A stretch of 64,000 nucleotides of DNA. Source: Lepisosteus oculatus. Its lineage: Eukaryota > Chordata > Actinopteri > Semionotiformes > Lepisosteidae. Below are positions 1 through 64,000 of this stretch, one piece after another. Each line of letters starts with the position of its first letter. Within the stretch, counting starts at the first letter, position 1. The notes under the pieces were generated by a model, which saw only the letters and a list, made by a program, of their open reading frames with translations, made no database searches and was not told the origin of the DNA. The stretch is from the NCBI RefSeq assembly GCF_040954835.1, contig NC_090711.1, forward strand, positions 8,563,501 to 8,627,500, in the 5' to 3' direction. A program made the translations under genes and the position numbers.

Positions 1-1656
1 TCTAAGAATGGATCAATTACAGTAGATTTGATAGGTAAAAGTGATGGATTGTCTTCCTATTGCCTGCTGACATATAATTAACTGTGAGTTGTTAAGATCA
101 GGATTTTGAAGATTGCTTAATGACAAGCTTGATTTTCTCACCTAACCTAAATGGTATCAGTCAAAACTGAGAAAAAGCTTGATGCTTACAGAAATATACT
201 GTAACTCCTGTGTTTAAGATGTGTAAGACTTACATACTATAGCACTGCATATATAAATAAAACAAGCAGGGACAGTACAGCATCAGCTCTGTAAAATAAT
301 GCTGTCAGCAGCCAGATTAGTGGTGAATGAGGGCTGTAGGGGTTATCTTTTGTTACTGTTTTGTTCATTTCTGAAAAATAAAAGCGGCATGCTTTTAAAA
401 CACTCCCCCCCGCAGAGGCAGATGTTTACTTTGCATTCCTGCTGACTGGGCTCTCAGATAGTTAATGAGGGAGCTGGTCAGATGAGCTGCAGAGTAGCCT
501 ACCTTGTGTGTCGGGTCAGATGATACAATTATGATAAAAACAAAAGGGAATCCCGCAGCCCTTCCTGAGCATAAAAGCACAAGTGTGCTAGCAAGTGGAT
601 CTTCAAAAGCCTTTCCTTTGGTTCTCGCAAGAATTGCTTTGCAGTGGTGATTTAGGAAGGAGGTGCTGCTCTGAACACTGAGGTTAGCTTTTAACTGAAT
701 GGAAGAATACCGGGGGAATTCTGTACTGCATTATCAGTGCTGTCAGGGCGCATGAGGTATTGTGGGATCTGATCTTAGCAATCACCTATGGGTACAGCAG
801 TTTTTTCATTTATTTTGTCTTTGCTACTGACTAATAACTGAATTATTTTTACTGTCTTTCATTCTTGTAAAGCTCTCTTTGGCAGGGTGAAGAAAAAATG
901 GCTGATTGTATTACATTTCAGCGAAAGATATTTTACGATGGAAAGTGCCTTGACTTCCCATTGATTTCTCAGCCTCGCTCGTAAACGTGCTGCACTGTAT
1001 TATTTTCTTTAGAAGAACAGGCTTTCTTCGTATGTGTGAGCTTTTATTCCTACATCATGCTAAACTGCTGCTTCATGGTAGGCCTGTGCATTATAGTATT
1101 TATAGTACAGTAAATAGTATAAATATGCATCACTGCATAAATGCCAGCATGTGTCTTGCAGACTGTATGCAGTGTCTTTGTGTACTAAACTTTAAAAGGA
1201 AATACGGTACATCACTGTGTCATCTTCTTTTGTTTTAGCCATCTATTCTGTTTTTTCGTTGTTTCTTTGCTTTCTTAGCAATCCAAAATAATGGCACAAG
1301 GCCATTATTGTCTTGTACAAAATTCTCAGGACTGAGCTTTTCTTCGTAACATTTAAGAGTTCAAATCACCTAGAGATGACAAAATGGACCTTGTGGAATA
1401 TTTATCTATGGTTTTATAAAAGTATGTCAGTCCGTTATCAGTAACTGCTTTATCCTTAGAGAGTCATGGTGAGTTTTTAAAAGTCAGTTTCTTACTGAAA
1501 TATCAAAGATATTGGAAAGAAGTGTTTATAATGCACTGGGTGACACTGTTAATTACACTGGTACAGTTAACCAGCATTGCTTGCAGTGACTGTTCTGGAA
1601 GAGTGGGGCTCCTCACTAACGTGAGTGTTTTGCCTGTGGCTGTATTTCTTCTGCAG
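1..1656. other. 5' flank of the DUF218 gene, no coding gene recognised
   Basis: I see no recognisable coding exon here. The first convincing exon downstream begins after a pyrimidine-rich AG acceptor at 1655-1656. A 5' untranslated exon and a promoter may therefore lie in this stretch, but I cannot place them. The open frames present are short, start from arbitrary ATGs and show no protein-like pattern. Confidence 0.4.
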
Positions 1657-1673
1657 GTTGTCATGTAAAGGGA

Positions 1674-3997
1674 ATGGACGATGTGTATCAGAAATGGGCG
1701 CGGGTTCTGTGGAACTACCTTCAACTGCGCCAGCCCCTTGTCAAGGTTAGGCACCAGGGTTTGGATTTTTTTTCCCAGCTTGCTGTTTCTCTTTTGCCCG
1801 AAAAACTCAAGAAAAGAGAGGAAAAACAAATGGACACACCCAAAGGGCACCCACATCTTGTCAGAGAGCAGGGCCAGAATAACATTTTGACCTCTTGAAT
1901 GCCGCGGCAGAATCCCACCTTGTCTCCAAATCTCTGCTCTCCCTTTCAGAGCGATGTGATAATCGGCCTGGGCTGTCATGACCTTCGTGTGGCCGAGAGG
2001 TCGGCCTCGCTCTTCCTGGATGGATGGGCCCCCTGGCTGCTCTTCACGGGCTACCTAGGCAAGCAGACCGCAGGTGAATGATAGGGGTTAGACACTCACG
2101 CGGGGATCCATATTGGTAAAGGACTGCAGGAAAAATGGAAGTGGAGACCTGGGTCCTGTGCTCTCTCCTTAACCCTCCTCCCTGCTTGTTCCTAGAATTC
2201 TTCAAACTGGAATGTGGCCTTCCTAGCCCTACAGCTATTCCTTTTAAATCTTAACTTCTTAAGTGGCTGCGTTTGCATAGGTGTTTGGCAACGTCCGGAA
2301 GCTGAGATTTTCATGGATGTGGCCCTGAAAATGGGAGTGCCCAGGGAGAGGATCTTGCTGGAGACGAAGGCCACTAACACTGGAGAGAACATCCGGTTTT
2401 CTTTCCAAGTGCTGCTGGAGCACAATATTCCTGGTGCGTCCTTGGGTGTATTGTTTTTTTGGGGCAATACGTTTACCGTACCATTATTTTTTTTTCCCCC
2501 AAACCAATTGTCAAGCTTTTCTCTGCCCTGGTTTCAGGCATTAGGGCTAGAACCACAGCCCGTTTAGAACCATGTGCAGTGTAATGTCACAAACAATCCA
2601 CAAGAGGAAGCCATAGACCGTGAAATATTTACTAACAGGCCGAGCGCCTTTCGCCTGCAGAATTATTTACACTAGCAATTGCAAAGGAAAAGGATTAAGG
2701 CTGATTTTTCAGACATGTTCATCCGGCTGATTTAGTTAATTTCATATAAATGGGTAGAGCACAAACAGCACTGACTGAAATCTGACAGATGTACTGGTAA
2801 TTTTATAATTAGGGATGGTTCTCCTATTAGGCTTGGGGAGGTGTAATAAATAAACACATGGTGTTTAAAGATAACTGTGACAAAATTCCTTTTTCTCCGG
2901 AAGCTTAAAGTACTGGATCAGCTAGATTCAGAGATACATGCTATAAAAGTAAATTGCAGTAGATACAATAGCATATTCAACCAAAATATTCTGCCTTGGT
3001 GTTATTATTTCTGCAGACTTCCTTCCCTGTAATTTTTAATATTAATATAATATTAGGGAGTGGCACAGTGGTTAGCATTACCGCCTTTCAGTGCCGGGGC
3101 CCTGTGTTCAATTCCTGGTGGAAGTTTGTATTTCTGTGTGTTCATATGGGTTTTCTTCTGGGTGTCCAAATTCCTCTTCCAGTCCAAAGACATAGTGGTA
3201 AGTTACTGTAATTGGCTTCTGGGAAAACTGGCCCTGGTGCGAGTGTGTGTGTGTGTGTCCTGTCATAGACTGGTGTCTCATCCAGGGTGTGTCCTGCCTT
3301 ATGACCGTTGCTGGGATAGGCTCCGGCTCCCCCACGACACTGTGTTGGACACAGCGGTCAGAAAATGAATGGATGGATAATATTAGGGCCTTTGGGTGCG
3401 TTAACGCTTTAGTCTGTGGTGATGTGTTCTCTCCAGTTCAGTTTGTACCGTATGTGCTGCAAATGTCATGACTTCATAGTACACAGCTGTCAGAGGAGCT
3501 CACAGGGAGCTCCATGCGTACTGCATGTGTGCACACTGAGTCTGTGATTTATGTAAGGCGTGTTAGTTGACAGGGTGATCCTGGTGCAGCAGCCCTTCAT
3601 GGAGAGGCGTGTGTTGGCGACGTTCCTTCGGCAGTGGCCAGGAAACCAGCACGTTCACGCCACTGTCACCTCTCCCGACCTGGACCTGTGGGACTACCCA
3701 GACCCCACCGTGGGCAGTGCCAGCAGTCTCATTGGCTACATGTTAGGTAGGGCTAGAGCCGCTAGCAACGCCACCTGCATCTGTTTTCTGAGGTTCTACT
3801 GCTCTTGGTGCCTGTATGGTTTTATCTCCTTGCATAATGATATCAATTGCACTGGTTTTTACTGCATGTTTCTTTCAGGGGCTGTGGAGAGAATTCGAGA
3901 TTATCCACAGAAGGGATTCCAGGCTGAACAAGAAATCTCACCTGAAGCTTTATATGCCTACCAGTGGTTTCTACAAGCTGGCTACACTCCTGAATAA
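1674..3997 (+). CDS. DUF218 (YdcF-like) domain protein, five coding exons
   Basis: Coding exons are 1674-1745, 1950-2073, 2281-2433, 3558-3746 and 3879-3997. All have GT donors and AG acceptors, and the phases agree, giving 218 residues. The start ATG is followed by DDVYQKWARVLWNYLQL, an amphipathic helix typical of the small DUF218 proteins (bacterial SCO4629-like). Family hallmarks in order are SDVIIGLGCHDLRVAERS (nucleotide-fold strand and helix), LLFTGYLG, RPEAEIFMDVALKMGVP, the conserved ETKATNTGEN loop, and VILVQQPFMERRVLATFLR. Length and motif order match a complete single-domain protein. There is no signal peptide or membrane segment, so it is probably soluble and cytosolic. Its biochemical activity is unknown to me. 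The first coding exon follows an acceptor, so an upstream noncoding exon is likely. The fourth exon has two in-frame acceptors 9 nt apart (exon start 3558 or 3567). The stop codon lies inside an AATAAA. Confidence 0.85.
3059..3376 (+). mobile_element. tRNA-derived SINE in intron 3 of the DUF218 gene
   Basis: The head reads as a degenerate tRNA promoter, with an A-box-like GTGGTTAGCATTACCGCC and a B-box-like GTTCAATTCC. It is followed by the common fish SINE body (GTCCAAAGACAT, then TGGGATAGGCTCCGGCTCCCCC) and an ATGG-rich tail. It is flanked by a perfect 12-bp direct repeat, ATAATATTAGGG, at 3047-3058 and 3377-3388, which is read as the target-site duplication. The short open frames crossing it are not genes. 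Confidence 0.88.
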
Positions 3998-3998
3998 A
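3993..3998 (+). promoter_or_regulatory. AATAAA overlapping the DUF218 stop codon
   Basis: AATAAA at 3993-3998 contains the TAA stop (3995-3997). If it were used, cleavage would give an almost absent 3' UTR. AT-rich ATTAAA-like sequences about 150 bp downstream are alternatives. Whether this hexamer is used cannot be told from sequence. Confidence 0.35.
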
Positions 3999-4482
3999 AC
4001 TGCACTGACAAATCAAACGTTTCTTCCTGTGGCTTGTATGATTCCACTACAGAATTTGCAGTAGCCTCTTCTACTACAATTTTGGTTTTAGTCTGTATTT
4101 GAGGTTTTAAAGCAATAATGACTTCATGCAGTGCAGTGCCTATGTTTGAATTAAATTTATGTTAAAATTTAAAATGTCAAATATCAAAATATTTCACAGC
4201 GCACTGTGATAGATTTTAGACTGACAGAGAACTGTCAACATGCAATTACATCGATATGAAATAACACTAATACATTACCAGTTTTTTGAAAGTGTAATGG
4301 TAAATTGCAACTTAATATATTTTTTTCTTATGGGTGCTTTATAACTTGGTTTTATATAATGAAAAGTAATATTTTAAGTAATGCAAAGTATATTCAAAGT
4401 ATTTTTATACTGGTAATTGTTGCATTGTGGTATTGTACTATTTTACCATTTCCACTTCAACTATTTTCTCTTCATAACAAGA

Positions 4483-4515
4483 ACAGACTGTTGAACTTAA
4501 TGTTCAACAGTCTGT
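4483..4515. repeat. Short perfect inverted repeat (14-bp arms, 5-base loop)
   Basis: ACAGACTGTTGAAC at 4483-4496 and its exact reverse complement at 4502-4515 flank TTAAT. It lies about 0.5 kb past the DUF218 stop codon, possibly in the 3' UTR. No function is implied. Confidence 0.7.
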
Positions 4516-5935
4516 AGCCTAGGCAGCTGTTATTTCTGTCAAGCAATCTGTCTTCAATGGGTAGTACACATACAATGTACACTTTTATGTTCTGTTACTG
4601 CATTCTAACGTTGTAATATTGAAAACCCTCAAAGGATGTAGAGCTTTTCTTCTTCCCAAACTCTCAGTTACTTCACTACACATCATTTGTCAAAGTGAAA
4701 TAATTAATCATTGTTTCCAGATTTGAAGCACATGGAGATTTAAAGACTAGTAAAATAGGCACAACTAGCATAAGAGAATAATAAGAGTTTGAAGGCAGGG
4801 GTGTAATTGAGGAGGTGCCATTCAAGTCATTATTGTACACTGTACAGTAACAGCAACACCAAAATAAATAGAACATTTTAATCGTATTAACGTATTAATC
4901 TTTCAACAAAGGTCAGTCAAGATTTTCTGTTTAAATTTGGGATCAATGCCAAATGCCAACCAGCTGTACTATTGAGTCTTAATTGAACACCTGTGCAAAC
5001 TGGGACCACACATATTATACATGTCAATCGTTATTATTCTAACATGACAGTTAATTTACAAGTTAAATATCTGTCACAAGAAGCACTTACAGTATCAGTC
5101 TACCTTCATTCCATTTAATGTTCATCTTAAATCTCGGGTTTCATTTTGAAAGTGTTATTCCTTTAAAAATTTACCTAATGCTTCATATTCAAGGTAAAAA
5201 ATGTAAAGGAAATATTTTCTACACTTGCACCCTGTAGATTTATTTACCTGATATTATGTGTTTAAATACAAATAGGGTACAAATGTTATTGGTCCATGTC
5301 TGAATAATGTTCTAACCTGTTTACAAGAGAAAATTCACCTTTTGTGTTGGTCAGTCTCAAACAGATCAGTAAAACCTGTGCTCTTTGTGACACTGATAAG
5401 GTCCCCGAGCTGAGTAAACATACTACTGGGAGATGAAATAATGATTACAAACTCAATTACAGTGTTTGTGTTCTTAAATACTGTTTTCCATTTATCCTGT
5501 TGAGTAATGTCTAATATTATTGACTTCTAATGCAGTGTGATTCTTACATGATTGATTAGTGTTATTGCATCTGGTTTATCTGCTGTGCTTTTCTTCTTAA
5601 TCCTGTGATTATCTCCATACATAAAAAAAACATAGCCCAGTTTCACTTGTATTTTGATAATAGAAATCTCTGTTTACATTGTTACATTTACATTGTTATT
5701 TTGTATCAAAAAAACATTTCTGAAACCACTGATATTTGTTTGACTGTTTATTCTTAGGATTTAGAAAAAGTTAGAAAAAGAAAATAGTTTTTTTTTTCAT
5801 TTTCCAATGATGACAAAAAAACCCATGAATAAAACAAACCCTAGGAATATTTGCATCTGCATTTAGGCTCCAAAAACTATAAATTAAGTAGTAAGATCCC
5901 CATTTAGTCCAGTATTTTGGACTTGTAAAGCCCCA
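4516..5935. other. Intergenic, nothing recognised
   Basis: AT-rich sequence between the 3' end of the DUF218 gene and the next SINE. I see no coding exon, RNA gene or recognisable repeat on either strand. Confidence 0.5.
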
Positions 5936-5939
5936 GCAC

Positions 5940-6300
5940 TAGAACTAGTGCGTAGTAAAGTGGTGTTGTGGTTAGCAACACTGGAGCACTGGGTTCAAAT
6001 CTGGACCTGGAGGCTCTGAGTATACAGTCTTTATGTTCTCCCCATGTTAGCACTGGTTTCCTGTAGGTGCTCTGACTTCCTCCTACAGTTCCAGACATAC
6101 TGGTAGGTTAATTGGCTTCTGGGAAAATTAGCCCTGGTGTGAGTGCGTACACGTCTGTGTTTGTGTTTGCCCTGCAATTGACTGGCATCATGTCCAAGGT
6201 GTACTCTGCCCATTTCGCCCATTGCTTGCCAGGATAGGCTCTGACTCCCCGACAACTCTGAATTAGAAAAAGTGGTTAGAAAATGGAGGAATGGACAAGA
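5940..6300 (+). mobile_element. tRNA-derived SINE, diverged
   Basis: Same family as the copy at 3059-3376. Shared parts are a TTGTGGTTAGCAACACTGG head, a GGGTTCAAATC B-box-like motif, TTAATTGGCTTCTGGGAAAA, and GATAGGCTCTGACTCCCC, ending in GAAAATGG repeats. Boundaries are approximate because I could not find a clear target duplication. Confidence 0.75.
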
Positions 6301-6725
6301 AATAATGTCACACAATACAATAGATGCTGGTATGAAAAAGACTTATGGGAGTAAGGTATGGAAATAATAGGTTTATGTAAGACCATTTACTCCCATGTTC
6401 ACAACAATGGGAGAATTAGTTGTATATACAACAAAAGATTATTTCTGTCACACTACTGTTTTGCAGTTTTGCAGGGTGTACCCCCACAATTAGATTATTC
6501 AAATCTTTTGATCTGTTTATGTTGTTGTATTGTCCTACAGTAGTTTAAGTTGTATATTATAATGCTGTAGGGTGGGTGTTATTAGTAGAAGGTTAAATTA
6601 GTATAATATATTATAAGTCGGTACTAATAATTAGTCTAATATTATTAGCCAGTCCTGCTGAATACACGACAAGTACAAAAGACAAATTATTAAACCATTA
6701 TTCAGGGTAAAAAGATCAAGGTATG

Positions 6726-7056
6726 TGTCACGCCCTCTGCAGCCAGAGGGCGCTCCTTCTCTGTCCTGTCCATAGATTCCCATTCTGCTGTCCTTCCTGT
6801 CCCTCTCTTTCCCTTGGGCTATATATTTCCAGGTCTTGCACTCTGTCCTCGGTCAGCATTGAGGTTCGGATGTCCTGAGACCCGCCTAGCACCAGGGCGC
6901 CCCACGTCCGCTCCCTGAGGGCATAGGTTTCTATACGGCATTCCTGAACTCTTTGCACTAATGAGCCCGGACCTTTTTCCCGCCTCGCCGCTACGCATAT
7001 GGGTCTTTTTCCGCTCTCCTGCCCCCCACGGTTAGTCCCTTTGGACGTCCATGACA
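6726..7056 (+). mobile_element. Solo LTR (331 bp) with 5-bp target duplication
   Basis: The element begins TGTCACGCCC and ends CATGACA, so it has TGTCA/TGACA termini. It is bounded by perfect GTATG repeats at 6721-6725 and 7057-7061. A TATATAT box (GGGCTATATATTTCC) inside sets the orientation as plus. The same family occurs at 26915-27235 and as the two ends of the element at 34170-35487, all on the opposite strand. Five-base duplications are typical of Ty3/gypsy-like integrases. No internal region remains. Confidence 0.88.
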
Positions 7057-7392
7057 GTATGTCTTCTTTATTTTTTGTGGACTATTTATGCAAACATTTA
7101 TATGGGAAAACAAGACTTTTCCTACACAATACTCCTACACAAGAAAGTTAACACTTTGATACTAAAACCAGACACCCTCTGGACCCTTTACACACATGCA
7201 TTTGAAATACACACTGTACAGTACTAGAGACACAATGTAAAATGTACAATGTAAAAGGAAATAAATATATATTTTTTAAATAACATCTACGTGTTGTTGA
7301 AAGCATTTATGCTATCAGTTCATTTTGGGGAAAACAAATTATGTTTGCTGCAAAATGTCCAGAACCTGGCTTGTCTCAACTGCTTTTTCTAA

Positions 7393-7398
7393 TTTATT
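7393..7398 (-). promoter_or_regulatory. Polyadenylation signal AATAAA for the histamine receptor gene
   Basis: AATAAA on the minus strand, about 58 bp past the stop codon at 7456. It is the nearest canonical hexamer in the right orientation. Confidence 0.5.
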
Positions 7399-7455
7399 AT
7401 TGTGAATGGCCAGTTCTACCATGTATTGTTTTGAAGCGTTAAATCCTTACCAGGG

Positions 7456-9484
7456 CTAAACATTGAACTCCTTTGGACACAGCAGTTTTGTAAAGGCCTT
7501 TCTGAAGGCTTTGTGGCAAAGCGGATACAGGAAAGGATTTATAGCAGAATTGACCCACAGCAACCAGAAGGTAACTTCATAGCAAAACCTGGGGACACAG
7601 TCATCATTAAAAGCTGCTCGAATGATCATCAGCAAAGTATATGGAGCCCAGCAAACCCCAAATGTACAGACAATAATGGCCAGAGATTTGGCAACTTTTT
7701 TATCCTTAAGCAACCTGGATCTCTGGCCATACATCTGTGGCACAGTTTTAATCCAGCTTTCATTGGAAGGTGCTGTCTGAGAGGTCTTGCCATCATCATT
7801 CTTTGTGGTGTCTTGGCCTCGAAGTGCCATGGTACTGGGCTTGACCAGCTCTGTTCTGCCCTCCAGGCCCACAAACATCACTGATTGGAAGAGCTGGTAC
7901 AGGCTGGCTCTTTTAGGTTGCCTACGTACTTCATTCATCTCCTTCACTAACTTTCTGCGAGAGCAGGCACGACGATGGATGTTAAGATAGATGCACAGGT
8001 TGAAGAAAGTAACGCTGATGAAGGGCATAAAGAACTCCACAATGGATGCTGTGATTAGAAAATACCAGTTGAAGTAGAACTCGGGGTAGCACTGCTCTTT
8101 TTCAAGAAGGCTGTAACCAGCAATGTGCTCCCAAGCAATGATGGCAGGACCATATAACAGAAATGCCAGAAGCCAGCCCATTGCCATTTTGGTAATAGCC
8201 TGGGAAGTCTTGCCTTGCTGGGTTCTGTATGTGACCTGTGATAAAATAAAAAGCCCTTTTACTGAAGTTATTTCAGAACATATGCAGTCTCACTTAATCT
8301 GACGTTATTGTCTCATAGCGGTCTTGTTCTCAAAACTGCTTTAATTTTTCTCAAGGAAATGGAAAATATAATCAGTTAAGAACGGATATTTCAGAAGCAT
8401 GCTGCATGCTTTGTTCTTCAATGTGCTTTCTTCTGTTATCTCAAACTTTACTTAACATTGTTCATAGGAATGGAAGAGCCCTCCTTCCAATATCTGATTT
8501 CAGACAGAAAGACATAGTTCGGTCCATTTTTTTGCAGTCAGATGACTTTCTGTGCCACCTAGTGACAGGTTGTGCAATGTAGTTTTTCATTCTTACCAAC
8601 ACGACCACTAGGTCGAACAATCCGTATAGGTATCAATCTGTCTGTTCTTACATTATATCTGCATACCTAAGGTTATTTTCAACTAGGAGCTTTCTTAGGT
8701 AGTGGAAAAATTCCGGTTTTAATCATAAAGGGATTAACCATTTTATTGGATACTTACGGCGTCTGTGACAGATAGAAAGCGGTCATAACTGATGAGCACG
8801 ATGTTGAATACAGAAGACGTGCACATCAGATAATCCATCACCAGCCACAGTTTACAAAGTGTCTTCCCAAACGTCCATCGCCCTGTCAGCATGTAGGGAA
8901 CGTAGAGGGGGATACAGAACACACCTAGTTTAACCAGAAAAGATTCAATTAGAGAACTGTACTCACAAACATATTTCGAAATTCTGAGAAAATACTGTAC
9001 ATCTTCCCTAAAAAATAAATATCGGGTTGCGGGCAGAGATGTAGCAGCAAAGCGACATGAATGCTTTCTCCTGAAACAGCTCATGTTTTAAGACTGACAA
9101 GTTTTGCTATGAGCAAAGTCAGTTACGCACTAAGTGTACATATTGTATGTACGACATTACTAGATAAACGATAACAATAACAACAAATACGTTGCAAACT
9201 GAAGACTTCATTCAATCCTTTTTAGGTAAACATCTCAATATGCATTTGTAGTTTAAAAAACTCTTACCTACTAAAAAATCTGATATTGCAAGATTTAACA
9301 GGAAGAAATTACTCTGTGTTCTGAGATTTCTGACCGCTACAAAAGCAAGTATGACCAGAGCATTTCCCAAAACTATTACGACGACCAGAAGTGCAATAAG
9401 TAAAATAATAAGTACGGTCCATGTTGTAGGATTAGGGCGAGAAAATACGTTGTCAAGTTTTCCCAAATATCCTGTCTGGTTCAT
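7456..9484 (-). CDS. hrh3: Histamine H3-type receptor (class A GPCR), complete
   Basis: Three coding exons, 9484-9268, 8924-8758 and 8235-7456, join in phase to give 387 residues. The N-terminus has an N-glycosylation site (NQT at residue 2). Helix 1 carries GNALVILAF and helix 2 NLAISDFLVG. Helix 3 has the amine-binding Asp in WLVMDYLMCTSS, followed by the DRF variant of the DRY motif in YDRFLSV. Helix 5 NWYFLITASIVEFFMPF keeps the Glu that contacts histamine in H3/H4 receptors. Helix 6 has CWAPYTLL, and helix 7 has WVNSAINPFLYPLCHKAF with the NPxxY position as NPFLY. The wording (GVFCIPLYVPYMLTGRW, KLLCPKEF) is closer to H3 than to H4. The third cytoplasmic loop is shorter than in human H3. 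Expected role: Gi/o-coupled histamine receptor, often presynaptic. An H3/H4-family paralog is the main alternative. Confidence 0.9.
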
Positions 9485-10089
9485 ATTTATATCACGAGAA
9501 ATGCGAATTCCGTCTTCTTCACTGAAAAGACTCCTTCAGGGCATTCAAGTTTCATCGGCACAAAAAATACTGTAGGTTCTTCATTGGCAAACCTGACTAT
9601 TTTGCTAAAAGTGAATGCTAAATAGAGTTCGAATATTTCCTCGATTGATATTATTTCCACCTACACCTGAACTTGGCGTCCATGCAGCGGAGGTTGTTTT
9701 GAACTGCAAGACGCACAACAGTTGTGGAACACGACATTGTCGGTGCGTATTGGTCTAGAATTGAACACTCTTCCTCTCTATGCTTTGCTGTTTACACAAA
9801 ATTCCCTTTATCTACCTATTAGGACGCCTTTGGTTCTTTTTGAAGAAATGACCAAGCAGAAAGTCATGAAATCATGCTCTTGCAAAACGCTTCCTACATT
9901 TGATTTGCTATATTCTAGAGTTGAAAACAATTGTCAAGGTTCCTATCCTATATAAAGAGACACAAGTCTGGTAGCTTGCCCTCATTAATATTATTCATTT
10001 GAAGTGAACGAGAAAAATGTTCACAAGAAATATAAAATGGTTGTTTTCAGATGTTAAGTGAAACCTATATATTCAAATACTAAAGAAGC
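9485..10089. other. 5' flank of the histamine receptor gene
   Basis: No coding exon is seen. The promoter and any 5' untranslated exon of the receptor should lie here or further right, but I can point to no clear core promoter element. Confidence 0.35.
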
Positions 10090-10103
10090 ATATTAACATG
10101 ATG

Positions 10104-10277
10104 CAAAGGAACAAGTAATAGGTTTATTCCATGCTGAAAAAAAGAAGAAAGAGAACACAACGTTTCGGCCGTGGAGCCTTCTTCAGTTGTGTTCTCTTTC
10201 TTCTTTTTTTCAGCATGGAATAAACCTATTACTTGTTCCTTTGCAGCCTACGCATGCTGACGCAGCTACCCACCTGA
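10104..10277. mobile_element. Foldback element with perfect 60-bp inverted arms and 14-bp target duplication
   Basis: The arm at 10102-10161 is the exact reverse complement of 10186-10245; the loop at 10162-10185 is GC-rich. The arms include TTTATTCCATGCTGAA and a pyrimidine or purine run. The right arm continues into GCCTACGCATGCTGACGC and ends near CACCTGA. The direct repeat ATATTAACATGATG at 10090-10103 and 10278-10291 brackets the whole unit. Two diverged copies of the same family, also foldback, lie at 42780-42915 and 49845-49995. Confidence 0.88.
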
Positions 10278-10291
10278 ATATTAACATGATG

Positions 10292-13200
10292 TTTGCTAAA
10301 TGTTTAAATTTGAATGAAAGCATAAATGATCATACCAGAATAAGATGTTGGCACAGCTCTAGCCAGGAGATAGATTCTGGTACAAATGGAATGAGGTCTC
10401 TGTATGCATTCTTCAAATGCATGGTGTAGACCCCTCTATAAAAGGTTTATTCTTATTCATATGATAATTGTCTTTTTTTTAGATTTTTTTAAACCAATTA
10501 TACATTGCAAAGTTTTCAGGCATCTACAATCAAAAATGTAAAAGAAATGATAAGTATGGTAATGCATTAGACAAAGATGTATAGAGTCTGGCATTTGTAA
10601 AACACATTTTTAAAACTGTTATTTTGTGCAAAAACAAGCAGTGTGCAATGATCCACTTCAGGTAAAGCACAAGTGAAAAGAGGTAAGACCTGTCTGTAGT
10701 GTATTGTAAGCATTTTCTACAACAATCTTTCTCAGCATAGAGCTCAGTCAATGAACTCAATACTATTGTGGAGACTTGTTGTCCTTTCTGTGTTTCTACA
10801 CAGAAGAATAGTAAAAAACAACACATTTTCTCAGAAACCCCTATTCTTTATAATAAATATTTATCAGTACTTAACTGCAAATATCAACTATGTAAGTGAT
10901 ACAGCAACCCACAGCTAGCAAAAGATATACATTGAACATATTTACTTACTGTGTTGCCTATCACTGTCTATTTTTCTGAACTATATTGTTTAAAGAAGCA
11001 GGAGAATGAGGTTTATAGACTACCAGGGCCTCCATTTATAAATAAAATGGGTTTAACCATCTGGTTATCCAAGAATTTGAATGTATGTAACTGATGGAAA
11101 CCTCTGAAATCATCGATGAATTGCCAAGAGTGTAATTATGTGTGAATTAAATCCAGAAGAACAATACTGTAATTATCAATTCAATAATTACATTGGTTCA
11201 AAATGGTGTTATTAATCAGAAGTTTGGTTGGAGGTAAAGGTTTAGCTCCCTGAATGCACATTCAAAACATATTTCAAGCACCTGACATTTTGCCTCATTG
11301 CAGACATACAGTACAGTATATATTTCACACTTGGTGTTACCATACCTACTTTGTAATCTCTTATAAATGAGGGCTAGAATTGTTTTCTTCCCTCTTCAGC
11401 TTCTTGAACATCAATCATCCACTAAAAATAAGCAGCTTTTTTAAATCCACACTGTCTGTTTTTATCTTTAAGTTCTCTTGATGTAATCAAGCTTTCCAGA
11501 AACTCCAAACAAGTGTGGCAGTTTTGTTCCTTTTTCATTCTAATCCAATGAACCTACAGCCCCAACCTATATACAGTATGTTGTCTCTTCTTCCCAATCC
11601 TTCTTTACACTATCCCAGCAGGAGCCCCTGGTCACCAGCTCCCACTCTGCCTCATTGGTACAAGTGCATGACATTAGTCTGCACTGGATCTGGGCATCCT
11701 CAATCATCCCTATGTGATATGGTGACACCACCCCCATTTACCCCTCTCAGTTGGTGTCCAACTTGTACAATGTTGGCCCTAAACTTTTCTGTCATCCCAA
11801 GGCTGTCAGCTGCATAAGTCGATGTTGTTTGGAAGACATTCTCATCCATTCCATCTAGTAAACCTCAGAAAGTGGTAGCTTTCATCTAGCTTCCATGTCA
11901 GGCAACTCTTCCACCACAGAGATCCAATCTCAAGATTGTGAGTTATACTTGTCTGTATTGGCTACTAGTGTTGACACCTGTTTCTGACTCTTGTTCTGTC
12001 ACCCACGTTATACAGTACATATTTTTCATTTACTGAGAAATGTTCCTTTGAAATGCACAAATCTGAATCTGAATCATTCACACAAGCTCAAACCTGCATC
12101 ATATGCACTCCTCATGCATTCTTGTTACACACACATTCTACTCACTTCCTGTAAAAATACAACCAAACCGACTTGCTCTTAACTGACCATTATACATCTG
12201 TGTCAGTGTTTTGGGAATTCGTTTGGGGCCAGATGTGAAAACCATTAAGTTAAATTATAAAAGCATTAAATTATTAATAACTCTATCCCCTTTACATTAT
12301 TTGTGTTATTCGCCATTATTATAATTTTACCTACAGTAATAAATTAAATTATGTTATATAACAGAAGTTCAGGTGAGAGTCATATTCTAATCTTGCACTT
12401 CGGCATCCTTTTGCATAAAAGATCCCTGGCTGCATGCATCTTTTCTTGCACCCCTCCCAGCACCCCTTTCTGAGGTTTACCCTCCCAATACCCCAACTTC
12501 ACTGCACAATTTTTTTTCTCATATGACAGTGCTGATCTCCAACGAGCCAAGCAATTTAAAGCCAAATTATTAAGCATGCTATCCCTTTATTTCATCGGCT
12601 TGTTTTGTCATTATTAGAATTCAGACATACAATTGAAATGAAAGTGATGTTACACACTTGTGGTTGTTATATGTAAGTTGAAGCAAATTACATTAGACTA
12701 GGTTAGGAATTGCAAAAAATAATTTATTTGTATTCTGCACTCTAAAAATGATTATGCAGATGATACAGATGGATATCATGTTCTTGGGTTGGTGTGGAGA
12801 AACTCTGTCATCCAAGCTTTACAAATGCAATTTTGTGGTTCTCATCTCTCACAATCAGACTGCCTTCAATCAATAATGTTGATAGCAACTAGGTGATCTC
12901 AGACAGAATATGTTGGTAGCTTTCACTGTTATTGTATTGATTAAAATAATCTATCTTTGAATGGCTACTCAAACTTAAACTGGAAACATTTTGAATGCCA
13001 AGAAAAGACAGTAAAATAAATTAATGTGTTAAAACACAAACAAGAGTCAGAAATCATGCAGAGGATGATGTCACAGCAATGCGTCTGATACACAGTAGGC
13101 AGACCATGGAAAGACCAGACTTAATCCTGAGAAACAAGATAAAAAACATTATGCTTCCTGGAAAAAGCTAGCTGAGGATAGATATAAATGGAAGTTCACA

Positions 13201-14774
13201 GATGAATATTGAACATATACATTCGGAATTCACAAGGAAATGTTTTTGTTTTACCAAGAAAAAGCTTAAATAACTTACATCAGTCATACAGTGGATCTGT
13301 AAAGTACCAAACAATTCATTTTCAAGTCATCCTTGGTCATTTGTTCATGATGACGTTAAGTAGACAGTTCCGAAAACCCTAACGAGTTATTTTAATAGAG
13401 AAAAAAGGTCAGCAGATCAAAACTGCATGTCTCTCTCATGGCAAGTGCTCTTTGTGCTTCCCTTTTCATCTCTTGAAAAAGGAAATATTCAAAACATACT
13501 CGATTTAACAAGGAAGACTACCAAATTAGAAAAACTGGATAACTAACATCACAGGCAGCTGTGATTGATATTGGTTGCCCCACATAATCAAGCTGTATAA
13601 TTAAGTATACATAATAATTAAGCTGTACACATATCTTACTTGCTTTTATTTTGAGCATTTATCTCAAACACGACTTTGAACATTGTTAACTGAGGCAACT
13701 TCAACAACTCCAAAGACTTCTTACATCACACTGATATTGAATGTCCTTATTCGAATATAAATCACAAGATGCAATAATGTATGACAAGAAACTCAAGCAA
13801 CATAATTATCTTTATCATTAATTTAAACCTGTTTCACAATATATTGCATGAACATACTTGCAGTACCTTGCTTAATTAAAGGGGCTGTAAATTTAATTCT
13901 GTGGATGTACAATAAAAGTATATAATTATCATTTGAATGGAAATGACACTAATGCTAATACTAATACTAAAATCATAGCAAAACCAGTCCTACAATAATT
14001 TGAAAAAAAGTTCATTTGCTTTTATCTCTGCTAATTTTTTCCATCTTGCACAATTTTAGTTAATTACTGTATCTTACCATGGTGTAAGAGATCAGAGTCT
14101 GCAGATGTAGCCCTAAAAAGATGGAATAAGGTACGAGCAAGATCAGAGCCAGGTCTGAATAAAATTAATTTCAATCTTATTAAGAATACTGGTGCACAGA
14201 AAAGTACATGTGAGTGGTGCACTTAAATCACAATCTTTCCTTCTGAGTCAATTAAATGAGTAGCAATGAGCATGTATCTCCTGCTTAGATAAAGTATCTC
14301 TGGATATTGTTATGAAAGGCTAAAACTAACATTAAGTTTCATTTTTTATCAATATTTTGTAATGGGTGGTAACGTCATTCTGTCTGACTCCAGATACCTT
14401 TGTGCAGACAGATGATAAATGTGGCAGATGTGATTTTCCTGTGTTAGACTATCTCTTGGGGGTAAAGCAAACAGTGCTCTTTATAGCGATGCATTTAATT
14501 TATGGACAACCTAGCAACACCCAGAGCTCTTGGAGAATATTGCTACATAAATTGATAAGCATTCCAATTACTATAATTCACTGTACATGAGAAATAATTA
14601 ATATGCAGGGGATTCACAGTGTTATTCATGTAAATATTAATTTTGAAAAGCATTACATAAAAACATTTGTAAAACATAAAAGGTAAGTGTGGCACTGGCA
14701 ATAAAGACCTTCATGACTAAGGTGACTAATGATACCTATTTGTTACTCACAGATGGTTTAATAAAATATATGAG
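10292..14774. other. Intergenic, nothing recognised
   Basis: About 4.5 kb of AT-rich sequence left of the truncated cadherin copy. I looked for later cadherin-26 exons on the minus strand (DYE, DPETND, DVNDPP and the tail motifs) and found none. The open frames present are short and not protein-like. Confidence 0.45.
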
Positions 14775-14930
14775 CTTAGACAGGCTTCTGGGAAAACTGG
14801 CCGCTGTGAGAGTGTGTGTGTTTGTGACTGGCATCCCATCCAGAGTGAATCCCACCTTGTACCCGTGGCTGGGATAGGCTCCAATTCCCCCACTACCCTG
14901 AATTGGATTAAGTGATTAGAAAAGAGATGG
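14775..14930 (+). mobile_element. 3' fragment of a tRNA-derived SINE
   Basis: It starts inside the body at GGCTTCTGGGAAAACTGGCC and runs through TGGGATAGGCTCCAATTCCCCC to the AAAAGAGATGG tail. It lacks the tRNA-like head. It abuts the GC-richer segment that follows. Confidence 0.75.
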
Positions 14931-14934
14931 AGAC

Positions 14935-15455
14935 CTCAACCTATCTGGCTGAGATGGAGACCCTGGTGACAGCAGTCACAACTATAGAGTCTTCACCAGC
15001 ATACTAGAATCAGACAGCTATATGGATGGTGCTCTTTGAGTGCTGCCCTAATCTCCTGGACTTCCAGTCTACACATCTATGCCCACCAATCTCTGTCCAT
15101 ACACTACCACCGCTTTCAGAACCAGACCTTTCAGTTCCTGGACTGCACCTCCCAGCAGCACCTGGGCAGTGAGATCAACTGCATGCGCTTCACGGAGGTG
15201 TGGCTGCCCTCGGAGAGATGCTGTGCGGAGGGCTGTTCCCACAGTCAAAAGATTCCAGAGGCTAAGAACCCGAATGTTGACTGGCAATGTGCCTGGATAG
15301 GCGTTGTTGCTAGCCAGGGGCCCTGAGAGGCTGATGCTTTTTTTTGGCTTTTTGAGATGCTTAGGTTTGTCAATGCGTTTATGTGAAAGAGCATTATATG
15401 TTGATATGGTAAATAAAACAAACAAAAAAAAAATAAAATAAAAAACAAAAACAGA
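14935..15455 (+). pseudogene. Possible processed retrocopy of unknown parent, with A-rich tail
   Basis: A GC-richer block about 0.4 kb long lies in AT-rich surroundings and ends in an AATAAA-containing run followed by a long A-rich tract (15411-15455). This is the layout of a reverse-transcribed mRNA copy. All plus-strand frames are interrupted. The longest open piece (15036-15326) looks partly protein-like but I do not recognise it. It could instead be an unusual SINE or an untranslated exon. Confidence 0.35.
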
Positions 15456-16330
15456 TGGATGTGGCCAAACTGATTCCCTGTTTACATCACAAGCTACTGA
15501 AGGTTCAGCACATTTCTATATTTTCTATATTTTAAGTTTAAAATTCTGCATTATTTCTATTCCGTATTCAATGTTATAATTACATGATAAAAACAAGGAT
15601 ATAAGAAACTCATTCTGGTTTCTGCACTAGTAAGCAGACTAGAGAATACCTGACTCCCCAACACTGGTCCATCACAGGGATTATGCCCAGGAAAGCTTAG
15701 AGCCTAGACTGTCAAATTAAAGACAAAACAAAAAGGACTTTATTTCAATGGAACAAACGCCCAGAATATTGACATAGAAGGGAAAACAATATCTTAATGA
15801 AAATACCATCTTCCTGAGTATTTATGTCCTTAGTCTGTAAATTCTGGAATGTAGCCTCCACAAAAAAAGAAACAATCATCTTAAGTTGCCACGATGTACT
15901 TTAATGTATGCATTATATTGGTAATCAAGCACTTGCAATAGCAACATACCACAAACACAAAATGTAACCTTATTAACTTTATGGTAGGTCATGTACAAGC
16001 AGGATGTTTAGCAGTGGCTTTTTTCCATTCTGTCTGTAATTTGTGCTAATGGAGTGTCTTTGCAGATATGATGTCGGGCTATTGCCGATTCAAAGAAAAA
16101 AATGCAGGAAATGGAATATCACAACAAATAAATGTTATTGGTTCCAAGATTAGTCTTTTTAATTATGGTTAAAGCTGTCATTCCCAGCTTATTAAGTCAA
16201 TGTCTGGAGAGTGCATCTCCAACTCAACTTTGTGCAATAGAACTGAAAAAGTAACTGTAACATAAATCAAATAACACCATTCAAAAATGCTGACATAAAA
16301 ATATGAAGAATTTTCAATGTTTCACCGGAA
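15456..16330. other. Intergenic, nothing recognised
   Basis: AT-rich sequence with no exon, RNA gene or named repeat that I can support. Confidence 0.4.
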
Positions 16331-16334
16331 TGTG

Positions 16335-16757
16335 TTGATATGCATCAGATATAGAGCTGGGCACCATCTGAGTTGGATGCTGCATCACTGCCATGGATCC
16401 AAGAGGGACATCACGAATTCAGCTATTGTTTAGGAGGATTTCTTGGTCTACAGAGGACTGCATGGAGTACTGGCACACAGAAGGACATGACGGATGACTT
16501 AATACTCCACATTTAGTACTTTTTTAGAATTCAATAATGTTAGCATGCCCAGAGGGGTTGGGCAGCCAGTTGATCTTTGACCCCCAGAGGTTTTTGTTCT
16601 CCTTACAGAGGAGTTTTTGGTTTCTCTCCTCCGTTGTCTTATGGCTTTTTCTCTTTCTGTACTGTAATGTCATGTACTGTCACACAGCTTTGTTAAGTGC
16701 CCTGGGTCATCCTTGTTGTGAAAGGTGCTGTATTAAAATTAATTGAATTGAATTGAG
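16335..16757 (+). mobile_element. SINE/retroposon-like repeat
   Basis: The body contains GACCCCCAGAGGTTTTTG, TTTTTGGTTTCTCTCCTCCG and the ending TTGTGAAAGGTGCTGTATTA, followed by an AATTG-repeat tail. A shorter copy of the same 3' end is at 52715-52775. This matches the general build of a common fish short retroposon whose end resembles a LINE tail. The left boundary is uncertain. Confidence 0.6.
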
Positions 16758-18231
16758 TAATATGTAGCTAAATCAGTGTTGCACACTTTATACTATTAGT
16801 TACCATACATCTTGGTCCAGCAATCTACCCTTCATCACCTGTTACTTTATGGCATTAATGTAATATTATAGTTCCTACCAAAGCATTGCTGTTCTTGAGA
16901 GAGAAAGTAACAAAGAAAAGCTTTTGAAGAAAATTAAGATAATTTCTAGTTTGCAAATACAATAAAGATAATGTCTGGTGTTCTTTCCACATGTTAATCT
17001 ACACATCTACTAATGAATGCGTGAAGTGTCTGCTGTGTCCAGTAATATTGTTCAGCTATAGTTCCTGGCAGTGGGACTACTCTGTACAATATATTCCGAT
17101 TGGAACACGTAACTGCACCCTAACACCACACCATTTCCCCCCAACTGATCTCTTACTGATGTGCATAGAGTTTGCCATCAGCAAACCTTGGCTCATTAGA
17201 GATTATTATTAAAATTATTATTATACCTTTCCATTGTTTGTCACCAAGTATAACTCTGTTTGTAGCCCAGATCTATCATGCAAGTTGATATTGATGAATA
17301 AGCCTAATAAGGCCTACAAGCCATAGTGTTGTAACATCTTCAAACTGTTCACTCACTATATGGTTTGGAAATGGAATCTGAAGGAAATGGTGCCATTTCT
17401 ACTAACGTTGAACTCTATATCTTCTGTGTTGGGGGTTACTGAAGCAATGTAATAAGAAATATTGGAAGTTTGAGAGTTTTATAATAGTCGGCATTTGTTG
17501 CTGATACAGTTATCAGACGTTGCCCTTTCAAAAGAAGACAAAAGTGTAAATAATTGTAAATAAACTAAACAAAGTTGTAAGTAAAGGCCTACAGTAATTA
17601 AACGATTATGCAGTAGGTATTTACAGTATATACACTCAATGGCCAAATTATTCGGAAGCCCTAGTCAGGTGCACAGGTGGCAGTGTGTAACTGGTTTGAG
17701 GAATCTGTGACCAACATCGATCACCGTCCCCAACCAGAACAATTACACATTCTCTTTCTTAATTAAAAATTTGGAATGTGCTTCACTGAGGACTTCATTT
17801 TGACTAGTGAGTTTTAGCCCCCAAAGTATTTTAAAACAATTGAAAGTTTGAAGGTTTTGTAGTATACATATACAAATGATCTTGGATCCATAGCTTGACT
17901 AAACCTTAATTTGTTAAAAGAAAAAGTACAGCAGATTTTTGAAGTGTGAGTTAGTTTTTCCAGTCTTCCATTTTTAAGCCCAATAAAATGCAGTAGAGTT
18001 AGCTTGATACTTCTTGATTTAACTGAGATTAGATTTTTGGAATTAATATAGCAAACTAAGATGGCTGTTGCAGTTTGTGATATATTGCCCAGATTGTAAC
18101 TTTGTTAAAAAAGAGAATATATTTCGGAGGAATAGTACTTCAAATACTAAGCAACAGATTTTTTTATTATAAATGTATTAGTTCTTGGGATATGCCTCTG
18201 TAATGTCTTATCATAAAAAATAAAATAATAC
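16758..18231. other. Flank downstream of cadherin copy C, no exon 5 seen
   Basis: This is where the fifth exon of the truncated cadherin gene would be expected on the minus strand. I see no match to the corresponding gene A exon (45173-45336) or to any later exon. The sequence is AT-rich with no recognised repeat. Confidence 0.45.
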
Positions 18232-21200
18232 CTTGAACCATTGATTCTTTAATGGTTGTTTCATAACGTTCCCACTGGAATCTTGGTGGGTTGTCATTTA
18301 TGTTCAATATAATGATCTCAATTCCAAGTTGTGCATACTTCACATTAGTGGCATCAATTGTAGCTTCAATTGTTAGCTATAGGTATTTGAGATGAAGAAA
18401 AATACATGGTAGATAATTATTATTGATTGAAATGATGGATTAAAGGAAATATGGGTTCTAATTAATCAGAAATGTCAGGAAATACTATAGTATAGCAAAG
18501 CAGCATGCCAGAGTGCCAGCTACAGTATGCACATGAGTAACACAGATAGGGGAATATGGCTCTTGGTCAACAATAGAAAAGACAGAGTACTGTACTTTGT
18601 CCTAAGATTTAACAGATGTTCGAGGAGATGGTCACAACGCATTATTAAAACATATGATGGAAGAAAACAATACCTACAAAATGTCAGTTCTTAATGTATG
18701 ACTGGTATTGTAATGAACATCTCAAATTTTGTGTTTGGGAGTGCTTTTGAAAAGCGGAATGATACTTGATTTAGTTTAGTGACAGCAGAGCCCTGGAACT
18801 AAAAAAGTGACTCAGATTCCCTTGTCTTTGTGTAATGTCTCAACTGCCACCACTGTCAAGATGTTTATATATACTTTTAAATATGAGGCACAGTATACAC
18901 AGTATGTGTAGGCATGAACACATCAGACAACAAAGACAGCAAACTGGCAGCTATTGCTTTGCTGAGATACAGGGGCTATTGCATCATCGCAAACAGACCC
19001 AATAAACACCTCTATGTGAGGGTTCACTTCCCAGTCATTAATGAATACAGTTTCAATGTAACACCAATAATAAATTTTAACTTACATTCAGAGCCTGGTG
19101 TTCCTCGTAATCTATTGATCCATACACAATGACGGATCGGGTTGTTTCATCAAAGCCCAGGATCCCCTTTGGGTCTTCATCAACCCCTTTGCCCCTTAGT
19201 TTGAATCTCAACCCATTTTCCCGTTCTAAATTTATCTAAGAAGCAATTTAATAATGATGAAGATAATGCATAGAAATACATTTAACAGTATGGCAGTTAT
19301 ATTCATGAATAATCTGGGGGAAGAGCAATTCACTTCAAGACCAGAATCTGATTGACCACTGTGAGCATACTGTTACATACAGTAGTTGGGTGAATTTCAA
19401 TTATATATTTTTTAACTATTTGTGAAATTACACAAGTAAAAACAGATACAAAAACAGTGCCTGTGACAGTGAAATAACCCCCTGGAGCCTGAATACTGTG
19501 GCTGTCCCACTGGATCACATGACTAATCTTTTATTGCATTGGAAGATTAGCTCTGTGTAGGTTTTGGGAAACTGGGAAAAATTGCCAATCAAACTCTAAT
19601 GGTGGATAAACCATTATATACATTTGCACCTGTATATAATTGTTACCCCACAGGCATATGTGGGAATATAAGATGAGAAAAAAGTTAACAAGTTTACTTT
19701 ATTTATATATTATTTATAATCTGGCATTGAGAAAAGAGAAAAAAGAGCAGGTTATGTAATCTAAACTATAATACAGAAAATGCTACTGATTTACTGTAGT
19801 AATGATACATGTAAAATGAACACTGCACCAACCTAACTGAATTAAAACTGTTCATGCACTCAAAACTGACAGATGTAGTTCATTGGATGAACAGGTGAAT
19901 GATGGGGACCAAGTGTTCTCCCCCGGTTTGTAACCTCTCATGTGTTATTTGGTTTTAAAACAAGTTAAAATCTAATTCTTTCAATTAGGTGGCTACCTTA
20001 CAGAAAGATACACATGCTGAATGCTGAAAGACCTTTCTAAGGCTGTATATGGTGGATCCTATACCATTATCTCTGTTTTGTCGTCAGAAATTCCTCTGGT
20101 ACCCAGAGAGCAAATCTCTGTTTTAACCCCTATTAAATATGAAAGAAACTTCAACCGAAATCTGTCAATTAGAAAACCTACTGTTTCTCAACCAGTACAG
20201 TAAAGTATAAATGGTCTTTATGGTGAAACAAGTTTGTATTTGAATATTTCAGATACCAAAAATATGATGCATTGTTCCAATATTTTTTATGCATAAAATA
20301 TACTTACAGTTCCCAATTGATATGGAAAAGGGCCTGGGTGTTCCTCCTCAATAGAAAATGAAGCAATAATCCAATTTCTTTTGTGGCATGTCATGTGTGA
20401 ATCAACAGCATAATGCAAGTACTAAATAAACGGCAATAGATAAGCAGACAAAAACAAACACATACTGTAAGTAATAAACAGAACGGAACAGAGTCCACTA
20501 GGATCTTAAAACACTTTTGGACAACAACACACTCAAATAATAATTGTCAACTTATAGGGAACTTCTTACAAATCAGTCTGAATGGCTCTTTCTTTGTAAA
20601 TACTAGTATGTTTTTTTTTGCAGAACAACTAGAGTGGCATAAGAATTTGACATTTTCATCCTTGTACTGTCTTTTTAAAAAAACAATCATTTCATATCTC
20701 TCTCAGTTCGGTTTATTTGTCTGGACTCGCTATACTGCATTTAGTGTAGTATTGTAAATTGTTTCAAATTAATTTGAGAATGAAGCAAATTGAAATGGAG
20801 TTACAAAATGTTGTGGACACTATTAATTAAACTCCTTAAAGGCTAATATTTGAAGCATATTCAGATAAATTAATTTCCAGTCTATGGTAATGTCGAAACA
20901 TCACTATTTCCTTTCAACGGAACTATTTCACACACCATATAATTTATCCCACATATCAATATCCCAAAACATTTCACACTTTTATGATAACACAATTTTA
21001 TCAATTTTTAAAGTGTTTTTTTACATGCTTAAGCACTGCACACTAAAATTCAAGGGCATAACATCACTCAGGGTATCACTCCCTCCATAGCTACAAATTT
21101 ACAAAAAGGTGTGTAAATCCGACAATTTGAATACATATTGTCAAATTCACATAGCAGCACTATAATAGAATTACTCTGTTCACTATATAAACAATATCTC

Positions 21201-21454
21201 TCCACTAAAAACTAAAGATAGTCTTTCTATTTTATTTGGAAATGTGATTATTTAGGGGCTATTTGGAATGTCATCGCCAACGTAAAACCCTACAATATCT
21301 TGTACTTTATGTTCCCTGCATGATTTCTAAATTTCTGATTTGCAACATTTGCTATTATGCATCATTGACACAATGCAAACAAATTTGTGAATGTATTTAC
21401 TGTTACTACTACCTGCAAAACGGTGATGGCAACCTTGATATCGATGCTCAGCAT
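18232..21454 (-). pseudogene. Truncated cadherin-26-like paralog C (signal peptide, propeptide, first cadherin domain only)
   Basis: Four exons are intact: 21454-21401 (54 nt), 20421-20308 (114), 19235-19086 (150) and 18376-18232 (145). Gene A has 54, 111, 150 and 145 nt in the same order and phases. They encode an 18-residue signal segment (MLSIDIKVAITVLQVVVT) and a 15-residue propeptide ending CHKR. The mature start is N-W, with the strand-exchange Trp at position 2, followed by SFSIEEEHPGPFPYQLGT. The EC1 motifs are GKGVDEDPKGIL, IDYEEH and LNINDNPP. No stop codon or frameshift is present in about 154 codons. No membrane or tail exons were found to the left, before the receptor gene. Reading through the last donor meets a stop after six codons. 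It may be a pseudogene by truncation, or a gene for a secreted EC1 fragment. I cannot decide between these. Confidence 0.75.
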
Positions 21455-24400
21455 GGTTCGATGATTCAACAAGAAAAAGCAATGATTTCCTTCCTTCTGC
21501 TCCCACATTATGAAGTGCACTGACACCAAAGGCCTTGACTAGTTTGAACAGGAAGGCAAATGATCCTCTGATGTCATGGATTTCAGAGAATTTTACAGCT
21601 GTGGGTACTATCAAGCATGAAGGAGTAGATATCGTACAAAGCTACAGAGGCTTTTTTTGTTACAAATAATTTGGGCATCTACCAGGAAAGTGTATAATTC
21701 AATTTTCGGATTGTTTCTGAGGCTCCTCCTCACTCCTGTCAGCTCTTAACTGAGAAAGTGAAAAATGCCAGTTGGCAGTTTATTTGCCTAGAGAGTCGGG
21801 TAGAGTAGCCACCAGCTATCTTTAAGGCATGATTATTCTGGACAGTGACAGAGACATTCTGCAGATCATGAAAGTCATTACAGATGCACAATCTAATGAT
21901 ATATTCACCTTTCATAGCATAAAAGGCAACATTGTCTTAATTTAGGAATAAACATATACAATAGTTATTTATTGATTCCAACTTAAATACATACAGCCAA
22001 AAATCTATTGATTTCTGACATAAAAAGTTGAAGTTGTACTTTCACAATTGTATAAGCTACTGTACTTAAGTATTTGATGGGATATTTTAAAATATATCTC
22101 GATTCTACTAGACTCTGAAGGTAATTGCAAATATTTGAACATTCAAAGCTTTTTAGCTTAGTGCAGAAATTTGTTAAACTATTCTGTCTCCGAATAATAT
22201 CTAATTTAATTTCTAATTAAATTGCAATGTATTACTTCAGATTATAATCTGAAGTGCACAGTCTAAACCCTGAATATTGTCTAGTGCTGATCCTGCTTGA
22301 GGAGATTGTTCATTTAGTTCATCAGTGTATCTGTGTTATTTTGGCAGTTTCAAGGTATTGGCGTGTGGTCTTGAAGACTGTTTCCCTTCTGTTTTCAGTT
22401 CATACTGATCCTCTGATTCATTTCTTAAAATGAATTCAATGAAAAGATCAGCAAAGAAAAAAGTATAAGAGAAGTAAATGCATTTTAGAAGATGAGAAGA
22501 GAATGACAAACATTGTAAGTGAATGTTCTGCAAAGCAAAAAATAGAAATAATACAAAGATTAAAAAAAAAATAAAAAATACAGAGTTTTAAATGATTTCT
22601 CATTAAGAGACCATGACGTAGAAAGAGACTAGGAGATTATCTTCATTAAAGGTCTTCGGCAAGACCTTCAAAAGAGAGATACAGTACATAAAGGAGACAA
22701 ATATGAGCCAGATGTTTACTGATCAATCAGGTCTACCACATTTACAAATCCAAGGAAAAGGAAAAAATCTTGAGTCCAAGAAAGTGTCTGATTGAAACCA
22801 TATGATTTAGTTAACAGGCATTTACAAGATGCAATTCATGTCAGACTAATTTACAGAAAAATAGAAATATAACTTACATTTTCATCTCCTGCACAATATA
22901 GAAAAAATATATAATGGCAAAAGTCATCTTAGGAATTAATGAAAACAGTTAAAAGTGTAGAATTGCACTTGTAAATCCTCATTTACAATATTGTGTGCAA
23001 ATTGTGTTGTTACAATACAAAAAAAGAATATTATTGTTTTTGAGGGTGTTTCTCTTTTTTAAGATACTTGTCCAGAAAAGATCCATTCCCATACTTAATG
23101 GTAGGCCCTACACTGACAGGTTGACTTCTTTTAACTATAAATGTGTCCAGTTTGACCATTCAAATTTTCAAATTAAAAATATTTTAAAAATGTGTGTGCA
23201 TCATGTTTAATCTAACAATAATACAATTTCCTATTCATTTGTATTAAATTAGCATCATTGAGTGCTTAAAAATTTAACCTCTACCCCCAAAAAAATCAGT
23301 GTACAAGGTTAAAGAATCTGGGTTCTTCCTTGGATTCATTCCTGGGTTCAGGATGTCTCATTTCACCATGAAATGATACTTAACTCACTCCCTTCACTAA
23401 ATTAGAGAAATTAAAAGAAAAAGTACTGATTTTTATATGAAGTAAGAATCATAATACATGCTAATGGCTATGGGCCCACAACTATACACAGGAGAAAGAT
23501 GGAATGTAAGAAGCCTCCTGACAACCTGACCATTATCAAGTTTAATAGCCCCCTCTGAAACGTTGAAACTCTGAAACCAAACATACAGCTGGGTGCTTAT
23601 GAATTGTGTCTGAGACCATCAGCTGTAGTTTTACCCGGTTACGGCACATGTAGAGGCCTCTCCCATGCTAAAAAGCTCATATGAAGCACGTGTAAGTGTA
23701 TGGAAGAATGGACATGGTAAGAAAGTGTGTTCAGATGAAAGGCAAACTGGGAATGAATTCCAGGAAACTTCCACGAGACTTGCTGAAAGCTGAAATCTGT
23801 AAGGTGTGGCCCTTAGCCAAACAGATTATACCCAATTTACTAGGAAACAATTAATAAACGTTTTTTCAATACACTTAATTCTTCAGTGTTATTCCTATCG
23901 AATTGTACAATTAGATACTGTATTTAGACTGTATGCTGTTATATTAGAATATTTTCAAGAATATATTTAGAAATATTTAGAATATTATAAAGCTTTTGAA
24001 ATTCCAAATGTACTAATTTTCAGAATGGAAACAGATAACTATTTCCTAAGAAGTGAGATGTGAACAATACATCCTTTATTCCTCCAACTCTCCACACCGC
24101 CATTCTGATTAAAACACAACCAGACAGGTGTGGTTCCTGCAACACACCCAACATATTGGTCTACTGAGAGGATCTGGTAATTGTAATGGCAGTACTTTTC
24201 CATGGCAGCTGGGGTTCTCCATTAATGCCCTGATATTTTTTCCCATGACAGCACACAGATTTTCTTAGTTCTAACATAAGATAAAATCTTGTCCCTAGCA
24301 AAGACTAGAGCAATCAGCAAAAAGGAAGGACTAAAAAAACAAGATTGCAATCAAAAGTGAATGCAATGCACTGATGAGCCCCAGGCAGGGCACAACATGT

Positions 24401-26914
24401 CTAAATGTTGTTTACTTAAAATATTAATAAAATAAAACATCATAAAATAACACTGCAGACTGACAGAAAATATTATTTCAATGGCTTCACTAATGATTAA
24501 GAAGCAGAGCTTGAAACTCCACATTCACCCACCCACAGCCACGACAGTGTTACTTAGAAATCAGCCATCAATCAAATTAAAGACTTATTGCAGCCTAACA
24601 AGCAACGAGTTGGGGCTAAAGTGATACTTCGGTGCTGTTGGAATTCCAGAGAAGTGAATTACTCAGATAAAAAAAATAGTCAGGTAAGGTTGGGTTGCTA
24701 CTCTCAATTGCATTAGCACGACATTCTAGCTTCAGCATAATGTTTGTTCTGCATGACCTGTTCTTTGGCACTGAAAACACGATGGTCTACTGATATTCTA
24801 TACAGAGCATAAAGAGAAAAGAAAGAAAATTCTCAGGAACTCCAACAGTATATGCATCACATATCGGCACCAAGAATCACAGATGTATGGGTGGTGCACT
24901 GTTCAATCTACTATCACAGCCTTTATTGTTTAAGATTCAATACATTTTTACCTTTTTTTATAAAGAAGTTGATTACTATTTATTATCAAGGAGATAGAGT
25001 ATTGTATAAGGGCTTGTGAACAAATTAGAATATTTGGTGACATACTGTATAAACCGTGTGTGAGCACAGTAGCTGTTTGATGCCTTAAAAGTATATTGCA
25101 TTACTTTGATGTGCTGATGTACCTAATAATAATAACCTAACAGTATTTCTCACTCTTTCTGTAAAACTTTCACAATAGCAAATTGACCTGGGACAACTGG
25201 ACAACCTCTTTTAGAAGTTTAAATTCTACACTCAGCTAGCATTATTGCAGGTCTTAACTCGTATTTAAAAACAAAGCAGTGTTTTTCAAATGTGCCTTTT
25301 CCACACAATCTGATATCAGTCTTTCCATTGAAATCATGAGCCTTAAAATAGAAAAACACAAAGAAACTCTGATGTTTTCAGGAGAATAAATGGGATCCTG
25401 AAGGGGTAAATATCTTTGCACCTTCAAAGGGAAATCCTCAGGTATGATACTGCTTAACATGTGGATATGAAACCTAAATCCAATACAAAATTGCTACAAA
25501 ATATATAGATAGCATACAGAAAATGGCAAATATGTACGTTAAGAGTTACAAGAATAGTCAGAAAAAGAACAGGGTTACAGATTAATTCAGAGCATTTAGC
25601 ATTATTCTTGAGCCTAATATTTCACTGAGTTTTAAACCAAATGTGTTACTAAAACATAAGGATAGATCATATGTAATTTGTAAAAAGTAAAGAATCAAAA
25701 TAAATTTTGATTATCAAGGAAGACTACATACAGTGGATAAATCACATTACAGACTAGTTAGGCTTATCTTCTCTACAGCTCTTAATAGAAAACCAATTTT
25801 CAATTGACAATCAATGAATGACTTTTATTTTTAAGATGGATCTCAAGCTTGTGGGAAATTATTGACTCATGCAGTTTCACCAGACACCTCCTGCTGTACA
25901 TCACACTAGTAGCAAAATGTTTTTGTTTAAATGGTGTATGTAAACAAATCTAGGGACAAAACAACTTAAGACTAAAATGTTTACTCTAGAACCACTACAT
26001 AATTTTTTTAAACCTATACCATAGCACATAAAATGTATTGATCTTAACCTTTCTTAAATATTGTAATTTAGTAATTAGAAAAAACATGTTTTAAAAAATT
26101 AAGCTTTGTCTTTTACTAACTAGTAAGAAACAAAATCTAAAGTATTTTGTCCACAACAAAGTTTTACATCTTGTTCTTGTAGAAAAAATGATATAGTAAC
26201 AATAATGTTTAGTAGAAATGCCTTTAAAATACACAGTAAATCACTGTATAAGATCAGAGATACTGTAGCTCTGACTAAAATTATTACAAATCCCATTAAG
26301 AAAACTGATATACAAATGATCAAAACAGAGCAGAATACTGAAATCACAATGTATTTTGTATGATAATATTTCAGTCACACTGTAACTGGTCTACAAGTGT
26401 AATAAGATCTGCACTTAGATACATAGAGATATTTTCTCTAGAACATTTTTTAAAATTTGTAGTATAATATAGAAGACTTTGCAGTATGTATATGATAATC
26501 TTGAAAAAACTAAAATGTGTCTTAAAAATATAAAGTGAATGTCAAACAAAGGTGTCACGTTAAAATCAAATGATGCGGAAATATATTCCATTTGTTTTTT
26601 GTGATCCTTTACAATTTCATTGACATAACATTGCTAAGGTGCTGTAATGTTTTGTTATTTCTGTACCTTTAAATTACTCCTGTGTATTTGAAGCACAGTA
26701 ACCTTTCCTTTTCAGAATAAGTCTTTGGGAAAAGACAAAGCAGTGGCATGTTTTGATTACTAATACTGTGAGCTCAGAATATTACTATGTAAATTGCACT
26801 GATTTTAAAATAATTTCAGAATAATTAGGTATAGTAAATTACAATAAGTTCTATTCTTATTTTTCTGCAAGACTGAATAATAATACATTTAAAGACTAAT
26901 AAACAGTAAATAAT
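21455..26914. other. Intergenic between cadherin copies A and C, nothing recognised
   Basis: About 5.5 kb of AT-rich sequence. It should contain the promoter of copy C, if one exists, near its right-hand side. I see no convincing exon of any gene; short open frames are frequent but not protein-like. Confidence 0.4.
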
Positions 26915-27235
26915 TGTCAGGGTTGTAGGAAGGGCAAGCTGTGGAACGACAAGGAGGGCAGTAGAGACCATGTGTGTAGTTGTTAAAGGGGCAACATGGG
27001 GGTTAGCCCAGGCTCAGGGGGTCAGATGATGTCGGTAAGAAACCTATGCCCTCAGGCCATGGACAGGAGTGACCTGGTGCTAGGCAGGTCTCAGGACATC
27101 CGTACCCTTAATGCTGAGCCAAGAGGAAAAGGTGAACTGGAAATATATAGCCCCACACAAAGACGCACCGGAAGGACAAGCAAAGCACAGGGAAACTAGG
27201 AACAGGACAGACTAGGAGCTGTAGAGGGTGTGACA
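26915..27235 (-). mobile_element. Solo LTR (321 bp) with 5-bp target duplication
   Basis: Plus-strand ends are TGTCAGGG and GTGTGACA. Perfect ATAAT repeats flank it at 26910-26914 and 27236-27240. The internal GGAAATATATAGCCC is the reverse complement of the TATA region of the 6726-7056 LTR, so it is the same family in the opposite orientation. The open frame inside (26996-27199) is not a gene. Confidence 0.86.
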
Positions 27236-28103
27236 ATAATGGTATGTTCTTTGTTAAAAATAATGCACTTCACAATAAGAATAGGTATTTTCTGGAACTG
27301 ACAGGAACTTACTGATTTTTTAATAAAAAATACTCCTTTTATTTTATGTTTTAAAGGTGTACAGTATAAATGTATAATTTGCAATTTAATTATAAGACAA
27401 ATTATAATATGTATTGATTTTGAAGTATCACTATAATCCAAAAAATATAAACAATATCATGGTCAATAGGGATATAAGATAGTTAAAAGCAAATGTAAGA
27501 TGACAAATTATGAAAGTAGGAAACAGTCACATTGAAGCTAAGTTACTATAATTCATAAACAGAACATAACAATCTTGTCAATAAACAAAAGGAGGCTTCT
27601 TGGTACAGTTTGGCTTCAATAGCTACAGTAATTGATCTGAGGATCCCATCCAACCACTTAATTACAAAATACTAGCACAAAAAACAGAGAAAGGAAAAAC
27701 ACAGGCAGTTGCTTTTGTGGTAATTTTTTTATTTTTATTTATACTGTACTTGTCCAAACAAATCCACCATGCAAAACCAATACCTGGTAAAAAATTCTCA
27801 CCAAAACACCGGATCACCCAAAACAAATACCTTATAAACCTGCACTCATACACAAAAATACCACATAAAAGTGCCAAAAAATGTTTTATTTTAGCCCACA
27901 TCAAACAAAGGAACTGTGTATGTATATCCAGTATATCCACATCCTCAAGAGGTGGGTAAAGCTGAAAGTCCATGAAATTATTCTGACAGTGAATACTCTA
28001 AAGACTGAATCTTCAAAACCAACCCTCTTGCTGACTGAAGTATTTGTGCTATAGTGTCTCAGAGGCAGAGACATTGTGGAAGATGCTGTTCATAACACTA
28101 TGT

Positions 28104-28378
28104 TCATCCATTTTCTAACCAATGCCTATCCTGGCAAGCACTGGACACAGTGGACAGAATGCCTTTCTACTGCAGGGCACTCAAAGACACAATCGAGACA
28201 TGCACTCACTCATACCAGGACCAGTTTTCCCAGATGCCTGTTAACCTACCAGTCTGTCTGAGTTTGAATGGGGAGAACATTCAAACTCCATACAGATACT
28301 GTAGCACACAAAGGCAGGAATTGAACCCAGGGCCCCAGTCCTGCAAGGCAGCAATGTTAACTACTGAGCCCCCATCCT
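28104..28378 (-). mobile_element. tRNA-derived SINE, minus orientation
   Basis: It reads, on the minus strand, as the same family as 3059-3376. The head contains TTAACATTGCTGCCTTGC and the B-box-like GGGTTCAATTCC, and the end is AGAAAATGGATGAAC. The ends are approximate. Confidence 0.78.
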
Positions 28379-30226
28379 CTATAGGATGTGCATGAATCTT
28401 CACACTTATATCATTCTTTACAAAAAGCATCTTGGTATTTGCAACCCTACACTGTCTGAGTTAAAGTGAAGGCAACTGAATAATTTTGGAAACCTCTGTA
28501 TATACTGTATGTATGTTTGTGCATCTGAATGTATGAAATTCAATATAAAAATCACAGCTTACACAAAGTATACTGTATTCAGTTACCAAAGATAAGATTT
28601 ATTAGGCTACCAAAAGTCATCATTTATATCTGGCAAAAAATCTTAGTAGCAATTCATTAATGTTCTTCATAATTAACTTTCAATTTTCATTAATCACGTC
28701 TATTCTTTTATTCTTTTCATAGTACAATACAGTTGCCTATTTGCCCCAAAAGGTTTTTGGATGCATTTATGCAGTTTGCAAAAGCCAAATTAAATTATTT
28801 TAAATTTTATTTAAATTAAGAGAGGCATGCAGGTTTCAAGACTGCGCTAAATTTTGTTTGTGTCCACTGTCACAGTGCAAAAGTGAATAAATAAAATTTC
28901 CTCAAAAGTAAAATCTGAGGAAATGGTAAATGATCTGTAAAGAAGTATACAGTTCAAATTGAATTACCTTAGACTTATACTGTATATAAAAAATGACTTC
29001 TGGAAATTTAAAACTCAAACAATAACATTTGCTGTCACATTTGCTAAATACCATTTGCTGTGGCATATCTTCCATGGTTTTGTTAAGCTGCAGAGATTTT
29101 TAATGTATCGAAACAAATAATGTAGAATGTTTTTTCTATAAAAATATATTATTTTCAAAAAACAAGACCTGCTACCTTCCAAAATTTTATCTTCATAAGC
29201 ATTAATAAAAGACTACATTTACATTTTTAATTTTACAAGGCTTTCCTGTCTTTTTGAAAGGCACTCGGACTTCAGTGCCTTTAACTTTCTTTTAAGGAAA
29301 GACTAACTCTGGTGGAAAATCACTATTGTAGTGGTGTAATGCCAGAAAGTAACTGGTCATCTGAAAGTGATAGACATGTCACAATGTGTCACCTATATAG
29401 CACCAAAAATTTTGTTCTCTGAAGTATGTGTTTAACACTCTGTTTTAGTGGTTTTGTGAAATACTAAAACATTGAAAACACATGGGAGATTTTTTTTAAT
29501 CAAAATTAATAAAAGGCACAGTTTAATTCAATCATTCAATTAGAGCAATAACTACAAAAGGAGGGGATAGTATGATATTAATATTATGATACTATTGAAG
29601 TGGTGGGATCTATGTATTTTCACAATAAATTACATAATACATTTACATCTTTCAAAATGGAACACAACTGCAAACAATGTAGATAAATTTATTATCAATG
29701 TTATCATGTACTGTATATTCTTTCTTTTTAATTGATTTCTCTTGATACATAAATTTAACAGAGTGGCTGCCACAGCATGGTTTTCTACCACATCTTGACA
29801 AAATTCACCTTTCTGACGTTATACCAGTAATATTGTATTGTAGACCAGCCAAAAATATTTTTTACAAACTAACGTTTCACTGCATTCAGTGAATGCTGTC
29901 TAACACCGAGTTTATTCACTTCAGTGCACTTTATAACTCGTAATAAACTTTTTATATATTATGGAGGTCATTAACTCCAACTCTGTCCTGTCCAACTCTT
30001 CACTGCCTTTTGCAGTTCATTAATTACACACTTGCTACAAGCAACATAGAACTTATTTTGAGAGATGGAATTTCAAAACATTTTAAAACAAATTCTTACA
30101 AAACAGTTTCTTGGATTTTCTACCATGTTTGGCAGTTTTAGACCTTTAGTGTCTTCAACACTGATGTGGAGTAGAACAATCCCAATTTTGCTGACTATAC
30201 ACAGTCTATAAAAATCCCTCTGTACT
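28379..30226. other. Flank downstream of gene A, nothing recognised
   Basis: AT-rich intergenic sequence past the putative polyadenylation site of gene A. No exon or named repeat could be supported. Confidence 0.4.
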
Positions 30227-30232
30227 TTTATT
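30227..30232 (-). promoter_or_regulatory. Polyadenylation signal AATAAA for gene A
   Basis: Minus-strand AATAAA, 90 bp beyond the TAG stop at 30322-30324. It is the first canonical signal after the stop in the right orientation. Confidence 0.5.
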
Positions 30233-30321
30233 TAATGTTGTTAAAGTACATGAGACATTTCCATCTGTAATCGAGCTGCTGTCTGGTTGGCCGTCTTGAT
30301 TTCCTCGCCAGTCGGTTTGTC

Positions 30322-33300
30322 CTAATGTGTTTTAGGAACAGGCATACAAGTAGCAGCAAGATCATTAAACTTTGGGCCCAGGTCATGGAGCTGGTCAGAC
30401 ACAAACTCCTGTTCATCAATGGAAATGGGATCAAGTTCTGGGTCACTCATGGGTTCTCCTTCATCAGCATAAATGTGAGGGGGATAGTCATGCAGTTCAT
30501 TGCCATTGCTTTGTAATGAAAGCTGTTGCTGTAAATAAACAATTAAGCACGTTATAATTCTATATAACAGTTTTCCAAAGCAAGTTACTAGTCTAGCTTT
30601 TCTGACTTCAAAAATTATGTTAAAAACCAAATGGAAACTAAAACCTTTACCATTCTCTACCATTAGTAGGATTCTGTTTGTCCTGATATTCCATACGTAA
30701 ATACCTTATAAACAAGAAGAAAAGAGTACAAACTGCAAACATAGAAACATAGTTTTACGTTTATGACAAAGACGATTTTTAGATGGCTTGTACTTAAACG
30801 TTAAAAAAAGGCAGATTGGTAAAACATAATTTAGCGGTTTAAAGAATATAATGTATTTATTTTCTGTATTTCTAGTTGTAAGTAAAATTAATCAGAAACA
30901 CAACTTGTATTGGTCATAATCATTGGTTTACATTTGCAATAATCATGAAGAAATGTGCCTTTGTCATCATTGTTACCTCTTTGATGATTGTTTGCAGTTT
31001 CTCTTTTCTGAAGAAAAGGCCATTGCTTCTCATTCTTGATGAAACTGTTGATCCAGTGTGTGATCTCTGCGAACCCTTTGGGACATAAAATTACATCTGA
31101 AAGTGGAAAACTGGTGCATAATATTTTTTGACATTCTATCATATTAGAGAGTCTTTTTCATGGCAGTTGGAAAGAATGAGATTGCATACAGTACCCTCAA
31201 ATATATTGTATGAGATTTGAAAAACTGTGAGAGATATGTTAGAGGGTTCAACTAACATGTACTAGAAAGTTAGTAAAGGTGGAGGTAGTTTGAAGGTCCT
31301 GTAGGGGGAAATGATCAACTTTAAAAACAGGTACACACAACAGATACATGATGACTCCATTATTTTCTCTGTGCTTCATTATTGCACTAGATTATTGGTG
31401 CACTTACAGCATTGTAATTGCTATGATTTGAGCATTGTGCTAGTTTATTGGTGTAGATGGCATATGTGTTACGCCACACCCCCGGAGAACTTGTAATTCT
31501 ACCTCGCATTCCAGCACGGTTCCCAGTTAGCCCAATTAGAGGTTTGACGGTGATCCTAGCAAGTGTAGGGGCTTTTTAGCTCAGGTATTTCATTTACATC
31601 CAGAAGAATTTTCTATCTCCTAGGGTAAGGTAGCTTTTATTAACTCTTTTTTTTTCTGGAAGGGTTCTTGAATGTACAACTGCACTCTTAGAGTCACAGG
31701 CTCCTGAAATTTCAGATTTTAATCTTTTTCAAGAGACATTAAGAAAGGTATTTCATCACCCCTCCCCGTCTCAGGATGCACCTTCCCGACTGATGGCTTT
31801 GAGGCAGGGCAAGAGGTCAGTGGTGGACTATGCAATGGAAATCCGAGTTATTGCGGCGGAGCTATCCTGAGGTGATGAGTCTTTGATCTTCCTTTTAAAG
31901 CAAGGGCTCTCGGATGCAATTAAAGACAATATGTTTCTCTTGCCTCGTGATCGAATTGTATGACGGGCTTCGCGGTAGAGGATTACGGAGACAAACAGAA
32001 CCTTCCTTTACCTACTCAACCTCCCACTCTCGCTCCCCTCAGTTTGACCCTCGCACCCGCCCCCCGGAACCTATGGAGATTCTACACTCCCGCCTCACTC
32101 CACAGGAAAGGTAGAAGCGCATACGGGAGAATTGTTGTCTTTACTGTGGTCTTCTAGGTCATTACCATTCGGACTGTTCCTCCCGCCCTCCACGGCGCCC
32201 CCTGTCTAAACCCAGTCCCCAGGTGAGACACGATAAACATTTTGCTACCTCTTCTAATGCCTTGTCTATTCCCGCTTCCCTCTCCTGGGACTCGTCTAAA
32301 GTTAATCTTCTCACTTTTATCGATTCAGGGGCCTCCCCTTTCCAGACCCCAGCCTCGGCCCCTACCCCCCAGACCATTCATGGACTCCCAGCATTCACTG
32401 TAAGTATGATCCTGGATTCTCACTGGTTCCGCGGCAGGTAACAATATCTTGTTGATTGGGAGGGCTACAGACCCGCGTATCGCTCCTGGGTTCTCGAAAA
32501 AGGACATTTTGGACCTTCAACTGATTGTTGATTTCTGCCTTCATCTCTGCAATCAATCCTCGGGCGTCAGGAGCCACCCCTGGGAAGGGGGATAATGTTA
32601 TGCCACGCCCCCAGAGGATTCATCATTCCACCTCGCATTCCAGAAAGGTTCCCAATTAGCCTATTTAATGCTGCTTCACACTCAACCCTGTGCTCAGTAT
32701 AAGGGTTTTTCCTGGTTAGAGCTACTTCCATTTTCGCTGGAACTTACTACTTGGTTTTTGGTTTCCTGACCCTGGTTTGTTTTCCGACTGTCTCCTGGCT
32801 TTGGTTTTGGTACTTTGGTTATCGTTCTGGTTTCAACCCTTGGCTTCCATGCGGCTTACGGCTCCACTGCTGGTTTGGTTTTGCACCGACTTGTTTACCT
32901 ACAGCTTTAGGACCTCGGATTGCTATATCGACTACGCCTCTGGAGACTGTTCTGGTGACCCACCATAGAAGTTCTGTGCTAAGAATACTACTTAAACATA
33001 AGATGACTAAATAATATCTTCTGATATAGATATACTGTTAAATATACTAATACAATTTCCAATATCAAAAGTATAGCAGTTTAATTTCTAAATAAATATA
33101 TATGAAAATGAAAACGCCCTTCACTTCCAAAAAACTAAAATGTTACCAGAGACATGCCAGATCTAAACTTCATCCTTTTAATAATCACTGCATTTGAAAG
33201 GTTCTAATAGAGCAAAGCCCTTTAAACTTTAAGATAAAGTGCAGTTTTGATGCCTAATATTAATACTTAATGTTTAGAAAATCAGTAAAGGGTTAATGTT

Positions 33301-36300
33301 TTCCAGTTCATATGTTAACAAATTATTTTTTTTGTATTGTAGACTTACAGATTTTGCTTTTGTTTTACTGTGGTATGTGTGGTACACGCACTTCATAAGC
33401 TCCCTACCAAAATACTCTAATTTGTCTCTATGACAAATATCAGAATTACATTCAAATATGAAAGAGTAAAGCCAATCCAATCCAGTTAAATCAAACATAT
33501 ATGAAATATTTCTTTTAACCAGATTTACAAATGTAAATAAAATGTAATGATCTCTAACAATCATGTAAAGTTTTAGACCTTGAAATCTTTTATTCTTTTC
33601 ATACCATATCTCTGGTTTCCCCCCACTTCTTTTTTACTTTGATTTTATGTACTGTTCTTATGCTTTAATGCACCTGATTTTAGACGACTTTATGTGACTT
33701 TTATGTTTTATTTTGTGTGTGTGTCTAATGTTCGTTGTACTTCTTATGGGAGAAGAAAAGTCAAATTCCCACAGTTGTGGACAGTAAAGTATCTATTTGT
33801 GCACAAAAACACTATGAAATACAAAGGAAATAGTAGAAACTGCTCGTAAAAACAATAACACTTATATATTAACACAATATTTTCAGAACACATTAATTAT
33901 GAACTCTTGATTTTAAAAAATGATATTCAGAGTTAAAAGAGAATACCTACCTTACGCATATAATGGTGATTTTGTTGATGATGTTTATGATGGTATTGAT
34001 TAATGGTTGATTGATAACTTGGATTTCTGTAAATGCTCTGAAAGTGAAACAACAAATAGAAAATCAGCACAAGAAATATTTACTTATGAATGATTGTATA
34101 ATCTATAAGACTAGCTTGTGTTAATATATCATGATTACAGCAATCGAGCAGTGCTTTTGTAAGACAATCTGTCACGGAAGCCAGGGACTAGCCGTGGAGA
34201 GAGACCAGTGAGACAGGAAACCCCTATGTGTAGTGGCAGGAAAAGAGCAAACATGGGGGTTCGGTCCGGGCTCAAGGTATCGGGCAAAGTTGGAACAAGA
34301 CATAAGCCCTCAGGTAGCAGACATGGGGCGACCTTGTAAGGCGAGCCTCTCGACAACCGATCTCAATGCCGAGCAAGGAGGATAGGGAGACCCGGAAATA
34401 TAAAGCCTCAGACAACAAGACACACCGGAAGAAGCACAGGGAAACTAGGAACAGGACAGAGCAGGAGCACCCTCTAGATGTAGATGTAGGTATGACAGTA
34501 CCCTCCCTTCAAGGGCGGCTCCTGATGCCCAAAAAATAAATAAGCTGCACAGCACTGGGAGGAGGAAAAACCTCATTTAACTGAAAGGAAACCTCTGGGA
34601 GTCAACAGCTATGGGCTACCCTCTCCTCCGGGGTAAAAACCTTTATTGAATAGAGGAAGGAGGGGCCAGGTAGGGTTCCAGGGGAGTGAGACAAAAAAAC
34701 AGACAAAACCGCACAACAAGCACGCACAACAAAAAAATACGCCCTGACGGAACAGGGGAACAAACAACACATGAAAATAACTAGAAAAATAGGGAGACCA
34801 GGGAGCATGGTAGCCCAGACCAGAGAGACCAGTGGGCGTGGGAGTCCGGGACAGGGAGACAGCGGGCGTGGAAGCCCAGGACGGGGAGACAGACAAATCA
34901 CACAAACAAATCACACACAAAAATAAACACAAAAGGAAAAGGGAGACAAACAACAATACTAGGGAGAGAGGGAACCAGAAGCCGGGTAGGCCAGGGAACC
35001 AGAAACCAGAGAGGCCAGGAAACCAGAAGCTAGGAAAAAGGACAAGAGAGACTAGGACCAGAACCCAGGGCAGCCAGAAAAACAAAAAACAAGGAACAGA
35101 AGCCAGGGTGGCCAAGAGACCACTGGCGGGGTCCACTGCAAGCTCGGCATTCTATCACGGAAGCCGGGAGGGCTAGCCGTGGAGAAAGTCTGGCAGGACA
35201 GGTGGACCCAATGCGTAGTGTCAGGAACAGAGCAAACACGGGGGTTCGGTCTGGGCTCAAGGTATCGGGCAGTGTCGGAACGAGATATAAGCCTTCAGGT
35301 AGCAGAGGTGGGGAGACCTCGTGAGGTGAGCCTCACGACAACTGATCCAAATGCCGAGCAAGGAGGAAAGGGAGACCTGTAAATATATAGCTCCAGACAA
35401 CAAGACACACCGGAAGAACAAGTAAAGCACAGGGAAACTAGGAACAGGACAGAGCAGGAGCGCCCTTTAGATGTAGAGGGCATGACACAGTCATTTGCTG
35501 ATATCACGATTTTTAAGCTCTCTTCTGCTGAAAACTTATTGTGTACTGGCCAATGAGCTGCTGCTCCACAATGTTCTAACAAATGCAATTAAATCATTTC
35601 GCTGAAGTAGTTGTTAGTAGGGCAGGTGAAATGTTTAACATAGTATTAAGTATTTTTGTAGCTTCTGTCTGTTACAACACATCTAACTAAATACAATTGG
35701 GCATGCAGAGACTTGTATCCCTAGGCATACAAAAGTTGATTTGTACCTGATAAGCATTCTTGTTGTGGAATTGTTGATATATACCAAATGCGTTTTGACC
35801 GTTCACAGCATCAACCTGAGTGGTGTTGATTTGCTGACCTGTATGGGGAACCTTTATAAAGAAAATAAAGGAAGATTAACATATAGTACAGCAATAAAAA
35901 GTTTACATCTTCACAATAAATGGAATATTTAAGTAGGTGTTAGACGGGCAGGTGAAATGTTGCCTGAGTGCTTTTGTTGGTGCAGTTCAGAAAGAACACT
36001 TCTCGTACATCTGCAGAGACCAAGATTCCTGCACCACTGGTCCTGACTCCAGTTTTTCCAACATTTTTATTTCAGGATCCATTAAAAAAGGTGCTGCCTC
36101 CTTGTTTTACATAGTATGAAGTATTTTTGTAGCTTCTGTCTGTTACAACATTTCTAAATAAATACATTTGGGCATGCAGAGACTTGCATCTCTAGGCATA
36201 CAAAAGTTGATTTGTACCTGATAAGCATTCTTGCTGTGGAATTGTTGATATATACCAAATGCGTTTTGACCATTCACAGCATCAACCTGAGTGGTGTTAA

Positions 36301-39300
36301 CTTGCTGACCTGTATGGGGAACCTTTATAAAGAAAATAAAGGAAGATTAACATATTGTACATCAATTAAAAGTTAGCATATTCACAATAAATGGAGTGTT
36401 TAAGCATTTACTACTTTTTATTTGTACATTAAACCCTTGTTGAAAAACTATCTTCAAAGTACCAAAGTAAGCCATGACATCAAAGCACTTCACCACATAC
36501 AAATACATACACACCCTCTTATGTGACTTGCACCTTCAAACACATAGCTGTGGAGCTGGAAGGCATGCAGGTGAATAAGTTGCTTACAGTATGTCACTCA
36601 TTATTCAAGCATAACTACAACTTACGATCCCATGTGCCTGAGGGGTATCCATGATTTAAAGGGGCCATACCACACCATGAAAACAGCTGTCAGTTTCACT
36701 GAACACTCATGAATATTACAAAAGGACATTTGATTAAAATAACTAGGCTTAACATTTTTTTATAAAAAGAACATTATTTATTAAAACTCTGTAGCACAAT
36801 CCTTTCCCCTTTTTAAACCTGAGTGAAAGAGGACAGTGGTTTTAGCTATAGATAAATTGACATTTGTTAATATAGTCAAATTAATTACTATTTTAGAGCC
36901 TTCTGAGACTTTTCTTAACATAGTATTATACACTTCACTTTGAAGTATATCGCTTTTTAATTCAGTTTATTTTATATACCATGCTGTAAATGAAAGAGGA
37001 AACATATAAAACTCACATACTGTATATAATATTTATACAATTTCAGTTTATGTGATAACTTCAGTTTATGTGATAGCTACAGTATGTTTCACTATTTTTT
37101 GGTCTATGTACACAATTGTATAGCATATTAACTTTTTACCAACATTACAGTTATAGCTGTAATTGACGCTACATAATTAATTTCATTATGGACCTAGTAG
37201 AATTTACTTCAAAACAACCCCTTTTCTACTTTTTCTTTTTTTTTTGCTTGCCTTACTTTCAATAGCCCTTGAAGAGTTTAAAACAATTTAAAAGTGAAAT
37301 CTAATGGGAAATATTGACTCAATCTGTATTGCCTCATCATAAAATTTAGGTTATTTTCTTTCAGCGCTCACACATGGTCTAAGTGATTATTATAGATTGT
37401 TGCCTTACCATGCAGTCAGTTCCTGGAGTTTCTGTGTTGGATGTTAGCAAAGTGTTTCCTGCATTGTCATTAATTAATCTGAATTTCTCTTTCTCGCCAG
37501 CAAAAGTTAATGCCAAAAGCAATAACCCTGCAAGCCAAAGAATGGTGAAATATTAGTTTACTAATGAAATACTAATTGTGACAAAAGGGGAATGAGATCA
37601 GTACTATAGGTTTAATTTAGGAGGAAAGCTTTTCTACACATGTACACAACGCCATTTATTTATTTATTTGTCTCTCAATGTTGCAAAAGGTTTTGTGGCA
37701 GCAGGAACCAGCAGCTTCTATTTTCTTTTCTCAAGAAATTTGGTTTAGTAACTAAAACTGGTTTAGCAGTAGCCTGCTGAGTTTAAGGTTTTATGAGAAG
37801 AGAGGACAGCCGGCTCACTGTGTACAACCCAATGACATGTAATGGAATTGAGGACACCCGAGTCCTAGCGTTATGGACTGTATCAGAGAGCGATGATATC
37901 TGCTGGAAACAACTAGATGGTATTAGAGGCTGTGTTGTTAATGCTTTGAAGTCTTAATGGAATAAGAAGACAGCTACAGAAATACAGAATATACTATATA
38001 TAAAATATGAATCTGAAAGAATCTTTCTTACTCAGGGGACAGTTTGATGGGGGGGTACGGGTTGACATTTTGTCTGTATCTCAAAACAATCAGTGCCAGT
38101 ATCCCTGAGGGAGTGGCACCTTGTGCTCATTCAAGCTAATAGTAGCCACCAGAAAATGTGAGACATATCTGAGGTTACCCTAGAGGTAAACAAGACCTGT
38201 AGCTTCTTTTCTTTCTGGATAAGCCTGTTCTTACCTAGAGAAAAGCAATAATGCTCATTCTGTCCAGGAAAAAATATGATATGCTACATAAAGAAGTGGA
38301 ATTGATAACACTGGTCTTTGGGCCATGGGGACTGAAGAGCGGTGCAGTGCTTTTAATGGGACTTCACAACAGTACCTCTAGTGGTAATGTCAACCAACAT
38401 TGGCACAGAAAGATAAAGCAAAGAAGTCTCCTAGTTGACCAGAATAGTGGATTACAGCAATGCCTTTGCACTGTAATGTGTGTGAACCGCATTTGTTGTT
38501 TTCTTGAACTGTGCCTTCTTTTTAATCAAACTATTCAACAAACAAGTTGACATAACAAACACTAGAATGTCTTTGGTGCCAATGTGGGCCAGCTTTAGGG
38601 CTTAAGGTGCCTTGAGCCAAGAGCTTTCCTTTCCTGCAAGCCAATCTAAAAGAACTAGCAGAACAATATCAAGACGACACACAGCAGCATGCCATCAGAA
38701 AAACAACGTTTTGCTGTTGACAGTTTTTCTCCTGATTTGAGTCCAGTAGAGAAAATGGGGGATCAACCATCAAGAGGAAACATCTGCAATCATTGTGGGA
38801 AAAGCTCCCCTAGTTCTGGGTGTGAGAAGATTTGTTCTCCATTGCCCATTTCTGTAGACAGTGCTGTATTTCCAGGTACCAACCAATTACTCATAAAACT
38901 AGTGCACACCATGTTGCTCCATATAGACCTGATGTGGCTATGTAATGCAGTCACTAAGCTTTCTGTAGGACAATCACTTTTGGAGTGCTGGCTACCCCTA
39001 CAATCCTACTAAAGGGTTTTAGACATACAGAACAAATAAAATAAATGCAAAAGGCATTAAAAGAGAAATAGTTAAAACTTATGGGATGAAGTAAAACAAA
39101 ACTGTTTTGCACCTTAATGTTTTGGTGAAACTTTTCATATTCTTTAAAAAAAATTCAGAATTATCAGTCAACATTTTTAATAATTCTGTAATCAGCTCAG
39201 GAATATAATTAGGAATAGTAGGATGTTAACTGCACTCCTTGAAATATATACTATGACTGCCAGGAAAAAACCTTATATAATAATGGTGATTATTCTACAA

Positions 39301-42300
39301 AAAAACATGATCATACCAAGGAATAGAAATAAAACCACAAAGATGATCCCTATGGCACTGGCTCCCATCTGTGCAGCAGGGGATTTCCGGAATCTGCAGT
39401 TTGGTGGTCCTGAACTGACACAGTCACACACTGTCACAGTGAGGTTCTGGACAGAATACTGCTCCTGCTTGTCAAAGATTTTCAAAGACACTTCATACAC
39501 GCCGCTGAAAACATTACTTTCCTTGATGAGATCGACAGAATACCCTATGAAAAAGAACATTATTAAATTACATGCATTTTTGCCTTAGATTATAACGATT
39601 ACTTTAGTAGTCTTGCAGTTACCTCAAACACTGATATAAAAAACTCTTCTCTTCATTTATTCATTCAACATTTACTATTATTAAATATTTACTATTAAAC
39701 ATGTTTTCATCACACATTTTATAACACATTTTAAAGACACAATATACTGTAAATAAAATTAGATGCATGTTAATATTAAGATCAATAGGAAGACAGTGGT
39801 GAAATGTTCCTCTTCAACATTTTTGTCTCTTTAAACAAAGCCCGTTATATGTTAAGGTCATCAATACCTAATGGTTCTAAGAAATCAGAACAAAATTACT
39901 CACTTATGATTTCCTTTTAAATAAGATAAGGGATCTTCGTAATCTAAAAAAAAGGTTTTGGAAACCATACAAACTATACACAATGGCATTCTTTTTGCTT
40001 GATTGTGGTCTGTAAGGTACAGTATATAATGAAGAGATGTACAGTAGTACAACACCTAAATTAAGAAAACTTTTTTAAGTTTTGGGGTTTTACCATAAGA
40101 AGGTTCCAGTCTCCATTTTCCTTTCATTTCTTTCTCATTGATTAGCTGAAAGCGGAAGGGCCCAGAATAGGGATCTGCATCCATATCTATAGCAGTAATA
40201 GTGGTATTTGAAGGTCCACCCTCCAAACACATGTCGATAGTGGTATTTGCCACAGTGGGGGTATTGTCATTCACATCTGATAAGTGGATTTTGAGAGTCC
40301 CAGTGCCTGTCATGGGGGGATTTCCTGTGTATGTAAGAAGAGGGAGATTTCAGTACTTCATACATCAACTGAAAGCGATTTCTAATTTACAGGGACAACC
40401 TTGGAAGCATGTGTACAACAAGAGTGGAATAATTTGAGTGGAATTACTGTACATCACAAGAGTACAATAGCAGTACGATCTGAACTCACACACCTCCAGA
40501 TGGGAGGCCCTAACCATTACTTTGCACTGCCAGCTGCTCACCTACCAACTACTCTGACTGACATCTTGCACCTACATTTTAGTTTCCCTCTTTAAAGAGG
40601 ATTTCTTTCTGAACTACTTTTTTCCTATGCCTACGTCTGTAATCTCTCTATAATCTATATAGGTCTATAATTTCTCAAAACGTAAACTAGTTAATATTGA
40701 AAACTTTTCTCTCTAGTATGTTAATTCAATCAACTTAATATTACCTTTATCAATTGCGTGTATAACTATTGTGTATGTATTATTCACAACGTATGGAGAT
40801 TCTCTGTCCACCTTCTTTATTGTTTTAACTACACCAGTTTTTGGGTCCACAGTTACCCATCCCGCTGGGTCGTTTCCTATCTCATACCTGTTAAATAGAA
40901 GAAGTCCATATTAGTGAAGGAAGATAAATAAGTTCTTCTAAAGACAGCAAGGTACACAAAAATGTCAGTAGGCCTTTCTTCAGTACAATGATGTTTAAAA
41001 TCAAAAATAGTTTAACATACAGCAGATAATATTTAATTTGAAACTTTAAAAAATATCCCCTAAAACTGAACTTCACAAAAATGTTTTCCTTCAACAAAAT
41101 GTAATTACAAATATCACTTTGATTTACAGTAATTTACACCTGTACATTTGTACACAGACATTATTGAATTGAGTTAATAATAGATTGTGTGCAAGTGTCA
41201 GGTAATGTAGACATTACATTATTAAATAGTTTTTTTTAAACAAGGACCTAATAAATATAAAACCTTAAAAATTCGCAAGTAGTATGATACGTTAGAACAT
41301 ACACGAATTCACTGGATAAGCTATCGTCTTGGTCGACTGCTGTGAATGTCTCCAATACATGTCCAATTTCGGTGTTTTCCACCACATAAACATCTTTAAT
41401 TTTAGTTGTGAATTCCGGGGGGTCATTGACATCTTCTACGATGACATCCACTGTCTGCTTTATTAGTGGTGGTAGTTGTCCTTTACTGGAATCATAATGT
41501 TTCACGTCCACATCCCACAGTGTTGTAGGGTTACGTTTCTTTACAATACATGAAAAGTAATCCGCTTCATTCCTCACTGTGATCGACAAGTTCCGTCGAT
41601 TACCGCTTTCATAGTCCAGAGACTGTGATACAAAAAAAAAGAGGTAGAGGACATTGAAGTGTTTCAAAATAATTTTGCTTAAATTTAGAGTATGTGGAAA
41701 ATCCAGGGGTATCCCAGAAGGAGATTATACAAAAGACCTCCAATTTTAATATGAGCTTTACTGATGCACTGCTTGAGAGGCTGACTGGTTTTAGATTTTT
41801 TGGAAAATCTACTACTTTTTATTTGATTTATTGGAAAACCTACAATCTAGGGATGAAGGTATTTAACACAGTAGGTTAACTGTCATCCATTTGTTTACTA
41901 GTGTTGTCCTTGGATTCTGAGCCTTGCATGTCTCTGCAATGCACTGCCTATAAAAGCCTCTTATGACTGATTGTTCACGTAGTGTAACTCCAGAAAATAA
42001 TCAGTTAAGCCTCAGTGTCAACCTGTTTATGCATCTTTCAGTTAGCCTGAACACACAGATGACAGTCTGAAAAACTGAGGATCATCAGTTTTCTTTGTCT
42101 TGTCCATTCTAACATTGCACTGAGTTTTGTAGTTCTTATTATGTGTCTCAAATGTTGAGCTACTCAGCTGTAATCTGGGGTCAGCAATTTAAAGTTATCG
42201 TTGTTTGTCAGCTGCTGGTGGAAAAAGAGGTGTTTTTCTTTCAAATGTTTTGTTTTTCACCCAAAGGTGCATGGTAGGCAACCTCTCACACAGGATGCTT

Positions 42301-45300
42301 TCTTGCTTTCTTGCAGTTTTGTAAAAAAAAAATCCACTACTTGTTTGAATGGTGCCAAGGCATGGTTTTAACACCTTTAGGTATCTACATTTAGCTATCT
42401 ACATTAGGGGTGTCCAATTCTTATCCTGGGTCAGTAATACAAAAAATAAAATAATCTATTTATGATCTCTCCAAAGTGGATGAATGGATTAATAAGAAAA
42501 GGTCTCATCAGTTTCTCCAGCAATACACAAAGGACAGCTTGGAGGCTAATTAAAGATTATATGATTATGACATATGGCAATATGCCATAAAAAGAACAGC
42601 TAGCAGGAAAAGAACATTGTATTTGTATAAAATCTAACCTAAAATAAGATTTGTAATTGGAAACGAAAGGGAATAATGCATTGGAAATTTCAAAAACTCT
42701 CATAACTATGTTAGTGATATCGTTATGACCAATGAAAATGTCAGAAATGTACCCATTGCTACATGGAATATACAAGCGTGAGCACGCGTAGGCTGCAAAG
42801 GAACAGGTAACAAGTTTATTCCATGCTGAAAAGAAAAGAAAGGAAACACAACATTTCGGCTGTGGAGACTTCTTCAGGTGAACGCTCCACAGTCGAAACG
42901 TGTTTCCTTTTTTAATAAAAAAAATTTAAAGCTGTGGTAATTAGAGTGCACCATGTACAATAAATGGATTTGAATCTGGTTTAAGTTTAGTACACAAACA
43001 ACTGTAGTAAGAGAGGAAGCTTCTGAGCTTAAACCTTATATAATGTGTATCCTACTGGAATTATTATTTTTTAAGTTTATTTATATAATAGAATTTATGA
43101 TAGAAAAATAATGTTGTTATTAAAGAAAGATCCAGTCTTACCTTCACAACAGTCAAGATTCCATCATTAGTCTCTGGGTCAGTTAATATCTGAAAATTTC
43201 CATCTTTGTCCCCTTCGATGCTGTATTTTGCTTTCCAGGCAGGAGTGGGCTTTGTGTCTTTGTCATTTACCTGTATTCTGAGAACTGTCACTCCTTCATC
43301 TCTCTCCTTCACTTTACCAGAAGCCTAAAACACAAAACAACAAGTGTGTAAAACATGAGCCCACAGTTGCACTACTAAATCTAAACACGGTATATATATC
43401 TGAAATCTCTTTTCTTAAACATTGTTTTACCTTAGAAGAGAAAATACTCTAATTGTTATATCTTCCTTTTGTGGAGTGGGAAGGGTACACATGAATGCTA
43501 CAGGTCTGATTTGCGATGAATAGAATTATGAATTTTACATCCTGATTTTTAAAAGTTGAAAGGTCTACTAATAAGGCAAAACTGGTAAAGTTACCCATTT
43601 ATGCTAATTTTCAGAATATGATAGCTTTTACTTAATTATAATTTTAGGATAAAGGAATTAGCTATCAACACAGCTGACATTAAGCCTTGCTTTATTGGAG
43701 AAAATAGTCCAGGACCAGGATTCCCTGTGTTTGCTGCACAAAGTGGTCATGCAAGTTGAAACTGATAATAAATGATTTTGCCATGGTAAAGCATACTGCA
43801 CTGCAAGCTCTATAGGTTCTTCTGTTACAAATGGACCTTCTTCATGTGGTTGGATTTGCTTTTTTTCACTCTACCTCTGTCTGAGTGTTCCTGTCCTGTC
43901 TTGCCATAGTAGGGTCTGATTACTAACACTACCAGGCAACCTAAATTTGTGTAATCATCCATCTGTCCATCCATTTTCTAATATACATTATACGATTTGT
44001 ATGACCTGTATGTACAATTAGCTTGATAGTAAGTGCCACAGTAGTGGACATTCATCCATTTTCATAGCACTTTATCCAACAGGGTAAACCTTAAGGGCAC
44101 AAGGCAGGATACACCCTGGATGGGACACCAGCACACGCATACAGACACACACTCTTGCTATGGCCAGTTTTCCCAGAAGCCAATTAACTTACCTGTATGT
44201 CTTTAGATTACGGGAGGACACAAGAGCACCTGGAGGAAAACCTCAGGAAAGCTAACCATTGTGTTACCAGGCCACCCTTGTGTAATCTAAATTTGGAATA
44301 ATTATTTTAACACGTAACTTTATAGCTTAGAGCAGACCACTCACTTTTTGATTAAGAAGGACTGGGAGATTGTTGTTATCATCTTCCAGATTTAAAACAA
44401 CCGTTGCAGAGCTTGAGAGACGCACTTTTTCGCCTTGGTCTTTTGCTTCAACAATGATGGTGTATTGGTGGGCTTTCTGAAACAAAATATAGAGCAGTTC
44501 ATGATGAATGAGACCATAAAATTACCATAAACTTAATGTGTAAACTAGGTGGAATTTATACCATCAGTGTATTCTCTTTTTTTTCAAACAGTTTCCACAG
44601 ATGGTCTGAACAACTTAACTGCATTATAGATTTCTTGCTAACAGACTGTGTGCATGAAGACGTGTGAATTGACAGAAAGGAAAATCACATATATATTATT
44701 TCTAACTGTAAAATTAAAATAGATAGTGCATACAATGATACTGGTGTCCAGTTTATAATTCAATTGTCAATTTCAAACTGTAGTTGATCATTACTTATTC
44801 TCTGCTCTTCTACAGAAGATCTACACAAGAATCCCACTTTTCTTGTTTGCATGGCGTTCATTGAAAAAATAAGCTGCGTTTGTGAAAGTGGGAAAATTTA
44901 CATGTAATTTCAAAAAGATAACAATTACATGTGTTTTTAAGAACATATTTAATAAAATTATCAAACAATGGAATATGCACATTATTCTTATCCTAATAAC
45001 ATCATAACCTACATAAAATGCACATTAAGTTTAAGTACAAGGAAAATAACGGATCACTTTACTAAAACAAGTTAAATTAAAACATTCATAATAACACTAG
45101 CCCAAAATTCAAAAGTGACACAAATTACACAAAAATAAGTAAAATTGTAAGTAATTGTAGTAGATCATTTACCTCATAGTCCAAGCATCCTTTGAAGGAA
45201 ATCTTGCCATGAGTATCAATGTAGAATTCTGCATCTGTTTCTTTGGGAATAACTGAAGCAATTCTATAGGAGAAAGTTGAATTTTTGGTGTTTGGCTTAT

Positions 45301-48300
45301 CATCATCTCTGGCTGATAGAACAATCAGAGTGCTCCCTTTTAATAAAAAAAATATATAGGAAAGCAAAATTATCCCAATGAATAAAGGTGCTATTTTATA
45401 TATTATATTCATATTTTATATATGTAGCTTGGCAGGAGAGTGAAGAACAAGAGCAAACTGCTACAGACTTGGACCTGAATTTCCAGACTACAGGTGTGAT
45501 TACTAAAAATATTGTGATCAGAAACATGTGCAGTAAAGTAAAGCACTAAACCCCCCTACTGGTTGCAAAATAGTGGTTAAATTTAATCATTTTGACCATG
45601 ACCATGTCGCAACTCTTTGCTTTGGTTTTATGGATTTAAAATAAATGTTCACAAAAATATCAGACCTCAAGACTCTTGGAATGTGCCTTTCATGTGACTC
45701 ATATGCTATACTAAAAAACTACATATAATTCATGTTTAATTTCATGTTCATACGGATGTTAGTGGATGGCTACTACTGCTATCCCATTCTTTGAAAGATA
45801 GACCTTTAAGGTACAGGACATGTGGTCTTTGTTGTTTGTGTAAGGAAGTGTGTGCTGTGAGAGAAATGATGTAAAATGTTCATGGATTTCTTGTACAATG
45901 AGTATTAGAGTAAGGTGCCACTTATTATTTCCCAGTGATTTGATGGGTAATTTAAACATTTCAAACATGACCCAGATGCACAATCCGTCTAGAATCAGTC
46001 TCTGACATGGAAGCCACAGTGAGGTTTCATCATCAAAGCAACATTGGGTCATCAACTGTGATCTCGAGTAGTTTTTCTGGACAGTGGTGATGAGAAATTA
46101 ATGAATCACTTTGTTTGTGAATTAATGCATTTTAAGAACTCAGGTTACAAGAGTATGTAAAAATATCTTCTAGGATTTAGAGGGGGCTGTAGTGAAACAA
46201 TTACATATCATGGAGAACTGCAGTACTGTAGTAACCCACTCCAGACTAGCTGACCTTGCTGTGCAAAGGTATTTGCAAAATGAGGAATGCAAAATGAGGA
46301 ATGTTGACACACTGCTCTGGTGCTTCGCCGGTTCACTCAGGCAGCCATTTGTCACAGTGTGTTTGTGCGCCTGAATCATTCATCGTACAGCTCTGACATG
46401 CACAACATTGGAAGTCTGATCTGCAAAGTTTATACTATGAGTCAAATAGATGCAGATGTTCACAAATAAAGTGGACTATGGTAATAATTTGAGCTATATG
46501 AATATAATTATATCATTATTAATTTCTAGATACGTGATTCCATATTATATTCCCTATTAATCAAATTCTAAAAAGTATGCGATAACGAGTACTATGTGTT
46601 GTTTGCTGGGCTACATAATATTGAGCGAATTTAATATGCACAGTAAAGAGATTAAATGAAGCAATCGTTTCACTAGTAACCAATGCACCACGAGTGCCGC
46701 CTGTCGGTCATTTTAGCCAGCCAATCACGTACTGTGGTATAATGAGCTAATCTGCAGATAATTTCGCGCGGTACAGAGTTTTACTGTGCATTTTGAATGG
46801 TTGCATCTGTATATACAAGAGGTCAGTAGAATTCTAGGACAAATTGCTGTTATCTTGTTTCTGTGCCTCAGTTGCAAAACGTTTTGATTGTCCCGTTCTG
46901 TATTTATATCACCTTTAAAATTTCAAATATTTTTTAATACAGTAGTACCATAGACATTGTGTAATGATTTTATTTCCTGTTAAAAACATGTACTTAAAAA
47001 ACATTTTATATGCATTATATAGAATGTATATAATATAAACTGAATAGTATATCACTATAAGGAATCATTACCTTGAGCCATAGATTCTTTAATAGTAATT
47101 TCATAATGTTCCTGTTGAAAAGTTGGTGGGTGGTCATTTATGTCCAAAATTGAGATCTCAACGCCAAGCCGGGTATCCACAGCACCATTGGTAACATTTT
47201 GAGCCTGAAATGTTAGCTATGCAGATGTGAGAAGAATGAAAACATATCAAATCCAGTTTCAGCATCAGTTCAGCATCAAAATCTCAGTTTAATGTGTAAT
47301 TTTGCACTTGAAGCAATCAAGAGACTAAATTAAAGTGCTAATGATGTGATACTCTGCGTTGGAAAAATAACAAAAGATAACGGTTCATAGTGCATTTTAT
47401 AGGGACTAGGAACACTTTTACAAATGTTTTCAATTTAAAAACCTGCTGATATCTGGAGACCAGGGTCCTGAGCTGATGATAGAACAGTACTTTGGAAACG
47501 TAATGGTTCATACTTTTTTAGATCTAGACAGTTGATTAAGTAATGCACTTATTTTTATAGTCTATGAATAATTATTATTTGCTCACCTTCAGTTTATCGT
47601 ATTGCTCATAATCTACAGGTCCCAACACAGTAATGACACCAGTGTGTTGATTAATTCGAAGGATTCCCTTTGGGTCTTCATTGACCCCACTGCCAAGCAA
47701 ATCAAATGTTACGAGATATGTACGGTCCAGTTGAATCTACAAAGCAGGGTAACAATGAGTAAAAGTAAATAAAACTCATTTAGAGGAAAAATAATGAATA
47801 TGCTAATTATGAGTCTCCAGATTTGGTAAGGTGATTATTGATAAGAACTGTACAGTAGTTCTTCAGTAGTATACTAGCGTATACCGTAAGTGTAAAAAGC
47901 ACTTACACTTCTAAAAGGTTACATGAAAACTTAAAGTCAGTGACTGTGAATTAGTAGGTCACAGGGGAATTTCAATTAAATTGATAACATTGAATGTATT
48001 CCAGACAATTGGTATAATAAAATACCTTTAATTTTAATATCTTATTTAATATCTGACATTTACAGTATATCTTTGCTGCACACAACATTATGAAATAAAA
48101 TTAGAAAGATGATTTTCATGTGATTTAGTTTAAGTACAGAAAAAAATTAAAGTGCAAAATGAAAATCAATTGTTTTGCACAGGTAGTGATTACATTTAAT
48201 TTATTTCTTTGGTGTCAGTATGACCTGTGGCAGACATGAGGGAATATGGCAATAAATCAAATGTACTCTTTTTGACATAATCGTTTGATCTACACATAGA

Positions 48301-51300
48301 ATCATTTGAGAGACTGTACATGGTTGATGGCTTCTTATTTTATTTTATATAAGTTAGTCATTTGCCATTAGTTAGATGGCTGTTTGATAAAGGCTGTTCC
48401 TGAAAAGGTTATCACCTTATATATAGTTTCAGTTGTCTTTTTCACATGCTATGTACTTACAGTCCCCAGAGTATATGGAAAAGGACCTGGATTTTCCTCC
48501 TCAATGGAAAATGAATCAATGATCCAGGCTCGTTTCTGACGACTATGAATGTTTTTTGAATCAGTGGCATCCTACAGGGGTGGAGAAAAAAGATTAAAAG
48601 ATTCTACAGTCAAAGCAAACAGAAACCAGTACCGGTATCTAATAAGTACTATATGCTGTAGACATGAACATAATTTGTTATAGGCTTGCAACAACTTAAA
48701 ATATATTCAAAACATGTGTTGTGCATTTATTGAAATTTGTTAAAAAATACTGTCATGGGGAATGGTAACATTTAATGTTACTTTCATACTCATTGATCAC
48801 ATGAATAGTAGGAAAAAAGACAACCATTTACATTTAAAAAAAATGAAAGGGACAATAATTAGTGTAACACAACATCAGGATTAAAGTTATACTAAATTGG
48901 TGGTGGTGGAGGGGAGACCCCATTACCTGTAAAGCGCTTTGAGTGGAGTGTCCAGAAAAGCGCTATATAAGTGTAAGCAATTATTATTATTATTATAAAT
49001 AACAAAAACAGCAGTGATACCAAATGTTCAAGCAATGTACACCTGTCCATTATGTCTCAAAGTCCTAGCAAGCAATTAAAACTTGTATATATAATTTACT
49101 GGAAGCCTTTATTTAGCTCATACAGCTTTATATTTATATTGTTTTCTGTTGAAACTGGAAAGCATGAATGAAAATGCATCTAAATACTTGGGCATCAGAT
49201 TTGATTTGTTCCACTGTACAGAAATAACAAATCATTTTCCATTATTTTGTATGTCATGGTTAAAAGTTTCCTTCAATACAGTGCACTTTAGTAAAGCAAT
49301 ATGTTCACATTTAAAAGGCTTCTCAGTGCACAAAGCTAAAAATGACATTGCAACAAGCTTTTCATTATACAGTAGTCCCCTTTGACTAAGATAATGATAG
49401 GTTGCTTTTAATCCTTTAATCCTGTATTTCAGGTAATGAGGATTAAAACTTGGAAGCCTTTATGTAGTTCAGAGGAAATGTCTTAAGAACACAGATTTGT
49501 CATTTGTAATCATGGAATAATTTTCTTGTTGCTTCAGGGAATCACTAATGAAAGCATGTGAGGGTATGGCTAAATCTTGTGAATCCGCCAGTAATAGAAA
49601 TGACTGATTCTTTATTTAGCTGACTGTATATGTATCATAGCCATTATAGCCAACATGCATATCTGATTGTAAGAGGGTTAACAAATACTTTAAATGTTAA
49701 AAACAGTCATATTTAAATAAAGGGCACAGCAGTGTATATACCATAGTTGTGTATATAATGCATATCATTGGATTGTTATTAGTTATGTTGTAGTTATGTA
49801 GAGTATAATATAAGTTTGAGTAATCAGCTGCATCAAAATACATAGGCTGCAAAGGAGCAGGTAATTGTTCATTCCATCCTAAAAGGTAAAGAAAATACAG
49901 TTTCTGCTGTGGAGTCTTCTTCACAACTGAAAAAGTCTATACAGACAAAATGTTTTTCTTTTTTTAGCTTTCAGCATGGAATGAATATTAACCTGTTATT
50001 TTAATAAATGTACATATATACTAATACTAGTGACACTGTATATAATAATGGCTGTAGATATAAATTATATGAAAATATCGAGATGTAATCCCACAACAAA
50101 AAACGAATGCAAAAGTTAAACAAATGTTTGTTAACCATGTTGAGCTAATATGGTTCAGTCAGTCTGTTAATATTGTAACTAATTTTTAATGTAAAAGGTT
50201 TTAACACCTTCTTGAAAATTTTAAATTGTTTTGAAAATGTAACGATTCTTTATAAATCTCCACCGGCCATCCGTAGGTTGTAGATTACAAATATTCAGAG
50301 CCTACTATTAGACTATCAAATAGTAATCAAAAATACAGTGTCATGTGGAAGTTTGGTCAAACAAGATGTTTGGTCCAATATCATGCACTTTGTTGTTCTG
50401 AACAACAATTGTTAAGTTTATTTATATATATATACCGTATATACAATATACTGTAAGAATTCATATACTGCATACTGTATGTACAGAGAGCCTTAAAGAC
50501 AAAGTGAATAGAAAAAGGAAGGAAGGATTACATAAAAACATGCTGTATTTTTCATAATAACATTCAAACCTATCAGCTGATAGGAATTAGAATAAAACAA
50601 AACAAAACTGAGACTACAGTACAAAACATATTTTCTATATCTTGTTCAGTAGCTGACTTTTATTCTCAGGATGTTTTCAGGTAATTTGCAATTGATGTAA
50701 TAAGGATTTAGCTATTTATGCTTTTGGTTTTGACGCAACTTCAGAATCTTCCTCTTGTCTTAAGGTGTCTGGCTTTTCTCAAGCCAGAGGGTCACACCCT
50801 AGTTATAGTATAAAAAACAGAAATACATTTAAAAAAATCCCTTTTAAGCTTTTAGAATGTGTGCAGAGCAGTGAAAATAAAACTCAACATCTTTATGATG
50901 AAGCCAGTAATAGGGGATCGTATACGGTCTTCATAGTCTGACACATTTCCGTTTAAGAGTTAAAAGGTTTTACAGAGCCCGACAGTGATTTAGAATAGGA
51001 TTTAGTGTACTTAAGTCTTAACCTCTGTGTTCTTGTACATGATAATATTCTTAATGCTATATTACAGTTAAAAAAGGTCAGATAAGTAAAGAAAATTTTC
51101 AGGTGAAGTTAAATGCATTTGTGATCAATGTGTATTAAAGATTGCCAAGTTGGATTATATCTTTTATCTTAGCTGTATAAAGGTAGTTTTAACAGTTGAA
51201 AGCACTAGCGCATGGCTTTGAGTAAATTATAACATATATAATATTTTAATATAGTGTAACTCCTGATTATATCTAAGACGTTTAAGACTTTTGCATAGCA

Positions 51301-53742
51301 TTTCATAATGGTCTAAATCACTAAGCTAGTTTTTCTGTATAAACAGCAAATTTCACAACCTTAATAACCTTAATTAATTAATCTTGACTGCTGATGCTAC
51401 AACTGGCCAAAAGCTGTAACAACATAAAAATTACACATTATTCACTGCTGAAGATATACACTTCTCATAACCGTGAAAATTATATTTGTGAACTTTGTGA
51501 GCATTTTGAGCGATATTAACTTTCCAATGAAAGCATAACTAATTGCTCTATATTAAAGGTTCTGTTTTTACACATTATATGATCATAATTCTAATTCAAT
51601 GGTTGAAACATTCTAGACAAAACAATTTTGATTTCAAAATTTTAAACTTGTATACAGATTTGTATTCAACGCAGTGCTTCATCTTTGCGTGAATTCATTA
51701 CCCTGACTCTGTCGTTACAAATATTACAAATGGTGTTGTTATAAAATGATAATGGAAAAAATAAACTGCTTTTATGATTCTTAAAACACGAACTCTAAAG
51801 CAGCATTTCTTGTTATTTCTTTGTTATTCAAATTAGTTAAGAGGAAACAACACCTGCAGTAAAATTGCATATAGCACATTAATTCTGTAGGTCTGTAATG
51901 CATTAATTTTATTTCTATTCTCTGTGTTTTTTAACTCCTACATTCTGTTTCTCTGAGTCATAATAAGTCCCTTTAGCTCTTCTCTATCTCAGAAGCAGGC
52001 TGAGCAATATTTATTCTATGCCTAAAAGCTGAGCAGCAACCTTTAATGATTAATGGCACTAATCCAAGAATCTTTTATTCTCTCACAAGACCTAAATGCA
52101 ATAGAGTGGTAGTATGCAAAAACCATGCAATAAACACGTTATGAACGATTTATAGTCTGCCTTTGTCAGTTAAATATGTAGAAAAATATAAAATTGTATT
52201 ATTTGCCTTAGGGAAGGTGAAGAGATATGTTATTCAATCTGCACGTTAGAACTTGATATGTTTCAGATGCAAGTTTTGGCTTCACATAATCTGCAATTGT
52301 GTGAGTACATTTTTTAGCTTTGTGACAGTTTTTTTTGCATTTTATTTGAGCAGTATAACAAACTTTCTTGATAAAATAATCTACTTGAAACTACTATGAA
52401 ACATTTTTTTCTGTTATATTGTTCTATCATATCCTTTTTTCGTTCTGCATTTTTATTTTCTAAAGTGAAAAAATATTTCGAATTTCACATGAAAGAATGG
52501 CCTGTAAATTGCATAGCAGAAATTTTGTAAAAAGCAATAAGCAAACAAGGGTGAATTATTAGAATTCACACTGATGTATTATTGGGTATAAAAACACGAA
52601 CTTTCTGATCTGAAGTTTTGGACTATCTGAGTCTCCTCACCACCACCACCCCCAAGCACAACCCCTCCTTTTTCAGTCATATTTCTCATCTACATCATAT
52701 GCCGTTTGACATTTATGCCTTGGATCAACCTTGTTGTGAAAGGTGCTATATAAAAATAACATTAATTTAATTGCTTCAGTGTGCAAAAAGTTTAGTTAAT
52801 CAATCCCTTGGATACAAAGCGAGAAAGGCCATTGATTGCTAACTGCGAAATGACTATTTTACATATCATTACATTTCTAAATTTGGAAATATAAAGAAAT
52901 TCATGTACATAAGAACACAAGAAAAGCCAACGACAGGAACAGTTAGGGTTGCCACATACAGAAACACAGTATTTTTACCCTGACCTCTCTGACTCTCAGC
53001 TCCTGTGTTGAGGTATTATTTACCTGTTTGTTTTCAGGATCACACCCACACACGTCTCACCCGAGAAAGCAGAAGAGTTACTTAAGAATTGAAAAGGTGA
53101 CACATATCCCTTTGAAAAGGCCTTTCAACCCATCAGAGCTATAGGTTTTACTGTAGGCTAAGAGATTCTATTACAGAGTCAAGTTTGACATGATGGCTCT
53201 CAGTATGTTTGTCTGCACAGAGTTTCTGTGGGAAACTATTCCATTACTATGGCTTTGAATTTCTGCAGTCATGTCCCAGAAGCTCTGTTCACCACACTAA
53301 GCCTCAAATTTAGTGTGTAAACTTAAAATTTAAAATGTTACTGGGATTAACCTTATTGGTTCACTGCAAAATGTGGAATCCTTTGTCCTTTGATTTTTTT
53401 TCTTGAGAATAAAAAGATTAAGTTGCTTCAGCCTGTTCTCATAATACACTTTCTTAAGCCCTGGAATGAATAGTTAAAACTTCGCAATCCCTTTTGTAAA
53501 ATGACAGCCAGACCTTGTCACTGTGCTCCAGACACAAATACTACACAACATCCTTCTAGCATGAAGTAATAAGTTTCACTTAATTTTATGTTTATTTTTT
53601 TAGAAATGTTATCACTTTTGAGACACACTAAAGCTTTTACAACCAGTGGGAGTGGCAGACAAGCAAAAAGAGCCATAAATATACTTACTATTGCAGCTAG
53701 CAGAAGAACTGTGAGGGCAGCCTTCATATTGAAACCATACAT
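30322..53742 (-). CDS. cdh26: Cadherin-26-like protein, gene A, complete (about 860 residues)
   Basis: Coding exons, 5' to 3': 53742-53689, 48571-48461, 47736-47587, 47216-47072, 45336-45173, 44476-44345, 43324-43142, 41622-41303, 40887-40745, 40324-40094, 39544-39317, 37527-37409, 36322-36218, 35851-35747, 34037-33951, 31075-30977 and 30528-30322. Phases agree throughout. The product has a signal segment (residues 1-18), a 14-residue propeptide ending in furin site RQKR, and a mature start A-W with Trp2. Cadherin repeats follow, with calcium motifs LDINDHPP, LEDDNNNLP, VEDVNDPP and LSDVNDNTP and with DYE/DRE sites. Next come a Cys-bearing membrane-proximal segment (VCDCVSSGPPNC), a helix near residues 603-629 and a tail of about 230 residues ending near YPPHIYADEGEP. 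Human CDH26 has a similar length, the same order, and a similar LPHVYSEEGE tail motif. Expected role: epithelial calcium-dependent adhesion. Met6 is an alternative start. The duplicated tail exon is described separately. Confidence 0.88.
31467..32960 (+). mobile_element. Broken Ty3/gypsy-type retrotransposon in a gene A intron
   Basis: It opens with about 90 bp of LTR start (TGTTACGCCACACCCCCGG) that then ends. A gag-like stretch follows (31671-31868, with GKRSVVDYAMEIRVIAAEL) with an in-frame TGA at 31868-31870, and more open sequence in the same frame continues to about 31962. A CX2CX4HX4C zinc knuckle is at 32136-32177, in a different frame from the gag start. An aspartic-protease DSGAS motif is at 32322-32336, in frame with the knuckle. 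Reverse transcriptase, RNase H and integrase are absent. The sequence passes to a polypurine tract (GGGAAGGGGGATAA) and a fuller 3' LTR from 32596. It is a dead, internally deleted copy, antisense to the host gene. The right end is approximate. Confidence 0.82.
32596..32960 (+). repeat. 3' LTR of the broken gypsy-type element
   Basis: It begins TGTTATGCCACGCCC directly after a purine tract. Its first 90 or so bases match 31467-31555, the stub of the 5' LTR (shared ACCTCGCATTCCAG and GGTTCCCA). I cannot fix the right end, and no matching target duplication was found, so the terminus may be damaged. Confidence 0.7.
33951..34037 (-). other. Histidine-rich tail exon of gene A (exon 15 of 17)
   Basis: The 87-nt exon has acceptor TTTCAG and donor GTAGGT and is phase 0 on both sides. 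It encodes 29 residues, including NQYHHKHHQQNHHYMRK, with eight histidines. The positional counterpart in gene B (60927-60850, 26 residues) keeps the length and phase and an HH pair (QQVHHYSQM), but has only three histidines in all. The exon lies 133 bp from the LTR element at 34170. Confidence 0.75.
34170..35487 (-). mobile_element. Short two-LTR retrotransposon without recognisable coding region
   Basis: Two direct LTR copies (34170-34498 and about 35154-35487) flank about 650 bp. Plus-strand termini are TGTCACGG and GCATGACA. Flanks CAATC (34165-34169) and CAGTC (35488-35492) differ by one base and are likely a decayed 5-bp target duplication. On the minus strand a purine run (GAAGGGAGGGTAC) directly precedes the 3' LTR, as expected of a polypurine tract. 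The interior is biased and partly repetitive, with AACCAGAAGC-type units. A 175-codon minus frame there is hydrophobic and low complexity; I see no gag, protease or polymerase motif. It is probably a non-autonomous (TRIM-like) element mobilised by a partner. Confidence 0.82.
35747..35851 (-). other. Duplicated tail exon of gene A, downstream copy
   Basis: It encodes 35 residues running from VPHTGQQINTTQVDAVNGQN to FHNKNAYQ. Acceptor ATAAAG and donor GTACAA match the other copy. It differs from the upstream copy by two residues (I for V, N for S) as I read them. Both copies can be spliced in frame together or singly. Gene B shows only one counterpart, at 61377-61273, also 105 nt. Confidence 0.8.
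36218..36322 (-). other. Duplicated tail exon of gene A, upstream copy
   Basis: It encodes 35 residues beginning VPHTGQQVNTTQVDAVNGQN and ending FHSKNAYQ, phase 0 at both ends. The splice sites are the same as in the copy at 35747-35851. The reading frame is intact in both, so neither copy looks decayed. Confidence 0.8.
37528..39316. other. Gene A intron between the two membrane-helix exons, nothing recognised
   Basis: About 1.8 kb separating exons 11 and 12, which split the transmembrane segment. Plus-strand open frames (for example 38689-39012) do not resemble a known protein to me. A vague similarity of one phrase to a transposase was not supported by its surroundings. Confidence 0.4.
42780..42915. 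mobile_element. Foldback element, diverged copy, in a gene A intron
   Basis: Its left half matches the left arm of the 10104-10277 element (GGCTGCAAAGGAACAGGTAA, TTTATTCCATGCTGAA, TTTCGGCTGTGGAG). It then turns back with GCTCCACAGTCGAAACGTGTTTCC in the opposite orientation. The return arm is truncated in an A-rich tract. Confidence 0.75.
44051..44275 (-). mobile_element. tRNA-derived SINE, 3' part, in a gene A intron
   Basis: On the minus strand it carries TTAATTGGCTTCTGGGAAAA, GTGTCCCATCCAGGGTGTAT and a CAAAATGGATGAA-like tail, as in the copy at 3059-3376. The head is degraded. It lies about 70 bp from the exon at 44345-44476. Confidence 0.72.
48897..48998 (+). mobile_element. 3' end of a 5S-derived SINE in gene A intron 1
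   Basis: It matches the end of the full element at 57170-57690 (GTAAAGCGCTTTGAGTGGAG, GTCCAGAAAAGCGCTATATA, AGTGTAAGCAATTATT). It finishes in a TTA microsatellite. It is strongly 5' truncated. Confidence 0.75.
49845..49995. mobile_element. Foldback element, most diverged copy, in gene A intron 1
   Basis: The left half contains GGCTGCAAAGGAGCAGGTAA and TTCATTCCATCCTAAAA. After a turn near 49920 the right half returns through TTTCAGCATGGAATGAATAT and AACCTGTTATTTT. Same family as 10104-10277 and 42780-42915. Confidence 0.65.
52690..52780 (+). mobile_element. Short 3' fragment of the 16335-16757 retroposon family in gene A intron 1
   Basis: CAACCTTGTTGTGAAAGGTG, CTATATAAAAATAACATTAA and an AATTTAATTG tail match the end of the element at 16335-16757. 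The rest is missing. Confidence 0.55.
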
Positions 53743-53828
53743 GGTTCACGGGTAATCCAAAAGAAAAAGCTAAAGGTTTTGATGTTCTCATTCCCTTGTA
53801 ACAAGCACAGCAGCTGTCAAGGGCTTGA

Positions 53829-53837
53829 CTATTTAAG
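53829..53837 (-). promoter_or_regulatory. TATA-like box upstream of gene A
   Basis: Minus-strand CTTAAATAG lies about 90 bp upstream of the ATG at 53742, with an E-box-type CAGCTG between them. The position is plausible for a core promoter with a short 5' UTR. An upstream noncoding exon cannot be excluded. Confidence 0.35.
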
Positions 53838-55060
53838 AGTAAGAAGGTGGGTCCCAGAAAATGACCCTCTGATGTAATCTAAACCAGGAATTGCCACAGG
53901 CACTGCAGTCAAATATTGTACTGTATATACTACCATGTGAGCACAGTTGCAGCACACGGAAGTAGGTGCTCCACAGACATGCAAGGAAAAAAAAAACTCA
54001 CTTGGTTAAATGCCAGAAGTAGTTATGATTTCTTTCTATTGTTTGATGTTGTTTTGTAGTTTTGAATGAGCTAGAGAGTCAATAGCCCCACCTGTCAGTC
54101 CAGTGTTTATACTCACCTTGAGCAGTATCCAGCAGATTGAGTGGCCTTGAGGCTGCAGAGCACTGGGCAGGTTTTTCTCAAAATAAATCACTGTACAGTC
54201 TCTAAGGCAAATGTTTGTGATTGGCGATGACACTGAGATTCTTGAAACTAGAACATGTATTAGATTAGCAACATTTAATATTTAAAAAAAGCAAAAACAA
54301 TATTTTCTTTTTAAGTGGTAAAGGTATACAGTTGTATCACTGGTTCTAATAGAACTTTTTTGACATATCTGTTTTGGGTGCACTTTACAATACGAATTTA
54401 AAAAAATAAATAAAAAATACAAATATATGCATTTAACATGGAATATGTTATTACCTGATTGGTAAAAATAATCTGATAATTCCTTTCTGATTTTGCTAGT
54501 GCACTGAAATGATTAACCCCAAGGTCTGTTGTTTTTTTATGTGGAGCGATCAGCTTCAGAATAACTAAAACCCAGGGTGCAGCTGCCCTCAGTGGTAGAG
54601 GTGAAGAGAGTCAGGTTTTCTGTTGTAATACTGGGACAGGAGATGAACACCTGACTACTAAAGAAGGTCAAATACCTGCATTCTCAGGAGGGTTTCAAAC
54701 AGTAGGCTTATTCCAGTTTATCCCAGTAGGCTCAATCAGACATAATGCAATACAGCAGTGGGAAAAGAAGGCCTTCCTTTATAAAAAGCAGTTCTGGGAT
54801 GGCTTGGCTAACAGCATTGTGTAGCTGAAGTTGTTTGGGATGAGAAATACAAACCTTAGGTGTAACATAGGTGTCTCAGTATTTAAAAAGATCTGATAGA
54901 CTTGGAGGAATACTGGAATCATTTGAATCAGGTCTCTCTAGTGCTTTAAAGAATGTAGTGAAATAAAAGACTGGTCTGGAAGTCATGGAGAATCCCCAAA
55001 GAACAATATACTGTATGTTCTGTACATGGTTTTGAGGGACTTTCTTCCAGCAATCTAGTG
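53838..55060. other. Intergenic between genes A and B, left part
   Basis: No exon seen. It presumably contains upstream control sequence of gene A. Confidence 0.35.
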
Positions 55061-55332
55061 GCGTCATCCCTGAGCTTTGAGGTTCCAGAGTTCCACAGGC
55101 TTTGTCCCTGGGCCTCAAGGTTCCAGACTTCCACTGGTCTCGACCCTGAGCCTCGGGGTTCCAGACTTCCACTGGTCTCGTCACTGAGCCTCGAGGTTCC
55201 AGAGTTCCACAGGCTTTGTCCCTGAGCCTCAAGGTTCCAGACTTCCACTGGTCTCATCCCTGAGCCTCGAGGTTCCAGACTTCCACTGGTCCCATCCCTG
55301 AGCCTCGAGGTTCCAGACTTCCACTGGTCTCC
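55061..55332. repeat. Minisatellite, about seven copies of a 38-bp unit
   Basis: GGTTCCAG recurs exactly every 38 bp at 55081, 55119, 55157, 55195, 55233, 55271 and 55309. A partial unit precedes them. Two subtypes alternate: AGAGTTCCACAGGCTTTG (A) and AGACTTCCACTGGTCTC (B), in the order A-B-B-A-B-B-B. Three units make 114 bp, a multiple of three. That is why long repetitive minus-strand frames stay open; they are not genes. Confidence 0.93.
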
Positions 55333-57169
55333 TTGTGCAAAACCTATTAATATTTTAGGAAAGCAGGTTAAATTCAAATCTGCATCTCAACTGTTTAATC
55401 ACTTCTGAGACTTTAACAGTTAATTATTAAAGGATTTATACATAAATGAATTCACTTCTTTTACTTCAACACAGGGCAGTTTACTTGTAAAATATTCTTT
55501 GCGTAGCTACATTATAATTAATTCCTACATCACATAGTATTAATGGTGACATTTAACCTTGTAAAAACAGAATAATTGGTAGTTGTATAGTATTTAGTGA
55601 TTTTAATATAAAACAAATAAATGAGAACTACCAGCAGGAAGATTAACAAGAAATAAGGTTTTATTTAGGATTTAGTGATAATATCTTATGAGGGTAAGAT
55701 GACATTCCTGACATTTGACATTTAATAATGAAGCAGCAAAAACCTGAAAGAAGGCTACTAATCTTCTTAGCCTGTGGCATGACTGTTGGGCTTATCATAA
55801 ACTGCACACAGATTACAAAGGAACAGTCGTAGCTAACCTGTTCCTGTTTTACAAGAAAAAGCAATAAAAAGTCTCACATGTATAGACATTTCACATAGCT
55901 TTGGTCTAAATTCCTCATGCTCTGTATTTAATTGCTTTTCTACAAAATAAATTCCAATGTGAAGAAACATTGATAAAGAAGACAGTTTGACCATCCCTAA
56001 CTGGCTTTGTTTCTGTATACTAAACTTTGACTATATCAACATTTCGTGGAAAAAGATTAACCATTGGAGAGAACTTTTATAAAATATAATATAAAATATT
56101 TGTAGAACCCTGTCATTCATTTAATCTTATTGACAAAGACATAATAATGAAAATGTGTAATGGCCTAATCATTACAAGCTCTCATTATTTAAGCAATGCA
56201 ATCATTTAGAGTGTGTCAGAAAATATTTATTCATGAAATTAGACTGAAATTAGAGGCTTTGATGTATATACTTGCACTGCTATAAAATAGCATTAAGGCT
56301 GGATCTTAAGTCATGCCTGAGGGGACATACTGGATCTGGCCATTTAACCATGAAAAGAAACAGATGCTATTCATTGTATTATATATTATTAGCCTTATAT
56401 TTCCTTTAAAATACCTGATAATAGAGAATTTATTCTTATCAATTCTCTCAGTAGAGTTTATAAAAAGGTACAATAAAGTAAAACATTTTTTGTTTGCAAG
56501 ATTGGCAATTTGCTATACATTCTTTTATATTCTGTACAGGATATAAAATTGTGATCTAAATATTTTAAGGACAATTAAATTTGCTTTGGAGCTCTAGGAT
56601 GCAAATCCTGATGACAAAATATGAAAGAAAAGATAAACTAAAATAAATTTGGTAGAGAGGAAAGACTTTGAAATTGCTTTTCTTTTTCATAGCGCCATAT
56701 TCACGAAATTATCTGCAAGGTGTCTAAATGCTTTGCTGAATAATATAAACAAAATCAGTGTCAATGAAACTGATACTTACCTAACAATTGTCAAGAATAC
56801 CGGCTTCACCTTATACTGTCTCTTGAACTTGTCGGTTCTATTTCTATACATTCAGGATTATGAAAAAGGTCAAAATTAGTTGCATTATTGTGAATCTTGT
56901 ATAATTGGTTTATATTGTATGTGATCAAAATAACAAGATCTGACTCATTGTTACAGATTGTTACAGTCTTATTGTAAAATCAATACAGCAGTGTGACCTC
57001 CTCCTGGTCAAGTGGCACATTGCAGTTTCTCTGGAGGTACAGTAGGAACAAGGACACTATAGACACAAGTTTTGATTTGAATTGTTTTTGTTCTGTACAC
57101 AGATTATCCTCTCAGATTGATTTTAAATAACAGTAGACCTCCTACTGTACGCTTTGGAAAAGATGGTGT
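55333..57169. other. Intergenic between genes A and B, nothing recognised
   Basis: AT-rich sequence with no supported exon or named repeat on either strand. Confidence 0.4.
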
Positions 57170-57690
57170 GAGCCTGGTTAGTACATGGATGTGAATGGAT
57201 GAGTACTTCCTGGGAAAAACTAAGGTTGCTGCTGGAAGAGGTGCTAGTGGGGCCAGCAGGGGATGCTCACCCTGCAGTCTGCGAGGGTCCTAATGCCCCA
57301 GTATAGTGACGGGGACACTATACTGTAAACGGGCGCTGTCCTTTGGATGAGATGTAAAACCGAGATCCTGACCCTCTGGGGTCATTAAAAATATCAGGCC
57401 ATTTTTCGAAAGAGTTGGGGTGTAACCCCAGCATCCTGGTCAAATTTCCCATTGGCCCTCACCAATCATGGCCTCCTAATAAACCCCTATCTTTGAATTG
57501 GCTACATTACTCTGCTCTCCTCCCCACTGATAGCTGATGTGTGGGGAGCGTTCTGGCGCACTATGGCTACCGTCACATCACCCAGGTGGGGCTGCACATT
57601 GGTGGTGGTGAAGGGGATCCCCATTACTTGTAAAGTGCTTTGAGTGGTGTGTCCAGAAAAGCGCTATATAAGTGTAAGCAATTATTATTT
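57170..57690 (+). mobile_element. 5S rRNA-derived SINE (SINE3 type)
   Basis: The head GAGCCTGGTTAGTACATGGATG followed by TACTTCCTGGGAAAAACTAAGG is recognisably the 3' half of vertebrate 5S rRNA (internal promoter and end), somewhat altered. A central body of about 350 bp follows, and the tail is AAAGCGCTATATAAGTGTAA then ATTATT. A 3' fragment of the same family is at 48897-48998. The 5' part of the 5S head is missing. Confidence 0.83.
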
Positions 57691-58990
57691 ACTTTTCAAA
57701 CTCAGTTCTTAAATTGTTTGGATTCATAAAATTATGTTTAAAATAAAAAAAATAGTTTAAAGGAATTATAATAATGAATGAAATAGAGTAATGTTTTCTA
57801 ATATTAAAAATATAGTAATATACAGTAAATAATAGTGTCCTATTGTTAAAGATAATCCCAGCTACCCACCTGACAATGTTTCTAAATCAATAAATACAAA
57901 TCGTTAACACGTTTATATGAAATGTTCAAAACATACTAATTCTACCCTGTTCTGACGTGTTGATTGCTGTGCCTATAAAGTTAATTTGGCATTTGGCCAA
58001 ATGTTTCACACTTTGTTCGTTTGTTTTATTTCACATAGTAGATTTTAGTATTTTTAATTTCTATTTTATTTAAATAACAAAAAGAAATTAAAGTGAATAC
58101 AAATTCAATACAGTTACAATTCCCAAGTTGTGCTATCAGAATGAATGTGTTACCAGAATTTAAAAAATGCTACACAGAAGATTTGGACAGCAAATTTCTG
58201 GGGAATATTAAAAAATATATATTTGTACTTGAGCAAAAAAAAAAAATGTAACATCTGCCATGACATGCCTAACACCCAATACAAAAATTAATAACAAAAC
58301 ACCAAACCACCCTCAAGTCAATTTAAATATATGCAAACACATGCATAGAAACACAAATATTCACATTATAGTAGAAAACAAAATAGTCCATCACTTTCTA
58401 TTTTGCACAGGATACCAAGTCTGAGAATGCATCTATAGATAAGAACCGCATTATCTGCATTTACAAAAATATCTGTATATACTAAAGAGCACAACCACAT
58501 CCTGAAAAAGGGATTAAGTGACAAGCCATTGATTATTTTGGAAGTGTTTTCCATCTTCTTTTCTAGGACAACTCTGCTACAGTAAGTGCTTCAGAACTAG
58601 AAATCGGAGCTCCTCTGAAGTTCTTCTCAATTTGAAAGAAAACAGGGAGAAGATGCAGACACTCAAAATTGAAATACTTTTGTAATTTCACCATAAAGTA
58701 CAGTATTCCTGTACTTTAACACTGTCCAAAATGTAACGTTGAAGCTTTTAAGATTTTAATGATCCATTAAAAAATTACTTAAAAGTGAGTAATTACAGTT
58801 TGAAGGGAAGTGTGTTATTTGAAAATAAATGTCAGGGGAACCTCAAGCAATTGCAGTAAAGTGTTCAACTAATATCTGTTTAATATTGAGATTTAATATC
58901 TGAAAAAAGATGTTCTCTTTTTCTTCATCTCAAAAATGTGACACTGTTCTGATCAGCTCCAACCACTGTAGGACGTGTCTGCTTGGTATC
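57691..58990. other. Flank downstream of gene B, nothing recognised
   Basis: AT-rich sequence. It probably includes the original 3' UTR and polyadenylation region of gene B, now separated from the coding sequence by the LTR at 58991-59541. Confidence 0.35.
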
Positions 58991-59541
58991 TGTAACAGGA
59001 GCCAGTCCAGGCTCCCGTGAAACGTAGTTCAGGACCCTATGCAGATGGTATAATCCGGAAGTAAGTGGAGAAGGACGACAGGGAAAAGACGTAGAGGATC
59101 AGGATAGGTCGACAGACAAGGGGGCAGTGTTCCAGTGCTTGGGGGGCGTGGCGCAGGCAAACAAGTCCAAACAGTCCAAGGGGGAAATCCGGGCGCAGTC
59201 CAGGATCCAGGAACCGGGAGAACCATCAGAGACAGACGAGACTAAACTCCGGAACTGGATCCGGAACAGGAACAGGGAATTAAAAAACAGGATAACTAGG
59301 CCAGATGCTCCGAGCACCAGTCTCAGATGGTCAGGATTTCGTGATGAAGCCTATGCCGTCGGGTCTCTCCTGAACACACTGGTAGGCGGGCTTCCGGGCG
59401 TCCATCTCCTAGTGCTGAGCCAGGAATAGCAGGAGCCCCAGGCTTAAATAATGACAGACTTAATGAGGGGCAGGTGCATGTAATAAAGGAAAATCCAAAA
59501 GGGTTGGAGCACCCTTGAGAGGAGGGATAACGATCCTGACA
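58991..59541 (-). mobile_element. Solo LTR (551 bp) directly past the stop codon of gene B
   Basis: Plus-strand ends are TGTAACAGGA and GATCCTGACA. Perfect GTATC repeats flank it at 58986-58990 and 59542-59546. A minus-strand TATTTAAGCC box suggests transcription in the same direction as gene B. It is a different family from the TGTCACGCCC LTRs. The stop codon of gene B ends at 59551, so only four bases separate it from the target duplication. The open frames inside are not genes. Confidence 0.88.
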
Positions 59542-59550
59542 GTATCATTT

Positions 59551-62500
59551 TCAATTATTTTGCCTCAGTGTTTTTAGGCTGGACATACAAATCGTAGCAA
59601 GATTAATAAATCTTGGGCCCAGGTCATTGAGCTGGTCAGACACAAACTCCTGTTCATCAATGGAAATGGCATCTAGTTCTGGGTCACTCATGGGTTCTCC
59701 TTCATCAGCATAAATGTGAGGGGGATAGTCATGCAGTTCATTGCCATTGCCTTGGATTAACAGTACTTTCTGTAAGTAAACAAATGAAAATTACAACTTT
59801 AATTATCAATAAATGTCAGTTTGCAAAGAAATCTAGTTTTTCTGAATTAAAGTTTTGCAGTTACACTTTATCTAGCAACCCTAATTTGCATCACTCCCAA
59901 CAAAAATATATTTCTAATATATTACTAAACTGTTAAACAGTTATACGCTGTTTTCCCTTAAATAGTTGTCCTTTACATACTCAACTGATTTCACAGGAGG
60001 AAAGCAATCCTACTTTTTTATTGAATTGAATTTTACTATTTGTTTAATGCAGTAAAATAAATAAAAAGTTTCTCTTGTGTAGTTTATTTTCTTTATTTGC
60101 AATGACAGTGTCAGTAAAGCATCTGCATGAATTTTGAACCAATGCGTCAGTGCAGTCCTTACTTACCTTATTAATTTTAGCTTTCATTTTCATCCTTTCT
60201 ATGTTTATGCTTTTTGTCAACACTGTTTGTTGGCTCCACTCTGATCCCTTGTGGGTATAAAAAACTGATTTAATATGGGAAGTCAGTACATCAGAAAGCA
60301 CCAGCTGTGCTCAGTCATGTTTGACAATCTTGGTTTGTACAGTATTTCACCTACTTAAAAAGTGATATAATAATGCCTCTAGAAAAAAAGTATTATTGCC
60401 TTTTGAAATATTCTAAAATGATATCTGGACTATTTATAATTATATTAAAGGAATATTTAATGCTATATCATAAACTTTTAAGACTAGCCAATCCCTGCAG
60501 ATAACACACCAGATGTAGTGCCCCAGCACAGTGAGGTAGCAATGCTAATTACTGCACAACCATGCCATCCCAGTGTAGCATTATATTTATAACATACATA
60601 TAACTTCGTATAACTTCACAGGTACTGTACATACATGATACATAGCTACACTTTTATAGGACTGTTTTATAGGATTGTTTTTGCTTAAAAATAATTAAAA
60701 AATAATTTTCCATCAGATATTTAATGGATTCCACAGGAAACAACCAATTTTTTACATCCTTAGTTTATTTTATTTGCAGTGCTGTTATCAGTAAGGCCTC
60801 AACCCTGAGCACTCGGGATTTGTATGAATGTCATAATACAAATACGTACCATCTGACTGTAATGATGCACTTGTTGCCCTATCTTGGAGAACTGGTTATT
60901 GCTTTGACTTCTATGAATATTCACATTCTGAATAAAAAATGAAAAAGTTACCACCATGAACAGAAAAGAGATTGTCGTGACCTAAAAAATAGCATATGAC
61001 TTGAAATGTACTCTTAATCTTAATAAACAGATCATGCAAATCAAGTGTTTCTATAAAACGTGTTCACATACTGACATAGGAACTCTTCTGTTGTGTGGAT
61101 CACATGAACTACATTTCCAGATAGTTTGATAAACACAAAGAAAGCCTTAGATCTATGTTAAAAAAGTCAATTTCTAATGAGAACAAAAAATCTTTGGACA
61201 TGTATTGAACTAGATCCTTAAGGATAAAAGAAAACTGATACAGGATAAACACCTGGAAAAACAGATAAGTACCTGAACAAAAATATTTTTGTGTGCCTGC
61301 CCATAATAATTTTTCACATGCTGATTATTTGTAGCATCTGCTTCAGTCATTTGGAATTTCTGTGCTGTATTTGGAACCTTAATAAAGAAAGAAGAAACGT
61401 TACTTCACAATAAAGGGAATGGATAAAAGTAAATATTTTTCTGATGTTTATTTTAATCAAGTACCATTAAAAGCCTCATATCCAAAACATTTAAAATGGA
61501 AATTGTATAATGTGTTAATGACCTAGGTAAGCCAACACTTAAGTTCCTCACCATAGTCAGAGAATATGACCCTGCTAAACTGACTTGTGACTTACAGTTA
61601 ATCACTTCCAATGAAAGTGGTAGCCAAGCTAAGGGAGAGAGATACAATCCAGATATTCTCAGGTTTTATTTCACTCAATATTCCCTCTGGTTGATGAGTT
61701 AAAAGGACACACCATGCCACAAATTGAACCTTCATTTAACTATCATTTAATATATATTTGTAATATAACATAAGTGTAAGCAACTCCTCTTGGAATATAC
61801 TGTATGGAGTTCTTCTATGACGTGTTTGACATTTCTGTAGTCAGAAAATTTACTGAAATGCAAGTAACAATTATCTGTGAAATCAAAACATAATTTAAAG
61901 CCATTTGTATCTGAAAGGAGTGAATCTGAAGAGGAGACGTCTTGCCCTAATTTCTACAAATGAGAAATACAATCATAAACTGGCATTTACAAAATTAGAC
62001 AAAACCTTATCTCCAGGTGAGGGTTTCAAAGGCCTTTCACAGAGCACTAGACACCTACTTTTCAAATGTGGTCTAGGGTATAATATGCTTACCGTGCAGT
62101 CAGTCCCTGGTGTTTCGATGTTAGATTTTATGAAAGTATTTGTTGAATCATCATCTAAGATCATGAATGATTTCTTCACCCCACATGTTAGAAAACCCAA
62201 AAGTAATAACCCTGGAAATCCAAAAAGGGGAAAGAATTGTTTTATTGATAATAGAAAATCAGGCCAGTGGTGATGATTTAGCGTCTCTTTGTAAGTTGAT
62301 ATTTGTTTGTTTCATAGTGTAGCTCATGTTTCAGTATTTCAAGCAACCTGCCTGTGGGAGTTCTGTGCGGATTAAGAGAAGAGGACGGAGGACTGACTGT
62401 GAAAGGGGTGCAGCAAATTCTAGTATAATGCTAACGTGAGTTCTGGAGTGATAATGTACATTAAAAGCATGGTGATGCTGCAGGATTGTTAATGGGATGA

Positions 62501-63816
62501 AACAACAGCATGAGATTTCTACAATATAAGAATATGGTAAGAAGAGGCTATCAGAACTAATTGTTTTCGTTCTTCAGTTACAGGGAAACCACCATTTTGC
62601 TACATGGAATATGGATTGATTACAAAAAAGACAAAACTATTAATATGTAATTAATATCTCTCTACTGTCCCTGGCACTGCATCTCACGAGATGCCTTTTC
62701 CAAAGATCAACTCAAAACTCTCTTTTGGGTCTTTGTTAAACCACTGCCTTGTCCTGTTGAATTGGAAGCAATCTGCCTCATCTTATCATGGTCACTGCAT
62801 TGCATTAGATAAAGACAAAAATGATTCCAAATGAAAAGATGCTATTGAGCCAAATTTGCTTAGTTGGTAATTCAGTTGCTTAAAGTACGTCTAACATCTG
62901 GATAAACGGTTTCACGAACAGCACATACTTTGGGCGTCAGAACCTGGGTGAGAAACTTTTCCAGTTACATGTAACTCTTTTAACAACGTGTTTCCAGTTT
63001 TAGATCATAAATGGATTCCCTTTTAGTTTCCACTTGTGTTCTGTTCTCCTTGTTTTTCCATTCAGTGAGAAATAGTTCCCTGATTGTTTACTTATTTTAT
63101 TGATCCAGCACACTATCTTGATGAAGGCAAAACAAGAATTTGTGTAAACAAAGGGATACTTTTCATACTTACTGTTTTCTGAAATCTCGGAATCACCCAG
63201 AGATGTTAAGTATGTTTCTCCTTCCTGTGTGAACATTTTTTTCTGTGTATTCTTCTAGTATGGCTCTCAATGTCTGTCTGACAACTGAAGTTGTACAGCT
63301 GAGTACAACTGAAATAATAACTTTTATTTCTTTTACTCAAATGTATGGTATTCATTTTGACAGTGGATTCATTTTCTATTTCTCTGTTTTTAAATATAAA
63401 TATAAAAAATAACCTAAAGATAGAAGAAACATATGTTCAGGAGCCGACTGAGTACATTAGACTTGTATCATTAATAGAATATGCAATAGATGTTTTAAAA
63501 ATACCCATTTTGAGGAACAGAACATGAGCTATCACAACAAGATAAGCAATAAACTATGGAATGTAATGTCTTGTAAAAATTCCCATACCCAGTAGAAGAA
63601 ATAAGGATGCAAATATGATCCCTATGGCACTGCCACCCATCTGTGTAGCAGGGGATTTCCGGAATCTGCAGTTTGCTGGTCCTGAACTGACACAGTCACA
63701 CACTGTCACAGTGAGGTTCTGGATAGAATACTGCTCCTGCTTGTCAAAGATTTTCAAAGACACTTCATACACGCCACTGAAAACATCACTTTCCTTGATG
63801 AGATCGACAGAGTGCC
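59551..63816 (-). CDS. cdh26: Cadherin-26-like protein, gene B, 3' half (5' part outside the window)
   Basis: Exons seen, 5' to 3': 63816-63589, 62211-62093, 61377-61273, 60927-60850, 60247-60167 and 59769-59551. They match gene A exons 11, 12, 13, 15, 16 and 17 in order and phase; four are the same length or nearly so (228, 119, 105 and 78 against 87). Encoded are the membrane-proximal domain end (HSVDLIKESDVFSGVYEVSL, VCDCVSSGPANC), the helix across the first two exons, and a tail ending with the conserved YPPHIYADEGEP segment and a different last few residues (SSLKTLRQNN). About 275 residues are visible. No further exon is seen from 63817 to 64000, so the extracellular part lies to the right. 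There is one copy of the exon that is duplicated in gene A. The reading frame is intact, so the gene looks functional. The 3' UTR is interrupted by a solo LTR. Confidence 0.85.
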
Positions 63817-64000
63817 CTGCATCAAAGAACAGGCATGAAAATTACCATTTAAATCAATAACAGACTTCAAAGAGATTATCCATCATTTATCCAAATCTAT
63901 ATCAGAACTCATGTCAAAATTGCCTCACACAAGTGATGAAAAAATGGATTCATTCTCTGTTTGCACTCAGTTACCCATGTATACCTTTTTTAAAAATAGA

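Follow-up and report, generated by a model that had tools for sequence, protein, structure and literature searches.

Tandem duplication of a cytoplasmic-tail exon in a cadherin-26-like gene of Lepisosteus oculatus

Related systems and the cadherin-26-like locus

Genes are well known to undergo tandem exon duplication, and clustered protocadherins are tandem genes that have shared constant exons. An earlier study's figure, quoted in PMC9013439, places tandem exon duplication in about 10% of animal genes. Human CDH26, located on 20q13.33, is described in PMC5809386 as an atypical cadherin whose transcripts are spliced in various ways. In the experiments reported there, human CDH26A co-precipitated with actin, possibly via another partner, and did not co-precipitate with the three catenins tested. 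Our literature search found no paper joining CDH26 with exon duplication, no paper on cadherin-26 in teleosts, and no title on exon duplication in a cadherin cytoplasmic tail. A scan of viral contigs gave 13 pattern matches, none of which was a relative.

The window analyzed here, a stretch of 64,000 nucleotides of Lepisosteus oculatus DNA, holds two tandem cadherin-like genes on the minus strand, called gene A and gene B below, with gene B only partly in the window. As in human CDH26, cadherin domains, a membrane span, and a cytoplasmic tail are found, and a histamine H3 receptor-like gene lies nearby. What is different here is that there are two tandem genes, one of which, gene A, has a duplicated tail exon. 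The receptor-like gene was recognized by an exon of a GPCR at 8289-7459 (minus strand), for which the closest solved structure is the histamine H3 receptor (E 3.7e-80). The name cadherin-26 for gene A is our assumption, for which we lean on this adjoining gene.

With PF00028 (cut-off 28.8), one of the four scanned open reading frame pieces of gene A passed, at 30.7 bits, and the other three stayed below (24.1, 17.7, and 14.5 bits). This match shows that gene A encodes a cadherin, but does not tell which cadherin. With PF01049 (cut-off 24), both genes were below the threshold, with 17.2 bits for gene B (E 0.0053) and 13.3 bits for gene A (E 0.09). Gene A also matched the clearly unrelated RctB_central (E 0.079). 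The resemblance of the tail end to a classical cadherin tail appears weak. When the last exon was compared with solved structures, the one match, to a deblocking aminopeptidase (E 0.012), was taken as chance.

The duplicated exon pair

Two adjacent homologous exons were found in gene A on the minus strand: exon 35a, the upstream copy, at 36218..36322 (VPHTGQQVNTTQVDAVNGQNAFGIYQQFHSKNAYQ), and exon 35b, the downstream copy, at 35747..35851 (VPHTGQQINTTQVDAVNGQNAFGIYQQFHNKNAYQ). They have in common the acceptor ...TTTATAAAG/GTT and the donor CAG/GTACAA (slash at the exon border). The original prediction of two 105-nt phase-0 exons with the same splice sites, both intact, was borne out in positions, AG/GT borders, and open frames, and neither copy carries a lesion. 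The copies differ at 4 of 105 nucleotides (101/105 identical), which results in 2 changes among 35 residues (V8I and S30N), as had been estimated. Since both exons are 105 nt long and in phase 0, the reading frame stays intact with two, one, or no copies, in agreement with that prediction. The gene A pair is a genuine tandem exon duplication of the ordinary kind, in which neighboring homologous exons agree in length and phase and have intact splice sites; nothing sets it apart in kind, the gene and the part of it, a cadherin tail, being what is particular.

The exon pair lies in the longest direct repeat of the 4.2 kb between 33800 and 38000, with 300 nt at 93% identity and a spacing of 471. 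As a rule, identity of 93% over 300 nt is far above chance. A second common stretch was found at a spacing of 326 (35605-35635 with 35931-35961, 90%). The downstream duplicated unit covers 35605..35930 on the minus strand (326 bp), and the upstream unit 35931..36401 on the same strand (471 bp, that is 326 bp plus a 145-bp insert), with edges uncertain by about 3 bases in both cases; the blocks of about 325 bp and the extra of about 140 bp proposed earlier are close to these measurements. CTT is common to both unit edges (by eye), the kind of trace expected from joining at short homology. In the ungapped alignment at spacing 471, 20 of 299 positions differ, with 8/79 in the 5' intron, 4/105 in the exon, and 8/115 in the 3' intron, which gives 16/194 for the flanking introns together.

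The 145-nt stretch of the upstream unit (35959..36103, minus strand, ends uncertain by up to 4 bases) has AACA at both ends (by eye), so its loss from the downstream unit fits as well as a gain. No second copy that would point to a mobile element as its origin was seen in the window, where the next best match covered 20 nt (E 0.024). Separately, the intron after 35b contains, about 120 bp from the duplicated block, a short LTR-flanked-looking element at 34169-35487, with two direct repeats of about 330 bp that are 84-96% alike in matched parts and about 990 bp apart.

The other tail exons found in gene A, all on the minus strand, are the one before 35a at 37409..37527 (119 nt, the end of the membrane span and the start of the tail), the one after 35b at 33951..34037 (87 nt, SIYRNPSYQSTINQYHHKHHQQNHHYMRK), and the last coding exon at 30322..30528 (207 nt, stop TAG); their introns are bordered by GT and AG. 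Those of gene B, also on the minus strand, are at 62211-62093 (119 nt), 61273..61377 (105 nt), 60927-60850 (78 nt), and 59551..59769 (last coding exon, 219 nt, stop TGA), together with an extra exon candidate at 60247-60167 (81 nt, phase 0). These lists cover the tail exons found, and the introns of gene A may hold further small exons. For the 81-nt candidate, no convincing gene A match was obtained, the best non-self match in the window having E 1.0 and the best in the corresponding gene A intron E 8.8 and 19. A solo LTR-like stretch at 58991-59541 (TGTCAGG...TGTTACA, 551 bp, GATAC on both sides) begins about 10 nt past the gene B stop codon. Between the two genes, a 38-bp unit is repeated in tandem in 7 copies at 55065-55331 (also readable as 114-bp units). 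Plus-strand open reading frame pieces at 31634-32438 resemble the gag of a retroelement and include a stretch like a zinc knuckle (by eye).

That gene B has one copy of the duplicated exon also held up: its 105-nt exon at 61377-61273 is single and in the same phase, and 13 of its 35 residues are identical to 35a and likewise 13 to 35b (the local tblastn alignment gives 41% over 34, with one gap). When the window was searched by tblastn with both copies, no further copy was seen, as the other rows had E values above 1. The presence of the same phase-0 exon in gene B, with this identity, suggests that the exon is probably truly coding and was already there before genes A and B split.

Age of the duplication and divergence between the genes

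Synonymous divergence between 35a and 35b is 0.10 (2/21.2 sites) and non-synonymous divergence 0.024 (2/83.8 sites). As the synonymous value is similar to that of the flanking introns, a single event followed by ordinary divergence would be enough; judged by these rates, plain divergence since one duplication suffices for the likeness of the copies. The duplication had been predicted to be recent or kept homogeneous. The first part stands only relative to the split of the genes (synonymous 0.10 vs about 1.3), and by this measure the duplication is young compared with that split, but not freshly made. The second part found weak support when mismatches were permuted (2,000 permutations for each of four window sizes), since p for an alike middle of the unit was 0.19, 0.05, 0.03, and 0.05 with windows of 100, 150, 170, and 190 nt, uncorrected.

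An older duplication whose copies were held alike by gene conversion between them would be an improbable explanation. In its favor, mismatches are fewer in the middle of the unit than at its edges with the windows of 150-190 nt (p 0.03-0.05), and conversion has apparently been active nearby between genes A and B. However, the 100-nt window gives no such signal, the p values are uncorrected for four window sizes, synonymous divergence in the exon is no lower than divergence in the introns, and the alike middle includes the exon and its splice signals, which are open to selection. It could also be imagined that gene B lost one copy and that conversion hid the age of the duplication; a duplication in gene A after the split is simpler. 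An assembly error, with one locus or two alleles written twice, is very improbable. Tandem blocks that are nearly identical are known to cause trouble in assembly, but the units differ at 20 of 299 sites and by a 145-nt indel, more than the usual allelic difference, and the 16 differences among 194 sites of the flanking introns make an artefact unlikely.

With regard to selection, non-synonymous changes (2 of about 84) compared with intron plus synonymous changes (18 of about 215) gave a Fisher p of 0.07. The difference in change between exon and intron is not significant (p 0.22), and two or fewer non-synonymous changes among the four in the exon would occur with a probability of 0.18 without selection. 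Purifying selection on the protein of the two copies is hinted at, not significantly.

The duplicated exon lies in the diverged middle of a tail that shows a mosaic of divergence between genes A and B. The comparison covers the membrane exon and the tail, the extracellular part of gene B being outside the window. Synonymous divergence is 0.20 in the membrane exon (9/51.3 sites) and 0.23 in the last exon (8.5/42.8), vs 0.96 (14.2/26.2) and 1.33 (12.75/20.5) in two exons between these ends. With rounded counts, ends and middle differ clearly (18/94 vs 27/47, p 8e-6), in a test made without the 87/78-nt exon pair, which needs a gap and is saturated. The membrane exon is 90% alike over 248 nt (39312-39559 of gene A, minus strand, a membrane-proximal/transmembrane stretch, with 63584-63831 of gene B). 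Of the 180 nt compared in the last exon, 138 (30372-30509 with 59613-59750) contain 3 mismatches and the remaining 42 contain 16, a clustering that was reached in 0 of 20,000 permutations; only one of the 3 core mismatches is synonymous. The introns on both sides are hardly alignable. GC at third positions is 55/112 in the alike stretches, counted in gene A alone, and 79/230 in the middle exons, counted in both genes with 35b dropped (p 0.01). In the last-exon alike stretch by itself it is 19/45, little more than in the middle exons.

For clustered protocadherins, PMC1852091 describes tandem genes of the cadherin family in which near-identical and diverged stretches lie side by side, with GC3 raised in the alike ones, and where the same signs in Fugu were read as regional gene conversion. 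The present locus differs from those clusters in that two genes lie in the window, each with its own tail exons, and in that the stretches at both tail ends are alike and the middle is diverged. Gene conversion that holds both tail ends alike around a private middle would be the most likely explanation, with strong constraint on the alike coding stretches themselves as its rival.

Use of the two copies and variation of the tail

The donor of 35a and 35b scores 3.9 bits and that of the gene B counterpart 5.2, vs 7.2-12.5 for the five further internal tail exons identified in genes A and B (matrix scores). In both genes, then, no tail exon identified has a weaker donor than the duplicated exon. 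A weak donor in both paralogues of a small symmetric exon leads one to expect some skipping, and the 366-nt intron between the copies makes their splicing in series physically possible. On these grounds, use of both copies is likely, and a tail length that varies by splicing is possible.

Two other outcomes have to be weighed against this one. One copy or both might be unused, a passively retained duplicate. This is unlikely, although several observations are compatible with it: in a neutral, substitution-only simulation, both frames and the splice dinucleotides survived in 50% of 20,000 runs, so intactness is no proof of use, and the donor is weak and the constraint not significant. It is opposed by the open 105-nt counterpart with splice sites that gene B has retained, by the lack of any lesion in either copy, and by changes that lean away from amino-acid change (p 0.07). 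Alternatively, the copies might be mutually exclusive, with one per transcript, which we regard as quite improbable. A stretch of 15 nt (35024-35038) could pair, at 87% complementarity, with the 3' intron part of either copy, and a single stretch pairing with both copies is the docking-site geometry of mutually exclusive exons. This complementarity is probably chance, the pairing being one among 17 inverted pairs in the 4.2 kb. Exclusivity is known to be caused by loss of the frame, by an intron that is too short, or by incompatible splice types; here the frame is kept with both copies, the intron has 366 nt, and both copies are GT-AG, so these three causes are absent. The choice would also alter little, as the peptides are 2 residues in 35 apart, and in PMC9741552 duplication is reported to be common, but exclusive splicing of the copies is not.

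We therefore favor, with a probability of roughly 0.6, one tandem duplication of 326 bp that struck the part of gene A encoding the cytoplasmic tail once genes A and B had split, with copies that are mostly included in series and sometimes skipped. The old symmetric (phase 0-0) 105-nt exon would have become two copies, and most mRNAs would take 35a and 35b in series, adding 35 residues to the middle tail. Owing to the weak donor, some transcripts might skip one copy or both, and the distance from the membrane to the C-terminal end would then vary in 35-residue steps. Weak constraint and fast evolution of the middle tail would explain why the duplication was tolerated; much of the membrane exon and of the last exon, by contrast, would be kept near-identical between the genes, most likely via gene conversion.

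The 35-residue segment is polar and rich in N and Q, and the middle tail is probably unstructured. Short patterns such as YXX-hydrophobic and NPXY are common by chance. YQQF, which we take to fit the tyrosine-based sorting pattern of YXX followed by a bulky hydrophobic residue, occurs in the gene A segment, now twice, and is missing from the gene B exon; NPSY, presumably an instance of the NPXY pattern, is found in the gene A exon after 35b. As putative signalling motifs, both carry little weight. A broader and rather doubtful idea is that the middle tail is a cassette zone, in which small phase-0 exons are duplicated or lost and diverge fast, while the membrane anchor and the C-terminal core would be kept alike by conversion between the tandem paralogues. 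The number of 35-residue modules would then adjust the length of the tail and its signalling motifs, gene by gene and transcript by transcript.

The locus is a clean example of an exon duplicated in frame within an adhesion receptor's tail, and the single-copy paralogue provides a control. Should transcripts with zero, one, and two copies exist, the locus would offer a simple natural test of the spacing between the membrane and the C-terminal end in an atypical cadherin.
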